Below are positions 1 through 64,000 of a DNA stretch of 64,000 nt, piece by piece (position 1 is the first letter of the stretch; every line of letters begins with the position of its first letter). The stretch spans positions 21,416-85,415 of the forward strand of contig JAFGLY010000125.1 in assembly GCA_016927815.1 (NCBI GenBank). Reading direction: 5' to 3'. A program made the translations under genes and the position numbers. Under the pieces are notes generated by a model, which was given only the letters and a program-made list of their open reading frames with translations, made no database searches and was not told the DNA's origin. Source of the DNA: Deltaproteobacteria bacterium. Its GTDB lineage: Bacteria > Myxococcota_A > UBA796 > JAFGLY01.

Positions 1-2386
1 AGGCGCCCGATCCGTCCACGAGGGTGACCGTGAACGAGAGCGGTCCGTCGAGCGCCACCGTCCAGGGGTGTCGGGTCTGCTGGGCCGCGCGGAGGGACAG
101 GAACCCGTACCCGCTCCAGTCCCCGAATCCCTCGGGGATCTCGAAGGAGAGCGAGTTCGCGTCCCCCTCGCTCCACTCGAGGATGCCCCCCCGGGTGGCA
201 TCCACCGTGTCCACGGCCTGGGTCATGCCGTTGTAGGGATCGCCCTCGGTCCACCCGAGGACCGAGTCGCGGTCGTCCAGCTTCCCCTCCCGCAGCACGT
301 CCCCGTCGTAGGAGACGGAACCCCCGCAGTCCGAGATGGCGATGTCGCTGCCGTTCTGGAAACCCTCGAGCACGATCAGATCCCCCTCCCGGTCCACCCG
401 GTACTGGTTCGCCACGACCGTGGTCTCGGCCAGGCTGGATCCGTGAAGATCGTCGTACAAGCGCGAGAGGTACTCCATGAGCAGTGGTTCGCCCTCGACA
501 CGGCCCTCCAGCAGGGCCAGCCACGCCGCCTTCGCCACGGCCTGGGCCTCCTCGGGTCCGATGAGATCGGGCCCCGTGCCATCGTCGAAGCCGCAGCAGT
601 TGAAGTCGTTGTGGGATGCGCCCTGGACGTAGGTGACGTGCGTGTCGCCCGTGGCGGCCTGGGCGATGCGGAAGAACTGGCACTGCACGCAGTCGGGCCC
701 ACCGGTGACGTCGCCATCGGCCGCGCCCGCGATGAGGTGGTACGGTCGGTCGTGGGGATCGGACTCCGTGACGTCGTTGAACACGGTGGGGGCGATGCTG
801 CTGATGAGCACGATGTCGCTGGGGGAGTAGGCGGTGACCTCGATGTCTCCCTCCACGAGGCGGTCGTAGGCCCTGACCACGCCCTCGCCCCCCCGGCTGT
901 GCCCGATCCAGACGATGCGGTGGCCGTCCACGTGGCCCAGGAGCACGCCCCCCTCGATGTTGTCGAGGTTCTCGAGGAAGTAGTCCGTGTTCAGGAGCGT
1001 GGTGGTGGATGCCGTCTCGATCCCCGGCCCGGTGTTGTTCTGGTGGGACATCACCACGTAGCCGTGGGAGGCGAGGTGCTCGCCCAGGTAGTCGTACCAG
1101 GTGTAGTCGTGCCCGTTGCCGTGGGACACCACCACCAGCGGCACCTGCCCCATCGTGCCGATGTCCTGGGGGTAGTAGAGGACCTGCCCGAGCCAGGATC
1201 CCCCCGAGTACTGCGCCATCACCACCTTGTGGGGCCCCTCGGCGGACAGGTCCTTCACGGCGGCCAGGCCCACGGTATCGCCCCCGTCGAGGAGATCTCC
1301 GGGGCCGTAGGCGCCGTCCCGGTCGAAGTCGAGGACCACGTCGAGCGGGCGCGCCACCTGCCCGTCGGGGTCGAGGGTGCTCCAGACCTCCACGACGTTG
1401 GAGGCCACGGAGTCCCCCGCCACGGTCAGGGTCTCGACCGTGCCGGTCACATCCACGAGGGTGGGATCCGAGGCCCAGGCCTCGGCCTCCCGGTGCTCCA
1501 CCACGTAGACGTCGGCGGCCAGGCCCACGCGATCCGCGAACCGGAAGGGGTCGAGGGCCACCCAGGCCGGACCTGTGGCATTGAAAGCATCCACGTAGGA
1601 GAACCAGGGGAACCCATCCCGCGGCACCCCCGAGAGGCCCGCCCAGTCCACCACTCGGACGTTCACGGTGTCCGACACCTCCCCACAGTCGCCGAGCCGG
1701 AAGGTCGCGGTGACCTGGCCCTCCGCGGCGGCCTCTCCACCGACGTAGAGGGTCGCGGGGAGCTCGCCTTGGGCAAAGGAAGCGGGCGTGGCGAGCGCCA
1801 GGCCGTCCCCGTCGAACAGCGACACCCCCGAGGCATCGACGATCACCATGGCTCCGGGCGTCGAGGACGTGAGGGTGAGGGCTCGCATCCGCACCAGGGC
1901 GAGCGGGCTGTGGAGGGGCGCCGCCGCGACGACGATGCCCGGATCCTCCTCGTCCTCCTCGCCAACGACGGCGTCCGCGAGGTCCACGTGGCAAGGCGCG
2001 CAGCCCACGCCCTCGATGCAGATGTCCTCCCCGAAGCACGTCTCCCGAGAGACCACGTCCCCGGCCTCGTCGCAGGTGACGGCCTCCTCGTCGATGCAGA
2101 GGACCCAGTTCGGCGTGAGGTCGCACTCGTCGGGCAGCTTCATGCAGCCCTGCCCCTCGACACACTCCCATCCCTCCTCGCAGGTCTCCCGCGAGGCTAC
2201 GTCCCCGGCTTCGTCGCAGTGGACGGCATCCCCATCGATGCAGACGATCCAGCCCGGCGGCACCTCGTCGCAGGGGTCGGTGGGGCCGCTGTCCTCCGGA
2301 AGACCGGTCTCTTGGGGCGTTTCACCGTCGTCGCAGGCGGCTGCCAGCAGGGCGAGGGCGAGGAGGATCGGGATCGGTGGGCGCAT
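1..2386 (-). CDS. Secreted lipoprotein, cysteine-rich N-terminal repeats followed by alpha/beta hydrolase (C-terminus cut by window edge)
   Basis: Minus-strand reading from ATG at 2386: MRPPIPILLALALLAAACDDGE (lipobox), two repeats ending in CDEAGDV.SRETC, then ...VVVSHGNGHDYTWYDYLGEHLASHGY...IVWIGHSRGGEG (nucleophile elbow). Not in the ORF list because it runs off the window. Confidence 0.85.
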   Translation of the reverse strand, partial: MRPPIPILLALALLAAACDDGETPQETGLPEDSGPTDPCDEVPPGWIVCIDGDAVHCDEAGDVASRETCEEGWECVEGQGCMKLPDECDLTPNWVLCIDEEAVTCDEAGDVVSRETCFGEDICIEGVGCAPCHVDLADAVVGEEDEEDPGIVVAAAPLHSPLALVRMRALTLTSSTPGAMVIVDASGVSLFDGDGLALATPASFAQGELPATLYVGGEAAAEGQVTATFRLGDCGEVSDTVNVRVVDWAGLSGVPRDGFPWFSYVDAFNATGPAWVALDPFRFADRVGLAADVYVVEHREAEAWASDPTLVDVTGTVETLTVAGDSVASNVVEVWSTLDPDGQVARPLDVVLDFDRDGAYGPGDLLDGGDTVGLAAVKDLSAEGPHKVVMAQYSGGSWLGQVLYYPQDIGTMGQVPLVVVSHGNGHDYTWYDYLGEHLASHGYVVMSHQNNTGPGIETASTTTLLNTDYFLENLDNIEGGVLLGHVDGHRIVWIGHSRGGEGVVRAYDRLVEGDIEVTAYSPSDIVLISSIAPTVFNDVTESDPHDRPYHLIAGAADGDVTGGPDCVQCQFFRIAQAATGDTHVTYVQGASHNDFNCCGFDDGTGPDLIGPEEAQAVAKAAWLALLEGRVEGEPLLMEYLSRLYDDLHGSSLAETTVVANQYRVDREGDLIVLEGFQNGSDIAISDCGGSVSYDGDVLREGKLDDRDSVLGWTEGDPYNGMTQAVDTVDATRGGILEWSEGDANSLSFEIPEGFGDWSGYGFLSLRAAQQTRHPWTVALDGPLSFTVTLVDGSGA

Positions 2387-3476
2387 GCGTCTCGGTAACA
2401 TGCTCGGGCGCCGTGTCGTGGGGGGCGGTGCGGGGCACGACGTCCACGTGCGCCTCCAGGATCGCGACCCGGGCGTCGAGCCTGCGGACGACGGACAACA
2501 GGCCCGGAAGCTCCTTCAGGGAGAGGGCCGCGCGCCGCCAGAGGGCGTGGGCGAAGGCCGGGTGACCGGACACGCGCGCGCCGTCCGGGAGATTCCGCGT
2601 GACGGTGCTTGCCGCTCCGACCTGGACGCCGTCCCCGATCTCCAGGTGACCCAGCACCGAGGCCCGGGCGGCCAGCGTGACGAACCGGCCGAGCCGGCTC
2701 GATCCGGCGACGCCCGAGCAGGCCACGAGCAGCGCGTGTTCTCCCACCGTCGCGCCGTGTCCCACCTGGACGAGGTTGTCGAGCTTGGCACCCCGACGGA
2801 CGCGCGTCTCCCCCACGGCCGCACGGTCCACGCAGGTGCACGCCCCCAGTTCGACGTCGTCCTCCAGGACGACCCGGCCCACCTGGGGGATCTTCACGTG
2901 GCCGTCCGGCGTGGTCGCGAACCCGAACCCGTCGGACCCCACCACGGCGCCGGGATTGAGCACCACGCGGTCGCCGACCACGCACGCCTCGCCCACCACC
3001 GCGCGGGCGCCGATCCGGCAGTCCCGGCCCACCACCGCCCAAGCTCCGACCACCGCACCCGGCTCCAGGCGCGTGCCCGGTCCGACCCGAGCGTGGGCAC
3101 CCACCACCGCGAGGGGTCCTACGGCGGCGCCCGTCACGTCGGCCGTAGGGTCCACCACCGCCGAGGGATGGACGCCCGGCACCACCTCCGGGTACGGGTG
3201 GAAGAGCGCGAGGGCTCGCGCGAACCCGAGGTAGGGATCCGGGACGCGGAGGGTCGTGCGGCCGGGGGCAGGCGTGTGAGGGTCCAGCAGGAGGACGCCG
3301 GCCCGGGTGGTGGCGATGTGGCGTGCGTAGCGGCGGTTGGCCACGAAGGCCAGGTGCTCGGGACCCGCCTCCTCGATGCTCCGGATGTCGTCCAGGACGG
3401 TATCCGCGTCCGCTCCCGCTCCCACCTCCAACACGCCACCGAGGGACCGGGCCACGGCCGCGACGGTGACGCCCAC
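2322..3476 (-). CDS. lpxD: UDP-3-O-acylglucosamine N-acyltransferase
   Basis: Left-handed beta-helix hexapeptides; GPLAVVGAHARVGPGT...VGSDGFGFATTPDGHVKIPQVGRVVLEDDVELGACTCVDR is the LpxD signature. Confidence 0.95.
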   Translation of the reverse strand: MGVTVAAVARSLGGVLEVGAGADADTVLDDIRSIEEAGPEHLAFVANRRYARHIATTRAGVLLLDPHTPAPGRTTLRVPDPYLGFARALALFHPYPEVVPGVHPSAVVDPTADVTGAAVGPLAVVGAHARVGPGTRLEPGAVVGAWAVVGRDCRIGARAVVGEACVVGDRVVLNPGAVVGSDGFGFATTPDGHVKIPQVGRVVLEDDVELGACTCVDRAAVGETRVRRGAKLDNLVQVGHGATVGEHALLVACSGVAGSSRLGRFVTLAARASVLGHLEIGDGVQVGAASTVTRNLPDGARVSGHPAFAHALWRRAALSLKELPGLLSVVRRLDARVAILEAHVDVVPRTAPHDTAPEHVTETHAPTDPDPPRPRPAGSRLRRR

Positions 3477-3489
3477 CGGGGCCTCCGGG

Positions 3490-4017
3490 CTACCGGGCAG
3501 GATGCTTCTGGTTGTAGCGGGTGACGAGGTCCGTCGTGAGGTCGTCGAGGGAGGAGGAGTACACGACGTTGCTCTTTTCGAGGATGAGCGTGTATCCGCG
3601 CTCGCGCCCGATGGCCGAGGCCTCGTCGCGCAGCTTGGAGATCAGGCCGTCCATGATGCTCATGTAGGTGCTCTGGAGATCCTGCTCGGACTGCTGGGCC
3701 AGCTGCTGGAACTCGGCCTGGGCCTTGATGAACGCCTCCTCCTTGGCCGTCCGGGCCTGCTCCGAGAGCAGCGCCGACTGGTTGCGGAGCTCGGTCTGCA
3801 TGGACGCCAGCGCCTGGCGGCGTCCATCGATGACCTTCATCTTCTCCTCCCGCATGCCCTCCAGCCGGGCCATGGCGGTGGTGCCCTCCTCGACCTGGTT
3901 GAGCGCCGCCTGGAAGTCCACCACCGCGATCTTCAGCTCCGCTGCGGACGCGGTGGCGGGCAGGACGAACAGGGCGACGAGCGCCAGGAACCGCAAGAAG
4001 ATGCAGAGGCGGGACAT
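3490..4017 (-). CDS. OmpH/Skp family periplasmic chaperone
   Basis: Signal peptide, LKIAVVDFQAALNQVEEG, coiled coil, C-terminal TLILEKSNVVYSSSLDDLT. Confidence 0.9.
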   Translation of the reverse strand: MSRLCIFLRFLALVALFVLPATASAAELKIAVVDFQAALNQVEEGTTAMARLEGMREEKMKVIDGRRQALASMQTELRNQSALLSEQARTAKEEAFIKAQAEFQQLAQQSEQDLQSTYMSIMDGLISKLRDEASAIGRERGYTLILEKSNVVYSSSLDDLTTDLVTRYNQKHPAR

Positions 4018-4090
4018 CGCGAGACTCCGAGAGGCTTGGGACCGGCCCCTTGTAGCGCCGGTTCGCCTCGGGGTCCAGCCGGGGGCGTCG

Positions 4091-4855
4091 CTAGGGACGG
4101 TTCCGCTCCCAGAGCAGTCTCAAGCCGTCGAGCGTGAGGAAATCGTCCACGCGGTCGATCTCTTCGCTGTCCGAGGCCACCATGTTGGCGAGTCCGCCGG
4201 TGGCCACACAGGCGGAGTCGCCGCCCAGTTCGGCCTTGCAGCGCCGGGCGATGCCGTCGACCAGGCCCACGTAGCCCCAGTAGAGGCCCGATTGCATGGA
4301 GGCGACGGTGTTGGTCCCGATGGCCGCACGCGCCCGCTCCAGCTCGATGCGGGGCAACTTGGCGGTCCGCGCGTAGAGCGCCTCGGCCGAGATCTGGAAC
4401 CCGGGGGCGATGGCGCCGCCGACGTAGTCGCCCTCAGCGTCTACGCAGTCGAAGGTGGTGGCGGTGCCGAAGTCCACGATCACCACGGGCGCCCCGTACC
4501 GTTCCCGCGCTGCGACCGCGTTGACGATCCGATCCGCGCCCACCTCCCTCGGGTTGTCGGTGTGGACGCGCATCCCGGTCCGGGTGCCGCGCCCGATGAC
4601 GAGCGCGTCGACCTCGAGGTAGCGCCGGATGGCCTTCTCCAGGCCATACAGCAGGCTGGGGACCACGCAGGAGATGGCCGCGCCATGGACGTCTTTCGGA
4701 CCCAGCCCCTGGAGTCCCAGGTGCTGGACCAGGATGAGCCCGAACTCGTCCGTGGTCCGGGGGCAGGTGGTGAGTCGCCAGTGATGGCGGACCTCCTCGC
4801 CCTGCGCCATGCCCATGACGATGTTGGTGTTGCCTACGTCCAGCACGAGCAGCAT
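4091..4855 (-). CDS. coaX: Type III pantothenate kinase
   Basis: MLLVLDVGNTNIVMGMAQGEEVRHHWRLTT, VIVDFGTATTFDCV, ATGGLANMVA. Confidence 0.95.
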   Translation of the reverse strand: MLLVLDVGNTNIVMGMAQGEEVRHHWRLTTCPRTTDEFGLILVQHLGLQGLGPKDVHGAAISCVVPSLLYGLEKAIRRYLEVDALVIGRGTRTGMRVHTDNPREVGADRIVNAVAARERYGAPVVIVDFGTATTFDCVDAEGDYVGGAIAPGFQISAEALYARTAKLPRIELERARAAIGTNTVASMQSGLYWGYVGLVDGIARRCKAELGGDSACVATGGLANMVASDSEEIDRVDDFLTLDGLRLLWERNRP

Positions 4856-4864
4856 GGCCTTCCC

Positions 4865-5614
4865 CTACCGCAGCGGTGCGGGCTCGACGTCGCCGGCGAG
4901 GATCGCCTCGACCGCGCCTCCGTCGAGCCCCAGGAGCAGGGCGCCGTCCTCTCGGAGGCCGAGGGCGAGCCCCTCCCGACCCCCCGCGCGCACACGTCGT
5001 CCGAGGGTCGCGCTCCTCTGCCGCCACTGGGCGAGAACGGTTTCGCGTCGGTCCTCCACCTGGGTGAGCCGAGCCTCCATGGCGGGGACCACCCTGGCCA
5101 GGATCTCCCACCGGTCCAGCGCCGAGCCCCGGATCATGGCGAGGCTCGCGGCCGTGGGGATCTCTGGGGGGAACGACGGCTGGTTCACGTTGATTCCGAC
5201 CCCCACCACCACGTACCGCACCGAGAGGCCCTGGATCTCGGCCTCGGCGAGCAGGCCCGCCACCTTCCGATCGCTGGAGTCCACGACGTCGTTGGGCCAC
5301 TTGACCCGGAGATCCAGGGCCTCGGCCACGCCCAGCCCCGCCGCGAGGCAGAGGAGGGGCGTGTCCTCGGGCCGGGTGCCCGGGCGCAGCACCAGGGAGA
5401 GGTAGAGGTTCTGCCCGGGTGGGGAGTACCAGGCCCGACCCAGCCGGCCCCGGCCGGCGGCCTGCGCGTCCGCCACCACGAGGGTGCCCGACGGCGCGCC
5501 GGCCTCCGCGAGCCTACGGGCGTCGTCGTTGGTGGATCCGGTGGTCGCCGTCCAGTGTACGGGACGGCCCAGGCGGGAGGCCAGCATCTCGGCCATCGGG
5601 AGGCTCGGGCCCAC
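4865..5614 (-). CDS. birA: Biotin--[acetyl-CoA-carboxylase] ligase
   Basis: TGSTNDDARRLAEAGAPSGTLVVADAQAAGRGRLGRAWYSPPGQNLYLSLVLRP, VKWPNDVV, VVVGVGINVNQ; no N-terminal DNA-binding domain. Confidence 0.93.
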   Translation of the reverse strand: MGPSLPMAEMLASRLGRPVHWTATTGSTNDDARRLAEAGAPSGTLVVADAQAAGRGRLGRAWYSPPGQNLYLSLVLRPGTRPEDTPLLCLAAGLGVAEALDLRVKWPNDVVDSSDRKVAGLLAEAEIQGLSVRYVVVGVGINVNQPSFPPEIPTAASLAMIRGSALDRWEILARVVPAMEARLTQVEDRRETVLAQWRQRSATLGRRVRAGGREGLALGLREDGALLLGLDGGAVEAILAGDVEPAPLR

Positions 5615-5615
5615 T

Positions 5616-6437
5616 TCAGGCCTCCAGATCGAGAGCGAAATCCACCCAGCGCGCCCGGTGGACGAGCCCTCCCACGCTGACGAAATCGATGGGCACCTCG
5701 AGGGTGGCGAGTCGGGCGATCCGCTCTGGCGTCATCCCTCCGCTGGCCTCGAGCACGACGCGCCCGGCGAGCTCCTTCGCCAGGGCCTGGAGCGCGTCGT
5801 CGTCCATGTTGTCGAGCAGGAGGGCATCGGCGCCCGCGGCCAGGGCCTCGAGCGCCTGGTCGCGTCCCTCCACCTCGACCTGCACCTTGAGCAGGTGGTG
5901 GGTCCGGGCGCGCACCCGGCGCACCGCCTCGGCGATCCCCTGGGCCGCGACGATGTGGTTGTCCTTGACGAGCACGCCGTCGTACAGGGCGAAGCGGTGG
6001 TTTCGGCCGCCACCCGCCCGGACCGCGGCCTTCTCCAGGGTCCGATGGAGCGGCGTGGTCTTCCGGGTGTCCACCACCGCGAAAGCGCCTCGGGCGGCCT
6101 GCACGTGCACGCGCGTCCACGTGGCGATGCCCGAGAGCCGCATGAGGAAGTTGAGGGCGGTCCGCTCGGCGGTGAGCAGGGCCCGAACGGGCCCCTCGGC
6201 CGTACCGACGAGCCCCCCCCTCTCCACGCTCGTTCCGTCGGCCGCAGCCGGCGTGTACCGCGCCCCCAACAGGGCGAACACGCGCCCGGCCGCTTCCTGC
6301 CCGGCCACCACCGCGGGTTCGCGGGCCACCACGCGGGCTTTGCCCTGGAGGTCGCCCGGCACGCAGGCTTCGGTGGTGACGTCGCCCGGGCCGACGTCCT
6401 CGACCAGGGCCAGTCGGATCAGCTCGTCGAGGTTCAC
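5616..6437 (-). CDS. nadC: Nicotinate-nucleotide diphosphorylase (carboxylating)
   Basis: LVEDVGPGDVTTEACVP, LNFLMRLSGIAT, DTRKTTPLHRTLEKAAVRAGGGRNHRFALYDGVLVKDNHI. Confidence 0.96.
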   Translation of the reverse strand: MNLDELIRLALVEDVGPGDVTTEACVPGDLQGKARVVAREPAVVAGQEAAGRVFALLGARYTPAAADGTSVERGGLVGTAEGPVRALLTAERTALNFLMRLSGIATWTRVHVQAARGAFAVVDTRKTTPLHRTLEKAAVRAGGGRNHRFALYDGVLVKDNHIVAAQGIAEAVRRVRARTHHLLKVQVEVEGRDQALEALAAGADALLLDNMDDDALQALAKELAGRVVLEASGGMTPERIARLATLEVPIDFVSVGGLVHRARWVDFALDLEA

Positions 6438-9085
6438 CGGTCGGTCTCCAGGAGGGCTCGGGCGGCTTCGAGCGCGGCCACCCGGTCACGGGCCGCCGCC
6501 CGCTTGCCGCGGAAGGACTCTACCACCTCGGCCGGTGCGCGTTGGGCGAAGCCGGGGCTCGACAGGCGGCGCTCGATCGCCTCCAGGTCCCGCGTGGTCT
6601 TCTCGATGGCCCTGTCCAGCCGGGCGCGCTCGGCCTCCACGTCGATCACGCCTTCCAGGGCCACGAAGGCTCGTTCCCCTCCCACCAGGATGGCGGCCGA
6701 CACCCCCTCCGGTCGGCCGGCGGCGAGGAACCGGGTGACGTGGGCGAGCGTGCGCAGCGCGGGCAGGTGGCGGCCGAGGCAGGCCGCCCGCTGGCCGTCG
6801 GACTGGAGCGTAAGCCCGATCCTGGGCGACAGCTCCATCTCGCTGCGAATCCTGCGCACCTCCACGACGGCCTCTTGTAGCAGGTGGATCTCGTCGAGCA
6901 CCGCCGGATCCGAGGGGAACTCCTCGGGCCGCGGAAACGGCGCCTGCATGACGGAGCCGGTGGTGCCGGGCAGGTGCTGCCAGATCTCCTCCCCCAGGAA
7001 GGGCATGATCGGGTGTACGAGACGGGCCACCGCACCCATCCCCTCGACGAGGGTGCGCCGCGCGGCGCGTCGGGCTCCAGGGGTGGCGTCGCCGTAGAGC
7101 ACGCCCTTGGCCAGCTCGAGGTACCAGTCGCAGAGCTCGTCCCAGGTGAAGGCGTAGATCTCGTTGGCCGCGTCGTTGAAGCGGTAGGACTCGAACGCCT
7201 CCCGCACCCGTCGGACCGCCTCTCCCAGGCGGGCCAGGATCCAGCGGTCGTAGACCGAGGGCTCGACCGGGCCCTCGAGCCCCTCGTCGCCGAGGTTCAT
7301 CGTCACGAATCGGAAGGCCTGCCAGAGCTTGTTGGTGTACCGGCGTGCGCTCTCGACCCGGCCGTCCTCCCAGGCGATGTCGGACCCCTGGGTGGTGGCC
7401 TGGGTGAGCGCGAAGCGGAACGCGTCCGCCCCGTACCGATCGATGGTCAGGAGCGGATCCACCGCGTTGCCCTTCGTCTTGGACATCTTCTGCCCCTGGG
7501 CGTCGCGGATGAGGCCATGGATGCAGACGTCTCGGAAGGGCACGCTCCCGGTGTGGTGGATCCCCGAGAAGACCATGCGGGCCACCCAGAAGAAGATGAT
7601 GTCGTAGGCCGTGACGAGCACCGTCGTGGGGTACCAGCGTTCCATCTCCACCGTTCGCTCGGGCCAGCCCAGGGTGGAGAAGGGCCACAGCGCGGACGAG
7701 AACCAGGTGTCGAGCACATCCGGATCCTGCTCGATGCGGTCGGACCCGCAGCGCGCACAGGCTTCGGGATCCTCACGGGCCACCGTGATGTGACCGCACG
7801 CCTGGCAGTACCAGGCGGGGATCCGGTGGCCCCACCACAGCTGCCGGGAGATGCACCAGTCGGTGATGCCCCGAAGCCAGGAGAAGTAGGTGTTTTCCCA
7901 CTGCTTCGGAACGAACCGCGTGAATCCGTGCTCCACGGCTGCCGTCGCGGGCGCCGCGAGCGGCTTCATGCGGACGAACCACTGCGTGGACACCATGGGC
8001 TCCACGAAGGCTCCCGAGCGCTGCGATCGCCCGATGGCCATGACGTGAGGCTTCGAGCCCCGGTCCAGTCCCAGCTGCGCCATGCGTTCCTTGACGGCCT
8101 CGCGGGCCTCGAACCGATCCATGCCGGCGAACGGACCGCCCTCGGAATTGAGCGTTCCGTCCCCTTTCAGGATGTTGACGAACGCGAGGCCGTGCCGCTT
8201 GCCCACCTCGTAGTCGTTGGGGTCGTGGGCGGGCGTGACCTTGACGGCGCCGGTGCCGAACGCGGGGTCCACGAGGATGGCATCGGCGATGATCGGGACC
8301 TCGCGTTCGCAGAACGGGTGGCGCACCGTCCGCCCCACGAGGTGGGCGTAGCGCGGATCCTCGGGGTGGACCGCAACCGCGGTGTCCCCGAGCATGGTCT
8401 CCGGCCGGGTCGTGGCGACCACGATCTCTCCCGATCCGTCGGTGAGCGGGTAGGCGAAGGACCACATCTCCCCCTGGATGCCCTCCTCGTGCACGACCTC
8501 GAGATCGGAAAGGGCGGTCTGCCCCACGGGATCCCAGTGGATGAGGCGCGTGTCCCGGTAGATCAGGCCCTGCTCGTAGAGGCGCACGAACGCCTCCCGC
8601 ACGGCTCGGGTGAGCCCCTCGTCGAGCGTGAACCGCTCGCGCGTCCAGTCGCAGGACGCGCCCAGGCGTCGGAGTTGCCGGGTGATCGTGCCCCCGTAGG
8701 TGGCCTTCCAGGCCCAGGTGCGCTCCAGGAAGGCCTCCCTCCCGATGTCGTGGCGGGTCCGCCCCTCCTTCGCGAGCTCCTTCTCCACGATCCACTGGGT
8801 GGCGATGCCCGCGTGGTCGGTGCCCGGAATCCAGACCGTGTTGTCGCCGGCCATCCGGTGGTAGCGCACGAGCACGTCCTGCAGCGTGAGGTCGAGCGCG
8901 TGCCCCATGTGCAGCGATCCCGTGACGTTGGGCGGAGGGATCACGATGACGAAGGGTCTTCCGGGCGCCTCTGGATTGCCCCGGAAAAAGCCGGATTCCT
9001 CCCACCACGGGTAATACCGTTCGGCGGCCTCGTGAGGATCGTACAGGCGCGCCACGGGCTCGGTGGGATCGGCGGGGCCGGACAT
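6434..9085 (-). CDS. valS: Valyl-tRNA synthetase
   Basis: PPPNVTGSLHMGHALDLTLQD, KMSKTKGN, C-terminal coiled coil; start set at MSGPADPTEP rather than the ORF extension. Confidence 0.96.
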   Translation of the reverse strand: MSGPADPTEPVARLYDPHEAAERYYPWWEESGFFRGNPEAPGRPFVIVIPPPNVTGSLHMGHALDLTLQDVLVRYHRMAGDNTVWIPGTDHAGIATQWIVEKELAKEGRTRHDIGREAFLERTWAWKATYGGTITRQLRRLGASCDWTRERFTLDEGLTRAVREAFVRLYEQGLIYRDTRLIHWDPVGQTALSDLEVVHEEGIQGEMWSFAYPLTDGSGEIVVATTRPETMLGDTAVAVHPEDPRYAHLVGRTVRHPFCEREVPIIADAILVDPAFGTGAVKVTPAHDPNDYEVGKRHGLAFVNILKGDGTLNSEGGPFAGMDRFEAREAVKERMAQLGLDRGSKPHVMAIGRSQRSGAFVEPMVSTQWFVRMKPLAAPATAAVEHGFTRFVPKQWENTYFSWLRGITDWCISRQLWWGHRIPAWYCQACGHITVAREDPEACARCGSDRIEQDPDVLDTWFSSALWPFSTLGWPERTVEMERWYPTTVLVTAYDIIFFWVARMVFSGIHHTGSVPFRDVCIHGLIRDAQGQKMSKTKGNAVDPLLTIDRYGADAFRFALTQATTQGSDIAWEDGRVESARRYTNKLWQAFRFVTMNLGDEGLEGPVEPSVYDRWILARLGEAVRRVREAFESYRFNDAANEIYAFTWDELCDWYLELAKGVLYGDATPGARRAARRTLVEGMGAVARLVHPIMPFLGEEIWQHLPGTTGSVMQAPFPRPEEFPSDPAVLDEIHLLQEAVVEVRRIRSEMELSPRIGLTLQSDGQRAACLGRHLPALRTLAHVTRFLAAGRPEGVSAAILVGGERAFVALEGVIDVEAERARLDRAIEKTTRDLEAIERRLSSPGFAQRAPAEVVESFRGKRAAARDRVAALEAARALLETDR

Positions 9086-9205
9086 GGAGACCTCGAGAGG
9101 GGCGGGAGCGGGCGACTGTGTCGCGGGCCCCCCTAGTAGCGCCCCTTCCCGGAACGTCCACACCCAGCCCTCGACCGCCGTGCGCGCCGCTCCGGGTCGG
9201 GGATT

Positions 9206-9928
9206 CTATCGTGGATCGTCGCCGTTTCGAGGCCTGAGGAGCTGCTCCGCCACGGCCCGGCGCACCGCGTCCTCGAAGACCGCCCGCACCCTCCCCGGCT
9301 CGAGCAGCGCCTTGGCCAGGACCCCCTCGAGGGTCTCCGGGAGAACGGCCAGCACGGCTCGTTCCACCTCGACGTCCGGGGTGGCGGCCCTTGGAGGGAA
9401 GACCTCCTCTTCGGGCACGAAGGTGGCCAGTCGCTCCGACCCCACGAGGGGTACGAAGGTCGCACGCGACGGAGGGGGTTCGAGGAACTCCACGTTCGCA
9501 GGAGGAAGATCTTCCTCGACCAAAGGACCGTCGTCGCCCGGGGCGTCGGGGTCCTCCGGGGCCAGTTCCCCGAGCGCGGACTCGAGCTGAGCGCGCACGG
9601 CCTCGACGTCGAGCGGGCGCCGCACGCCTGCCGTGACGCCGCTGGCCCGGGCCCGCACACCGTCTACCACGTCGGCCTCACCCCACACCAGGAAGATCGG
9701 TGCATCCGGGCAGGTCTCGCGAACCCTGCGGGCCAGGTCGTATCCGTTGCCCCCAGGCAGGAGGAGCGCCGTGAAGAGGGCCGCGAGATCGCAGGAGCCG
9801 GCCAGGGCGATGGCCTCGTGGAAGCTCCGGGCGGGGAGCACCTGGATCGACGAGGGGTCCAGCGCGGCGCGCACGCTTCCCAACGTGTCGGGCTGCGGGT
9901 CGACGACCATGACCGTACGGGGCGGCAT
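9206..9928 (-). CDS. Response-regulator receiver-like protein
   Basis: MPPRTVMVVDPQPDTLGSVRAAL... receiver-like fold with C-terminal alpha-helical tail; start set at ATG 9928. Confidence 0.65.
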   Translation of the reverse strand: MPPRTVMVVDPQPDTLGSVRAALDPSSIQVLPARSFHEAIALAGSCDLAALFTALLLPGGNGYDLARRVRETCPDAPIFLVWGEADVVDGVRARASGVTAGVRRPLDVEAVRAQLESALGELAPEDPDAPGDDGPLVEEDLPPANVEFLEPPPSRATFVPLVGSERLATFVPEEEVFPPRAATPDVEVERAVLAVLPETLEGVLAKALLEPGRVRAVFEDAVRRAVAEQLLRPRNGDDPR

Positions 9929-10101
9929 GCGGATCCAGTGCTCCGGATACCCTCCCCTATCCGGTACCGTTCCCATGGGCGGCACGTCGAGGGAGAACCC
10001 ATGGCCGCCGCCAGGGCACACGATCCCGGGCCGGTGCTCCGGAATCGGCTTGCCTCCCGACCGTGACCGTGCGAACCTGACAGGGAGACGGCTCTCCTCC
10101 C

Positions 10102-10184
10102 GGGGGCGTGGCGGAACGGCAGACGCGCCCGACTCAAAATCGGGTGAGCATACGCTCTTGAGGGTTCGATTCCCTCCGCCCCCA
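10102..10184 (+). tRNA. tRNA-Leu (anticodon CAA)
   Basis: GGGGGCG...CGCCCCC acceptor stem, anticodon arm CCCGA-CTCAAAA-TCGGG, long variable arm GAGCATACGCTC, T arm GAGGG-TTCGATT-CCCTC. Confidence 0.95.
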
Positions 10185-10224
10185 CCTCCCCGTCCGTCTC
10201 GCTGGGGCGCCGCGCCCCGGGGGC

Positions 10225-11559
10225 TCACCTCTGGAGGAACGTCGGCAGCTCCCCGGGCCACCGGGGTTGGTCGAAGGGCGGATCCACGTGGAGCCGGTGG
10301 GCCTCCCCCACCGGCACGTCCGCGAGCAGGGCGTCCAGGAATCGCACCTCTCCGAGCGGATCGAGATGGCCGAAGGTGCCGGCCCGCCCCACGCCCACGA
10401 TGCCGAGAGACGCGAACGCGGCCCGGGCCCGGATCCAGGACGGGGTGGTGGCCAGGGACCAGCAGGGCTCATCCGCCGGCTGGCGTCGCACCACGACCCG
10501 GCCGGCGTTCAGGTGGATGCCGCGAATCTCCTCGAGCGCCGAGCGCGCCGCCGCCTCCACCTCGCGGTCGGTCGCCGTCCACAGCGGGTCTTCCGGGTCG
10601 AGCGCAGCGTGCAGCAGCAGGTGTCCGGCCAGGTCCCGATACGCGGGGAGCCGTCCCGGCCGCGTGATCCGGAAGAACGGCCCACCGTGGCCGACAAGGT
10701 GGACCTCGTCGGGCAGTTCGGCGTCCTCCGCGGGAACCAGCACCTGGAGCCCGTGCCGGTGCCCGAGGCGTGCCACGTGGATCCGGATGGGCTCCGGAAG
10801 CGCCTCTCCGAGCCAGGTGGCCACCTCGGCGGGCGGGCTGGCCACGAGAAGGGTGCCCTCCACGCGGGAGCGTCGGTTCCCGGCGAGCAACACGGCTGCC
10901 ACGTGACCGTCGCGAACCACGAGCCGGCGCACCGGGAGGCCGGAGCGCACGCTCCCCCCCTTGGCTTCCACCTCGTGCCGAGCGCGCTCGAAGCGAGCGG
11001 ACACGCCCTCGGAGGGGGTCACCCAGGCGTGGGCGGAGGCCACTCCGTGGTACCAGCGAGCCAGCGCGGCTCCCACCTGGTCGGGGGGCCCCCAGCGACG
11101 GGCGCAGTACGGTCCGAACAGCCCCTGGAAGAGAGGCTCTCCGTACCGCCAGGACACCCAGTCCCGGTAGGAGCGGATCTCGCTCCAGGAGCCGATCACG
11201 CCTCCCATGGCCTCCCGCGCCCGGACTCGGGCGAAGCCCCAGGTCGCGGCCCCGGTCGCGGACGGACCCAGGATGGAAAGCAACTGCCCAGGGCGAAGGG
11301 GCAGGCGGTGCATGCGCCCGCCCACGGCCAGCGCGCGCTCCGGCGCGGCGAGGGGCTCCAACGGTCCCAGGACGTCCTCGGCGAGCGGTCCTGGGGGCTC
11401 GGACGCCTCCAGCCGACCCGATCCCTCCGGAAGGTCCGGCGTTCCAACTGCACGTTCATCGGGGCAGATCCACGTGACGCGATGCCCGCGCTGCGCACAG
11501 GCCGCTGCCGCCCGGACGGCTCCGGCCGCACTCCCGACGACGACGATCTCACGTTCCAT
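10225..11559 (-). CDS. FAD-dependent oxidoreductase, protoporphyrinogen oxidase / UDP-galactopyranose mutase-like
   Basis: MEREIVVVGSAAGAVRAAAACAQRGHRVTWI Rossmann-like start, GGRMHRLPLRPGQLLSILGP, YGEPLFQGLFGPYCARRWG. Confidence 0.7.
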   Translation of the reverse strand: MEREIVVVGSAAGAVRAAAACAQRGHRVTWICPDERAVGTPDLPEGSGRLEASEPPGPLAEDVLGPLEPLAAPERALAVGGRMHRLPLRPGQLLSILGPSATGAATWGFARVRAREAMGGVIGSWSEIRSYRDWVSWRYGEPLFQGLFGPYCARRWGPPDQVGAALARWYHGVASAHAWVTPSEGVSARFERARHEVEAKGGSVRSGLPVRRLVVRDGHVAAVLLAGNRRSRVEGTLLVASPPAEVATWLGEALPEPIRIHVARLGHRHGLQVLVPAEDAELPDEVHLVGHGGPFFRITRPGRLPAYRDLAGHLLLHAALDPEDPLWTATDREVEAAARSALEEIRGIHLNAGRVVVRRQPADEPCWSLATTPSWIRARAAFASLGIVGVGRAGTFGHLDPLGEVRFLDALLADVPVGEAHRLHVDPPFDQPRWPGELPTFLQR

Positions 11560-11661
11560 GTTGGGTGCCTGGGTGCCCAGGTAGCGCGGCCTGCCCGCCG
11601 AGGCGACCGATGCGCCCCAGATCGGGCCGGTGCATTAGAATCGTCACGGCACGGAGCCTCC

Positions 11662-12648
11662 ATGCCCCTCCCCCACGATCGGATCGTCGCCGTCTCGGGC
11701 GCAGGCCTGTACGAGACCCACGCGCTGTCGGCCCACAGCCCGGACGGCGCGAAGGCCCTGTGGATACGACACACGCTCCTGCGCCCCCTGCACCGCCCTC
11801 CGACCGTCGAGATCAGGTTCGTCTGGTTCGAGCGTGGCTTTAGACCTCGCGTGGTTCGGGCGGACCACCGCTGGGAACGTTGTGAGCTCGAGGAGGGTCC
11901 CTCCATCCGGGGACCGGACCTGGCGTTCTCCCCAGGACACGCCTCCGGATCCGTCGGGGGCATCTCCTGGGACCTCGAGATCCGCGGCGGGATCTCCCCG
12001 ATTCTCCATCTCCCCTACCGCTTCCTGTACGACATCCACTGGCCTCGCAAGAAGATCTGCACGCCGTCTCCCGGGGTCCGCCTGGACGGTCGCGTCACGC
12101 TCGACGGGCACCCCACAAAGGTCGAGGCCTGGAGCGGATCGAGGGGGCACTCCTGGGGCGGAGAGCAGGCCGCGAGCTGGGCCGCTGGAACGTGTACGGT
12201 CTGGGACGACGCCACCCCGCGCGTGCTCGACGGCTTCACCGCTCGCATCCGCATCGGGCGCGGCCTTTCCTCTCCGAGCCTCACGTGCCTCGTGATCCGG
12301 GATCCCGCCGGAGACCGGGTGCTCAATGCACCCCGCCACTGGCTGCGCCACGCCCGGTTCGAGGCCACCGCATGGGACGTCCGCCGGGACGACGTCCACC
12401 TCTCGATGGCCTGCGAGCCCACGGACCTCGTGGGCTTGAGGCTCGAGCAACCCCGATCCGGCGAGGGCTACGCCTATGCCGCCTGCCACGCCCGGGTCAC
12501 GCTCGAGGTCGGGCGTCGGGCCGCCACGTCGTCGTGTGGAGGGCTCGAGACCTTCTTTCCGAAGCCTGTGGCCGGCGTGACGCTCCATCCTCCCGCCTCC
12601 TGGTCGGCGGACGACGGACCCTACGACAGCGCACGGTACGGCCTCTGA
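11662..12648 (+). CDS. CrtC/AttH-like or tocopherol-cyclase-like protein, uncharacterised
   Basis: Beta-rich protein with WSGSRGHSWGGEQAASWAAG, resembling AttH/CrtC repeats; ATG at 11662. Confidence 0.5.
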   Translation: MPLPHDRIVAVSGAGLYETHALSAHSPDGAKALWIRHTLLRPLHRPPTVEIRFVWFERGFRPRVVRADHRWERCELEEGPSIRGPDLAFSPGHASGSVGGISWDLEIRGGISPILHLPYRFLYDIHWPRKKICTPSPGVRLDGRVTLDGHPTKVEAWSGSRGHSWGGEQAASWAAGTCTVWDDATPRVLDGFTARIRIGRGLSSPSLTCLVIRDPAGDRVLNAPRHWLRHARFEATAWDVRRDDVHLSMACEPTDLVGLRLEQPRSGEGYAYAACHARVTLEVGRRAATSSCGGLETFFPKPVAGVTLHPPASWSADDGPYDSARYGL

Positions 12649-12674
12649 CCGGGGTCGCGGAAGCCGCCGAAGAC

Positions 12675-13079
12675 CTACGTCTCCGATCCGGTCGGATCCA
12701 CGCGGGGCGGCAGTTCCCTCGGGATCCGCTGCAGGGGCGGCCCCGGGAGGATCTCCACGATCGTCCAGCTGCACACCCCCTCCCGACAGCCACAGGCCTG
12801 GAGCGCGCCGAAACAGGGCAGCACCTCGCACGTGGTGATCACGTCCGGCGCGCGGACAGCCGTCGTGCAGACCTCGGACGAGCACCCGGCCACCGCGCAG
12901 TCGGCATCGGTGGTGCACTCGCCCGGCTCCTCCGGACCCTCCAACCGATCGCGGCACTGGGCGTAGAGCAGGGCCGGGGTGACCGCTTCCACGGCGACCG
13001 GCGCGGGCTGGGCCGCAGGTTCGGGTGCGGCAGGGTGGTTGCACCCCAGGACCAGGAGGCACGACAAGATCGCGGGCAT
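12675..13079 (-). CDS. Putative lipoprotein with cysteine cluster (eight-cysteine-cluster type)
   Basis: Lipobox LVLGC, then ECTTDADCAVAGCSSEVCTT...CEVLPCFGALQACGCREGVCSW. Confidence 0.65.
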   Translation of the reverse strand: MPAILSCLLVLGCNHPAAPEPAAQPAPVAVEAVTPALLYAQCRDRLEGPEEPGECTTDADCAVAGCSSEVCTTAVRAPDVITTCEVLPCFGALQACGCREGVCSWTIVEILPGPPLQRIPRELPPRVDPTGSET

Positions 13080-13142
13080 GGGTCACCTCTCCCGGTTCCC
13101 TAACCCGGCCCGGGATCGGTCCAGCACCCTACAGCCTACCGT

Positions 13143-14810
13143 CTACAGCCTGCTGGCCCGCTCGAGGCCCTCCCGGTACGCGGACACGAGCGGGCACAGC
13201 TCGACGGCCTTGGAGAAGCAGAGCATCGCCTCCTTCCGATCCGCCTTGAGCAGGGCCATTTCGCCCTTGCGGCCGAGGATCTCCGCCGATCCCTCGATCT
13301 TTGCCTTCTCGACGACCTCCTGCCGGTAGGTCCGGCGCCGCTTGTCGTCCGACAGAAACGCGAGGGAGGTGTCCACGGCCTCGCGGATGGCCGCGAGCTG
13401 TACGACGAGGTCCTCGGGCAGGTGGGCGAAGTCCGCCGGGTCGTACTCCCGGCGGACGCGGGCGGCGCCCTCGGCCACCTCCTCGCCCAGGCAGATCCAG
13501 TGGATCTCCAGGATCTCGAAGTGGGTCGCGGTCTGGAGGAGCCGGGCCTTCTGCCGGATCCGGTTGCCGATGCGATCCAGGTACCGCTCCCGGGTCTCCT
13601 CCTCCCGGTACTCGAGGAACCCCATCTCGTTGAGGGCGAAGACCACCACCGAGGTCTCGGTGCGACTCAGGTTCGATCGGGAGAAGAGCTCCCTCAGTCT
13701 CCAGGCGTTGGAGCGCACGATCTCGAGAAACTTCTTCTCCTGGGGCGTGAACCGGATCTCCGCCAGCACGAGGTCCACGTCCGGGGCGACGAACACGTAG
13801 CGGTCGAGGTTGGGCCGGTGGACCGCAGCCATGTCCTCGGCGGAGAGACTCCGTGCGTGCTGGGCGAGGGCCCGCAGGAAGATGGACGGTACCTGCAGGG
13901 GGGGATTGACGAACCGCTCGGGCAGATCCTCCAACCCGAAGAAAGCCCAGTACCCGTCGCGCAGGCGCATCACCCTCTGGAGGGCCGCCTCCACCTGCTT
14001 CTGGAGGAGCAGCACGAGTTGCGGAAAACTCAGGAGGCCCATCTGGATGAGCGCCTCTCCCTGCCGGATCCCCTGCTCCTCCATCAGCCGGAGGCTCTGG
14101 GCGAGTTGCTCCTGGGTGATCCGGCGGGCCCGGAACAGGAGCATGCCGAGCACGAGTTCGGGGTCGACCGGCTCGCTCCGGAAGCCCACGGGTCCTCCGC
14201 GATGCCAGAGCCCGAACCACCGGGGCCCCTCCTGCGTGACCACGACGAGCAGGCCGGTGATGCGCCGTATGGCGATCTCCACGAGGGAATCGCGCAGGGA
14301 ACGGTCGCCCATCGGTCCGTCCACGAGCGGTTCGTCCTCGGAGACGTCCGGGACGAGGTGCCCCCGCGGACGTGGCCCCGACGCGTACACCCCCGAGGCC
14401 GAGGCTCCCCCTGCCAGAACCCGGCGTTCGAGGTGCGCTCGCTTCCGCTCCTCCTGGGCGAGCCTCGCCTCCACCAGGTCGGCGGGAACCACGTCCCCCC
14501 GGGCCACGAGGTGGGCCCGCACCTCGCGGGCCGCCGCGAGCAGCCCATCGATCCGCGCCTTCACGTTCGGCGGCAGAGACGACAGCCTGAGACCGATCGT
14601 TCCGTCGGGCCCTTGCGACACGACCTGGGCCTGCACGGGACCCACGCGCCCGACGAGCGGAAGCAGGAGGTCGAGCTTGATCTCGGGAGCCGGGTCGTCG
14701 TCCAGATCCGCGCGCCGGATCGCGAGCGCCCCCTTCCCCAGGGTGCCCTCCCACTCCTCGAGAAACTCCCCCATGCCTGAGAAACGGCGGGTGGCGTGCC
14801 GGACGGGCAT
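13143..14810 (-). CDS. PilZ-like / DUF4388 (PatA-like) / degenerate J-domain-like / TPR multidomain protein
   Basis: N-terminal PilZ-like block, middle LRDSLVEIAIRRITGLLVVV, C-terminal HFEILEIHW...RREYDPADF...LSDDKRRRTYR, final TPR-like helix pair. Confidence 0.6.
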   Translation of the reverse strand: MPVRHATRRFSGMGEFLEEWEGTLGKGALAIRRADLDDDPAPEIKLDLLLPLVGRVGPVQAQVVSQGPDGTIGLRLSSLPPNVKARIDGLLAAAREVRAHLVARGDVVPADLVEARLAQEERKRAHLERRVLAGGASASGVYASGPRPRGHLVPDVSEDEPLVDGPMGDRSLRDSLVEIAIRRITGLLVVVTQEGPRWFGLWHRGGPVGFRSEPVDPELVLGMLLFRARRITQEQLAQSLRLMEEQGIRQGEALIQMGLLSFPQLVLLLQKQVEAALQRVMRLRDGYWAFFGLEDLPERFVNPPLQVPSIFLRALAQHARSLSAEDMAAVHRPNLDRYVFVAPDVDLVLAEIRFTPQEKKFLEIVRSNAWRLRELFSRSNLSRTETSVVVFALNEMGFLEYREEETRERYLDRIGNRIRQKARLLQTATHFEILEIHWICLGEEVAEGAARVRREYDPADFAHLPEDLVVQLAAIREAVDTSLAFLSDDKRRRTYRQEVVEKAKIEGSAEILGRKGEMALLKADRKEAMLCFSKAVELCPLVSAYREGLERASRL

Positions 14811-14825
14811 GGCACCTCCCTGGGG

Positions 14826-14866
14826 GGACAGCCCAGATAACCGGGCGCCCGCCCGGCGGGCTGTCC
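14826..14866. promoter_or_regulatory. Nested inverted repeat in the divergent intergenic region upstream of efp
   Basis: GGACAGCCC-agataa-CCGGGC-gccc-GCCCGG-c-GGGCTGTCC. Confidence 0.5.
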
Positions 14867-14927
14867 GCTTGCCCACCGTGATAGGGGGGCGCCCGTTCGT
14901 GCCCACCCCCGTCCGAGAGGCCCCACC

Positions 14928-15491
14928 ATGGCCACGTTCGAGACATCCGACTTCCGCAACGGGCTGAAGGTCGAGATCGACGGCGATCCGTACACCATCA
15001 CGTGGTTCCAGTTCGTGAAGCCGGGCAAGGGGAACGCCTTCACCCGGACCCGGCTCAAGAACCTCCGCACCGGTTCGGTCATCGAGCGCACCTACCGCAC
15101 CGGCGAGACGGTGAAGGCGGCCGAGGTGGAGGAGTTCAGTGCCCAGTATCTCTACAATGATGGAGAAACCTGGTTCTTCATGAACATGTCCACGTTCGAA
15201 CAGATCGGGCTCAGCGTCACTGCCCTCGAGAACCAGGCCGGATACCTGACCGAGAACCTCGAGGTCCAGCTCATGTTCTTCCAGGGGCGTCCGGTCGCGG
15301 TCACCCTGCCCTACTTCATCGAGTCCGAGATCGTGTACTGTGAGCCTGGCCTGCGTGGGAACACGGCCACGGGTGCCACCAAGCCCGCCACGCTCGCCAC
15401 CGGGGCCACCGTGCTGGTCCCGCTCTTCGTGAACCAGGGCGAGCGGATCCGGGTGGACACGCGCACGGGCGAGTACGTCTGCCGCGTCTGA
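14928..15491 (+). CDS. efp: Elongation factor P
   Basis: VKPGKGNAFTRTRLKNLRTG, YLYNDGETWFFMNMSTFEQ, VLVPLFVNQGERIRVDTRTGEYVCRV. Confidence 0.97.
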   Translation: MATFETSDFRNGLKVEIDGDPYTITWFQFVKPGKGNAFTRTRLKNLRTGSVIERTYRTGETVKAAEVEEFSAQYLYNDGETWFFMNMSTFEQIGLSVTALENQAGYLTENLEVQLMFFQGRPVAVTLPYFIESEIVYCEPGLRGNTATGATKPATLATGATVLVPLFVNQGERIRVDTRTGEYVCRV

Positions 15492-15512
15492 CGCTGCCGG
15501 CGTCCGGAGGGG

Positions 15513-18011
15513 TCAGGGGCGTCTCAGGCCGGCGAGGAGCGCGTCCAGGCGCTTGCGGGTCTGGTCGTCGAACCGGTAGTCGACCCACATGCCCTGCCGG
15601 CCGTCGGGCGACCCTTCCGTTGCGTGGGACCGGACCACGCCCGGGAGGATCAGGGTCTCCGTGAGCCCGGGCGCGCTGACCTCGAACACGCAGGCCCGGC
15701 CTATCGCGACGGGGTTCCGGGTGTGGACGAAGGCTCCGCCGCGGGCGAGGTTGTGCGTGAGATCCGCACCGAGGGCATCCACGCTCCGGTAGGTCATCTT
15801 GACGCGCGCCGGCTTGCGGGCGCGAATGGGTTCGGGGTCGGCCTCCGGTACGTCCGGGGGCTCGGGCGTCCCGCTGGGATCTGCGGCACCGGGATCCGGC
15901 CCGGGCTCCTCGAGAAGCGGCGCGTCGGGTTCGGGCATGGGCGTCTGCCGGTCCTCGTCGTCGAGGAAGGGCAGGGCCCCACCGGAAGCCTCCGAGAGGA
16001 GATCGAGGGGCGTGACGTCGTCGTCGCCCAGGGGCATCACGTCTTCTTCCCTCGGCGTGCCCGGCAGGGTCCGTTCCGCGTCGCCCTCGTACCGCAAGAG
16101 CCCCTCCACTCCCCCGTAGTCCTGGATGTCGCCCTCGTCCTCCTCGTCGCCCAGGGGCAGGAGCGTGGACTCCTCCATCTCGAAGGGCGGGAACACGGCC
16201 TGGGGAGCGACGGGCGGCGGTTCGGCGTCGGGGGGAGCCCCGCTGACCTCGGGCCGGTCGCGGTCCACGAGCCGTACGTCGCGGACTGCTTCTGCGGCCC
16301 CGTCGGCCGGGCTCGTCGCCGGGGTCTCCTCGCCGGCCTCCGCCGAGGGTGCGACCCTGCGCCTGAGCACATCGAGGAGAGACCGGCGGCGGCGAACCCG
16401 CACGCCGGAGGCGAGGCTGGAATCCGTTCTTGGGGATCCAGAGGCGGAGGATGGGGGTACCTGATCGCCCTCCACCGTCACCTGGGGCACGGGGGCCTGG
16501 GTGGACCGATTGGCCACGTCCGCGTAGTTGCGGATGGTGATCTGCTTTCGTTCACCCGTTGCGGGGTCCGCGGCCTGGACGTGGAGCATTCCGTTGGAGT
16601 CGAGACGGAAGGTGACGTTGACCCTGGCTTCCATGCGCGGCGCGGGCCGGATGCCCTCCAGGAGGAACTCGCCCAGGAACTCGTTCTGTTGGGCCTTCAG
16701 GGCCTCTCCCTGCCGGACGGTGATCCGGACGCGGTCCTGGTTGTCGTGCACCGTGGCGAACGTGCGCGTCCGGCTGGCGGGGATCTTCGTGTTCCGCTGA
16801 AGGATGGGGGTGAAGAGCCCCCCGGCCGCATCGATCCCGAGGTCGAACGGCGTGACGTCCAGCAGGATGGGCTCGGCCGTCGCGCCCTCCTCCAGGGACG
16901 CCGCATGGATGGCCGCACCGATGGCCACGACCTCCTCGGGGTGTACGGAGCGGTTGGGCTCCCGCCCGAACAGGCCGGAGACGGCCTCCCGGATCTTGGG
17001 CATGCGCGTCTGTCCGCCGACCAGGATGACGTCGTCGATCTCTCCGAAGGCGAGCCCGGCGTCGGTGAGCGCCCGTCGCGTGGTCTCCAGGGTGCGTGCC
17101 ACGAGGTCATCGACCAGGGACTCGAGGGTGGCCCGGGACACCACCATCTCCAGGTTCGAGGTCCCCGAGATCCGCGGGATGAGGAGGGTGGTGCGATCCG
17201 TGAACGACAGCTCGCACTTGGCCCGCTCGGCGGCGTCCTTGAGGCGCTGCAGGGCGCTCCGATCCTGGCGCAGGTCCACCCCGTGTTGGGACTGGAAGGC
17301 GTCTGCCAGGTGGTCCACGAGGCGGAAATCGAAATCCTCGCCGCCGAGGTAGGAGTCGCCCCGGGTGGCCATGATCTCGTAGTACCCGCCGGAGATCCTC
17401 AGGATGCAGACGTCGAAGGTGCCGCCTCCGAGGTCGAAGACGACCACCGTGCGCTCGAGGTCCTTCCGGTAGCCGTAGGCGAGCGCCGCTGCCGTCGGCT
17501 CGTTCAGCAGGCGGTGGCACCGGAGACCCGCCATGCGGGCCGCGTCGAGGGTGGCCTGTCGCTGGGCGTGCGTGAAGTACGCCGGCACCGTGATGACGGC
17601 CTCCTCGACACGCTCCCCCAGGGCGCGCTCGGCGATCTGCTGCGCCACCTGCAGGAGGATGGCCGAGATCTCCGGGGGGGACAGGGACTCGTTCCCCAGC
17701 CTCATGCGGACGCCCCCGTCCGGTGCCGCTTCGATCTCGTAGGACACCCGTTCGCGTGCGTTCTCGACCTCGGGGGCGTCCCAGCGCCGCCCCATGAGTC
17801 GCTTGATGGCGTAGACGGTGCGCTCCGGGGCCGAGAGGATGAGGCTCCGGGCCGCGAGCCCCACGATGTACCGGCCCTCGCCCTTGGAGGACACGCACGA
17901 GGGCAGGACCTTGTAGCCCTTCTCGTCCTCCAGGACCTTCGGCCGGCCGTCCACGACCACGGCGACGGCCGTGTTCGTGGTGCCGAGGTCGATCCCGATG
18001 GTCCTGCTCAT
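15513..18011 (-). CDS. Hsp70/DnaK-family protein with C-terminal PilZ domain
   Basis: MSRTIGIDLGTTNTAVAVV, VVVFDLGGGTFDVCIL, VILVGGQTRMPKI; acidic linker; C-terminal RKPARVKMTYRSVDALGADLTHNLARGGAFVHTRNPVAIG. Confidence 0.88.
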   Translation of the reverse strand: MSRTIGIDLGTTNTAVAVVVDGRPKVLEDEKGYKVLPSCVSSKGEGRYIVGLAARSLILSAPERTVYAIKRLMGRRWDAPEVENARERVSYEIEAAPDGGVRMRLGNESLSPPEISAILLQVAQQIAERALGERVEEAVITVPAYFTHAQRQATLDAARMAGLRCHRLLNEPTAAALAYGYRKDLERTVVVFDLGGGTFDVCILRISGGYYEIMATRGDSYLGGEDFDFRLVDHLADAFQSQHGVDLRQDRSALQRLKDAAERAKCELSFTDRTTLLIPRISGTSNLEMVVSRATLESLVDDLVARTLETTRRALTDAGLAFGEIDDVILVGGQTRMPKIREAVSGLFGREPNRSVHPEEVVAIGAAIHAASLEEGATAEPILLDVTPFDLGIDAAGGLFTPILQRNTKIPASRTRTFATVHDNQDRVRITVRQGEALKAQQNEFLGEFLLEGIRPAPRMEARVNVTFRLDSNGMLHVQAADPATGERKQITIRNYADVANRSTQAPVPQVTVEGDQVPPSSASGSPRTDSSLASGVRVRRRRSLLDVLRRRVAPSAEAGEETPATSPADGAAEAVRDVRLVDRDRPEVSGAPPDAEPPPVAPQAVFPPFEMEESTLLPLGDEEDEGDIQDYGGVEGLLRYEGDAERTLPGTPREEDVMPLGDDDVTPLDLLSEASGGALPFLDDEDRQTPMPEPDAPLLEEPGPDPGAADPSGTPEPPDVPEADPEPIRARKPARVKMTYRSVDALGADLTHNLARGGAFVHTRNPVAIGRACVFEVSAPGLTETLILPGVVRSHATEGSPDGRQGMWVDYRFDDQTRKRLDALLAGLRRP

Positions 18012-18090
18012 GTGCGGCCGGCGCTTGGTGGGAGGGGGAGTCTAGCCCTCCCATCGGTCCGGGGAAAGGGTCGGGTACGAACCCGCCGGG

Positions 18091-18735
18091 TCAGAGCTGT
18101 CCGTTCCTGTCCGGGGTCGGCGGGGGCGGTTCCTGGGGGCGAGGCTCCCGGGTGCGCAGTCTCTTCGTGGCTGCCTCGATCTGGATCGCGACGCCGGGAA
18201 CCACCTGGAAGGGAATGTCCCCGAGGACGTACGACCCGGAGGGCAGAAGACCCTCGAAGCGCCCTTCGTTCCGCAGGCGGGTGGCGGCGAACTCCACCGC
18301 CGCTCGCTGGTCCGGGGCGAACGGCAGGGCTTCCGCGCGCAGCTCCACGCCCTTGGGGGGGTTGGTGCTCAGGACCACCTTTCCGTACAGGGTGTCCAGG
18401 GCCCACAACCAGTCGACCACTTCCTTGGAGGCCTCGAGCACGGCGGCCTTCCTCAGACGCTCGTACGAGGCGGCGGCATCGCCCAGGCCCCGTGCGGCGT
18501 AGGCCCCGTTGAGGAGGTCCCGGAACTCGAGCGCCACGGCGAGCGCTTCGCAGGCCCGGAACTTGTGCTCGGCGCCCACCCAGATCTGACGCTCCACCAG
18601 GCGTTGGAGCTCGTCGGAGAGGCGGTGGTGCTCGGCGGCCACCACAGCGGGGTCCGAGTTCGCAGGCGCCTCCTCCCTTCCGGCCAGGGCCGACAGGGCT
18701 GCCAACAGGATGCAGATCGAGGGACCGGTGGGCAT
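18091..18735 (-). CDS. Hypothetical secreted protein
   Basis: Signal-peptide-like start MPTGPSICILLAALSALAG; no recognised domain. Confidence 0.55.
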   Translation of the reverse strand: MPTGPSICILLAALSALAGREEAPANSDPAVVAAEHHRLSDELQRLVERQIWVGAEHKFRACEALAVALEFRDLLNGAYAARGLGDAAASYERLRKAAVLEASKEVVDWLWALDTLYGKVVLSTNPPKGVELRAEALPFAPDQRAAVEFAATRLRNEGRFEGLLPSGSYVLGDIPFQVVPGVAIQIEAATKRLRTREPRPQEPPPPTPDRNGQL

Positions 18736-18829
18736 CGCGTTGCCTCGTGGATCTCTTCCTCTATCCTCCGACCCGGACCGGCGCCTCCATCATCCTCTCC
18801 CGGCTGCCCTCGCGGGCGGGCTCCGTGCT

Positions 18830-19747
18830 ATGGAGAACCGGTCCAGCGCCCTGTGCGCCCTCTCCCCTCCCACCGCATTGACCCTCCTCCCCTCCGACCC
18901 GGCCTGCGCCGGGCCCTTCCAGACGGCTTTCTGGCTCACCCTTCCTCACGGTGTCGCGGTCGGGATCGCGCTCCCGGAGCACCCCGGCGCTGGGGGGCAG
19001 GCCGTACCCGAGTCCGTACTGGCTCGCCTCCTGCCCGAGGAGCGCGCTATCGCACGCACCTTGAGGGGCCATCGTGTCCTCCGCTGGGTGGGCGGCCGGC
19101 TCGCGCTGCACGAGGCGCTGCGCCACCTGTGGGCGGATCCGGTGCCCCTCCTGCCGCTGCCGGGTGGCGGCGTGGAGGGTCCCCCGGGATTCACCGTGTC
19201 GGTGAGCCACAAGCGGACGCTCGCGGTGGGCATGGCTGCGCGATCCGCAGGCGGCACGCTCGGTGTGGACCTGGAGGACGTGATGCCCACACGTCTCCAC
19301 GTGGCGCCGGTCGTCCTGAGGCCCGAGGAGATCGACCTCGTACGCCACCTGTCCCCCGAGCGCCGCTGGCTGTCGATGCTGGTCCGCTTCTCGATCAAGG
19401 AGGCCCTCTACAAGGCCCTGTTCCCCCACCTGTCCCGCTTCGTGGGCTTCCAGGAGGCCTTTGTGGTGCTGGCTCCGAACGGCTCGGCCCGAGTGCAGTT
19501 GTCCCTCGAGGGCCAGGAGGGTCCCTTTCGGGTAGAGGCACGCTACCACTGGCTCCCAGGCCGCGTGCTCTCGTCGGTGCGCGTGTGGCCCGAAGCGTCC
19601 CGGTCCACGCAGCAGAGCCCCGCGGGCGCCGCGTCCGGCCTCCCCGACGACGCCGGGGGAACGGCCCAGGGCAATGGGTCTCTTGCACGCGGAGGCCCTC
19701 TCTCCTACACTGACGCACCCCCGCACCCGGAGCACCTCCATGGCTGA
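18830..19747 (+). CDS. 4'-phosphopantetheinyl transferase superfamily protein
   Basis: VSVSHKRTLAVGMAARSAGGTLGVDLEDV and MLVRFSIKEALYKALFPHL. Confidence 0.88.
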   Translation: MENRSSALCALSPPTALTLLPSDPACAGPFQTAFWLTLPHGVAVGIALPEHPGAGGQAVPESVLARLLPEERAIARTLRGHRVLRWVGGRLALHEALRHLWADPVPLLPLPGGGVEGPPGFTVSVSHKRTLAVGMAARSAGGTLGVDLEDVMPTRLHVAPVVLRPEEIDLVRHLSPERRWLSMLVRFSIKEALYKALFPHLSRFVGFQEAFVVLAPNGSARVQLSLEGQEGPFRVEARYHWLPGRVLSSVRVWPEASRSTQQSPAGAASGLPDDAGGTAQGNGSLARGGPLSYTDAPPHPEHLHG

Positions 19748-20666
19748 CCCGAACGTCTCCTCGATACCCTCCCTGTACAAGCGGTGGAGGAGCGGCGAGG
19801 GCGAGGCCGGTCAGGAGATGGCCCAACGGTTCAGCGACTGGTACTACGCCCTCACCGCGTCCCGCCTCGGCGAGCAGGCGGGCCGGGATCCCCTCCAGCG
19901 CTCCTGCGAACGTTTTTCCCAGGAGATCCTCGCGATTTCGAGTGCCAACGAGTTGGTGGAGTGGGCCCACGGCGTGGTCGTCTCCGAGATGGAACGTGCC
20001 GGATCCCGCATCCGGGGAGGCGACTTTCCCAGCACCCTGACCCAACGCCGGCCGCCCTCCGAGATCCTCGCGGGGGCCTGGAAGGATCTCCCCCGAGAGA
20101 GCCTCGCCCTCTTGTCCCACGCCTACGACGCCTCCTACTCCATGGACCAGATCGTGCAGGAGGCCGAGGGCATGGGCGGGTACCCCGTCGCCGTCCTCCA
20201 GGCCCGCCTGGACCTGAAGCGCTGGCTGCGCGATGCCTGCGGCGTTCCGTTCGTCGTCGTGCCCGACACCCCGCACCTCGACTCCGCACCCCTCCCCGTG
20301 TACGAGGCGGGTCGGATGACGAATCCCAAGGAGGAGTCTCGCTTCGAGCGCTGGCTGCTCACGCGGGAGGACCAGTGCCGCGACATCGCGGAGTTCGCAC
20401 CCTTCGCCCTCTCCATCCGTAGCGGCTCGCTGGCTCGTTCGGCCCCGCCCGCAGCGCCCGAGAGTGCGCCCCCCCGGCGACCCGCCAGCCCGCCGCCTGC
20501 CCGACCGGCGGCCGGGGCCGCGCCCCGACCCGCCTCCCCACCCATGAGGGAGACCGCACCCACCTTTCCCGAGCGCAGGCGTTCCCCCATCCTCCTCTTC
20601 GGCGGCCTCGCCTTCGTCGTCCTGGTGGGGATCCTCCTGGTGCTCCTCATCGCGTTGCGGTCCTGA
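19740..20666 (+). CDS. Membrane-anchored protein with sigma-factor-like helical N-terminus, Pro-rich linker and C-terminal TM
   Basis: MADPNVSSIPSLYKRWRSGEGEAGQEMAQRF...; LLFGGLAFVVLVGILLVLLIAL C-terminal TM. Confidence 0.6.
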   Translation: MADPNVSSIPSLYKRWRSGEGEAGQEMAQRFSDWYYALTASRLGEQAGRDPLQRSCERFSQEILAISSANELVEWAHGVVVSEMERAGSRIRGGDFPSTLTQRRPPSEILAGAWKDLPRESLALLSHAYDASYSMDQIVQEAEGMGGYPVAVLQARLDLKRWLRDACGVPFVVVPDTPHLDSAPLPVYEAGRMTNPKEESRFERWLLTREDQCRDIAEFAPFALSIRSGSLARSAPPAAPESAPPRRPASPPPARPAAGAAPRPASPPMRETAPTFPERRRSPILLFGGLAFVVLVGILLVLLIALRS

Positions 20667-20669
20667 GGC

Positions 20670-21509
20670 ATGTCCGATCGCGACCGATCCGAACCTGCCG
20701 TGTGGGGGGTCGATCGGGCCTCCCTCGCCGCCATGAGGTTGTCCCGGGTCCGGCAGGCCTACGAGGCCGAGGACCTGTGGACCGCCGTACTGGAGGCCGA
20801 GGAGATCCTCGACGATAAACCCGACGACGTCGAAGCCCTGGAACTTCTCGGAGACGCCGAGCTGGACCTGGGCCACGGCCGAGAGGCCGAGCTGATCTTC
20901 GCGCGGCTCCGAGGGTCCGACGAACGCAACCCGACCTACCTGTCGGGCCTCGCCATCGCACGCTTCCTGTCCGTGGACTTCGAGGGCGCCCTGGCGGCTG
21001 CGACCGCCGCGCTGGCGATCTCCCCGGACGACGCCGAGGCCCATGCCTACGCGGGGCTGTCCCTGGAACGCCTGGGTCGGTACGAGGAGGCGGCCGGCCA
21101 CGTCTCGGAGGCCGCCCGGATCGATCCGGAGGGGTTCCCTTCCCCCCTTGCGGTCGAGGACGTGTCCTGGAACGGGCTCCTGCAGCGAGCCTTGGACGGT
21201 CTCCCCGAGGCCTTTCAGCCCTTCTACCGCCGCGTCCCGGTGGTCTGGCACCACTACCCGGACCCGGCGGTCCTGCGTGCCGCCGATCCCCCGCTCTCTC
21301 CCTTCTCCCTTGCTCTCTACGAGGGCACACCGCCCCCGGAAGGCGAGCCCCGGGTCGACCCCCGGTCGGTGCGCGCCTACCGCGGCAACCTCCTGCGGTT
21401 CGCACGGGACATGGCCCGCCTGGAGGAGGATTTCTCCCTGGCACTGGCCTTCGAGGCCGCAAGTTGGCTGGGCATCGAGCTTCCCCTCCGCCTGGAGGCC
21501 GGCCGGTGA
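20670..21509 (+). CDS. TPR protein with degenerate zincin-like (minimal metallopeptidase) C-terminal domain
   Basis: TPR repeats then PFSLALYEGTPPP...VRAYRGNLLRFARDMARLEEDFSLALAFEAASWLGIE; HExxH position reads FEAAS. Confidence 0.65.
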   Translation: MSDRDRSEPAVWGVDRASLAAMRLSRVRQAYEAEDLWTAVLEAEEILDDKPDDVEALELLGDAELDLGHGREAELIFARLRGSDERNPTYLSGLAIARFLSVDFEGALAAATAALAISPDDAEAHAYAGLSLERLGRYEEAAGHVSEAARIDPEGFPSPLAVEDVSWNGLLQRALDGLPEAFQPFYRRVPVVWHHYPDPAVLRAADPPLSPFSLALYEGTPPPEGEPRVDPRSVRAYRGNLLRFARDMARLEEDFSLALAFEAASWLGIELPLRLEAGR

Positions 21510-22270
21510 GGGTCACCATCCTGGGCAGCGGCACCCATGTCCCGGATCCCGATCGGGGTCCGGCCGGCTTCCTCGTGGAGGAGGGCGGAGCCCGCGTACT
21601 GGTGGACGGCGGTTCAGGCACCATCGGGCGCCTCGCGCGGGCGGGCGTGGACGCCCGGGACCTCGACGCGCTGGTCTATACCCACCGCCATGTGGATCAC
21701 TGCGCGGATCTCGCGCCCATCCTCTTCACGCTCTGCGTACCGTCGGCCACGGTGCGGACGCGCGAACTGCCCGTCTGGGCCGGAGAGGGCTTCGCCTCCT
21801 TCCTGGCCGCTCTCCAGGCCGCCTGGGGTTCCTGGATCGTTCCCTCGACCTTCCCCCTCCGGGTCGTGGAACTGCCGCTCGACGGCCCGGGTCGGGCCGA
21901 CCTCCCCGGAGGGCTCGTGCTGGACACCCTTCCCGCCCTCCACTCAGCGGGCGCGCTCCACCTGAAGTTCACGGCTCCCGACCGCCGAACGGTCGTCTTC
22001 TCAGGCGACACCGCCCCTTCGGCGGGCCTGGTCGATCTGGCGCGGGGCTGCGACCTGCTCGTCTGCGAGTGCTCTCTCGAGGACGGCCAGGACGTTCCCG
22101 GGCACCTTGCGCCAACGGACGTGGCCGCGCTGGCGACGCAGGCCCGCCCCGGGCGGCTGGTGCTCACGCACATGTACCCGCGTGAACATCCCGACGGAGA
22201 CGTGGTTCGAATCGCGTCCACCGGCGTGCCCACCCTCCGCGCACGGGATGGGGATGCCTTCGACCTGTAG
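21506..22270 (+). CDS. Metallo-beta-lactamase-fold hydrolase, RNase Z-like
   Basis: GTG start overlapping preceding TGA; VRVTILGSGTHVPDPDRGPAGFLVE, YTHRHVDHCADL, VVFSGDTAPS, VLTHMYP. Confidence 0.85.
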   Translation: MRVTILGSGTHVPDPDRGPAGFLVEEGGARVLVDGGSGTIGRLARAGVDARDLDALVYTHRHVDHCADLAPILFTLCVPSATVRTRELPVWAGEGFASFLAALQAAWGSWIVPSTFPLRVVELPLDGPGRADLPGGLVLDTLPALHSAGALHLKFTAPDRRTVVFSGDTAPSAGLVDLARGCDLLVCECSLEDGQDVPGHLAPTDVAALATQARPGRLVLTHMYPREHPDGDVVRIASTGVPTLRARDGDAFDL

Positions 22271-23129
22271 CCCGATCCTCCTGGCCGCCATCCTCTGGGG
22301 GGGCGCCTGCAGCCGGGATCCGGCCCGGGCACAGACCGATCGCGAAACCTACGTGGCCCTCCTCCGCAGCTCGGACACGCCCATCGCTGAGCGCATGGAT
22401 CGGTGCCTGGAACTTGCGGATCCGGCTTTGCGGAGCGACTGCGCCCTCGTGACCGCGGAGGCAGCTCCGCGGCAGGGCGCAGGCCGCATCGAGGCATGGT
22501 GCGACCGGGTCCCGGCGGGCACATGGCGTGACGAGTGCTGGTTTCAGGCCTCCGAGCAGGCCCGTCGCGCGGGCGACTGGATGCGCGCCTTGGCCCTGTG
22601 CCGTGAAACGGGTCCGTTCTCCACGGACTGCAGGCAGCACCTCTGGCAGCTCGCGCTCCATGCCAGTGTGCCGCCGGAGGGCCCGGCCGGCTTCGCCACC
22701 CACCTCGAGACGGCTCGGGAGGTGTTCGAACGGTTCCGCCCCCTGCTCGCCGAGGATCCGGAATTCGAGGAGCGGTTCTGGCTTCGGTGGTTCCAGGAGG
22801 GATTCGAGCAGGGCCTCGGCCTCGACGTGTCCGCCTGCGATCCCCTGCCCGTCCGGGACGCCGCACGGTGCCGACTCGCAGCCACCCACGTCTACCGGAC
22901 CCGCCTGGATCGATCCCTGCTCACCTCCGCACCCAGCCTGGCCGGGTTCTGCGACCGAGCGACCAAAGACCCCACGGTCGCGGGCGTCCTGGGATTCGAG
23001 TTCGGCCTGGTGGAGGGGAATCCGGGCAGCATCGCCACGCCTTCTCCGGTGCTGGACGAGGTCGTCGTCCAGGAGTACCGTCGCCTTTGCGACGCGCCCA
23101 CACCTACCGGACGTGCGCGCCCACCCTGA
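22248..23129 (+). CDS. Putative lipoprotein, uncharacterised
   Basis: MGMPSTCSPILLAAILWGGACSRD lipobox; Cys-containing repeat-like helices. Confidence 0.55.
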   Translation: MGMPSTCSPILLAAILWGGACSRDPARAQTDRETYVALLRSSDTPIAERMDRCLELADPALRSDCALVTAEAAPRQGAGRIEAWCDRVPAGTWRDECWFQASEQARRAGDWMRALALCRETGPFSTDCRQHLWQLALHASVPPEGPAGFATHLETAREVFERFRPLLAEDPEFEERFWLRWFQEGFEQGLGLDVSACDPLPVRDAARCRLAATHVYRTRLDRSLLTSAPSLAGFCDRATKDPTVAGVLGFEFGLVEGNPGSIATPSPVLDEVVVQEYRRLCDAPTPTGRARPP

Positions 23130-23697
23130 GCGCGGCTCCCACGAGCCACCAGTCGTCCAGGGCGCTGCCCGGCTCGGTGCCGGGGCCCCGGGCGCTGCCC
23201 CAGGAGGCCCGGATCGCGAGGTCGAGGAAGCCGGGGTTCGACGGGTGCCCCACCCGGCGGCGGGCCCCCGCCTCGAACGTGGCCATGGGCACCGCGTACG
23301 ACGCGCTCCAGAAGTCGTCGAGATCCAGGCGCCCGAACCCGACGGATGCGAGTCCGCCCCACGTCGCCTGCGGATCGGGCCGGATCGCCACGAGCATCCC
23401 CCAGTGGACATAGGAGAACGGGAACACCCGCACGGCCTCCTCACCCACCTCTCGCGCCTCCTGCCGCACGATCGCGCTGCCCTCGGCAAAGAGGCTGGCA
23501 CCCACCCTCGGTCCGGGGATGTCCCGGGAGTCGGGGAAGGCCTCGAACCGGACCTGCCACGCGGTGTGGATCCCAGGCCGGGGCCACTCGCCCAACAGGC
23601 TCCCCGCGCCGATCCCCGCAGACAGGTCCGTGCCGAAGGACCCGCCGTCCTGGGCCGAGGCGGCGACGACGAGCGGGAGCAGGGAGAGAAGCGCCAT
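23104..23697 (-). CDS. Putative outer-membrane beta-barrel protein
   Basis: Signal peptide, alternating aromatic/glycine strands; overlaps the convergent neighbour's 3' end. Confidence 0.5.
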   Translation of the reverse strand: MALLSLLPLVVAASAQDGGSFGTDLSAGIGAGSLLGEWPRPGIHTAWQVRFEAFPDSRDIPGPRVGASLFAEGSAIVRQEAREVGEEAVRVFPFSYVHWGMLVAIRPDPQATWGGLASVGFGRLDLDDFWSASYAVPMATFEAGARRRVGHPSNPGFLDLAIRASWGSARGPGTEPGSALDDWWLVGAALRVGAHVR

Positions 23698-23763
23698 CCT
23701 GGTCCCCGTATCCGCCCCCGGTCGGCTTCGCGACGGTCCAGCCGTCCCAGTCCCTCGAGGCGT

Positions 23764-24840
23764 TCAGTACCCGATCTCCAACTGGAGACCGTCGAACCAG
23801 GCCGTACCGCTCATGGTGCAGGCCATCGCCACCTGTACGTACGCGGTATCGGCGGGCGCCACCCCCCGCACGACGAACTCCCTCCAGTCCATGTCTCCGG
23901 TGGGTACCTCGGCCTCCACCGGCCGGCCCACGGGCGCACCCGAGATGTCCAGCCACACGAGTGCGAACTGGAAGATCCTCTCCTGGTCGCGCTCCTTCCG
24001 CACGAACCGGGTTCGGATGTGTCCGCGGAGCACGAGCGACGTGCCGGGCGCGATGGTGACCACCTGGGACACCTGGGGCCACGAACGGGTGCGGGCGTCC
24101 GCGTGGAAGCGCAGGCTGGCCCTACCGTCCATGGCCACGTCGGGATCCATGGTCACCTCGGCGGCCGGGAGCGGGTTGCCCTTCTCCACGAGCGTGGCGA
24201 TCTGCCAGTGCCTGGCCAGGTCCCGGTCCTCGAAGGAGGCGTCCTCGAGGGGAACCCGGGTGCCCGGCCCCGACGTGATCTCGGCCGGACGGGCGTGGAA
24301 CCGCGTGGCCAGGCGATCCCGGGCCCTCTCCTCCCGGGTCGGGGCCGGCGGGATCGCGAGGGTCACCTCTCGGCTGTCCTTCCGGCCGATCATCTCGAAC
24401 CTCAAGGTCGCCCCGCCCACGGTCCCGATTCTCACGGCCGTCAGGGAACGGGCCTTCAGGCCGTAGAGGTCGGCGATTGCCTCCAACCGTTGCCGCTCGA
24501 GGTCGCTCCAGGTCTCAGCGTTGCGGACCACGGTCTGCCCGGCGCGCAGATCCGACATCCGGGTGGCGGGCAGCACCGCCACCCAGGCGAGCACCGCCGC
24601 GATCTTCTCGTCGAGCACCTCGTCCACCAGCACCGGATCCGCGCCCGCCAGCAGGAAGAGCGCCCCCTCGGACAGGTCCCGGGCCTGCAACATGCGCACC
24701 AGCCGGTCCTGTGGACTGTCGTCCTCCATGCGGGCGATGGTCTCCGCAGCGACGCGGTCGTCGTCGGTGGTCGGGGGGGGCGGGTCCGCGATGGCGGCGA
24801 GGGGAATCGTCCAGGCGAGCATGAGCGGGATCCAACGCAC
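23764..24840 (-). CDS. Secreted protein with C-terminal carbohydrate-binding-like jelly-roll domain
   Basis: Signal peptide; LEDASFEDRDLARHWQI... ASLRFHADARTRSWPQVSQVVTIAPGTSLVLRGHIRT...TAWFDGLQLEIGY. Confidence 0.55.
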   Translation of the reverse strand: MRWIPLMLAWTIPLAAIADPPPPTTDDDRVAAETIARMEDDSPQDRLVRMLQARDLSEGALFLLAGADPVLVDEVLDEKIAAVLAWVAVLPATRMSDLRAGQTVVRNAETWSDLERQRLEAIADLYGLKARSLTAVRIGTVGGATLRFEMIGRKDSREVTLAIPPAPTREERARDRLATRFHARPAEITSGPGTRVPLEDASFEDRDLARHWQIATLVEKGNPLPAAEVTMDPDVAMDGRASLRFHADARTRSWPQVSQVVTIAPGTSLVLRGHIRTRFVRKERDQERIFQFALVWLDISGAPVGRPVEAEVPTGDMDWREFVVRGVAPADTAYVQVAMACTMSGTAWFDGLQLEIGY

Positions 24841-24872
24841 GGACCACCTCCGCTGGCGAGCCTACCACGGTG

Positions 24873-25889
24873 TCACGGCACAGGTGTCGGATCTCGGGCC
24901 AGCGTGGGGGGCCACGTTCGCAGGGTCGCTTCCACTTCGGACAGATCCCGGGCGTGAAACACGCGGCGGCGCAGCGCCCCCCCGTGCGGCAGGGCCCGGG
25001 TGGTGTACGCAGCGAGCTTCTTCACCCGCCCCAGTGCGCCGGACTCGGTGCGGAACACGGACCTCGTGCCCTCGATGTAGGCGAGCAGGAAGGCGCACCG
25101 GTCGGCGGGGGTGGGCGGCTCGAAGGGCTCTCCCGCAAGGGTGCGCGCGACCTCGAGGGGCAGCCACGGATCGCACAGGGCACCGCGGCCAATCATCAAG
25201 GCGTGGCAGCCGGTCTCGTCGAGCAGCCGGAGCGCGGAAGGCACGTCCACGACGTCTCCGTTGCCGACCACGGGGATCCCGACCGCCCGGCGCACCTCGG
25301 CGATGGGTTTTGGGTCGAAGGTACCGCCGAAGGCATCCTCGCGCGTCCGCCAGTGGACGACGATGCCGTCTGCTCCTTCTCCCTCGCAGATCCGGGCGAT
25401 CTCCAGGTGGTTGCGGTGGCCTGGCGTGAGCCCGGATCGGATCTTCACGGTGAGCGGCACATCCACCGCAGCCCGGACGGCCGCGACGATCGACCTCGCC
25501 AGGGCGGGATCGCCCAGCAGGGCCGCCCCCCCCGAGTGGGCGCAGACCTTCCGGGCCGGGCACCCCATGTTGATGTCCACCACCGACGCCCCCGAGGCCG
25601 CGACCCATCGTGCGGCCTCGGCCAGCACCTCGGGCCTCCGGCCGTAGATCTGCACGGCGCCCGGCCGTTCGTCGGGATCGAGCATGGCGGTCTCGCGTAC
25701 CCGGCGGACCTGCCGCACCAGGCCCTCTGCGGGCACGAACTCGGTGCAGGTGAGGCCGATGCCTCCGATCCTGCGGATGAGACGACGGAAGGTGACGTCG
25801 GTCAGCCCTTCCATCGGGGCCAGGAGGACGGCTGGCCGGATCTCGAGGCCCCTCAAGCGCAACAGGGTCGGGCGGCAGGGCGGGTGCAC
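24873..25889 (-). CDS. dusB: tRNA-dihydrouridine synthase
   Basis: VLLAPMEGLTDVTFRRLIRRIG, VDINMGCPARKVCAHSGGAALLGDPALA, VVGNGDV, MIGRGALCDPWL. Confidence 0.92.
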   Translation of the reverse strand: MHPPCRPTLLRLRGLEIRPAVLLAPMEGLTDVTFRRLIRRIGGIGLTCTEFVPAEGLVRQVRRVRETAMLDPDERPGAVQIYGRRPEVLAEAARWVAASGASVVDINMGCPARKVCAHSGGAALLGDPALARSIVAAVRAAVDVPLTVKIRSGLTPGHRNHLEIARICEGEGADGIVVHWRTREDAFGGTFDPKPIAEVRRAVGIPVVGNGDVVDVPSALRLLDETGCHALMIGRGALCDPWLPLEVARTLAGEPFEPPTPADRCAFLLAYIEGTRSVFRTESGALGRVKKLAAYTTRALPHGGALRRRVFHARDLSEVEATLRTWPPTLARDPTPVP

Positions 25890-25930
25890 GCTGAAGGGCT
25901 ATCCCGTCCGCCACGACGCCCATGAGGTCC

Positions 25931-25970
25931 GGCCGCCGCCCTGCCCCCGACGGGAGGTCGGGCGGCGGCC
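25931..25970 (-). terminator. Strong hairpin downstream of ssb
   Basis: GGCCGCCGCCC...GGGCGGCGGCC perfect 11-bp arms; no clear U-tract. Confidence 0.4.
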
Positions 25971-25990
25971 CCGGCGGGGGACCGCCGTCC

Positions 25991-26425
25991 TCACCGCTCG
26001 TCGTCGGGACCCTCCTGCTCCACCTCGGGGGGCAGGGGATCGGGGAGCACGGCCCGAGAGCGCACCTCCCGATCCACCTGCGGGTACGAGGCGGGACGGC
26101 TGCCGGCGATGGCGCTGAACCGACGCGCCGCCACCTCCACCACGCGGTGCCGTCTGCCCTCGCCGTCGTCCCACGACCGGGGCACGAGGCGCCCCTCGAC
26201 GAGGCAGAGGGTTCCCTTGGAGAGGGTCCGGCTGGCACGCTCGGCGAGGTCATCCCAGAGGACGATGTCGTGCCAGTCGGTTTCCTGCACCCACTCGTCC
26301 TCTCGACGGGCGGAGCGGTTGGTGGCCAGGCGGAGGCGACAGCACGCCTTCCCGCCGTTGGTGTGGCGCAGCTCGGGGCTGTTTCCGAGGTGGCCGAGGA
26401 GGAGGACCTGGTTGATGCCCTGCAT
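25991..26425 (-). CDS. ssb: Single-stranded DNA-binding protein
   Basis: MQGINQVLLLGHLGNSPELRHTNGGKACCRLRLATNRSARR...TDWHDIVLWDDLAE...KGTLCLVEGRL. Confidence 0.9.
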   Translation of the reverse strand: MQGINQVLLLGHLGNSPELRHTNGGKACCRLRLATNRSARREDEWVQETDWHDIVLWDDLAERASRTLSKGTLCLVEGRLVPRSWDDGEGRRHRVVEVAARRFSAIAGSRPASYPQVDREVRSRAVLPDPLPPEVEQEGPDDER

Positions 26426-26733
26426 GCGGGACTCCTTTCGTCTACGGGGCGTCCAGGAACGAAGCACGGATCGTGCCAAGGCTGTCCCATCGGGTTTTCG
26501 GGCGTTCGAGGCCGTTCCGAGATCCTCCATCCGGCCCGGGGTGTCGGACGGATCGTCGGACCGACGACACCTGCCGACACCCCCCTCCCCCGGGTGTTAT
26601 GATGCGCCCGCCGTCGCAGCCCTGTGGACCGACCCGCAGAAGGCGTGGCGGTTTCGCCTCCCGATCCCCTGGACCGACACCCCGGCCGGGAGGATCCGCC
26701 GAATCCGGCAGGGAGGATCACTCGGAGATCGCA

Positions 26734-27570
26734 ATGGCTCGAACCACGGTACCGGACCTTCAACGCCTGAAGGCCGAGAACCGAAAAATCGTGATGGTCA
26801 CCGCCTACGACGCCACCATGGCGCGCCTGGTGGATGCTGCGGGGGCGGACATGGTGCTCGTCGGCGACAGCCTGGGCATGGTGATCCAGGGCAACGAGGA
26901 CACGCTCGGGGTCACGCTCGAGCACATCGCCTACCATGGACGCTGCGTCGCCCGGGGCCTCAAACAGGCGCACCTGACTCTCGACATGCCCTTCCTTTCC
27001 TTCCAGATCTCGCCCCAAGAGGCGCTCCGCAACGCCGGGCGCCTCGTGCAGGAGGGCCAGGCCCAGTCCGTCAAGCTCGAGGGGGGCGAGCGGTCGTCCG
27101 AGGCCATCCGGCTCATCGTGGAGGCCGGCATCCCGGTGGTGGGCCACGTGGGTCTGACACCCCAGTCGGTCCACGCGCTGGGCGGCTTCCGCGTCCAGGG
27201 GCGCTCCCAGGAGGCCGCGGATCGGATCGTGCGCGACGCGCACGCGGTCGAGGACGCCGGGGCCTTCTGCATCGTGCTGGAGTCCATTCCCGAGGACGTG
27301 GCCGCCCGCATCACCGAGGAACTCGAGATCCCCACGATCGGCATCGGCGCAGGGCCCTCCTGCGACGGCCAGGTGCTGGTCTGCTACGATCTCCTGGGCT
27401 TCGACCTCTCCTTTCAGCCGCGCTTCGTCAAGCGCTACGCCGAGATGGAACCCGCCATCGTGGGGGCGGTGCGTTCCTACGCGTCCGAGGTCCGCAGCGG
27501 GGCGTTTCCTACCGCAGAACACTCCTTCCAGCGCAAACAGGCCCCGGCCCGACTGAAGCGCGTCTACTAG
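26734..27570 (+). CDS. panB: 3-methyl-2-oxobutanoate hydroxymethyltransferase
   Basis: VMVTAYDATMARLVDAAGADMVLVGDSLGMVIQG, VVGHVGLTPQS, TIGIGAGPSCDGQVLVCYDLLG. Confidence 0.97.
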   Translation: MARTTVPDLQRLKAENRKIVMVTAYDATMARLVDAAGADMVLVGDSLGMVIQGNEDTLGVTLEHIAYHGRCVARGLKQAHLTLDMPFLSFQISPQEALRNAGRLVQEGQAQSVKLEGGERSSEAIRLIVEAGIPVVGHVGLTPQSVHALGGFRVQGRSQEAADRIVRDAHAVEDAGAFCIVLESIPEDVAARITEELEIPTIGIGAGPSCDGQVLVCYDLLGFDLSFQPRFVKRYAEMEPAIVGAVRSYASEVRSGAFPTAEHSFQRKQAPARLKRVY

Positions 27571-27584
27571 CCCCCAAGGCCTCG

Positions 27585-28409
27585 ATGCGAACCTGCAACG
27601 ACCCGGACGACGTCACCGCCTGGGCCCGGTCGTGGCGTTCCGAGGGCGCCCGGGTGGGATTCGTCCCCACGATGGGCTTTCTCCACCGTGGTCACGCCTC
27701 GCTCCTGGACCTCGCCCACGCGCGATGCGACCGCGTGGTCGTATCCATCTACGTGAACCCGCTCCAGTTCGGGCCCAGCGAGGATCTCGACCGCTACCCC
27801 CGCGATCCGGAGGGGGACCTTCGCCTGTGTGCCGCTCACGGGGTGGATCTCGCCTTCCTGCCCGAAACGCTCTATCCTCCAGGTTTTTCCACTCGGGTGA
27901 GGGTGGAGGGGCTCACGTCCGTGCTCTGTGGAGCGGCCCGTCGGGGCCACTTCGAGGGCGTCACCACCGTGGTCGCACGCCTGTTCGGCATCGTGGGGCC
28001 CTGCACGTCCGTGTTCGGGGAGAAGGACTGGCAGCAGTACGTGGTCGTGCGCCGCATGGCCGAGGATCTCCACCCGGGGGTCGAGGTGGTCGCCGGCCCG
28101 CTCGTCCGCGACGACGACGGCCTGGCGCTCTCCAGCCGGAACCGCTACCTCTCGGCGGCCGACCGGGTCCGGGCCCTCTCCCTCCACCGGGCGCTCCGAG
28201 CGATCCGCGACAGCCGGGAGCCCTCCGTCCCGGCGCTCCTCGAGGAGGGCCGCTCCCTGCTCGAGGTGGATCGCCTCGACTACATCGCCATCGTGGATCC
28301 CTGGTCCCTCGCCCCGCTCGAGCGGGTGGACCGCCCGGCCCGCGCGCTCGTGGCGGCCTTTGTCGGGAATACGCGCCTCATCGATAACGTGGCGGTGGAT
28401 CCCCGATGA
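27585..28409 (+). CDS. panC: Pantoate--beta-alanine ligase
   Basis: VGFVPTMGFLHRGHASLL, VVSIYVNPLQFGPSEDLDRYPRD, VFGEKDWQQ, LALSSRNRYLS. Confidence 0.97.
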   Translation: MRTCNDPDDVTAWARSWRSEGARVGFVPTMGFLHRGHASLLDLAHARCDRVVVSIYVNPLQFGPSEDLDRYPRDPEGDLRLCAAHGVDLAFLPETLYPPGFSTRVRVEGLTSVLCGAARRGHFEGVTTVVARLFGIVGPCTSVFGEKDWQQYVVVRRMAEDLHPGVEVVAGPLVRDDDGLALSSRNRYLSAADRVRALSLHRALRAIRDSREPSVPALLEEGRSLLEVDRLDYIAIVDPWSLAPLERVDRPARALVAAFVGNTRLIDNVAVDPR

Positions 28410-28702
28410 ACGTGGATGCCGCCACCTGGTCGTTCCTGATCCTGCTGGTCGTGATTGCGGCCAACCGCCTCCTGCTCCCGGCGCTCGGCCACCGCGCCGG
28501 TGCCTGGTTCTACTGGCCGATCCAGGCCCTCGACGCCCTGGGCGCCGTGTTCCTCCTGGTCTGGGGCATGCCCGGCCTCTCCGGCGCTCTCCGCATCCTG
28601 GACTTCTTCGTGGCTGGCGTGCTCGTGCTCCACATCCTGGAGAACCACCTGCGCAGGGGGCGGGTCCGCCGGTCGCCCGTGGAGCGGTCGCCCACCTCCT
28701 AG
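28406..28702 (+). CDS. Small membrane protein
   Basis: Predicted TM helices; 4-bp overlap with panC stop. Confidence 0.6.
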   Translation: MNVDAATWSFLILLVVIAANRLLLPALGHRAGAWFYWPIQALDALGAVFLLVWGMPGLSGALRILDFFVAGVLVLHILENHLRRGRVRRSPVERSPTS

Positions 28703-28780
28703 CCCGACGCCGGATCCGGATCGGTTGACGGCCGTCCACTCGGCGGACAGGATGAAGCGTCTCCTCGCTTCTGGAACCCG

Positions 28781-29926
28781 ATGCCGCACTACCGCATCCG
28801 ACGCGCTGGGATCGAGTTTCCGGTCTCCGGGCTCCAGGCGCTCGTGCAGATGGTGGCCGACGGCACGCTCTCCGCCGAGGACCGCGTCTGGGACCCCGAA
28901 CGACAGGAGTGGCTGCCGGCTTCCGAGATCGCACGCCTCGACGAGGCCTTCGCCCGACGGGAGGCGCTGCGACTGCGCCTGTCCGCGCCCCGTGTACCCG
29001 GATTCCGCTCGCCTCCTGCCCCGACCCCCGTAGACCGCCCTCCCACCGGTCAGGCGTCCTCCGACGCGGATCCGCCCGCCAAGGAATTCCCGGAGCGAAC
29101 GCCCTTCCTTTCACCCGATACGGGGGTTCCGAGCGAGTGGCCCCCAGAGGAGATCTCGCCCGAACCCCGAGGCCTGGTGATCCGCTTCCCCACGCCCGAC
29201 ACTCGTTGCTCGGAGGGAGCCCTGGCCCGCGAGCCCCGGGACGAACCCCTCGACCCCGCGCTCTTCCGGCCCGCCGAGGTGCCTCTCGCACGACCCCCCT
29301 CCACCTGGCGCGTCCGCCCCATGGTTCTCCTCTCCACGTTGCTCATGGGCGGAACGCTCCTGCTCGCCGTGGAGATGCACGTCCGCGGCACGGCCGGGCA
29401 GTACTTCCAGCCGGTCCAGACAGCGCGCACGATTCCCACCGTGGTCCCGGGTACGCCCCCGTCCACCGGGGCGCCCAACCTTCCCGAGGGTGTGGCCGAC
29501 TTCTACGAGACGATGGAAGACGACCTGAGGAGGCGCATGGTGCCGGGCGACTTCGAGATCCGCTCCAAGGACGCCCTCGAGATGGCCCTCATGGTGGAAC
29601 TGTCGCGTCTGCGCGTGGACCTGGTCCGGGTGAGCGCTCCCATCCTCTCCTGGGGCGGTCGCAAGGGCGACGTGCCCTTGAGCGCCGAGATCCACATCTG
29701 GTACGAGAGCCAACCGAGCGATCTGGACCAGGAGCTCGGCGCCATCGGACTCGCCGTGGGGCGTTACGTGCAGCGGTACAACCTCGAGGTGCCCGTCTGC
29801 GAGGTGTTGATCCAGGAACCCGGGGGAGGGATCCGCGCCCGCCCGCTCGATGCCGAACTGGCCCGCGCCTTCTACCTCCAGCGCATCTCGCTGGTGAAAT
29901 TCCTGGCGGGCGGCGAGGCTTTGTGA
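28781..29926 (+). CDS. GYF_2 (DUF4339)-like N-terminal domain plus TM protein
   Basis: MPHYRIRRAGIEFPVSGLQALVQMVADGTLSAEDRVWDPERQEWLPASEI; TM VLLSTLLMGGTLLLAVEMHV. Confidence 0.65.
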   Translation: MPHYRIRRAGIEFPVSGLQALVQMVADGTLSAEDRVWDPERQEWLPASEIARLDEAFARREALRLRLSAPRVPGFRSPPAPTPVDRPPTGQASSDADPPAKEFPERTPFLSPDTGVPSEWPPEEISPEPRGLVIRFPTPDTRCSEGALAREPRDEPLDPALFRPAEVPLARPPSTWRVRPMVLLSTLLMGGTLLLAVEMHVRGTAGQYFQPVQTARTIPTVVPGTPPSTGAPNLPEGVADFYETMEDDLRRRMVPGDFEIRSKDALEMALMVELSRLRVDLVRVSAPILSWGGRKGDVPLSAEIHIWYESQPSDLDQELGAIGLAVGRYVQRYNLEVPVCEVLIQEPGGGIRARPLDAELARAFYLQRISLVKFLAGGEAL

Positions 29927-30004
29927 CTCGGTGAGGCCCGGCGGAACGGCTCGGCCGTCGCCGCGTCTCCTTCTGGGGCAAGGTGTCGCTTCTCTGTCCG
30001 CCGT

Positions 30005-31465
30005 CTACCGGTTCACGTACGCGTTGTGGAACTCGATCCAGCGGGGCAGCACCCGCTCGATCAGTTTCTTCGGCGGCAGAAAGGCGATTCTCAGGTGGTG
30101 CGTGCCCTCCTTCTGCCCGAATCCCGAACCGTTGACCGTGCAGAGTCCCGTCGTCTCGAGGAGATTCATGCAGTAGTCGAAGTCCGTGGTTCCCACGGGG
30201 AGCTTGTTCAGTCTCGGAAACAGGTACATGGCTCCGGTCCGACCGAAGCACTCGACCTGGTCCATGTGCTTGAACCCCTCCCGGATCAGGGTGGCCTTGT
30301 CCCACAGGTCGGTCAGGATGGTCTGTTTCTCCTGTGCGAACAGCCGATAGGGCTCGCTCCCCTCCTCGGGAGGATTCACCACCAGGTACATCAGGAGTTG
30401 CCCGGCGGTGTTCGGGCACAGGCACACCGAGGCCTGCTTCAGGAGAATCTCCGTGAAGGACAGGGGGGTACCCGCAGCCTTCGGGGGGTTCCTCACCTCG
30501 AGATATCCCCCTCGATGTCCACACTCTCCATAGAACCCCTTCGAGATGCTGTGCAGGCTGAACAGGGGGACTTCCTCTCGTCCGAGCACCTTGGCGAAGG
30601 ACGTGAAGGTCGCCCCGTAGGTATTCTCCTGGTAGACCTCGTCGGCGATCAGGACAATCTCATTGTCCCTCGCGAAGTCGATGATCTCCCGGATGGTTTC
30701 TGCGCCCAGGATCGCTCCGGTGGGGTTTCCCGGATGGATGACCACGAGTCCCTTCACGCGGATGCCGTCTCTCCTGGCTGCGCTCAGGGCCTCCTCGAGA
30801 ATGGATCGGTTCAGGACCCACCCGCTGTCCTCGTCGGGATAGTAGTTGACCTGGGTGCCGCCGGATTTCTTGATCGTCGCCGAGTAGAGCGGGTACTGGG
30901 GAATCGGGATCATGATGCCGTCCTTGGGATCGGCGATCAACAGGTCGATGACGTACTTGGCACCTTCGCTGGCGCCGTTCGTGACGAAGATGCCGTCCGG
31001 ATTCGAAGGCGACCCGTGCGTGGTGTCCACCCCATCTCGCTTGTCTATGAACCTCGCGATGGCCTCCCGGATGAAGAGCGGGCCATTGCTCTCCGAGTAG
31101 GCGCCGAGACCGCTCTTCATGTTGGAGAGGAACTGCTCGCTCACCTTCAGGACGTGCTCGGACACGCGCTCGATGTCCCCCAACCCGGCCGGGGGTCCGC
31201 CGTCGGTCTTCCATCGCTTCTCGAGCGCCCGTTCTCGATCGATCTTCGCGGGGTCCTCCACGAGGCTCAACACCTGGCGGTAGTACGTGATCGGCTTCTG
31301 CCCGAGTGCTTGCGGGTTCCCGATGTTGCACAGGATCGTCTCCCTCCCCTGCTGTCTCAACTCGGCGGCCCTTCGGGGGATGGGTCCTCTCACCGCATAT
31401 TCCATCTCCAGGATGTTCTGGTTCACCGTGAGGTGGATCGGCTCGCGGGCGTTCATTGCGTTCAT
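30005..31465 (-). CDS. Alanine aminotransferase-like class I/II aminotransferase (eukaryotic GPT-like)
   Basis: NIGNPQALGQKPITYYRQVLSLVEDP, GAYSESNGPLFIREAIARFI, IFVTNGASEGAKYVIDLLI, HSISKGFYGECGHRGGYLEV. Confidence 0.9.
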   Translation of the reverse strand: MNAMNAREPIHLTVNQNILEMEYAVRGPIPRRAAELRQQGRETILCNIGNPQALGQKPITYYRQVLSLVEDPAKIDRERALEKRWKTDGGPPAGLGDIERVSEHVLKVSEQFLSNMKSGLGAYSESNGPLFIREAIARFIDKRDGVDTTHGSPSNPDGIFVTNGASEGAKYVIDLLIADPKDGIMIPIPQYPLYSATIKKSGGTQVNYYPDEDSGWVLNRSILEEALSAARRDGIRVKGLVVIHPGNPTGAILGAETIREIIDFARDNEIVLIADEVYQENTYGATFTSFAKVLGREEVPLFSLHSISKGFYGECGHRGGYLEVRNPPKAAGTPLSFTEILLKQASVCLCPNTAGQLLMYLVVNPPEEGSEPYRLFAQEKQTILTDLWDKATLIREGFKHMDQVECFGRTGAMYLFPRLNKLPVGTTDFDYCMNLLETTGLCTVNGSGFGQKEGTHHLRIAFLPPKKLIERVLPRWIEFHNAYVNR

Positions 31466-31478
31466 CTCCTACAAGGGG

Positions 31479-32474
31479 TCAGATCTCGATCTCTCGTCCC
31501 ACGCCGCCTTCTCGGGCCAGAGCGTAGACGCGCGCCGCTGCGGCCACGTCCTGGACGGCCAGACCGCCGGACTTGAAGAGCGTGATCTCCCATGGGGAGG
31601 TGCGCCCTGGCTTCAGGCCCGCGATCACCTCACCGAGATCGGCACGGGGGTGCGACTCCGCGATGACACCCTCCCGGAGGGGGATCTGGAGGTCGGCGTC
31701 CTCGGCGAACCGAGCCGAGGCGAGGTCCGTGATCAGCACGCTTCGGCGGATGGTCTCGCTGTCGAGCTCGCGTGCGTCCGGGGAGTGGGAGCCGATGGCG
31801 TTGAGGTGGGTCCCGGGCTGAAGCCACGCACCGTCGAAGAGCGGGGTGCGGCTCGAGGTGGCCGCCACCACCACGTCGCACTCCAGGCAGGCTCGGGGAT
31901 CGGAAGCCACGGTGACGGGGATGCCGAGCCGATCACCCATGTCCGCCGCATACCGCTCGCTGGCCTCGGGCACGACGTCACAGACCACGGCCCGCTCGAT
32001 GGAGCGGACCTCGGCCACGGCCAAGAGCTGGGTCCGGGCCTGGACGCCCGCCCCGAACACGCCCACCGTGCGGGCGTCCTCGCGTGCGAGCCAGCGGGTG
32101 GCCACCCCTGAGGCAGCGCCGGTGCGCATGGCGGTGAGGAAGCCTGCGTCCATGATGGCCACCAGCGCGCCGGTGCGGGCGTCGTTGAGCAGGAGCGTGC
32201 CGATGGTGGTGGGCAGGCCGTATTTCGACGGGTTCTGGGCGAACACGGTGACGACCTTGAGGGCGAGCACACCGGGGTCGTCGGGCCCGTCGCCCGCGAT
32301 CCACGCGGGCATGCCGAGGTGGAGGCCCGGGGCGTCGGCCACGCGGATGGCGGTGCGCTGGGGCATGACCACCCGGCCGCGACCGAGCTGGCGAAACCCG
32401 GCCTCGACGGCTTCGATACAGTCCTTCATGGTGAGGACGGACTCGACGTCCTTGCGGGTGAGGAGGAGGGGCAC
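31479..32474 (-). CDS. Ornithine cyclodeaminase / alanine dehydrogenase-like (mu-crystallin family)
   Basis: LTRKDVESVLTMKDCIEAVEAGFRQLGRG, RTGAASGVATRWLAREDARTVGVFGAGVQARTQL, GSHSPDARELD. Confidence 0.92.
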   Translation of the reverse strand: MPLLLTRKDVESVLTMKDCIEAVEAGFRQLGRGRVVMPQRTAIRVADAPGLHLGMPAWIAGDGPDDPGVLALKVVTVFAQNPSKYGLPTTIGTLLLNDARTGALVAIMDAGFLTAMRTGAASGVATRWLAREDARTVGVFGAGVQARTQLLAVAEVRSIERAVVCDVVPEASERYAADMGDRLGIPVTVASDPRACLECDVVVAATSSRTPLFDGAWLQPGTHLNAIGSHSPDARELDSETIRRSVLITDLASARFAEDADLQIPLREGVIAESHPRADLGEVIAGLKPGRTSPWEITLFKSGGLAVQDVAAAARVYALAREGGVGREIEI

Positions 32475-32577
32475 GGCAGACTCCGGGTTCGAGGAAGGGG
32501 AAATGTACCACCCGGCCCAACTGCCGGCCGCTCCCCGAGACCCCGCGGGACTTGCGGTCGCCGGAGCCCGGGTCGCC

Positions 32578-33117
32578 CTACACTCCGTCGGGGGTGGCCT
32601 GCCGGATCGCCAGCACGGTGCGCACGACCGCCTCTGCGGGTGGGACGCCCCGCTGGGCCATCCTCAGCGTGCCTCGTGGGTTCACGAGGTAGGCCGTCGG
32701 GACGATCCAGGGCCCGAACGGCGTCCGGATGGCCGCGTGGAAACGTACGGCCACGGCACCGTTGGCGTCGCTGCAGAGCGGGAACCCGAGCCCCAGGCCC
32801 GCGGCGAGCCGTCCGAGCGGTTCGACGGCCTTTGGCATCACCACGAAGATGCGGACGTCGAGGGACTCGATCCGATGCCGCCGGTCCTCCAGGTCTTCGA
32901 GAATCGCTCTCACCGAAGGGCCTTCTCGCCACGGGGGCAGAAAGGCCAACCAGGCCCAGAACGCTCCGGGATGGTACGCCTGCCGGTCGTGGCCCGTCAG
33001 GTGCCACGCAGGGGCAGGCCGGCCCTCGGCCAGCAGCGGGGGAACGAGGCCTGCCTGTATGGCCCGCTTGCAGGATCCCGCCCCGAGTGCACGGCGCAAC
33101 CCGCGGCCCGCTAGCAC
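32578..33117 (-). CDS. Thioredoxin-fold peroxiredoxin-like protein lacking the usual peroxidatic cysteine
   Basis: GTG start; AYHPGAFWAWLAFLPPWREGPSVRAILEDLEDRR...FPLCSDANGAVAVRF...IVPTAYLVNPRGTLRM. Confidence 0.55.
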   Translation of the reverse strand: MLAGRGLRRALGAGSCKRAIQAGLVPPLLAEGRPAPAWHLTGHDRQAYHPGAFWAWLAFLPPWREGPSVRAILEDLEDRRHRIESLDVRIFVVMPKAVEPLGRLAAGLGLGFPLCSDANGAVAVRFHAAIRTPFGPWIVPTAYLVNPRGTLRMAQRGVPPAEAVVRTVLAIRQATPDGV

Positions 33118-34169
33118 GACGCGGGCTCGGCAAGGCGCGCGGCGAGCCGGTCCGCAGCGGCGAGGAAGCGGCCCAGATCGGGGGGGCTCCCGGCGACCTC
33201 CACGAGGTCGGGTCCTCCGGGAGGGAGTGCGTGCGCCTCCCCCACGAGCGCAGCCACCCGGATCGATCCCACCCTGCGGGCGGTCCGGAGCACCGTCTCC
33301 ACCACCTTGCCCTCGAAGGAGGTGGCATCGAGCCGACCCTCCCCGGTGATCACCACGTCGGCACCGTCCATCGCCGCCTCGAGGCCGGTCGTCCTCGCCA
33401 CCCAGGGCGCACCCTCCCGGATCGGCCCCCCCGTGGCCACCGCGAGCGCGTACCCGAGCCCGCCTGCGGCGCCTCCTCCAGCCAGGTTCACCGGGAGGGG
33501 GGGGAGCCCGTTCTCCTCCCGCCACGCCGCAAGGACCCCGGCCCACCGGTGGAGCATGGCCTCCACCCGTCCGACCCGGTTCGCGGGCAGGCCCTTCTGC
33601 AGACCGAAACGCCGGGGGGCCTCGACGATCGGGGTCCGGACATCCGCGAGCAGGGCCACCACGGTACCCGCGAGGGGGGGGTCGCCGACGATCCGGTGAA
33701 CCCGCTCCAGGTCCGCGCCCGTGATCGGCGCCTCCATGCGCCGGCCTTCAGAGTCCAGCGGCACCAGTCCCAGGGCTGCGAGCGCTCCCACCCCGCCGTC
33801 CAAGGTGGACGTCCCCCCGAGCCCCACGAGGTAGGGGCCGGCCTCTCCGGCCGCCTCCAGATCGATGAGCAGCCGACCGAGCGCGTGGCTGGATCGATCC
33901 AGGCAAGGCCGCTGCATGCCGGGGGATTCCCGCCCCAGGAGGCGGGCGGACTCGATCGCCACGACATCCCCGTGTCGCCTCCAGGCCTCGGCGGAAGGCG
34001 CGAGCCCGGCGTGGTGGCCGAGCACCGAGAGGAAGCCCTCGCCACCGTCGGCCATGGGATGGTCGGACACCCGGAGGCCTCGCGCCTTCAGCCGGGGTCC
34101 CACGAACGCGCACGCCGCCACGGCGGAGCAGAAGCCGCCGTAGGAATCGGGTGCCAGCAGCACCCTCAT
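33111..34169 (-). CDS. glxK: Glycerate kinase
   Basis: MRVLLAPDSYGGFCSAVAACAFVGPRL, HPMADGGEGFLSVL, VGLGGTSTLDGGVGALAALG, VITGEGRLDATSFEGK. Confidence 0.92.
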   Translation of the reverse strand: MRVLLAPDSYGGFCSAVAACAFVGPRLKARGLRVSDHPMADGGEGFLSVLGHHAGLAPSAEAWRRHGDVVAIESARLLGRESPGMQRPCLDRSSHALGRLLIDLEAAGEAGPYLVGLGGTSTLDGGVGALAALGLVPLDSEGRRMEAPITGADLERVHRIVGDPPLAGTVVALLADVRTPIVEAPRRFGLQKGLPANRVGRVEAMLHRWAGVLAAWREENGLPPLPVNLAGGGAAGGLGYALAVATGGPIREGAPWVARTTGLEAAMDGADVVITGEGRLDATSFEGKVVETVLRTARRVGSIRVAALVGEAHALPPGGPDLVEVAGSPPDLGRFLAAADRLAARLAEPASC

Positions 34170-35248
34170 CCGCGGGGTGCTCCGCAGCGGCGTTCGCACA
34201 GCGGTGCGCCCGGGGGCACCCAGGGCAGCAGCCGCGGGCCGATCACCACGGGCTGCGTCCTTAGATCCTCTGGCGTGCGGGCTCCCGCCAGGAGGAGTCC
34301 CATACGGATCTCGTCTCCGATCTCCTCGATCCGGATCCGTACCGCGTCGGGATCCGGATCCACCGCGTAGGGCAGGAGGTGACGGGCGAACCCGACGGCC
34401 TTGGCACCCAGAGCCAGGGCCCGGAGGGCGTCGAGCCCGTTCGCGAGCCCTCCCGTAGCCACGATCTCGAACCCGAGGTCATGGACCTGGGCGATGCTGG
34501 CGGCGGTGGGAATGCCCCAGTCCCAGAAGGTCTCTCCGACGCGGGCAGGTCGGCCGGCCGTTCTCAGCGCCTCCACGCCGACCCAGGACGTGCCTCCGGC
34601 ACCGCCCACGTCCACGCAGGTGACCCCCGCCTCCCGGAGGCGCATTCCCACGCTCCGCGAGAGACCGCACCCGGTCTCCTTGACCACCAGAGGCTTGCCG
34701 AGTTCCTCCACCAGCCTCTGGATCGTCTGGAGCCCGGCCCTGAAGTCCCGCGCACCCTCGGCCTGGACCACCTCCTGGGCGACGTTGAGATGGAGGCACA
34801 AGGCGTCCGCCCCACTGATTTCGAGCATCTCGAAGAGCGCCTCCGGGGAGGCGCGGCGGGCCTGCGCCAGACCGATGTTGCCCAGGATCAGCGTCTCGGG
34901 TGCGACGTCCCGGACCTCGAACCCGGTGCGGATGCCCTCCTCGAGCAGAAGCCGCTGGGATCCGAATCCGAAGGCCGTTCCCTCTGCCTGGGCTGCGGCG
35001 GCGAGGCGACGGTTGATGGCCTCCGCACGCTCCGTACCCCCGGTGATGGCCGAGATCACGACGGGCAGGCGCAGCTGCCGGCCCAGCAGCGTGACCGAGG
35101 GGTCCACGGACTCCAAGGCAAAGTCCGGGAGGGCGTCGTGGACGACCTCCACCTCCTCCAGGAGCGTCGTCCGTTGCCGAAACCCCACGTCGGCACCGAG
35201 GCAGAGATCGAGATGCTGGTCCTTGCGGGAGCGGTGAACGTCGGTCAC
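34166..35248 (-). CDS. fni: Isopentenyl-diphosphate delta-isomerase, type 2
   Basis: GTG start; RKDQHLDLCLGADVGFRQ, VVISAITGGTERAEAINRRLAAAAQ, FGFGSQRLLLE, VKETGCGLSR, DVGGAGGTSWVGVE. Confidence 0.95.
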   Translation of the reverse strand: MTDVHRSRKDQHLDLCLGADVGFRQRTTLLEEVEVVHDALPDFALESVDPSVTLLGRQLRLPVVISAITGGTERAEAINRRLAAAAQAEGTAFGFGSQRLLLEEGIRTGFEVRDVAPETLILGNIGLAQARRASPEALFEMLEISGADALCLHLNVAQEVVQAEGARDFRAGLQTIQRLVEELGKPLVVKETGCGLSRSVGMRLREAGVTCVDVGGAGGTSWVGVEALRTAGRPARVGETFWDWGIPTAASIAQVHDLGFEIVATGGLANGLDALRALALGAKAVGFARHLLPYAVDPDPDAVRIRIEEIGDEIRMGLLLAGARTPEDLRTQPVVIGPRLLPWVPPGAPLCERRCGAPRG

Positions 35249-36123
35249 GAAGTACCTCCAGGAAGGGGAAGAACGGGCCCGGCGGCTGGGGCCGGACGGA
35301 TGGGAATCACACGGTAGCCGGCGTCCGCAACGGCTACCTCGAATCGTTCGCGCCTCTCGGCATCCGGGAAGACGGCGATCGCGCAGTCCCCGCCTCCGGC
35401 TCCGGAGGGCTTCGCAGCGCCGCCAAGGGACTCGGCGATGTCCGCGATGCGGCGGAGCGCTTCCGTCTCCCACACGATGCGGGCGGACCGGGTCATGCCG
35501 TCCAATACCCCCCGCGCCTCCCGTACCGCGGCTACGGGATCCTCCGAAAAGGCCTCGACGAGGGCTTCCATGCCCTGCAGGAAGGCGCTCCGGTCGGCGC
35601 GCCAGGCCCGGTACGCGGCCACGCGCGGTGCCGTGGCGGCCGAGGCGCCGGACCAGACCACGGCGGGCAGCGGGTCCACCAGCGGGAGAGGGACGACCGC
35701 TCCCGCACGATACCGGATCAGGCCTCCCGAGAGGCTCGCGGCCACGTCGGCACCGCTGCCGCCGTCCTGGACCCCGCGGTGGGCCTCGAAAGCCTCGGAG
35801 CCCCGTCCACCCCCGGCCAGCACCGCCGCCACGGTGGCCGCCGCCGACCCCCCGAACCCGGGCTTGTCGGGCAGCCCGGTGGGATGCTCGTCGGCGAACA
35901 CGTAGCGGGCCGGCGGAGCGTCCACGGCCTCGAGGCCCGCCACCGCGAACCGATCGTCTCCGGGGGTGACGACGACCCTTCCCCCTCCGGGCGCGACGGG
36001 CCACACGGTGCACCGTACCCCCCGATGGATGGCGAGCACCAGGGCGCTTCCACCGTCCAGAACGGCATACTCTCCGGCCAGCAGGAGCTTCCCGGGGGCG
36101 ACGATGGCGCGGAGGGGGCCCAC
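35245..36123 (-). CDS. GHMP kinase, phosphomevalonate kinase-like
   Basis: GTG start VGPLRAIVAPGKLLLAGEYAVLDGGSALVLAI; GFGGSAAATVAAVLAG; KPSGAGGGDCAIAVF; operon context. Confidence 0.82.
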   Translation of the reverse strand: MGPLRAIVAPGKLLLAGEYAVLDGGSALVLAIHRGVRCTVWPVAPGGGRVVVTPGDDRFAVAGLEAVDAPPARYVFADEHPTGLPDKPGFGGSAAATVAAVLAGGGRGSEAFEAHRGVQDGGSGADVAASLSGGLIRYRAGAVVPLPLVDPLPAVVWSGASAATAPRVAAYRAWRADRSAFLQGMEALVEAFSEDPVAAVREARGVLDGMTRSARIVWETEALRRIADIAESLGGAAKPSGAGGGDCAIAVFPDAERRERFEVAVADAGYRVIPIRPAPAAGPVLPLPGGTS

Positions 36124-36134
36124 GAGTCCCCTGC

Positions 36135-37115
36135 CTATCCCGAAAGCGCCGTCTCGGACTCCACGACGGCCGGTCCGCCCGGCGTGAGGACGTGGACGGC
36201 GCTCACCAGCGGTCCCAGGATCCCGGCCACGCGATCGGCTTCGGAGGCCGTGCACAGGACCTTCACGTTGGGTCCGGCATCCATGGTCCAGCCACAGGTC
36301 AGCCCCTGGGCCCGCAGTCCCTCCACGGCATCGACCACCGCGAGGCTGTCGGGCCGTACGTAGCGGACGGGCGGCACGGCGGTGGTCATGGTGGCCTGCA
36401 TGAGGAGGGTCGAACGCTCCATGGCGTCGACCAGACCCAGGAGATCGCGGGTTTCGACGCACCGGGCGGCCCAGGAGGCCAGTCGTTCGTTCTCTCGTAC
36501 GAAAGCCGGGTAGCAGGGGCTGGTGAGTCTGGACCGTTCCATGCCCTCGGTGGATCCGATTGCCTTGGGCCCGGCGTCCACCACGGCTGCGACGATCCTC
36601 AGGTCCCAGGCCCCGGCGGGCAGGATCGGCACCGCACGGGAGTCGGACCCGTCGGGTGCCGCGCCACGCTGCCAGTGCACGAACCCTCCGTGGATGCTCC
36701 GGCACGCCGACCCGGACCCCTGCCGTGCGAGGGCCGAGAGGGCCCCCGGATCGAGATCCAGGCCCGCGACCCGGGCCGCGGCCACGGCGAGCGCGGCGAA
36801 CGCGGAGGAGGACGACGCCAGGCCGGCAGCCACGGGAAAGTCGCTCTCGCTCTCCACGCGGCACGGCGGCCGTTTCGGATCCACGCGGTCCAGGAACCGG
36901 CGCACGCGATCCGCTACGGGGCCCGTCGCGGTCCGACCGTCGATCCGCACCCCGTCTTGCGCGACCCCCCAGGTCACGGTGGTCCGCGTCCGAAATCCCC
37001 CCAGCGTGACCGACACGGACGAGGTGGAGGGCAGGTTGAGGGGACGATCGCGCTTGCCCCAGTACTTGACGAGGGCGATGTTGGGGTGGGCGATGGCGGT
37101 GCATGCACGGGTCAC
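36135..37115 (-). CDS. mvaD: Diphosphomevalonate decarboxylase
   Basis: AIAHPNIALVKYWGKRDRPLNLPSTSSVSVTL, PVAAGLASSSSAFAALAVA, GSGSACRSIHGGFVHW. Confidence 0.96.
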   Translation of the reverse strand: MTRACTAIAHPNIALVKYWGKRDRPLNLPSTSSVSVTLGGFRTRTTVTWGVAQDGVRIDGRTATGPVADRVRRFLDRVDPKRPPCRVESESDFPVAAGLASSSSAFAALAVAAARVAGLDLDPGALSALARQGSGSACRSIHGGFVHWQRGAAPDGSDSRAVPILPAGAWDLRIVAAVVDAGPKAIGSTEGMERSRLTSPCYPAFVRENERLASWAARCVETRDLLGLVDAMERSTLLMQATMTTAVPPVRYVRPDSLAVVDAVEGLRAQGLTCGWTMDAGPNVKVLCTASEADRVAGILGPLVSAVHVLTPGGPAVVESETALSG

Positions 37116-37125
37116 GGCCGTCTCC

Positions 37126-38001
37126 TCACCCTTGCGGGACGACAGCGGTGAAGGCGTTGATTCCGGCCCATCCCGCGGCCCTCCTCAGGGTCTCCTCCTC
37201 GCCGGGTCGGGTCAGGGCGATCACCACCCCCCCGCCACCGGCGCCGGAGGGCTTGGCCCCCAGGGCTCCGTGCTCACGGGCAAAGGTGGCCAGTTCCTCG
37301 ATGGGGGGCGTAGAGACGCCCAGGTCGCGCAGGAGCCCATGGGCCTCGTCGAACAGGGCTCCCAGGGCGGGCAGATCCCCGAGCACCGGCACGGCTCGGT
37401 CGGCCAACTGGCCGATGCGCTCGAGGATGGGGTCCACGGCCGGCCGCCGGCCGGCGACCGCAGCCACCAGGGCCCCCGTGTCCCCGGCGGCCCCGGTGTC
37501 GAGCACCACGAGCGGCAGGGTTGTGGGCAAAGGCTGCCGCCGCGCCTCGGGAGGCGGACCCCGGCGATACCACATCGCGCCCTCGCGGAGGATCACCGCC
37601 ACGTCGATGCCCGAGGGATTGCCGTGGAACAGGCGCTCCACCTCCAGGGCCCGGGCAAAGGCCGTCTCCGGGGCCAGCGTGTCGCCCGCGAGGTCCGCAG
37701 CCGCCCGCACCAGCGCCACGGCCAGCGACGCCGAGGAGCCCATGCCCCGGCCCACCGGGAGTTCGGTCCGGATCTCCACGTCCACGCCCCGGTGCGGCAG
37801 GAGGCGGGCGAGCGCCTCCAGCAGGCGGGCGTCGCGCACGGCAGCCCGAACCGCCCGGGTGGGCCCCGTCCCTGCTCTCAAGGTGATCCGCGTGTACATG
37901 GGCACCGCCGCGGCCAACGCGGGGTGACCGTACACCACGGCATGCTCGCCGAGGAGGATGACCTTTCCGGCCGCCCGACCCGTGGCGGGCAGCCCACTCA
38001 A
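37126..38001 (-). CDS. mvk: Mevalonate kinase
   Basis: AAGKVILLGEHAVVYGHPALAAAV, LPVGRGMGSSASLAVALV, GAKPSGAGGGGVVIALT. Confidence 0.95.
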   Translation of the reverse strand: MSGLPATGRAAGKVILLGEHAVVYGHPALAAAVPMYTRITLRAGTGPTRAVRAAVRDARLLEALARLLPHRGVDVEIRTELPVGRGMGSSASLAVALVRAAADLAGDTLAPETAFARALEVERLFHGNPSGIDVAVILREGAMWYRRGPPPEARRQPLPTTLPLVVLDTGAAGDTGALVAAVAGRRPAVDPILERIGQLADRAVPVLGDLPALGALFDEAHGLLRDLGVSTPPIEELATFAREHGALGAKPSGAGGGGVVIALTRPGEEETLRRAAGWAGINAFTAVVPQG

Positions 38002-39335
38002 GGGTCGTCCCCGGCGCGGAGGTCCGCCAGCACGGCGCTGGCCCGGGCGTCGGAGAAGTCTCCGTCCTTCACGAGACGCGCCACCACCGTCTCCACCTCG
38101 TCGCCCTCCGCGCCTGCCAGCAGGGCCACCGAACGGGCGTGGAGGCGCATGTGACCCTCCTGGATGCCGGACGTGGCCAGCGCCCGCAGGGCTCCCAGGT
38201 TCTGGGCCAGGCCGACCGCGGCGACGATTTCGGCCAGCTCACGAGCACTCCGGACGCCCATGAGGGCGAGGTTGGCCCGCACCCCCGGGCGTACCCGGAG
38301 GGTCCCGCCCACCGTGCCCAACTGGAGGGGCAGCTCGATGGTACCGAGGAGCGCGCCCGTCTCGTCCACGCGCCACGTGGTGAGCGGACGGTAGGTCCCG
38401 TGTCGGGCGGCGAACGCATGGGCGCCCGCCTCGACGGCCCGCCAGTCGTTCCCCGTGGCGAGCACCACGGCGTCCACGCCGTTCAGGACGCCCTTGTTGT
38501 GCGTGGCTGCACGGTAGGGGTCGGACCATGCGAAGCGCCAGGCCGAGGCGATCCCCTGGGCCACCACGGGCCCGGGATAGCGCGGCGTCCCCAGGGCGCT
38601 GGCGGGGATGGCCACCCGGGCCCGTGCGAGCCGCCGATCCGCGAGGTTGGAGAGGATGCGCAGGCCCACGGTGTCACCGGTGAGCGCCTCCACCTCCGGG
38701 GCGAGCCCCTCCACCACGGTGTTCACCATGTTGGCACCCATGGCGTCCAGGCAGTCCACGTGGACGTGGAGCACGACCCGTTCCTCGGCCGGCTGGCCCG
38801 GCTCGTCGTAGCGCACCCAGCGAACCTCGATCCCCCGCACCCCTCCCCCCATGGCCACGAGCTCCGGCAGGCGTTCGTTGCCCAGGGCCACGAGGGAGTC
38901 CCGCATGGCCTCGAGCACCGCGGCACAGGCCTTGGGGTCTCGGGGCGACGGAATCTCGATCTGCCCGATCATCACGCTGGGATCCGCTTCGGCGACGAAC
39001 CCGCCGCCGGTGCGGGCGAGGCGAGCCATGTTGGAAGCCGCAGCCACCACGCTCGGCTCCTCCACCACCATGGGCACGAGCACATCTCGTCCGTTCACGC
39101 GGAAGTTCACCGCTACGCCCACGGGCAGGGCGAACGTACCGACGACGTTCTCCACGAGTCGATCCGCCGTGGCGACATCGAGCCCGCCCGAGGCCCAGGC
39201 ATCGATGGCCTCGGGTGGAAGATCGGCCGCGACCGCCACTGCGGCGCGACGTTCGAGGAGGGGGAGTCGGTGGAGACCGGGCAGGCGGGAGTCAACCATG
39301 GGCAGGGCGGTATTCGCCAAGGGGCCCTCGGGCAA
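37998..39335 (-). CDS. mvaA: Hydroxymethylglutaryl-CoA reductase, class II (degradative-type)
   Basis: ENVVGTFALPVGVAVNFRVNGRDVLVPMVVEEPSVVAAASNMAR, DAMGANMVNTVVEGL, GVRSARELAEIVAAVGLAQNLGALRALAT. Confidence 0.96.
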   Translation of the reverse strand: MPEGPLANTALPMVDSRLPGLHRLPLLERRAAVAVAADLPPEAIDAWASGGLDVATADRLVENVVGTFALPVGVAVNFRVNGRDVLVPMVVEEPSVVAAASNMARLARTGGGFVAEADPSVMIGQIEIPSPRDPKACAAVLEAMRDSLVALGNERLPELVAMGGGVRGIEVRWVRYDEPGQPAEERVVLHVHVDCLDAMGANMVNTVVEGLAPEVEALTGDTVGLRILSNLADRRLARARVAIPASALGTPRYPGPVVAQGIASAWRFAWSDPYRAATHNKGVLNGVDAVVLATGNDWRAVEAGAHAFAARHGTYRPLTTWRVDETGALLGTIELPLQLGTVGGTLRVRPGVRANLALMGVRSARELAEIVAAVGLAQNLGALRALATSGIQEGHMRLHARSVALLAGAEGDEVETVVARLVKDGDFSDARASAVLADLRAGDDP

Positions 39336-39411
39336 GCCACCCGAACCCTGGGGCCGATCCGGGCACCGGGCCTCCCACCTGCCGGGTTACCCTTTCGCGC
39401 ACGGAGGATCC

Positions 39412-40242
39412 ATGGACGAACAGCACACCTTCCTCACCAGCCAGGACGGCACCCGGATCCACACGGTCACGTGCGGCTCCTCCGATGCTCCAAAGGGAGA
39501 ACTGCTCGTCCTGGGCGGTCTCGCGGACCATGCCGGCCGGTACCGCCACGTGTCCGAACGCTGCGTCGAGGCCGGCTTTCGCGTCACCATCGCCGAGCCC
39601 CGAGGTCATGGGGACAGCGAGGGCCGACGGGGCCACGTGTCCCGCTGGTCCCTCTACGGTGACGATCTCCGCGTGGTCCTGGGCAGCCTGCCACGACCGG
39701 CCTGGATCCTCGCGCATTCCATGGGGGGCCTGATCGCGCTCGACGTGGTGCGGGACCCCCTTCCCCGGTCCCCCTTGGGCCTGGTGTGCACCAATCCGCT
39801 GCTCGGGCTCGCGCTGACCCCGCAGCGCTGGAAGACCTCCCTGTCGTCGCTGCTCTCGGTGCTCCTGCCCATCCTTCCCCTCGGCAACGAGATCGATCCC
39901 GAAGTCCTCTCCCACGATCGCGCGATCGTCGAGGCCTACGAGACGGACCCCAAGGTGTTCCGCACGGTCACTCCCCGCTGGTTCGTCGAGATGCGTGCGG
40001 CCCAGGAGCGGGTCCTGTCCGATCCGGGCCGCATCGCGCTGCCCCTTCTCATGGTCACGAGCGACGCCGACCGGCTGTGTGCCTCGGAAGTCGCCCGCAC
40101 GTTCGCATCGAGGGTCCGGGGCGCCGCCCAGCGGCACTACCCCGGGCTCTACCACGAGGTCCTCAACGAACCTGAGAAGGATGCCGTCCTGGACGACATC
40201 CTGAGCTGGTTCGTCACCCACGCACCCACGGAGCTGCGATGA
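39412..40242 (+). CDS. Alpha/beta hydrolase, monoacylglycerol lipase-like
   Basis: VLGGLADHAGRYRHVSERCVEAGFRVTIAEPRGHGDSEGRRGHV, LAHSMGGLIAL, GLYHEVLNEP. Confidence 0.9.
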   Translation: MDEQHTFLTSQDGTRIHTVTCGSSDAPKGELLVLGGLADHAGRYRHVSERCVEAGFRVTIAEPRGHGDSEGRRGHVSRWSLYGDDLRVVLGSLPRPAWILAHSMGGLIALDVVRDPLPRSPLGLVCTNPLLGLALTPQRWKTSLSSLLSVLLPILPLGNEIDPEVLSHDRAIVEAYETDPKVFRTVTPRWFVEMRAAQERVLSDPGRIALPLLMVTSDADRLCASEVARTFASRVRGAAQRHYPGLYHEVLNEPEKDAVLDDILSWFVTHAPTELR

Positions 40243-41633
40243 TTCGTCCCGAGCACCACGCCTCCCGCCGGCGGGCCCTCGTCTCCCGCCTCGGAGCCCC
40301 GGCCCTGTTCGTCGGAAACCGGATCCGCCAGAGAAATCCAGCCAACGATTTCCCCTTCCGTCAGGACAGCACGTTCTCGTGGCTCACCGGCTGTACCGTT
40401 CCGGGCGCGGCCCTCCTGCTCGACGGGGACCGGGAGGTGCTGTTCGCTCCGCCCCCCAGCGAGGACGATCTCGTGTGGACCGGCCGCATCGAGCCGCTGG
40501 CCGACCTCGGTGCCCGACTCGGCTTCTCTGACGTGCGCCCGGTCGCCGAGCTCCCGGCCGCCTGCGAGGCCCTCGGTCGCGTCCCGTTCGCCCTCGCCGT
40601 TCCGGACGGCGACGCCACCGCCCTTGCCGCCGCCTGCACGGGGCTGGACCTCCACTACCCGGACCGCTCCGGGCCCGAGGCTCTGCTCCGAGCCATCGCG
40701 GATCTCCGAAACGTAAAATCCGCCGAGGAGATCGCGGAGATGGAGGCAGCTGCGCGCATCACCGCGGAGGCCTTCCGCGTCGCCATGGCCGCTACGGTGC
40801 CGGGCGAGACGGAGGCCACCGTCGCCGCGCTGGTGGATGCGGTGATGGCGGCGCGGGGCGCGGCCCCCTCGTTTTCCACCATCTCCACCGTCCATGCCGA
40901 GGTCCTCCACAACACGGACCGCTCGAACCGCCTCGAGGCGGGCCAGCTCTTCTGTCTCGACGCAGGGGCCGAGGTACCCTCGGGCTACGCGGCCGACGTC
41001 ACCCGCGTCTGGCCGGTGAGCGGGCGGTTCGATCCCCGCCAGAAGGCGGCTTATGAGGCTGTGTTCGAGGCCAACGCCGCAGCGGTGGCCGCCTGCCGGC
41101 CCGGTGCGCGATACCGCCACGTCCACGATACCGCCAGCCGTGTGATTGCCCGGTTCCTGGTCGACGAGGGGCTGCTGCGCTGCTCTCCGGACGCCTCCGT
41201 CGAGACCGGCGCCCATGCCCTCTTCTTTCCCCACGGCGTGGGCCACCTGCTCGGGATGGACGTGCACGACCTGGAGAACCTGGGCGACCTGGCCGCCTAT
41301 GCTCCCGGTCGCCAGCGCTCGACCCAGTTCGGCACGCGCTACCTGAGGCTCGACCTCGACCTCGTCCCGGGCATGACGGTCACCATCGAGCCGGGGTTCT
41401 ACGTGGTCCCCGCCATCTTCGCCCGAGCGGACTTCCGCGATCGCTTCGGTGCCCTCGTGGACTTCGACCGCGCGGCCCAGTGGGTGGGCTTCACGGGCAT
41501 TCGTATCGAGGACGACGTGCTCATCGAGTCGGACGGCCCACGCGTGATCACCACGGGCATCCCCCGCAGCGTGGCCGACGTCGAGGCCCTGGTCGGTACC
41601 GGCCTGCCTGCCTCGGCGCGCTTCCGGGTCTGA
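40239..41633 (+). CDS. pepP: Xaa-Pro aminopeptidase (M24B)
   Basis: N-terminal aminopeptidase P domain; DAGAEVPSGYAADVTRVWPVSGRF, FFPHGVGHLLGMDVHDLE, TIEPGFYVVP, GIRIEDDVLI. Confidence 0.94.
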   Translation: MIRPEHHASRRRALVSRLGAPALFVGNRIRQRNPANDFPFRQDSTFSWLTGCTVPGAALLLDGDREVLFAPPPSEDDLVWTGRIEPLADLGARLGFSDVRPVAELPAACEALGRVPFALAVPDGDATALAAACTGLDLHYPDRSGPEALLRAIADLRNVKSAEEIAEMEAAARITAEAFRVAMAATVPGETEATVAALVDAVMAARGAAPSFSTISTVHAEVLHNTDRSNRLEAGQLFCLDAGAEVPSGYAADVTRVWPVSGRFDPRQKAAYEAVFEANAAAVAACRPGARYRHVHDTASRVIARFLVDEGLLRCSPDASVETGAHALFFPHGVGHLLGMDVHDLENLGDLAAYAPGRQRSTQFGTRYLRLDLDLVPGMTVTIEPGFYVVPAIFARADFRDRFGALVDFDRAAQWVGFTGIRIEDDVLIESDGPRVITTGIPRSVADVEALVGTGLPASARFRV

Positions 41634-41673
41634 TCCCTCCGCCTCATGACCGCCCACGGGCGGGCGCCCGCGA

Positions 41674-43275
41674 TCAGAGGCGCCGCTCGAGGACGGTGTC
41701 GTGGAGAAACCGTTCGTCCGTTCTCGGAAAGTCCGCGGTCCAGTGCAGGCCGCGGCTCTCCTGGCGCCGGAGCGCGCTCTCCACCACGAGTCCGGCCACC
41801 GTAGCGAGGTTGCGCAGTTCCACCAGGTCGGCCGTGAGGCGGGTGTCCCAGTAGTACTCCTGGATCTCGTCGTTCAGGAGATCCACCCGGTGCCGGGCGC
41901 GCTCCAGCCGCCGGTTGGTTCGGACGATCCCGACGTAGCTCCACATGCATCGCCGGATCTCGTCCCAGGTCTGGGTGATGAGCACCTGCTCGTCGGCGTC
42001 GACCGCGCCCCCGGGATCCCATGCCGGCAGGTCGGTCCTCAAGTCCATCTCCCGAATCCGCTCGGCTCCGGAGACCGCCGCACGACGGGCGAACACGACC
42101 GCCTCGAGCAGCGAGTTCGAGGCCAGCCGGTTGGCCCCGTGGAGCCCCGTGCAGGAGGTCTCCCCCACGGCGTAGAGGCCCCGGATGCTGCTTTCTCCGA
42201 ACAGGTCCACGTCCACGCCACCACAGCAGTAGTGGGCCGCAGGGACCACCGGGATGGGCTGGGCGGCGATGTCGATCCCGAGCGAGGCGCACCGCTCGTA
42301 GACCGTGGGGAACCGCGAGGAGAGGAACGCGCGGGGATGGTGCGTCATGTCGAGAAACACGCACTCTTCGCCGGTTCGCTTGAGCTCCGCGTCGATGGCG
42401 CGAGCCACGACGTCCCTCGGAGCCAGTTCCCTCCGTGGGTCGTACCGCTCCATGAACGTTCCACCGTCGGCCCGGCGCAGCACCCCGCCCTCCCCGCGCA
42501 TGGCCTCCGTGATCAGGAAGTTCTTGGCCTGGGGATGGTACAGGCACGTCGGGTGGAACTGGATGAACTCCATGTTGGCGATGCGCACACCGGCACGCCA
42601 GGCCATGGCGATCCCGTCCCCCGAGGCGATGTCGGGGTTGGAGGTGTAGAGGTAGACCTTGCCCGCCCCGCCGGTGCAGAGCACCACCACCCGCGCCGCG
42701 AACACCTTCACCCTCCCGGTGCGCCGGTCGAGCACGTAGGCACCGTGAACCTCGTTGGGCACCGGCGGCACCCGGTCCTTGCGGCGGGCGAGCCACGCCG
42801 CGTGGATCAGGTCCACGGCGATGTGGTTCTCGAACAGGCGAATCCGGGGATGTGCGCGCACCACCGGAAGCAGGGTCTCCACCACCGCGGCGCCGGTCCG
42901 GTCCTTCACGTGCAGCACGCGGCGGGTCGAGTGCCCACCCTCCCGGCCGAGGTCGAGGTGGCCGGCCGTGTCGCGGCTGAACGGCACGCCGAGGGCCATG
43001 AGCTCGTTCAGGCGATCCGGGCCCTCCTTCACGCAGAGTTCCACCACCTCCCTCCGGCAGAGCCCGGCTCCGGCCACCAGCGTGTCCTGTACGTGGGACT
43101 CCGGCCGATCGGATGGATCCATCACCGCCGCGATTCCCCCCTGGGCGTAGCGGGTGTTGCTCTCCTCGGCCGTGGTCTTGGCCAGGATCGTCACGGACCC
43201 GTGCCGGGCGGCCTCCAGCGCGAACGCCAGGCCGGCGAGCCCCGCGCCGACGACCAGGAAATCACTCTTCTCCAC
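41674..43275 (-). CDS. nadB: L-aspartate oxidase
   Basis: GTG start VEKSDFLVVGAGLAGLAFALEA; ESNTRYAQGGIAAVMDPSD, EGGHSTRRVLHVKD, QFHPTCLYHPQAKNFLITEAMRGEGGVL. Confidence 0.96.
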   Translation of the reverse strand: MEKSDFLVVGAGLAGLAFALEAARHGSVTILAKTTAEESNTRYAQGGIAAVMDPSDRPESHVQDTLVAGAGLCRREVVELCVKEGPDRLNELMALGVPFSRDTAGHLDLGREGGHSTRRVLHVKDRTGAAVVETLLPVVRAHPRIRLFENHIAVDLIHAAWLARRKDRVPPVPNEVHGAYVLDRRTGRVKVFAARVVVLCTGGAGKVYLYTSNPDIASGDGIAMAWRAGVRIANMEFIQFHPTCLYHPQAKNFLITEAMRGEGGVLRRADGGTFMERYDPRRELAPRDVVARAIDAELKRTGEECVFLDMTHHPRAFLSSRFPTVYERCASLGIDIAAQPIPVVPAAHYCCGGVDVDLFGESSIRGLYAVGETSCTGLHGANRLASNSLLEAVVFARRAAVSGAERIREMDLRTDLPAWDPGGAVDADEQVLITQTWDEIRRCMWSYVGIVRTNRRLERARHRVDLLNDEIQEYYWDTRLTADLVELRNLATVAGLVVESALRRQESRGLHWTADFPRTDERFLHDTVLERRL

Positions 43276-44383
43276 CGCCGTCCTCCTCTCCTCGGACCTC
43301 CACGTCTTCCCAGGCACGCGACTCGTCGGGCTTGAGGTCGTCCAGGAGGCCGCCTTCGACGCCACACGTCGTGGCCTGCCAGGGCGTCTCGACCTCCTCG
43401 GGCGCCTCCGGGTGCTCCGCGAGCCACCGTCGCAGCCGCCGGATCGGCTCCATCAGGCTTCCGTGGGTCACCTCGCGCACGGCCGCATCGGGGTCGAAGA
43501 AGGCGATCTCCTCGATGCCCTCCCGGCCGAGAGGCCGGAAGACCTCGATGGGCTGGAGTGCACGCAGGACGAAGAGGTGCAGGACCTTCAAGCGGGGTTC
43601 TCCAGAGGGCGTGGAGAACCCGTAGTGGCTCGGGCCCAGGTCCGAGATGACCTCGATCGGCACGTCCAGGCCCATCTCCTCCCGAATCTCGCGGATGGCG
43701 GTGTCCACGGGAGTCTCCCCCAGCTCCATCTTTCCCTTCGCGACCTCCCACGTGATCCGGGCGCGGCGCCGGACCCGGACCAGGGCCACCTCCTGGCCTC
43801 CCCGCTTGCCCCGCCGGATGAGGAAGCCCCCGGCCGACGCCTGGACGCCGAACTTGGGGTGGAGGTTGAGCACGTGTCGGGCCGGAAGGCATTGGGTCGC
43901 CCAGAGTCCGCCTCCGAGGTGTGTGAACGAAGTCCCCGCACGCGCGGCACGGATGCTGTCGACGTAGAGCAGAGCCGGCTCCCCCTCCGGCTGGCGGTGG
44001 GCAGCGAGCCAGGCCCGCTGCTCCCGATCGAAGAGACGGATGGAACTGCCGTCGGGCCGCTCGAGGACCTCGCGCTCGGCGAGCAGGGGCAGATCCTCGG
44101 CGACCACCGGAAGGTAGAGGATGTCCGGCAACAACCCCCGGCGGCCTCGCCGGGGGCGACGGATCCGGATGTGGTTGCCCAACACCTCGAAGGTTCGTCC
44201 GGCATCTTCCTCGACGGCCTGGAGCACGTCCTCCCGGGTGGCGGCCCGCCGCGTGAGCCGAGCCACGGCGGCCGCGACACGGGCCATGTCCGCCCATCCC
44301 TCCCGGTCCAGGCGCAGGCGCCCCACGTCCGGCCGGTGCCGGAGGAGGAAGACCAGCGTCTTCTGCAACCGTTGGGATTCCAT
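43262..44383 (-). CDS. KptA/Tpt1-like domain fused to a Nudix hydrolase domain
   Basis: N-term RLQKTLVFLLRHRPDVGRLRLDREGWADMARV...LLYVDSIRAARAGTSFTHLGGGLWATQCLPARHV; Nudix box GKMELGETPVDTAIREIREEMGL. Confidence 0.8.
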   Translation of the reverse strand: MESQRLQKTLVFLLRHRPDVGRLRLDREGWADMARVAAAVARLTRRAATREDVLQAVEEDAGRTFEVLGNHIRIRRPRRGRRGLLPDILYLPVVAEDLPLLAEREVLERPDGSSIRLFDREQRAWLAAHRQPEGEPALLYVDSIRAARAGTSFTHLGGGLWATQCLPARHVLNLHPKFGVQASAGGFLIRRGKRGGQEVALVRVRRRARITWEVAKGKMELGETPVDTAIREIREEMGLDVPIEVISDLGPSHYGFSTPSGEPRLKVLHLFVLRALQPIEVFRPLGREGIEEIAFFDPDAAVREVTHGSLMEPIRRLRRWLAEHPEAPEEVETPWQATTCGVEGGLLDDLKPDESRAWEDVEVRGEEDGGGEE

Positions 44384-44395
44384 GGCCCAGGCAGC

Positions 44396-47300
44396 CTACG
44401 CGCGTTCCATCGAAAGCACGAGCCGCCGGCCGTCCACGTCCTCTGCCTCGGCACCCGCTGCGGGCTCCTCCATGCGGAGGGCCAACGTCTCGTGGGCCAC
44501 GTACTCCCAGAAGCGCCGAACCGCGGCCACCAGGACGGGGTCGCCTCCCACGCCCAGCACGATACGGTCGGTGAATCCCAGGTCGTGCGACTTGCGCAGG
44601 TTCTGGATCCGGTTCACGACCTCTCGGGCCATCCCCTCCTCGAGAAGGTCGTCGTCGAGGTCGGTGTGCAGGGCCACGACGGCGGAGGCGGAGGAGGCCG
44701 CCTGGAAGTGCCCCAGCGGCTCCACCTCGACCTGCACGTCCTCTTCTCCCAGCAAGACCTCTCCCGAGGGCAGGGACAACGCGAGGCCACCCGAGAGCAC
44801 ACGGCGCCGGACCTCGCCCCCCGGCAGGGCCGCCAGAGCCGACGCGCAGGCCTTCATGTCCTTGCCCAGGCGGGCTCCGAGGACCCGGAAATTGGGCTTC
44901 ACGCGGAAGGACACGAACCGATCCGCATCCTGGGCGAACCTCACCTCCCGGACGTTCCACTCGTCGGCGAGCAGGGGGACGAGGTTCGCGATGCGCTCCT
45001 GCCAGGAAGGATCGGCCAGCACCACCTCGGCCGCCGAGAGCGGTTGGCGGACCCGGACGCCCACCCGGGCCCGAGCAGCCAGACCCAGGCTCGCGAGGTC
45101 GCGGACGACCGCCATCTCCTCGGCGAGGCGCGGCTCGAGGAGTGTCGGGTCGGGCTCGGGGAACGCCGAGAGGTGGACGCTCTCCGGGGCCTGCACGCCC
45201 GCCCCCGTGACGAGGGACCGCCAGAAGGCCTCGGCCGTGAAAGGCACGAAGGGGGCGATTACCCGGCTCAAGTCGGAGAGCACCTCGTAGAGCGTGTAGA
45301 GGGCGTCCTCGAGGTCGGGGCCCTCGCCCCAGAAGCGCGCACGGCTCCGGCGGACGTACCAGTTGGACAACGCGTCCGTGAAGTCCTGGATCGCACGCGC
45401 GGCCTCGAAAATCCCGAGGTCGTCCAGGGCTCGCCTCACGTCGCCCTCCAGCACCGCGAGGGCGTGGAGGATCCATCGATCGAGCGGGTGGCGCCGAGCC
45501 GCAGCCCTGGGCGCGGGCACGGTGGGGTCGAATCCCGCGATATTCGCGTAGATGGCGAAGAACTGGTGTACGTTCCGCAGGCGCAGGAGGAACTCGCGCT
45601 GCGCATCGCGAATCGCCCGGAGCGAGATGCGGGTGTTGGTCCACGGGGGACTGGAGGCGTAGAACAGCCAACGGAAGGCGTCGGCTCCGGGCGGATCGAA
45701 CGGAGCGTGGAGCCAGGCGGCATCCCGCGCGCCCAGGGCGGCGATGTCGTCGGGATGGATGTGGAGCGTCTCCTTGACCGTGACCTCGGCCTTCCGGACC
45801 CGGAACGGGCGCCGGGGCCCGTCCTCGGTGGCCGAGAGATCGATGGTGGCTCCGGCAGCCAGGTCGAGACTCTGGACCTGGGCGGCCATCAGGCCGACCT
45901 CGCCGGGGGTGAGCGAGGCGTCGGGCTCGAGGCGGTACCGCGTGCGGCCGAGGATGATCAGGTCCGGAGGAACGTAGTTGCCCTTGGACTTCGACTCCTT
46001 GCGTCCGTCCGCGTCGCACACGTGGCCCAGGACGATGCAGGACCGGAACGGGACCGGCCAGGGCCGGGGCTCCAAGTCGTGACGCCGGCACGTCTCCTCG
46101 TCGAAGAGGAGCGTGCCGATCATGAGCAGGGCATAGAACCACCCGCGGGTCTGGTCCACGGCCTCTGAGATGAAATCCGCTGGAAACGAGGCGGAGAAGG
46201 CCTCGTGTCCGCGGTGGGGCCAGCCGAACTGCGCAAAGGGCATGCTGCCCGCGTCGAACCAGCAGTCGATGACCTCCGGGACCCGGTGCATCGTCCCGCC
46301 GCACCGCGGGCAGGGAAGCACCACGCGGTCGATCCAGGGTCGGTGGAGTTGGAGGTCCGGATCGACCTCCGGATCCAGAGCTCCGGGTGCCAGGGCCTCG
46401 ATCTCTGCGGCCGAAGCCGGCGCGATCCGGTGATCGCAGGCGTCGCAGATCCAGATGTTGAGCGGCGTGCCCCAGAACCGCTCGCGAGACAACGCCCAGT
46501 CGACGTTGTTCCTCAAGAAGTCCCCGAACCGCCCGTCCCGGATGTGCTCCGGAAGCCAACGCACCGCTGCGTTGTTCTCGAGCGCCTCCCGGTTGAGCGC
46601 CGTGGTCCTCACGAACCAGCCGGGCCGAGCGTACTGGATGAGCGGATCCTGGTCGCTGCGCCAGCAGAAGGGGTACTCGTGCCGGACCGACGTGGCCGAG
46701 TGGAGGAGCCCCCGCCGGTTGAGATCTCGGAGGATGTCCTTGTCGGTCTCCTTGCAGAACCGTCCCTCCAGGAAGTCCGTACCCTCGACGAACCGCCCGT
46801 CGGGAGCGACGAGGCAGAGGAACGCGAGCCCGTTCTCCAGGCCGATCTGGTAGTCTTCCTCCCCGAACGCAGGGGCCTGGTGCACGACGCCCGTGCCGGT
46901 GTCGAGCGTGACGTACTCGGCCGCCACCACCTCCCAGAGTCGACCCGGACCCGGCGTGCCGAACCGGTACAGCGGCTCGTACCGGAGGCCGACGAGGTCC
47001 CGTCCCGGGGCCTTCCGCAGGACCCGGCCGCCCACCGGGCCCGCGAGTGCTTCCGCCACCACGAGCACCTCGTCCCCGACCTCGAGCCAGACGTACGTGG
47101 CGTCGGGCTTGACGGCGAGGGCCACGTTGGAGGGCAGGGTCCACGGCGTGGTGGTCCATGCCAGTAGCGAGGTGTGGGGATCGTCCACCAACCGGAACCG
47201 GACGGTGATGGACGGATCGTCCACGGTCTTGTAGCCGAGTCCCACCTCCGCAGCCGAGAGCGCCGTTCCGCCCTGCGGCCACCACCAGACGACCTTGTGC

Positions 47301-47830
47301 CCCTGGTAGAGCAGCCCCTTTGAGAAGAGACACGACAACGCCCACCAGACGGACTCCACGTAGGATCGGCGGAAGGTGGCGTAGGCGCCCTCCATGTCCA
47401 CCCAGAAGCCGATGCGCTCGGTGAGCCGCTCCCACTCGTTCACGTAGGTGAACACCGATTCCATGCACCTCCGGGAGAAGGCCTCGAGGCCATAGGCCTC
47501 GATGGCCTCGCGTCCGTGGATGCCCAGGGACTTCTCGACCTCCACCTCCACGGGCAGTCCGTGGGTGTCCCACCCCGCCTTGCGCGGAACGTCGTAGCCT
47601 CGCATCGTGCGATACCGGGGCACGATGTCCTTGATCACGCGCGTGAGCACGTGGCCGTTGTGGGGCGTGCCGTTGGCGGTGGGGGGTCCCTCGTAGAACG
47701 TGAAGCGGGGCCGGCCCTCTCCCATCTCGAGCGACTTCCGGAAGATCCTGGCTTCCTTCCAGAAGGCCAGGATCTCGCTCTCGAGGTCGGTGGTGGGCGC
47801 AAGCCTGGAGAACCGCTCGGGGATCGGCAT
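44396..47830 (-). CDS. ileS: Isoleucyl-tRNA synthetase
   Basis: FTFYEGPPTANGTPHNGHVLTRVIKDI, GWDTHGLPVEVEVEKSLGI, KESKSKGNYVPPD; start set at MPIPERF. Confidence 0.95.
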   Translation of the reverse strand: MPIPERFSRLAPTTDLESEILAFWKEARIFRKSLEMGEGRPRFTFYEGPPTANGTPHNGHVLTRVIKDIVPRYRTMRGYDVPRKAGWDTHGLPVEVEVEKSLGIHGREAIEAYGLEAFSRRCMESVFTYVNEWERLTERIGFWVDMEGAYATFRRSYVESVWWALSCLFSKGLLYQGHKVVWWWPQGGTALSAAEVGLGYKTVDDPSITVRFRLVDDPHTSLLAWTTTPWTLPSNVALAVKPDATYVWLEVGDEVLVVAEALAGPVGGRVLRKAPGRDLVGLRYEPLYRFGTPGPGRLWEVVAAEYVTLDTGTGVVHQAPAFGEEDYQIGLENGLAFLCLVAPDGRFVEGTDFLEGRFCKETDKDILRDLNRRGLLHSATSVRHEYPFCWRSDQDPLIQYARPGWFVRTTALNREALENNAAVRWLPEHIRDGRFGDFLRNNVDWALSRERFWGTPLNIWICDACDHRIAPASAAEIEALAPGALDPEVDPDLQLHRPWIDRVVLPCPRCGGTMHRVPEVIDCWFDAGSMPFAQFGWPHRGHEAFSASFPADFISEAVDQTRGWFYALLMIGTLLFDEETCRRHDLEPRPWPVPFRSCIVLGHVCDADGRKESKSKGNYVPPDLIILGRTRYRLEPDASLTPGEVGLMAAQVQSLDLAAGATIDLSATEDGPRRPFRVRKAEVTVKETLHIHPDDIAALGARDAAWLHAPFDPPGADAFRWLFYASSPPWTNTRISLRAIRDAQREFLLRLRNVHQFFAIYANIAGFDPTVPAPRAAARRHPLDRWILHALAVLEGDVRRALDDLGIFEAARAIQDFTDALSNWYVRRSRARFWGEGPDLEDALYTLYEVLSDLSRVIAPFVPFTAEAFWRSLVTGAGVQAPESVHLSAFPEPDPTLLEPRLAEEMAVVRDLASLGLAARARVGVRVRQPLSAAEVVLADPSWQERIANLVPLLADEWNVREVRFAQDADRFVSFRVKPNFRVLGARLGKDMKACASALAALPGGEVRRRVLSGGLALSLPSGEVLLGEEDVQVEVEPLGHFQAASSASAVVALHTDLDDDLLEEGMAREVVNRIQNLRKSHDLGFTDRIVLGVGGDPVLVAAVRRFWEYVAHETLALRMEEPAAGAEAEDVDGRRLVLSMERA

Positions 47831-47934
47831 GGGCTTCCCGGTGCAGGGTTTGCGGAGCCCGCCCTTGTATCCCGCGGCCGTCCGGCTTCCAACGGGCGGA
47901 GCCGCTCCCTTGGGGGGCCGGAACGCAAAGGCGG

Positions 47935-49281
47935 TCAGCGGGCCCGGGTCGAGACCCAGAGGGACAGGTCGGCGATCGAGAGGTCCACGGGCGTGGCCAG
48001 CTGGAGGAACAGCGTACCCTGGACCTCCCGCCACGGGTTGCCGGACAGCCCCACGGCGGCGGCCAGCCCGGGCACCCACCCCGTGGGGGGACTCCATCCC
48101 AGGTCGACCCCGGTCCGCGCCACGAGGGTCCTGGGCCTCAGGCAGGGGGGGCCGGGTACCCGACCGACAGGCAGGTAGGCCTCGGCGTCGAGGCGAAGCG
48201 AGGCCACGCGGTCGGCGGGGTCCTGCTCCCAGGACATCCAGCGGACGCCTCCGGGCAGGGCCCCGAGCGTGGGCCGACGCCAGGGGTCCTCCCCGGCCAA
48301 CACGGCTCCCGCGACCCCGGGTATCACCGCGGCGTGCCCGCCCAAATCGAGCTCCCAGCGCCCTCGGAGGAGTCCCTCCGCGGCCACGCCGGTCCCCTCT
48401 CCGGCCGGCAGTCGCACCGCTCTCCCGAGGACGTCCAGCCCCAGCGCGCGGACGCGCACCCATGCGCCGGCCTCCTCGGGAACCCCGTCCACGGGGAAGG
48501 CCTCCCCACGCGGTCGAAAGGCCACGAGGGGCCCCGCTTCCACGCGGCTCCACGGGTCCAGCGCCAGGCACCGGCCGCCGCCCAGACGCACCTCCAGCAG
48601 GTCGGACGTCCGCACCTCCACGGCCCCGGCGACCGACCAACGCCCCAGCGGCACCGAGAGGCCCGCGAGCCCCACCGCCCACGGCCAGGATGCGAGCGGC
48701 GGCCAGCCCACGCCGCCGTAGGCCTCGGCGTAGGGTGCGTGACCGCGGGCGTGGGGCTCCGGCGGGCGAGCCTCCGGGCCGCCCGATGCGAGCAGGGCAT
48801 CCTCCCTCGGGCAGCAGCGCGGCAGGAGGGGCGGCGTCCAGTCGTCCGGGTACCGCGTCCGGACGGCCTGCCCGGCCAGCCGCCACGCCTCGGCGGGGTC
48901 GTTTCCAGGCAAGAGCGCGGCGTAGAGCGCCCAGGTGAGGTCCTGGAGCTGCTCGTCGCAGGAAGGCCGAGGCTGGGCGGTGTCGAGGACCAGGACCCCG
49001 TCCTCCACGCTCGCCGGGCCACCCTCCAGGCGCCGACGGCGCACGCGGACACGGTAGTCCCCGTCGTTCGGCAGGATGGCGTCCAGCTCCCGAGCCAGCC
49101 ATCGCGCCACCGGCGGTGCTCGGAACGCCCACCGGGGGTCGAGGACCGTCACCTCCACGTTCCCGCTTTGCGCGACGTGCTCGGCGGCGTGGACGGGCCG
49201 GCCGGCCAGCGGCATCCCCGCCAGCAGGGCTCCTGCGAGACGGAGCAGCCGGCCCGGCCGGTCGATCCGCCGGGGGGTCAC
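47935..49281 (-). CDS. Hypothetical secreted/outer-membrane protein
   Basis: GTG start then signal peptide RLLRLAGALLAGMPLAGRPVHAAE; barrel-like C-terminus. Confidence 0.5.
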   Translation of the reverse strand: MTPRRIDRPGRLLRLAGALLAGMPLAGRPVHAAEHVAQSGNVEVTVLDPRWAFRAPPVARWLARELDAILPNDGDYRVRVRRRRLEGGPASVEDGVLVLDTAQPRPSCDEQLQDLTWALYAALLPGNDPAEAWRLAGQAVRTRYPDDWTPPLLPRCCPREDALLASGGPEARPPEPHARGHAPYAEAYGGVGWPPLASWPWAVGLAGLSVPLGRWSVAGAVEVRTSDLLEVRLGGGRCLALDPWSRVEAGPLVAFRPRGEAFPVDGVPEEAGAWVRVRALGLDVLGRAVRLPAGEGTGVAAEGLLRGRWELDLGGHAAVIPGVAGAVLAGEDPWRRPTLGALPGGVRWMSWEQDPADRVASLRLDAEAYLPVGRVPGPPCLRPRTLVARTGVDLGWSPPTGWVPGLAAAVGLSGNPWREVQGTLFLQLATPVDLSIADLSLWVSTRAR

Positions 49282-51680
49282 GGCGTCCCGTGGGTCGGCC
49301 CCCGGCCATCCGGCAGGGGCGGAGGCACCATGAGCGTGGGCGGGCCGATACGGATGCGCCCGATCTCCACCGTTTCGCCGCCGGTGTCGAGTGGGACTGC
49401 CCGACCCGTCAGGGTCTGCCATCCCACCGACACCGCGGCCTCCCCGGGCGACGCGTCGGCCGGAACGTGCACGCGGAACAGGTCGTCCCGTGCCAGCCCG
49501 GGTTGCCAGGCGTGGGTGGAGAGCCTGCCGTCCAGGGGGGCCTCCACGCGCTCCACCTCCTCGAACGCTCCCGACAGCACCACCCGCCGCTTCCAGAGCG
49601 CCCGGGCGCCCTCCCTCGTCCGCCACCGGCACCGGATCCAGGCGGCGTCGGCCGGCTCCAGGTCCTCCTTCTCGAGGGTGCAGGACACCATGTCCAGAAT
49701 GCCCCCCCAGGTGGCCTGGGCCGGCCGATCGTCGCGGATCCAGCCGTCGGCCAGGAAGGCCTCGCGCCGGGCCGCGGCGCGGCCGTTCACGAGGGCGCGC
49801 CAGCCGCGCACCTCCTTCCTCAACCGCCGAATCTCGGACGCCGGGAGGGTCCCGGCGAGATCGTGCCGCTCCGCGGGATCCTGGTGGATGTCGAAGACCT
49901 GGGGCTTCTGCTGCCGGAAATGGTCGATGAACTTCCGGCCCCCGGTGCGGGAGGCCAGGCACCGCCAGGACCGCCAACACGAGTGGAAGAGGGTCCGGTC
50001 CTCCGGTGCCTCCCCCAAGAGGCTGGTCCCTTCGAGTCGGCCGTTCGTCACCTCGATCCCCAGGATCTCCAGGACCGTTGGAAGCACGTCGAGCGTCTGC
50101 CGGGGACCCCGGATCACGCCGCTGCGATCGCCCAGCACGCCGGGACCGTAGAGCACCATGGGGATCCTCAAGCCCTCCTCGTAGATCGTGAGATCGTGGA
50201 AATACCGGCCGTGCTCGCCGAAGCCCTCCCCGTGATCGCCCAGCAGGACGAACAGCGTGTCGTCCCCGAGGCCGCGCGCCTCGTAGGCCCGTACCAGTCG
50301 TCCGGCGAAGTCATCGATGTACCGGACGGCGTTCAGGTACCTTCTGAGCTTCCGGTTCTCCACGCCCGGATAGGCCCGGGTCTCGAACCAGGGGGGGACG
50401 TCGTAGTCGTTGTGTGTGGAAACGGTGACGTAGGTGGCGAAGAAGGGCCCCGGCTCTGCCATCGACCAGGCGACCCCCGGATCCAGCATGGCCTCGTCGG
50501 CGATGCCCAGCGGGTTGAGCTTCTCCTCGTAGGGCGGCCGCTGGAAGTGCGACATGCCGCGGAACAGGTCGAAGCGCATCTCGTGCGCGAGCGCCACCCG
50601 GTTTTCGAAGGACTCCTTGGCGGTCTGGAAGAACGCCGTCCGATAGCCGATTCCCCCGAGGATCTCCGCCATGCACGGCCCGGGAAGCCCGTTCGCGTGC
50701 GCCTCTCGCACCTCCTGCACCAGCTCGGGGTACTGGCTGCACAGCATCGTCACGAGCGACTTGGAGGTGTGGGGGACGACCGCCCAGGCTTCCTCGACCT
50801 CGAGGCCGCGCGACGCGAGATCCACGAGATTGGGGGTGGTGTCGAGCGAGGGGTCGAAGAACGAGGTCCGGTAGAGCCCCATGGACTCCAGCATGACGAG
50901 GACGATGTTGGGCAGCGGCTGGCGCGTGGGTGGGGACAGCGCCAACGGGGTCTCGGGCTGCTCCGGGGGCAGGGTCGCGTCCGCTGCCCGGTCGAGGGCC
51001 TCCTCCACGAGCAGCGGGACGAGGGCATCGCTCATCTCCCTGAGCTCCCGCCGTGCGGACCGGGTCGGCATCAGGACGTGGACGAGGAGCGTGGCCACGA
51101 GCAGGAAGAGCACGAGCCTCCCCCACGTCCGGCTCGGTGAGGGTCGGATGCGGGGGAGGATGGGCAGCATGCCGAGGACGATCCCCGTCCCCAGGGCTGC
51201 CGCGTACCCGGTCCGGACCTCGTCCAGGACGACCGGGAGCACCTCCGCGGCACTCGAGAGGAAGTAGTCCAGGACCTCGAGGTCCAGGCGGCTGCCCGTG
51301 ACGTACAGGTAGCCCAGCTCCAAGCCGGTCGCGGCCATCAGCAGCGTGGCGGCGGCATGGATCCCCACGCGGCCGGCCCGGTGCCAGCCGCCGCGGAGCG
51401 GCCGGAGCAGGAATGCCGCGACCAGGGCCACCAGGGCCCAGGTCTCGACCTCCTGATCGTGCGCCCGCCAGGCATCCCGTATCTTCCAGGCCGGGAACCG
51501 CTCGGCGGTGATGGCCATGCGGATCCCCAGGAGGGGAAGCAGCCCGATGAGGCCGGCGGCCAGGGCCGGCAGCACGTCCTGACGCCTGGGCGCGATCCGA
51601 TCCCAGGCTCCGAGGAGCCGGCCGAACGGCGCACACAGGAGAGCGGCCCGCTTGGGGCGACCCGGGACGAAGGTGGTCAT
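49278..51680 (-). CDS. Membrane sulfatase / LtaS-like phosphoethanolamine- or glycerol-phosphotransferase-like protein
   Basis: N-terminal TM helices; PNIVLVMLESMGLYRTSFFDPSLDTTPNLVDLASRGLEVEEAWAVVPHTSKSL; TLFVLLGDHGEGFGEHGRYFHDLTIYEEGLRIPMVLYGPG. Confidence 0.85.
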   Translation of the reverse strand: MTTFVPGRPKRAALLCAPFGRLLGAWDRIAPRRQDVLPALAAGLIGLLPLLGIRMAITAERFPAWKIRDAWRAHDQEVETWALVALVAAFLLRPLRGGWHRAGRVGIHAAATLLMAATGLELGYLYVTGSRLDLEVLDYFLSSAAEVLPVVLDEVRTGYAAALGTGIVLGMLPILPRIRPSPSRTWGRLVLFLLVATLLVHVLMPTRSARRELREMSDALVPLLVEEALDRAADATLPPEQPETPLALSPPTRQPLPNIVLVMLESMGLYRTSFFDPSLDTTPNLVDLASRGLEVEEAWAVVPHTSKSLVTMLCSQYPELVQEVREAHANGLPGPCMAEILGGIGYRTAFFQTAKESFENRVALAHEMRFDLFRGMSHFQRPPYEEKLNPLGIADEAMLDPGVAWSMAEPGPFFATYVTVSTHNDYDVPPWFETRAYPGVENRKLRRYLNAVRYIDDFAGRLVRAYEARGLGDDTLFVLLGDHGEGFGEHGRYFHDLTIYEEGLRIPMVLYGPGVLGDRSGVIRGPRQTLDVLPTVLEILGIEVTNGRLEGTSLLGEAPEDRTLFHSCWRSWRCLASRTGGRKFIDHFRQQKPQVFDIHQDPAERHDLAGTLPASEIRRLRKEVRGWRALVNGRAAARREAFLADGWIRDDRPAQATWGGILDMVSCTLEKEDLEPADAAWIRCRWRTREGARALWKRRVVLSGAFEEVERVEAPLDGRLSTHAWQPGLARDDLFRVHVPADASPGEAAVSVGWQTLTGRAVPLDTGGETVEIGRIRIGPPTLMVPPPLPDGRGPTHGTP

Positions 51681-53605
51681 GGCAGGCCGGGCGGTGTCCA
51701 GACCCCGTCGCCGTCCACGTCGAGGCGCACGGGATTGGTGAAGGCCAGGGGCACGTAGTCGGGTGCCACGACCGCGTAGAGGCCACCCACGTCGATGTCC
51801 TGCCGTGCCTCGGGCCACCCCGCCTCGGCGAGCAGCCAGGCGTCTTGCGTCGGGCTCACGGTGAAGGTGAGGGTCCGGTCCATGGGCACGCCCGGATCCC
51901 CGATCCCGCCACCGAGGTCGATACGCTCGATCACCGTGCCGTCTTTCACGAGCCGAACTTCGTGCACCGGCACCCAGGGCGCGGCACGCACGCGGACCCG
52001 CACCTGGACCGGCGTGCCCCCGGTGGCGAGCACGTCGCCGGGCCCGGCCGTGCTTGCGGCCTGCGCCTCGAGTTCCAGCACCGGTCCCGTCGATACCGCC
52101 ACGCGCCCCTCCCGCACGCCGCGGATCAGGGCCACCGGATCGGGCACGCCGTCGGGCCCGACGACACCGGACACGAGGTTGCACGGCCATCCCACGACCT
52201 CGACCGCGAGGGCATGGGAGTCGCTGTTGCCCGTGCCCGTGCGGACGATGCCCTGGTCGAGGAGGGCGAACCAGTCCGCCCGTACCTCCAGGTACTTCGT
52301 GAAGCTCATGCGGTTCACGACCTCGATGGCGTCCACGTCGAGGGCCGTGGTCCCGGTCCGCGGCACCCGCTCGGTCATCCAGGCGTTGCTTCCCTCCCCC
52401 ACGGGAAGCGTGCGATCGAACCCCTTGTTGTTGAAGAGCGCCCAGGCGAGGTCTTTGGACCGCTCGTCCGGCCGGAAGTGGATGCCCCGCGGGTGGGCGA
52501 GCTGGATGAGGACGTCCTGGCCGGTGATCGGGTGAGGATGACGGCGCTGGAGGGCATGCAGGGCGTCGATGGCGTGACCCACGCTCCGGTAGTACCGGGT
52601 GGGGGGCGGGAGATCCGCCACCAGCGGCCCTGCGGTGAGGTGGGCTGTGTCCCATTCCTTCTTCGCCCGGCTCCGGACATCCAGCTCCATCCCCGTGAGC
52701 ACCAGCGGGACGGCGTGGAGGCCCTCGAGGGCGGAGAGGAGGAACCCCGGGTCGCTCGGTCGGTCATGGTCGGCCAGGGCCACCACGTCCAGCCCGGAGG
52801 CCGCGAACGAGGCCGCACGTGCGCGGTGCGGCGTGTAGGCGTCGTCGGACATCCCGGTGTGGAGGTGGAGATCCGCGAACGCGACCCCTGGGGTGTCCAG
52901 CACACGGGGGACGACGAGCCGGACCTCGGTGTCGTCCGGGACCACCACCTCGGCCCGACCCAGGTCCTCGCGCAGGCCCCGGGCGGCCACGAGGGTGTAC
53001 CGCCCTGCGGGAAGGGCGAGCTCTGCCTTGCCGCCCACGGCGAAGACGGCAGTGCGCTCCTGCTCGCGGTGCTTGTGGTCGAAGCGCCAGGCGGAGGCGT
53101 CCGCGAGCGGGAGGGGTCCCTCCTCTCCGACCGCGAAGACCCGTGCCGAGACGGGTCGGTCCTGGCCGTCCACCACGCGCACCGAGATCCGCCCGGCGGC
53201 CCGCGCGACCGTGAAGTTCGTCTTCAACACATGGCCGGGCCGCCACCTCGACGGGTGGACGACGACCTTCATGCGATGCCTTCCCGGCCCGATGGCCTCG
53301 AGGTCCAGGGTGCCGAGGTACTGGGCTCCCTTCTTGGAGGCGGACTGCCGGTCCCGGACGATCGCCAGCGGATCGTCCACGGGAGTCCCGTCCACCGAGA
53401 CCTCGAAGCGCGCATCCTTCCACGAAGCGGGTACCAGGACCACGACAGGGGTCCAGTCCTGCGTCAGGAGCGAACCCTTGGGGGGGCTCTGGATGGCGGG
53501 GCGGGGCCCTTGGGCGCACCCCGCGTCCAGGAGGCACGCGAGGACGAAGAGCGAGGCCGCAAACCGGGAACGCCGGGGGAGCGGACACGGGCGCACGGGC
53601 AGCAC
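51677..53605 (-). CDS. Lipoprotein with PHP / CehA-McbA-like metallohydrolase domain
   Basis: Lipobox CLLDAGC; FADLHLHTGMSDDAYTPHRARAASFAASGLDVVALADHDRPSDP; GNSDSHAL. Confidence 0.85.
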   Translation of the reverse strand: MLPVRPCPLPRRSRFAASLFVLACLLDAGCAQGPRPAIQSPPKGSLLTQDWTPVVVLVPASWKDARFEVSVDGTPVDDPLAIVRDRQSASKKGAQYLGTLDLEAIGPGRHRMKVVVHPSRWRPGHVLKTNFTVARAAGRISVRVVDGQDRPVSARVFAVGEEGPLPLADASAWRFDHKHREQERTAVFAVGGKAELALPAGRYTLVAARGLREDLGRAEVVVPDDTEVRLVVPRVLDTPGVAFADLHLHTGMSDDAYTPHRARAASFAASGLDVVALADHDRPSDPGFLLSALEGLHAVPLVLTGMELDVRSRAKKEWDTAHLTAGPLVADLPPPTRYYRSVGHAIDALHALQRRHPHPITGQDVLIQLAHPRGIHFRPDERSKDLAWALFNNKGFDRTLPVGEGSNAWMTERVPRTGTTALDVDAIEVVNRMSFTKYLEVRADWFALLDQGIVRTGTGNSDSHALAVEVVGWPCNLVSGVVGPDGVPDPVALIRGVREGRVAVSTGPVLELEAQAASTAGPGDVLATGGTPVQVRVRVRAAPWVPVHEVRLVKDGTVIERIDLGGGIGDPGVPMDRTLTFTVSPTQDAWLLAEAGWPEARQDIDVGGLYAVVAPDYVPLAFTNPVRLDVDGDGVWTPPGLP

Positions 53606-53669
53606 TCCTCGGTGGAGGGAAACGCCACACTATCACCAATCGGGGCCGTCAGCGGCGAGATCTGCCGGA

Positions 53670-54965
53670 TCACCGCAGCCGGATCTCACCCGCAGGGCCC
53701 TCCACGACCCGCCCCACCACGCACGCTTCCGGAAGCCGGCGGCAGAGCGCCTCGGCGTCGGCGGGGCTGCACGCGATGAGCAGGCCCCCCGAGGTCTGCG
53801 GATCCAGCGCGACGTCCATGAGAAGCGGATCGGCGTCGTCGGCAACCTGGAGCATGCGCCCCAGGCTGTCCCGGTTCTTGCCGGTGCCCGCGGGGACGAA
53901 TCCCATCTCGGCTGCCGCGAGAGTGCCTGGCAGGAGGGGCAGCGCCGCGAGGTCGATCTCGATGGCGACCCTGGAGGCCTCGGCCATGCCGGCGGCGTGC
54001 CCGGCCAGGGCGAACCCGGTGACGTCGGTGCAGGCGTGGACCTCGATGTCGCGCGCTGCTTCGGCTGCCCTGCGGTTCAGGGTGGACATCCAGCGGATGG
54101 CGAGGGTCAGGTGGTCCGGCTCGACGAGGCCCGCCTTGGCCGCCGTGGTGAGCAGCCCGGTGCCCAGCGGCTTGGTGAGCACCAGCGCGTCTCCCGGGAG
54201 GGCGCCCGCGTTGCGCCAGATGGCCTCGGGGTGGATCCGGCCCGTGACCGCGAGGCCGTAGAGCAGTTCCTGTCCCTCGATGGTGTGCCCACCGGCCAGG
54301 ATCGCCTCCGCCTCCTCGAGCGCCGTGAGCCCGCCTCGGAGGATCTCCTTGAGCACCTCTTTTCCGTAGGATGCCGTGGGGTAGGAGACCAGGTTCATGC
54401 CCGCGAGGGGCTTCCCGCCCATGGCGTAGACGTCCGAGAGGGCATTGGCCGCGGCGATGCGACCGAAGCTGAAGGGGTCGTCGACGATGGGCGGAAAGAA
54501 GTCCACCGTATGGACGATGGCCAGGTCGGGCGCCACGCGCACCACGCCTGCATCGTCGATGGTCTCGATGCCGACGAGCAGGTCGGGGCTCTCCAGCCTC
54601 GGCAGGCCGCAGAGCAGGGTGGAGAGCTGGCCCCTGGAGAGCTTGGCGCCGCACCCTCCGTAGGCGCTCCCCCGCGTGAGCGCGACGCTCGAAGGCGCGT
54701 TCATGGCCTGCAGGGTGCTGGGCAGCCACAGATCGCCCTGGCGGCGCCAGGCCTGTCCGCCTCCGAGATCCGCCATCTCGAGGGCCTGGAGCAGGATCGC
54801 GGCCTGGGAGGAGGTGGCCTCCAGTACCATGCCGCACTCCGAGCTGACCGTTCTCGGCGCGGGGATGACGTCCACGTCGCATCCCTGCTCCCGTGCCACA
54901 CGCTCGGCGCGCATCACCCTTTGGACCGTGCCAAAGACGATGAGGACGTCGCGTTCGGACTTCAT
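53670..54965 (-). CDS. selD: Selenide, water dikinase with N-terminal DUF3343 (Se/S-carrier-like) domain
   Basis: N-term ERDVLIVFGTVQRVMRAERVAREQGCDVDVIPAPRTVSSECGMVLEA; SelD YGGCGAKLSRGQL, HTVDFFPPIVDDPFSFGRIAAANALSDVYAMGG. Confidence 0.93.
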   Translation of the reverse strand: MKSERDVLIVFGTVQRVMRAERVAREQGCDVDVIPAPRTVSSECGMVLEATSSQAAILLQALEMADLGGGQAWRRQGDLWLPSTLQAMNAPSSVALTRGSAYGGCGAKLSRGQLSTLLCGLPRLESPDLLVGIETIDDAGVVRVAPDLAIVHTVDFFPPIVDDPFSFGRIAAANALSDVYAMGGKPLAGMNLVSYPTASYGKEVLKEILRGGLTALEEAEAILAGGHTIEGQELLYGLAVTGRIHPEAIWRNAGALPGDALVLTKPLGTGLLTTAAKAGLVEPDHLTLAIRWMSTLNRRAAEAARDIEVHACTDVTGFALAGHAAGMAEASRVAIEIDLAALPLLPGTLAAAEMGFVPAGTGKNRDSLGRMLQVADDADPLLMDVALDPQTSGGLLIACSPADAEALCRRLPEACVVGRVVEGPAGEIRLR

Positions 54966-56143
54966 GGCTGCCTCCTGTCCTCTGGATTCGATCCCGTCGC
55001 ACGAACGATGGCGGCGATGGCCGACACGAGCCGATCCGCGTCGGACTCGGTGTTGAAGGGGCCGAAGCTGGCCCGGATCGTGCCGTCGGGGAAGCTCCCG
55101 AGGCGCCGGTGGGCCGCGGGCGCGCAGTGCAGCCCGACCCGCATGAGGAGGCCGTTCTCGCGATCCAGCCGGTGCGCCAAGGCCCCGTTGTCCAGCCCAC
55201 GCACGCAGAAGGAGAAGGTGCCGGTCCGAGGCGCGGTCGGAGACCAGCCGGGCAGTTCGACGCCCGGGAGGTCGACCAGACCCTCGGCCGCCCGGAGCGC
55301 GAGGCGCCGTTCGTGCGCGTGGACGGAGGCAACCCCCCTCTCCCGGAGCCATGCGCTGGCCGCACCGGTCCCGACGATGCCCACGGTGTTGGGCGTGCCG
55401 GCCTCCAGGAGGTCGGGCAGCATCTCGGGCATCTGCTCGCTCTCCGAGCGGGATCCCGTCCCTCCACGGACCAGTGGGGGAAGCTCGAACCCAGGTGCCA
55501 GCAGCAGGATCCCCACGCCCGTCGGTCCCAGCAGCCCCTTGTGGGCCGAGCAGGCCAGGGCCGCGACGCCCATGCGGGCGAAGTCGATGGGCACCGATCC
55601 CGCACTCTGGGCGGCGTCCACCACCACCGGCACCGGAGCGACGGCCCGCGCGATCTCCTCCACGGGCAGGACCGCCCCGGAGACGTTGGAGGCGTGGGCC
55701 AGGACCACGAGGCGGGCGCCCGTCCGGACGACGGCCTCGGCGACCTCTTCGGGCTCGGGTACGCCGTGGGGATCCGAGGCGGGCACCGGGTGGACGCTCA
55801 CCCCACGGCTCTCCTCCAGCCAGCGCAGGGGACGCATCACCGCGTTGTGCTCGAGGCTGGAACAGACGACCGCGTCGTCCGTCCCGAGCAGGCCGTCGAG
55901 GAGGGTATTCAGCCAGAAGGTGCATCCCGGGCCGAACAGCGTCCGCTCTGGTTCTGCTCCGAGCAGTGCCGCAACCGCCTCTCGCGCCGCTTCCACGGCC
56001 CGGCTCGCGGCCACCGTCAGCCGGTGACCGCCCCGCCCGGGATTGCCTGCGAAACCGTCCAGAAACGAAGCCATGGCGGCCGATACCCCCGGCGCCTTGG
56101 GAAAGGAGGTGGCCGCTTGGTCGAGGTAGGCAGGCGGGGTCAT
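54962..56143 (-). CDS. Cysteine desulfurase family protein (class V aminotransferase)
   Basis: AYLDQAATSFPKAPGVSAAM, GNPGRGGHRLT, VVVDAAQSAGSVPIDF, ALACSAHKGLLGPTGVGIL. Confidence 0.92.
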   Translation of the reverse strand: MTPPAYLDQAATSFPKAPGVSAAMASFLDGFAGNPGRGGHRLTVAASRAVEAAREAVAALLGAEPERTLFGPGCTFWLNTLLDGLLGTDDAVVCSSLEHNAVMRPLRWLEESRGVSVHPVPASDPHGVPEPEEVAEAVVRTGARLVVLAHASNVSGAVLPVEEIARAVAPVPVVVDAAQSAGSVPIDFARMGVAALACSAHKGLLGPTGVGILLLAPGFELPPLVRGGTGSRSESEQMPEMLPDLLEAGTPNTVGIVGTGAASAWLRERGVASVHAHERRLALRAAEGLVDLPGVELPGWSPTAPRTGTFSFCVRGLDNGALAHRLDRENGLLMRVGLHCAPAAHRRLGSFPDGTIRASFGPFNTESDADRLVSAIAAIVRATGSNPEDRRQP

Positions 56144-56766
56144 GGCCGCACCACGTGTCCCGCCTGCCCGAGCGTGGTCGTGATCTCCAGCATGTCGGTC
56201 ACGCGGCCCACCGCCAGCTTCGAGGCCAGCCCGAAGAAGTTGAGGCAGGTGCCGCAGGCCAGGATGGTCACGCCGGCGGCCTCCAACTCCCGCAGGTCGT
56301 CCAGCACGGGCGACCCCTCGCAGCACAGCTGCGCACCCCCGTTGTAGCAGACGACGATGTCCGGCCGCGGCTCGACCTTGCCGACGGTTTTCAGGAAACC
56401 CCTGAGCAGCAGGCCGCCCAGGTCGTCGTCGCCGAATCCCATCGTGGGGCCCGCGATCTGGACGATCCTGGGTCCGCCGGGGGATGGGACGGGCACATCG
56501 CAGACGGTTTCGGGATCCCCTTCGGCAGAGGCCACGGAGGCGTCCACCGCGCCAGGTACGGTCACGAAGACCAGCAGGCCGCCCGCGGGGGGGATCTCCA
56601 CGCGCACCTGGGCCCCTCGGCTGGTGGCGAACCGGGTGACGTTGCTGCGGGCGAGGTCGTCTGCGACGTGGAGCACCACCTCGCAAGCGCCGCCGTCCAG
56701 GCGCTTGCGCAGCTCCATGACCGGACCGGGACAGGGCAACGCACGGACATCGATGGGTTCTGTCAA
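56140..56766 (-). CDS. yedF: Selenium metabolism protein YedF (TusA-like + DsrE-like)
   Basis: TTG start; EPIDVRALPCPGPVMELRKRLDGG; second half VQIAGPTMGFGDDDLGGLLLRGFLKTVG...ACGTCLNFFGL. Confidence 0.88.
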   Translation of the reverse strand: MTEPIDVRALPCPGPVMELRKRLDGGACEVVLHVADDLARSNVTRFATSRGAQVRVEIPPAGGLLVFVTVPGAVDASVASAEGDPETVCDVPVPSPGGPRIVQIAGPTMGFGDDDLGGLLLRGFLKTVGKVEPRPDIVVCYNGGAQLCCEGSPVLDDLRELEAAGVTILACGTCLNFFGLASKLAVGRVTDMLEITTTLGQAGHVVRP

Positions 56767-57161
56767 CGTGCCTCTCCTTCCATCACGGCCGTGAGCCTGC
56801 CGGACACGAACGAACGGCCGTCCTGGCCAGGAAGCCCGGGTTGCCCGAGGGGGCACGAACGTCTTTCTGCATGGCTGTCTCCGATGCGGCCGTCCCCCGG
56901 CCGTCATCGGAGCGCGAATCAGGACGGGGAGCCGGCGTCGCCGATATGGAAAGGCCGACCGGCCTTGTCCGGTGTTGATCAGGGGATGGAACGATAGAAC
57001 CGCATCTCTGCTCTCCGTGCGCCCCGGGAAGGAGCGCCGACACGCAGTATCTGCCCCGCCGTCTCCTGGCGAGGGGTCTCTGGGCCCCCCCCGTCAGGAG
57101 CCCGACGTGGGGCCCGCGGGGTCCACGATCGTCCTGGGGAACCGCGGTCCCGGAGGGTTCG

Positions 57162-57866
57162 TCAGCCGAACAGGGCCTTGGTGCTGTGCACGCCGGCGGC
57201 ATCCAGGCGCTGGTAGATCTCCTGGAGCCGTGCATTGGCCACGACCGCCCGCTCCACGTGCTGATCGGGGCGGTGCTTCGGATCGAAGCAGCAGAGACAC
57301 CGCTGGATGGTATCGGTCCTTCCTGCTGTTTCGACGTGGAAGTTGGCGGTCAGGAACACCGAGGACGTCTTGGCGTTGCCGAAGTGCTCCACGGCGTCGA
57401 CGTACTCGGGCTCCACCCGGATGTGGACCTCCTGCCCCTGCTCGGCCATGTGGATGCAGTCCTCGATCGTGAGCGCCCGTTCCCGTTCCTCGATGAGCCC
57501 CCCGGTCTTGACGATCATGCCCTCGATCGTGAACAGTTCCTTGTCGAACCGAATCCCAGCTCGCTCCAGCGCGGCCTGGTCCTGCTCGAGGTAGCGGTTG
57601 GCGATCATGACCGCGATGGAGATGTGGGGACAGAGGTTGTGGAGGCAGCCCCGGGCGTAGCACTTTCGGAACTCGTAGGGCGCACCGTTCACTTCGCCCC
57701 GAAAGGTGCACATGAAGACGAACGCCTCGTACGGAGCGACCCTGTGCCGGAACTCCACGTTCACCACGGCGAAGGACGTGCGGCAGGTCACCTCCGCACC
57801 CTGTTCCTTCAGGGCGACGAGGTGGCAGATGCGATGAGGGATGATGTCCGAATACGTGTTTTCCAT
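57162..57866 (-). CDS. Uncharacterised cysteine-rich protein
   Basis: ATG at 57866 preceded by GGAGG at 7-nt spacing; CRTSF, KCYARGCLHNLCPH, QRCLCCFDPKH motifs. Confidence 0.75.
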   Translation of the reverse strand: MENTYSDIIPHRICHLVALKEQGAEVTCRTSFAVVNVEFRHRVAPYEAFVFMCTFRGEVNGAPYEFRKCYARGCLHNLCPHISIAVMIANRYLEQDQAALERAGIRFDKELFTIEGMIVKTGGLIEERERALTIEDCIHMAEQGQEVHIRVEPEYVDAVEHFGNAKTSSVFLTANFHVETAGRTDTIQRCLCCFDPKHRPDQHVERAVVANARLQEIYQRLDAAGVHSTKALFG

Positions 57867-58330
57867 TGATACACCTCCGTGGTTCACAAAGAGCGTGGAA
57901 GTTGGTCTGTTCTGGCGCACTCCGACGCCTGCCGCTCGGCTGCGGGACCCGGGGCAGTCCCACGCGAGCCTGTAGGACTCCTTCCAGATCGGAAGTGTAC
58001 CATCCCCGCCGCCTCCGAATCAAGCCGGAACCGCCTGGAGCTGCCCCACTCCTGGGGGCACCGGCGGAGAGAGCGGCATGCCCGGGCTGCGGGCGAACGT
58101 CGGGCGATCCGGGCTCGGCCTCGGTGTCGGGGTTCGACCTCGGCCTCGGTTTCCAAGGCGCGTGGGAGTCGGGATCGGCGATGGGCGGCGCGGCCACCGT
58201 GACGAGCTCGATGTCCCCGAGCATCCGGTCGGCCGCCTTGTAGCGGTGGCGGACAGCGGACCCGCGGTCCGGCAGGAGCCGGACGAGGTCCGCGGCGCAT
58301 CGCGCCTGGAGCAGGGCCCGGAGCCTTTGC

Positions 58331-58354
58331 GCGCCATGCGCGCCAGCATGGCGC
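58331..58354. repeat. Perfect 9-bp inverted repeat
   Basis: GCGCCATGC-gcgcca-GCATGGCGC. Confidence 0.5.
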
Positions 58355-58384
58355 CCACCCGCCGCAGAGCCACCTGCTGTGCAT

Positions 58385-58860
58385 CCCCCCGCGACCTCGA
58401 GATCCAGCGCCTCAGGAAGGCACTGGAGACGGCCCTCGCCCAACTCGCCGCGACCCGCGCGGAACTCGTGGCACTCCCTTGAGCAGGCGCGGGCGTCCGA
58501 CGCGCGCATCGGCGAACGGACGGCCCAGGTCGCGCGTCTCACCGAGGTGGTCGCCTCGGGGAACGACCGGATCGCCGAGCTGGCAACGGACGCGAGACGA
58601 AAGCGCGCCACCTCCGAAGGGCACCTGGAACTGCAGAGGATCCCGCTGTCCATCTCGTTCTTCGTCCCCCAGGTCGAGGCGGCGGCCCAGCTGCTCGACG
58701 TGGTGGACTCCGAGCACTGGAAGCAGCTCCTCGCCGGTCCCTGGATGCCAAGCGACGGCACCTCGCTCGAGGGGATCGTCCCCGACCTGCCCGTCACGCA
58801 CGACGGCCACCTCGAGGTGTTCCTCCGCGACGAGACCTGTGGGGGGGTGCCACGCGGTCA
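58385..58860 (+). pseudogene. Decayed IS66-family transposase (TnpC-like) remnant with frameshift and internal deletion
   Basis: Frame 1 RDLEIQRLRKALETALAQLAATRAELVALP*, frame 2 LEQARASDARIGERTAQVARLTEVVASGNDRIAELATDARRKRATSE...IPLSISFFVPQVEAAAQLLDVVDSEHWKQLLAGPWMPSDGTSLEGIVPDLPVTHDGHLEVFLRDE; resembles the IS66 coiled-coil N-terminus joined to the 'HW..LLAG.WM.TDGTGLKVLVP.LP..H.GYLEVFR.DE' catalytic segment. Confidence 0.65.
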
Positions 58861-58873
58861 TGGGGACTCCAGC

Positions 58874-59021
58874 GGAAGAAACTCGGGAGGTAAGGACTTA
58901 CCCTCGGTGTTGTTTCCTCTCTGGAGGTAGTAACTCGTTGGGTAGAGCCTTACCCTTGGAGTTACTGCCTATTTAGGGGAAGTAATTGTATAGGTAACTG
59001 GTTACCCCCGGACTTGCTTCC
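58874..59021. repeat. Tandem array of three dyad-symmetric 44-bp units on an exact 52-bp period
   Basis: Units at 58874-58917, 58926-58969, 58978-59021, each 8-mer/N7/14-mer/N7/8-mer with GGTA....TTACC centre: GGTAAGGACTTACC, GGTAGAGCCTTACC, GGTAACTGGTTACC. Confidence 0.8.
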
Positions 59022-59284
59022 GCGACGCTCCACTCCGGGACGCGCCGCTCTCTCCGCCAGCGCCTCCAGGGGTGAGGCCATCCAACTCTGTCGTGCTTGA
59101 CCTTCGCCCTGACCGACGCTACGGCCCCCGGATGCTTCCTGTCGTCCGTGGGAGACATCGCGCTGGAGGCCCGCCGGCGACATCGGTACGCCGACCGTGT
59201 TCTACGACCCGACATCGGGTCGTCCGGCTAGGGCCTCGAGAGGGTCGCTCCACGTCTCGCTTTGGGAGTTGAAGGGGATCCGCC

Positions 59285-60667
59285 ATGAAGCTCTCCGCCA
59301 GCACCAGGATCCACGATCTTCTCGAGGAACACGCGTTCCTCGAGGACTTCCTGGCCGGCTACGACGCGAAGTTCGAGATGCTGAGGAGCCGCATGGCCCG
59401 GGCGACCCTCGGCCGTCTCGCCACCCTGAAGGTCGCCGCAGGCATCGCGAGCATCGACCTCAACGATCTCCTCGAGGCCGTCGCCGCGGAGATCGAGCGC
59501 CGCACCGGCTCGCGTCCCGATCTGGAGCGCTCGGCCGAGGGCGAGCGCCAGACGCGGGAGCGGCGGATCCGGGTGCTGGAGGAGATCATCCACGACCTGC
59601 ACGACGGAGGCGATCTCGAACGGGCCCGATCGCGCTTCGCCGAGGCGATCGAGGACGTGGAGGCGAGCGAGATCGCCGCCATGGAGGAGGAGCTCATCCG
59701 CGGCGGCATGCCCGTCTCCGAGGTGCAGCGGCTGTGCGACGTGCACGTGAGCGCATTCCGGCAGGCCCTCGACGAGCACCAGGCGGTGGAGGTGCCCCCC
59801 GGTCATCCCGTGCACACCTACGTCGCAGAGAACCGAATCCTCACCCGGCTCGCGAACGCGCTCGGCAGCCTGGCGCGCGAGGCGGGTCGCGGCAGGGACG
59901 CACCGGAGCGCTTCGCCTCCATCGAGGAGGTTCTCCGCGATCTCGACGGGATCGAGAGCCACTACCAGAGAAAGGAGAACCAGCTCTTCCCGTTGCTCGA
60001 GCGGCACGGCGTGACCGGCCCCCCCCAGGTGATGTGGGGCGTCCACGACCAGATCCGCGCGGCGCTCGCGTCCGTCCGCGAGGCGGTTGCGCAGCGGGAC
60101 GCCGAGTCCTTCTCGAGCCAGGCGCCTGCACTCGCCCGGGACATCGTCGAGATGGTCTACAAGGAGGAGAAGGTCCTGTTCCCGATGTCGCTCGAGACGC
60201 TCTCGGAAGAGGAATGGGCCGAGGTTCGGCGCGGTGAGGACGCATTGGGCTACGGGCTCGCCCAACCTGCGGCGTCCTGGCCGTCCGCACGGCCGGAGGC
60301 CATGGAGGCCGTCCCCGCGATGTCACCCGAGGGCCTCCTGGCCCTCCGGACCGGCGCACTCTCCCTCGACCAGGTGAATCTCGTCCTCACCCACCTGCCC
60401 GTGGACCTCTCGTTCGTGGACGAGACGGACACCGTCCGCTTCTACTCCGAGGGCCCGGACAGGATCTTCCCGCGCAGCCCGGCGGTGATCGGGCGCAAGG
60501 TGCAGGCCTGCCACCCGCCGAAGAGCGTACACGTGGTGCAGAGCATCCTCGACGCGGTCCGCGACGAGGCCGGCGCCTATCGAGGCTGCCTCGAGGTCAG
60601 CCAGGACGTGACGCCCATCCGTGCCCTCACCGGAGAGCAGAGGTTGCTGGACCGGAGGATGGAATGA
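59285..60667 (+). CDS. DUF438 / hemerythrin-like / PAS-like multidomain protein
   Basis: N-terminal TRIHDLLEEHAFLEDFLAGYDAKFEMLRSRM (ScdA/DUF1858-like), HPVHTYVAENRILTRL...ESHYQRKENQLFPLLERHGVTGPPQVMWGVHDQIR hemerythrin/DUF438, then VDETDTVRFYSEGPDRIFPRSPAVIGRKVQACHPPKSV PAS-like. Confidence 0.85.
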   Translation: MKLSASTRIHDLLEEHAFLEDFLAGYDAKFEMLRSRMARATLGRLATLKVAAGIASIDLNDLLEAVAAEIERRTGSRPDLERSAEGERQTRERRIRVLEEIIHDLHDGGDLERARSRFAEAIEDVEASEIAAMEEELIRGGMPVSEVQRLCDVHVSAFRQALDEHQAVEVPPGHPVHTYVAENRILTRLANALGSLAREAGRGRDAPERFASIEEVLRDLDGIESHYQRKENQLFPLLERHGVTGPPQVMWGVHDQIRAALASVREAVAQRDAESFSSQAPALARDIVEMVYKEEKVLFPMSLETLSEEEWAEVRRGEDALGYGLAQPAASWPSARPEAMEAVPAMSPEGLLALRTGALSLDQVNLVLTHLPVDLSFVDETDTVRFYSEGPDRIFPRSPAVIGRKVQACHPPKSVHVVQSILDAVRDEAGAYRGCLEVSQDVTPIRALTGEQRLLDRRME

Positions 60668-60699
60668 CCCGGGACGCAGTGGCCTGATCGAGGTTGGGG

Positions 60700-61137
60700 A
60701 TGGCCGACTCCAAGCAGGCGATCCCGTCGCGTCGGATTCGGCGGGAACTGCGGACCGTTCGGGCCATGATCGCGCTCTACTGCCGGGCGCACCACGAGAC
60801 CCACGGCGAGGATCTCTGCCCCGAATGCCGCGAGCTCTGGGACTACGCCCGCCAGCGCGTCGAGCAGTGTCCCTTCGGGCCCGAGAAGCCGACCTGCCTC
60901 AACTGCGCGGTACACTGCTTCAAGCCCCAGAGGAGGGAGCAGATCCGGAAGATCATGCGCTTCTCCGGACCCAGGATGGCCTGGCGCCACCCGCTGTGGA
61001 CCGTCTGCCACTTCATCGATGGGAGGAGACCGACACCGTTGAGGGTCGAGCCCCCGCGGAGTGCTTCGTCGGGCCGTCTTCGGTCCCCCCCGTCGGAGGG
61101 GGAGCCCTGGGCACCGAGTCCAGGTCCACCACGATGA
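60700..61137 (+). CDS. YgbA-like 'nitrous oxide-stimulated promoter' family protein
   Basis: MIALYCRAHHETHGEDLCPECRELWDYARQRVEQCPFGPEKPTCLNCAVHCFKPQRREQIRKIMRFSGPRMAWRHPLW. Confidence 0.88.
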   Translation: MADSKQAIPSRRIRRELRTVRAMIALYCRAHHETHGEDLCPECRELWDYARQRVEQCPFGPEKPTCLNCAVHCFKPQRREQIRKIMRFSGPRMAWRHPLWTVCHFIDGRRPTPLRVEPPRSASSGRLRSPPSEGEPWAPSPGPPR

Positions 61138-62770
61138 CGTCGCGTGTCCGGGTCTCGATCGGCAGTGCGCCCGATCGTGCGGCCGACGCCCAGGCGTCCC
61201 TGAGGGCCGTCTGCCCGGCCGGCGCGACGTCTTCGTGGATGAGCACGTAGCGAAACCCCATGGATGAGAGCGTGCCGGCGGCCTGCTCGGGAGGCTCTGC
61301 CAGGGCGTGTGCGACGCGACCTGACCAGGGTCGGTTCAGTCCGGCGGCCACCGGCCGCTCGTGACAGCTCTGCGCGAGAAGCCATCGCTCGTCGAGGGTA
61401 CCGGGCAGATCCAGCACCGGACCGTTCGCCAGGCCGTCCAGGGCCTGGCACCCGCGGACGTCGAGCGGGGACGGACCCCACCGGAGCAAGGCCGGACCAC
61501 CGCCACGGAGCAGGAGGTCGGTCGCGAGACCGAGCGCCAGGAGGGCGGCCACCGGGCCCCGTCCCTTGTGCAGACGCCCGGTCAGGGTGTCGATGCCGCG
61601 AGCCGCGAGCAACCCCACCCCCAGGGCGGCCAGGGCTACGAAGCGGTATTCCAGGTGCAGCCCCGAGAGCCCGGGCCATCGACCGATGGCCGCCCAGGGT
61701 CCGGGGACGCCTCCGGCGTCCGCGACGCTCCAGCGGAGGATCGGCCCGAGCCCCAGGCCCAGCCCGGCCAACACGAGCCCCCAGGCCCGCGCTCCGCCAC
61801 GCCACCCGACGAGGGCCAACCCCACCGCCAACACGCCGAGGTACCAGGCATGGACGCCCTCAGCCCCGAACTGCACCTCCCAGGCGGCGCCGAGGAGGCC
61901 CGACAGGTCGGCCGAACCGGCCGGAGAAAGCGGCTCGCTCCGCGCCACCATGGAGCCGGGCCTCGCCAGGACCCGCGCCTGCAGGGCGGCGTACGTGCCC
62001 CCGACCAACGCGGCCGACGCGATTCCTGCCAGGAGGCCGAGGGCCCCGCGAAGGCGGCGTCGCCCGGGACCCATCGCCTCGCCCGTCCTCGTTGTCACCC
62101 CCTCTCCGAGGCGTGCGCTCCCGCCGAGGAAGACGAGGGTCGCCACGCCTGCCATGACGCCGCAGTACGGGTTGAACCAGGCGGCCAGCCCCACCGAGAG
62201 CCCGGCGGCCAGCCCTCGCCACGGACCGTCCAGTGCACGGCGTGCGACCAGGGCGGCCAGGGGGACCCAGAAGACCGGCGTCACGTCCGGGTTGCCGTTG
62301 TGCACGCTGCTCAGCAGCACGGGCGAGAGGCCGAGGCAGGCCCCCGCCGCCGCAGCCGCCCAGCGGGAGACTCCCAGGGCGGTCGCGAGCGCCGCGGCGA
62401 GCGCCACGGCGAGCCCGATGTGGACCACCTGCAGCAGGTTGGCCGCCGCCACGGGCCCCAGGGTCCAGGTCATCGGTGCCACGAGGACGGCCTCTGGAAG
62501 ATCGGCGACCAGGAGACGCGCCCCCTCGGGGACCAGCACCTCCGGCACCTCCAACGGCGGCGGTCCGGGCCAATGTTGGGCCACGCGCCACAGGCCCCAG
62601 GCCACCCCGCCCAGATCCCCCCCTCCCCCTCCCAGCGCCCCGTGTACCGCATCCACGGCGCCCCGCGGGGCACCCGCCGCGCCGGCCAGGACACACCCCA
62701 GGGCGACCAGCGCTCCCGTGACCCACGGTCCCGGCCCGCGGCTTCCCGCGATGGGCGAACCTCGCATCAT
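61013..62770 (-). CDS. Polytopic membrane protein, GT-C glycosyltransferase-like architecture
   Basis: Many hydrophobic helices; LHLEYRFVALAALGVGLLAARG and VLDLPG-type C-terminal segment as in membrane YfhO-like proteins. Confidence 0.6.
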   Translation of the reverse strand: MMRGSPIAGSRGPGPWVTGALVALGCVLAGAAGAPRGAVDAVHGALGGGGGDLGGVAWGLWRVAQHWPGPPPLEVPEVLVPEGARLLVADLPEAVLVAPMTWTLGPVAAANLLQVVHIGLAVALAAALATALGVSRWAAAAAGACLGLSPVLLSSVHNGNPDVTPVFWVPLAALVARRALDGPWRGLAAGLSVGLAAWFNPYCGVMAGVATLVFLGGSARLGEGVTTRTGEAMGPGRRRLRGALGLLAGIASAALVGGTYAALQARVLARPGSMVARSEPLSPAGSADLSGLLGAAWEVQFGAEGVHAWYLGVLAVGLALVGWRGGARAWGLVLAGLGLGLGPILRWSVADAGGVPGPWAAIGRWPGLSGLHLEYRFVALAALGVGLLAARGIDTLTGRLHKGRGPVAALLALGLATDLLLRGGGPALLRWGPSPLDVRGCQALDGLANGPVLDLPGTLDERWLLAQSCHERPVAAGLNRPWSGRVAHALAEPPEQAAGTLSSMGFRYVLIHEDVAPAGQTALRDAWASAARSGALPIETRTRDVIVVDLDSVPRAPPPTGGTEDGPTKHSAGARPSTVSVSSHR

Positions 62771-63747
62771 CCGGACCCGATGGTGGAGCACGCCCCCGTG
62801 CCTCCGCCTCCGGGCTCCAGGCACCGGTGGTAGTGATCGAGGGCCGTGTCGAGCCAGTGGTGGAGGCGACAGGAGCCCGCCCGTGTGCCCACGAACCCCA
62901 TGTGCCCGCCCCGGCGCTCGACGTGCAGGTGCACGGCCTCGGAGACCGGTCCCAGGTCCGAGGCGGGCGCCAACGGATCGTCCTCGGTGGCGAGGATCAC
63001 CGTGGGGACCCGGATGGCGGACAGGTGTGCGCCGCAGGAGCAGCGGGAGTAGTAGTCGGCCCGATCCGTGAAGCCCGCGGCCCGGGCGGTGTAGACCTCG
63101 TCGAAGTCCCTCAGGGACGGGGTGGGGGGTAGGGTGACCCGCCGACTGGCGGCCTCCCTTCTCAACAGGCGCACGAAGCGAAGGTCGTAGATGCGATTCC
63201 AGCCCCTCTGCAGGCGCAGGCTGCTCGCGTCGAGGTCGCCGGGCGGATTCACGGCGATGGCCGCGTCGGGCTGATGGCGATCCCGATCCCGGCCCAGGAG
63301 GAGGAGCAGGATGTTCGCGCTGATGGAGAAGCCCACCGCGGTCAGGTGCGAACCCGGGAAGCGCTTCCGCACGAGGGCGAGGGCGGCGGCCATGTCTGCC
63401 GTGGATCCGCTGTGGTAGGGACGAATCGCCAGTCCCCTGCCCTCTCCCACGCCCCGGTGGTGGACAGCGACCACGGCGTGGCGTCGTCTGGCCAGGGTGG
63501 CAGCCGCCCGGCGCATGTAGGCCGATCCCGCGGTCCCACCGAGCCCGTGGAAGAGCACCCCCACGCGGCCGCTGTCGCCCTCGAGGAGGCGCAACGCCAG
63601 GACGTCCCCGTCCTCCAGGTCCAGGAGGGCCGGCGTCCAGGGGAGATCCGGGCCCGTGCCCCTCGACAGGTTCCCCAGGAGGGTCTGCAGGTGGGGCGAC
63701 CGTGCGAGGCGGAGGGGATGGAAGGGCTCGGGACGAGGCAGGTCCAT
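62767..63747 (-). CDS. Alpha/beta hydrolase, YheT-like
   Basis: SPHLQTLLGNL, GVLFHGLGGTAGSAYMRR, VVAVHHRGVGEG, LTAVGFSISANILLLLLG, HMGF. Confidence 0.9.
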   Translation of the reverse strand: MDLPRPEPFHPLRLARSPHLQTLLGNLSRGTGPDLPWTPALLDLEDGDVLALRLLEGDSGRVGVLFHGLGGTAGSAYMRRAAATLARRRHAVVAVHHRGVGEGRGLAIRPYHSGSTADMAAALALVRKRFPGSHLTAVGFSISANILLLLLGRDRDRHQPDAAIAVNPPGDLDASSLRLQRGWNRIYDLRFVRLLRREAASRRVTLPPTPSLRDFDEVYTARAAGFTDRADYYSRCSCGAHLSAIRVPTVILATEDDPLAPASDLGPVSEAVHLHVERRGGHMGFVGTRAGSCRLHHWLDTALDHYHRCLEPGGGGTGACSTIGSG

Positions 63748-63903
63748 GCCTCCCCCGGTATCCGGTCTGGACGCACGTCCGCTCCGCGCCCGTCCATCCG
63801 TCTCGGGGGAAGGGGGTCTGGCCCTTTTCCTTGATCTTCCGCGCGAAAACCGGCTACATTGTGGGGGACGATTCGTCTTCCCTCCAAGGCTTCGAGGATC
63901 TCC

Positions 63904-64000
63904 ATGTCTCCTTTCTCTCTTCGTCTGCTCGGGCTTCCTTTGGTGCTCTCCGGACTTCTGACGGCCGGGTGCGACGACGCGACGGACGACACGTCTCCCC
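63904..64000 (+). CDS. Putative lipoprotein (N-terminal fragment, cut by window end)
   Basis: MSPFSLRLLGLPLVLSGLLTAGCDDATDDTSP: signal peptide with lipobox LTAGC. Confidence 0.6.
   Translation, partial: MSPFSLRLLGLPLVLSGLLTAGCDDATDDTSP

Follow-up and report, generated by a model that had tools for sequence, protein, structure and literature searches.

REPtrons are formed by RAYT/TnpA_REP genes that are flanked by REP palindromes (PMC3116915; PMC2817692; PMC6006769). A second arrangement, the TIRtron with its TIRYT protein, has also been described (PMC3733652), and TIRYTs belong mostly to TnpA_Y1 subclass 2.1, with HTH_23, HTH_28 or Bac_DnaA_C tails (PMC6006769). It is still debated by what means domesticated Y1 transposases locate their palindromes and increase their number; the accepted picture is the recognition of a single-stranded hairpin.

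Here we analysed a stretch of 64,000 nucleotides of a deltaproteobacterial genome (the window), which contains a block of three tandem dyads that is very probably the orphan array of an HUH-transposase-like element. The complete element would combine ~48-bp dyads, arranged in tandem, with a gene for an HUH/Y1 relative that has an HTH-like C-terminus. Its resemblance to a REPtron lies in the HUH and single-tyrosine protein with a TnpA_REP-like fold, in the gene being bordered by its own palindromic repeats, which also occur dispersed without the gene, and in its few copies, whose paralogs have little identity to each other. In contrast with REPtrons, the family shows the tyrosine motif Y-x-x-x-Q-x-x-[HK]-H instead of the RAYT motif Y-x-x-x-N-P that characterizes class 2 (PMC6006769), the nine units scored in this genome lack a conserved GT[AG]G foot, the repeats are tandem ~48-bp dyads spaced by helical turns where REPs are 20-40 bp long and come as inverted pairs, and the protein has a C-terminal HTH-like domain. 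The element may resemble TIRtrons in its Y1 protein, the tail of which is weakly HTH-like, in the flanking inverted repeats that are not typical REPs, and in the presence of repeats elsewhere in the genome, since some TIRs are clustered away from the gene as the orphan arrays are here; however, subclass 2.1 TIRYTs have an NP motif, which the family lacks, and a GGGGWSAS-type TIR consensus. Superfamily and general logic are alike in the RAYT/REP and TIRYT/TIR systems and in this one, whereas the tyrosine motif, the repeat architecture and probably the mode of recognition differ. Helically spaced arrays at genes were not found in PMC3733652 or PMC6006769, whose main texts do not contain the word "helical", and the open-access literature searched yielded no account of Y1 genes accompanied by helically phased arrays.

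The array in the window and its copies in the same genome

An earlier note, made from the sequence, had described three 44-bp dyads within an AT-enriched island. The three units, to which no strand is assigned, were confirmed at 58874..58917, 58926..58969 and 58978..59021, with the sequences as quoted and with a 52-bp spacing that is exact both times. The enrichment was also borne out, as the block has 49% GC and the window 71%. Relative to the direction of the lost gene (see below), unit 1 is gene-proximal and unit 3 gene-distal. The palindromic matches of units 1, 2 and 3 are 15, 16 and 14 of 22, unit 2 being the most symmetric. Since the window also holds background dyad sites (17 at 15/22, 3 at 16 and 2 at 17), single dyads scored one by one are not extraordinary; the units are identical to each other at 28-35 of 52 positions. 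What makes the array significant is its tandem order, together with the fact that the genome contains the entire array twice more. A short imperfect palindrome at 59022..59048 (GCGGCGC-N13-GCGTCGC on the minus strand) forms the outer border of the array.

The repeat search in the genome recovered these two full-length copies, on contigs C166 and C35. The 171-bp block is 87% identical to the C166 copy and 82% identical to the C35 copy (E = 4e-55 and 5e-43). The whole conserved block, read on the minus strand, spans 58819..59049 (87% identity with C166, 81-82% with C35), and similarity among the copies ends at its limits. All three copies retain the three-dyad layout and the outer palindrome, beyond which similarity ceases. 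Under a strict dyad pattern, the same genome gave zero matches, the pattern being too strict.

In C35, the array is located ~20 bp upstream of an intact ORF of 277 aa (L003:1668-2501), whose product reads MTAWHHLTLASEERAPLF...DDHVHVV...YVLTQTAHHG... The corresponding ORF of C166 is internally deleted, and consists of 32 codons and 31 bp of the 3' end followed by unrelated sequence. In the window, only the 5' remnant of this HUH/Y1-like gene is left (58819..58861, minus strand, ~43 bp with small indels, ATG at 58861), so the window block is an array that lost its gene. This remnant of an HUH-transposase-like gene is what abuts the array; the IS66 remnant reported previously in this place was not detected, as Pfam was blank in the adjoining ORFs scanned, at 58379-58927 on the plus strand and at 58412-58861 on the minus strand. 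The stretch 58379-58927, earlier called IS66, is degenerate and coding-looking, with no Pfam match at E<=0.01. The other full-length homologs encoded by the window genome share no more than 50% identity with the query, and no near-identical copies were found among them.

At the junctions, we observed that the outer palindrome follows immediately on a TAG stop codon, that of rlmB in C166 and that of iorB in C35. Both junctions read GTAG followed by the GC-rich hairpin, and the window copy has AGAG at this place. This junction might be an insertion target or an element end.

A divergent family of Y1/HUH transposase relatives

Homologs of the protein are present in 25 of the 94 relatives searched, and the named relatives that carry them are Deltaproteobacteria/Myxococcota MAGs. 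A scan of the contig collection with the single protein gave no relatives, and the 24-member alignment was too diverse for scanning; the scan with an 8-member alignment identified 43 loci. Some of the public MAG records that carry this deltaproteobacterial HUH family are titled "Bifidobacterium breve" or "Klebsiella pneumoniae" (L100, L102, L107, L119 and L123); they correspond to contigs placed in the order of the window, and the titles look wrong.

Family proteins are ~255-295 aa long. The 24-member alignment revealed an invariant D-x-H-x-H (D46, H48, H50), Y99 and H107, that is, a tyrosine ~50 residues after the HUH motif and then a histidine, which is the layout of an HUH/Y1 enzyme. The presence of an HUH motif with a single downstream catalytic tyrosine corresponds to what defines the Y1/HUH transposase superfamily (TnpA_Y1). 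Around the tyrosine, the consensus is Y-x-L-x-Q-x-x-H-H-G. Pfam Y1_Tnp matched 8 of the 24 members weakly (best E 4e-4), three family members exceeded the curated cut-off, and the C35 protein itself had no significant match in Pfam or NCBIfam; a PDB profile search pointed to Y1 transposases only at E values of 0.05-1. The Y1 identity was visible only from the family alignment and the fold. The AlphaFold (AF2) model of the L099 protein has a pLDDT of 95, and with this predicted structure the best PDB match in Foldseek was 4er8, the E. coli TnpA_REP in complex with a REP hairpin (probability 1.00, E 1.3e-3), a remote match, followed by ISDra2 and IS608 TnpA (probability 1.00). The ~150 C-terminal residues form an extra helical region, to which HTH_23 is weakly matched in 9 of the 24 members. 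We conclude that the protein is a divergent relative of the Y1/HUH transposases, and that its C-terminus is weakly HTH-like.

The family may fall outside the 12 published TnpA_Y1 subclasses. Subclass 1.2 has, by description, a Y---Q--HH motif that matches the tyrosine motif of the family; in contrast, its members are of ~148 aa, cyanobacterial or from Bacteroidetes, and without repeats (PMC6006769). Class 3 (YV..EQ) has ~178 aa and atypical structures (PMC6006769), and is also shorter than the family. With IS200/IS605 elements (IS608, ISDra2) the family shares the catalytic fold, but it has no near-identical copies, it has a large C-terminal extension, and in place of one subterminal hairpin it has dyads repeated in tandem.

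Tandem arrays beside the homologous genes

The flanks of 89 genes from deltaproteobacterial MAGs, each encoding 200 aa or more and located with the family HMM in the fetched regions, were inspected for strong tandem arrays (TRF score >=130, period 30-110). A strong array lies within 300 bp of 52 of these genes; for the remaining 37, some of which are at contig ends, none was found within this distance. Arrays are concentrated next to the genes, with 60 in 51 kb of proximal flank, compared with 13 over the 146 kb that lie 500-1500 bp away. In contrast, only 4 of the 27 ordinary Y1_Tnp genes of the same genomes have a repeat (Fisher p 6e-5 versus the family), and the periods of these repeats (34/39, 58, 81 and 99) belong to none of the classes of the ladder described below.

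Among the 51 genes with on-ladder arrays, the array is only upstream in 31, only downstream in 14 and on both sides in six. Upstream arrays are often less than 100 bp from the start codon, and those found only downstream mostly begin 1-13 bp past the stop codon. Arrays beginning a few bases past the stop codon of the HUH gene were seen in L027, L032, L046, L093, L095 and others; the first downstream dyad may overlap with the 3' coding end or may act on the end of transcription. The sequences of the arrays vary between homologs, with some sharing inside subclades, and protein identity correlates with array similarity (Mantel r 0.26, 0/2000 permutations). Of 52 consensus units, 26 are palindromic at p<=0.01 versus shuffles, and the others are not. 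At one locus (L015, equal to L099), the gene has a 51-bp array upstream, and downstream of it there is a 98-bp tandem repeat of 4.7 copies (L015:2500-2965) that is off the ladder and inside which the contig ends.

A ladder of array periods with steps close to the helical repeat of DNA

The periods of the arrays cluster at 51-52, 62-64, 73, 83-84, 94-95 and 104 bp. A scan of moduli from 5 to 20 was carried out on a single array for each gene, after removal of the most populated class (51-53 bp). For the 27 periods longer than 54 bp, the best modulus was 10.5 bp (R 0.73), a value that none of 200,000 uniform random sets reached, although the genes and arrays are related and not independent, so that the p-values are optimistic. 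The classes fall on a line of 51.5 + 10.66n with a residual sd of 0.68 bp, for periods that had been pre-assigned to near-ladder classes. At 10.5 bp per turn, 51.5 bp corresponds to 4.9 turns, slightly under five. Arrays that show no similarity in sequence nevertheless fall on this ladder, and while the dyad span is steady at ~44-50 bp, the linker absorbs the change in period. The spacing histogram of 10-mer arms gave R 0.41 at 10.5 and a weak maximum near 11; it is noisier than the TRF periods because the words also match inner half-sites, and the TRF periods, on which the ladder rests, were preferred.

Dispersed arrays and internal-deletion derivatives

In the window genome (G000), the array of a second homolog (L007) recurs at contigs C184, C162 and C202. 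At C162 (L156), what is left of the 3' end of the L007 gene adjoins the orphan array, which represents a second internal-deletion derivative. In another genome, G007, seven further contigs carry the array of L015, in many cases at their ends, where the assembly breaks; on one of them, C132 (L152:2433-2550), the orphan array is followed by a short piece of the start of the gene. The C132 and C162 copies parallel those of the window and C166, as recurrent, MITE-like derivatives produced by internal deletion. In G063 (family of L032), single dyads of ~47 bp and not whole arrays are scattered over several contigs, which suggests that the unit that spreads is the dyad rather than the array. In G057 we obtained only a few short partial matches with a query made up mostly of the spacer between gene and array and of part of one unit.

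Cognate palindromes dispersed outside the gene locus, as in RAYT/TnpA_REP systems, are thus found in G000, G007 and G063, and the dispersal of arrays and dyads is REP-like and MITE-like behaviour. The dispersed and deleted copies point to mobility of the element. Plasmid and phage collections gave no match, and no replicon context was found in them. Among the possibilities raised in the earlier note, the REP/MITE-like repeat is the one that is well supported, by the genome copies, the adjacent HUH relative, the internal-deletion derivatives and the dispersed orphan dyads in relatives.

Possible modes of dyad recognition

To our reading, the block is reasonably likely to be what remains, in orphan and MITE-like form, of an HUH element akin to REPtrons and TIRtrons, with repeats that protein probably binds in helical register. 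A dimer of the protein would bind each dyad in double-stranded DNA, probably through the C-terminal domain; the near-whole number of helical turns between dyads would place the dimers on one face of the DNA, giving a cooperative nucleoprotein complex. Within this complex the HUH/tyrosine domain could be placed so as to nick one strand, either at a dyad or at the element's border, and nicking would spread or rearrange the array; the complex may also regulate the gene. Unrelated arrays that share only the dyad length and the 10.5-bp ladder point to duplex recognition in helical register, a mechanism that we consider equally likely to hold or to fail. More tentative still, and somewhat on the doubtful side, is the general proposal that a deltaproteobacterial HUH-HTH family outside the published TnpA_Y1 subclasses reads helically phased duplex dyads of ~48 bp and forms a one-faced complex. 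If true, an iteron-like docking on duplex DNA would be coupled to HUH nicking, with REP-like dyads and MITE-like derivatives spreading genome-wide, and this would explain a class of unannotated intergenic palindrome arrays in uncultured Deltaproteobacteria/Myxococcota, the window array included. The likeness to plasmid iterons and phased arrays, in which direct repeats spaced by whole turns are bound by the product of a neighbouring gene, is an analogy only, given that here the dyads are long, the period is 5-10 turns instead of ~2, and a replicon context was not found.

The main rival of duplex binding is that each dyad acts, like the REP of E. coli TnpA_REP, as a lagging-strand ssDNA hairpin cut by the HUH domain, with the even spacing arising merely from recent tandem duplication of units. 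It agrees with the fold being closest to 4er8, solved with a REP hairpin, with the nested hairpin form of the units, and with the single dyads dispersed in G063. When folded as ssDNA, unit 2 clearly beats shuffled sequences (z -4.7 on the plus strand), but units 1 and 3 do no better than shuffles. Compensatory changes were also considered, since the earlier note had proposed selection on symmetry rather than on sequence. The copies of this genome did not support the proposal: in the three G000 copies, with nine dyads in all, the outer arms and the centre are conserved largely in their sequence (GG-A--AA and GGGTA), and compensatory changes (two pairs, three cells) are not above shuffles. With 25 arrays from relatives pooled, 21 compensatory double changes were counted versus 11.1 expected (0/500 shuffles), a modest excess, but single-sided changes (162) dominate. 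This excess leaves room for a single-strand hairpin role. The GT[AG]G foot, unconserved among the nine units, also argues against a REP-like hairpin, and tandem duplication explains the spacing within one array but not the placement of unrelated arrays on one 10.5-bp ladder. We therefore regard this alternative as rather unlikely; the conservation and folding of the units together with the helical ladder favour duplex recognition, and a hairpin step during nicking is possible.

Other readings assign the dyads a role in transcription, or none. As autoregulatory operators, they would be bound by the HUH-HTH protein or by a separate repressor to control its gene, their dispersal being passive. 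The HTH-like C-terminus and the 31 of 51 genes with phased arrays upstream only, often within 100 bp, are in line with this idea; nevertheless, the 14 genes with arrays downstream only and the six with both, as well as the orphan arrays and single dyads far from any family gene, make it quite improbable. The array for a dimeric regulator suggested in the earlier note is compatible with our results insofar as the likely binder would be the HUH-HTH protein of the element itself, but not as regards a tie to the hemerythrin/YgbA genes. The hemerythrin gene does begin only 264 bp downstream of the block, at 59285, and an operator array, a riboswitch-like RNA or a terminator triplet for these downstream genes could be imagined; however, the C166 and C35 copies adjoin rlmB and iorB, respectively, with no hemerythrin gene at either, which leaves the array untied to hemerythrin/YgbA, and the lost cognate gene faced the opposite way. 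The Rfam scan of the window gave nothing at the block, its sole match over the gathering score being a tRNA at 10102-10184, and with unit 2 alone folding clearly above shuffles, the structured RNA or terminator triplet put forward earlier found no support. A function for hemerythrin/YgbA is thus very improbable. Synteny was uninformative on this point, as the hemerythrin gene had no full-length ortholog in 38 relatives, only partial weak matches. A chance or decaying, functionless local tandem duplication would fit the degenerate window copy, with its divergent units and its missing gene, but is hardly credible when two further copies share the three-unit layout and when arrays of unrelated sequence and like layout occur at 52 of 89 homologs; as a description of the window copy alone, as it is today, this reading may nevertheless be right.
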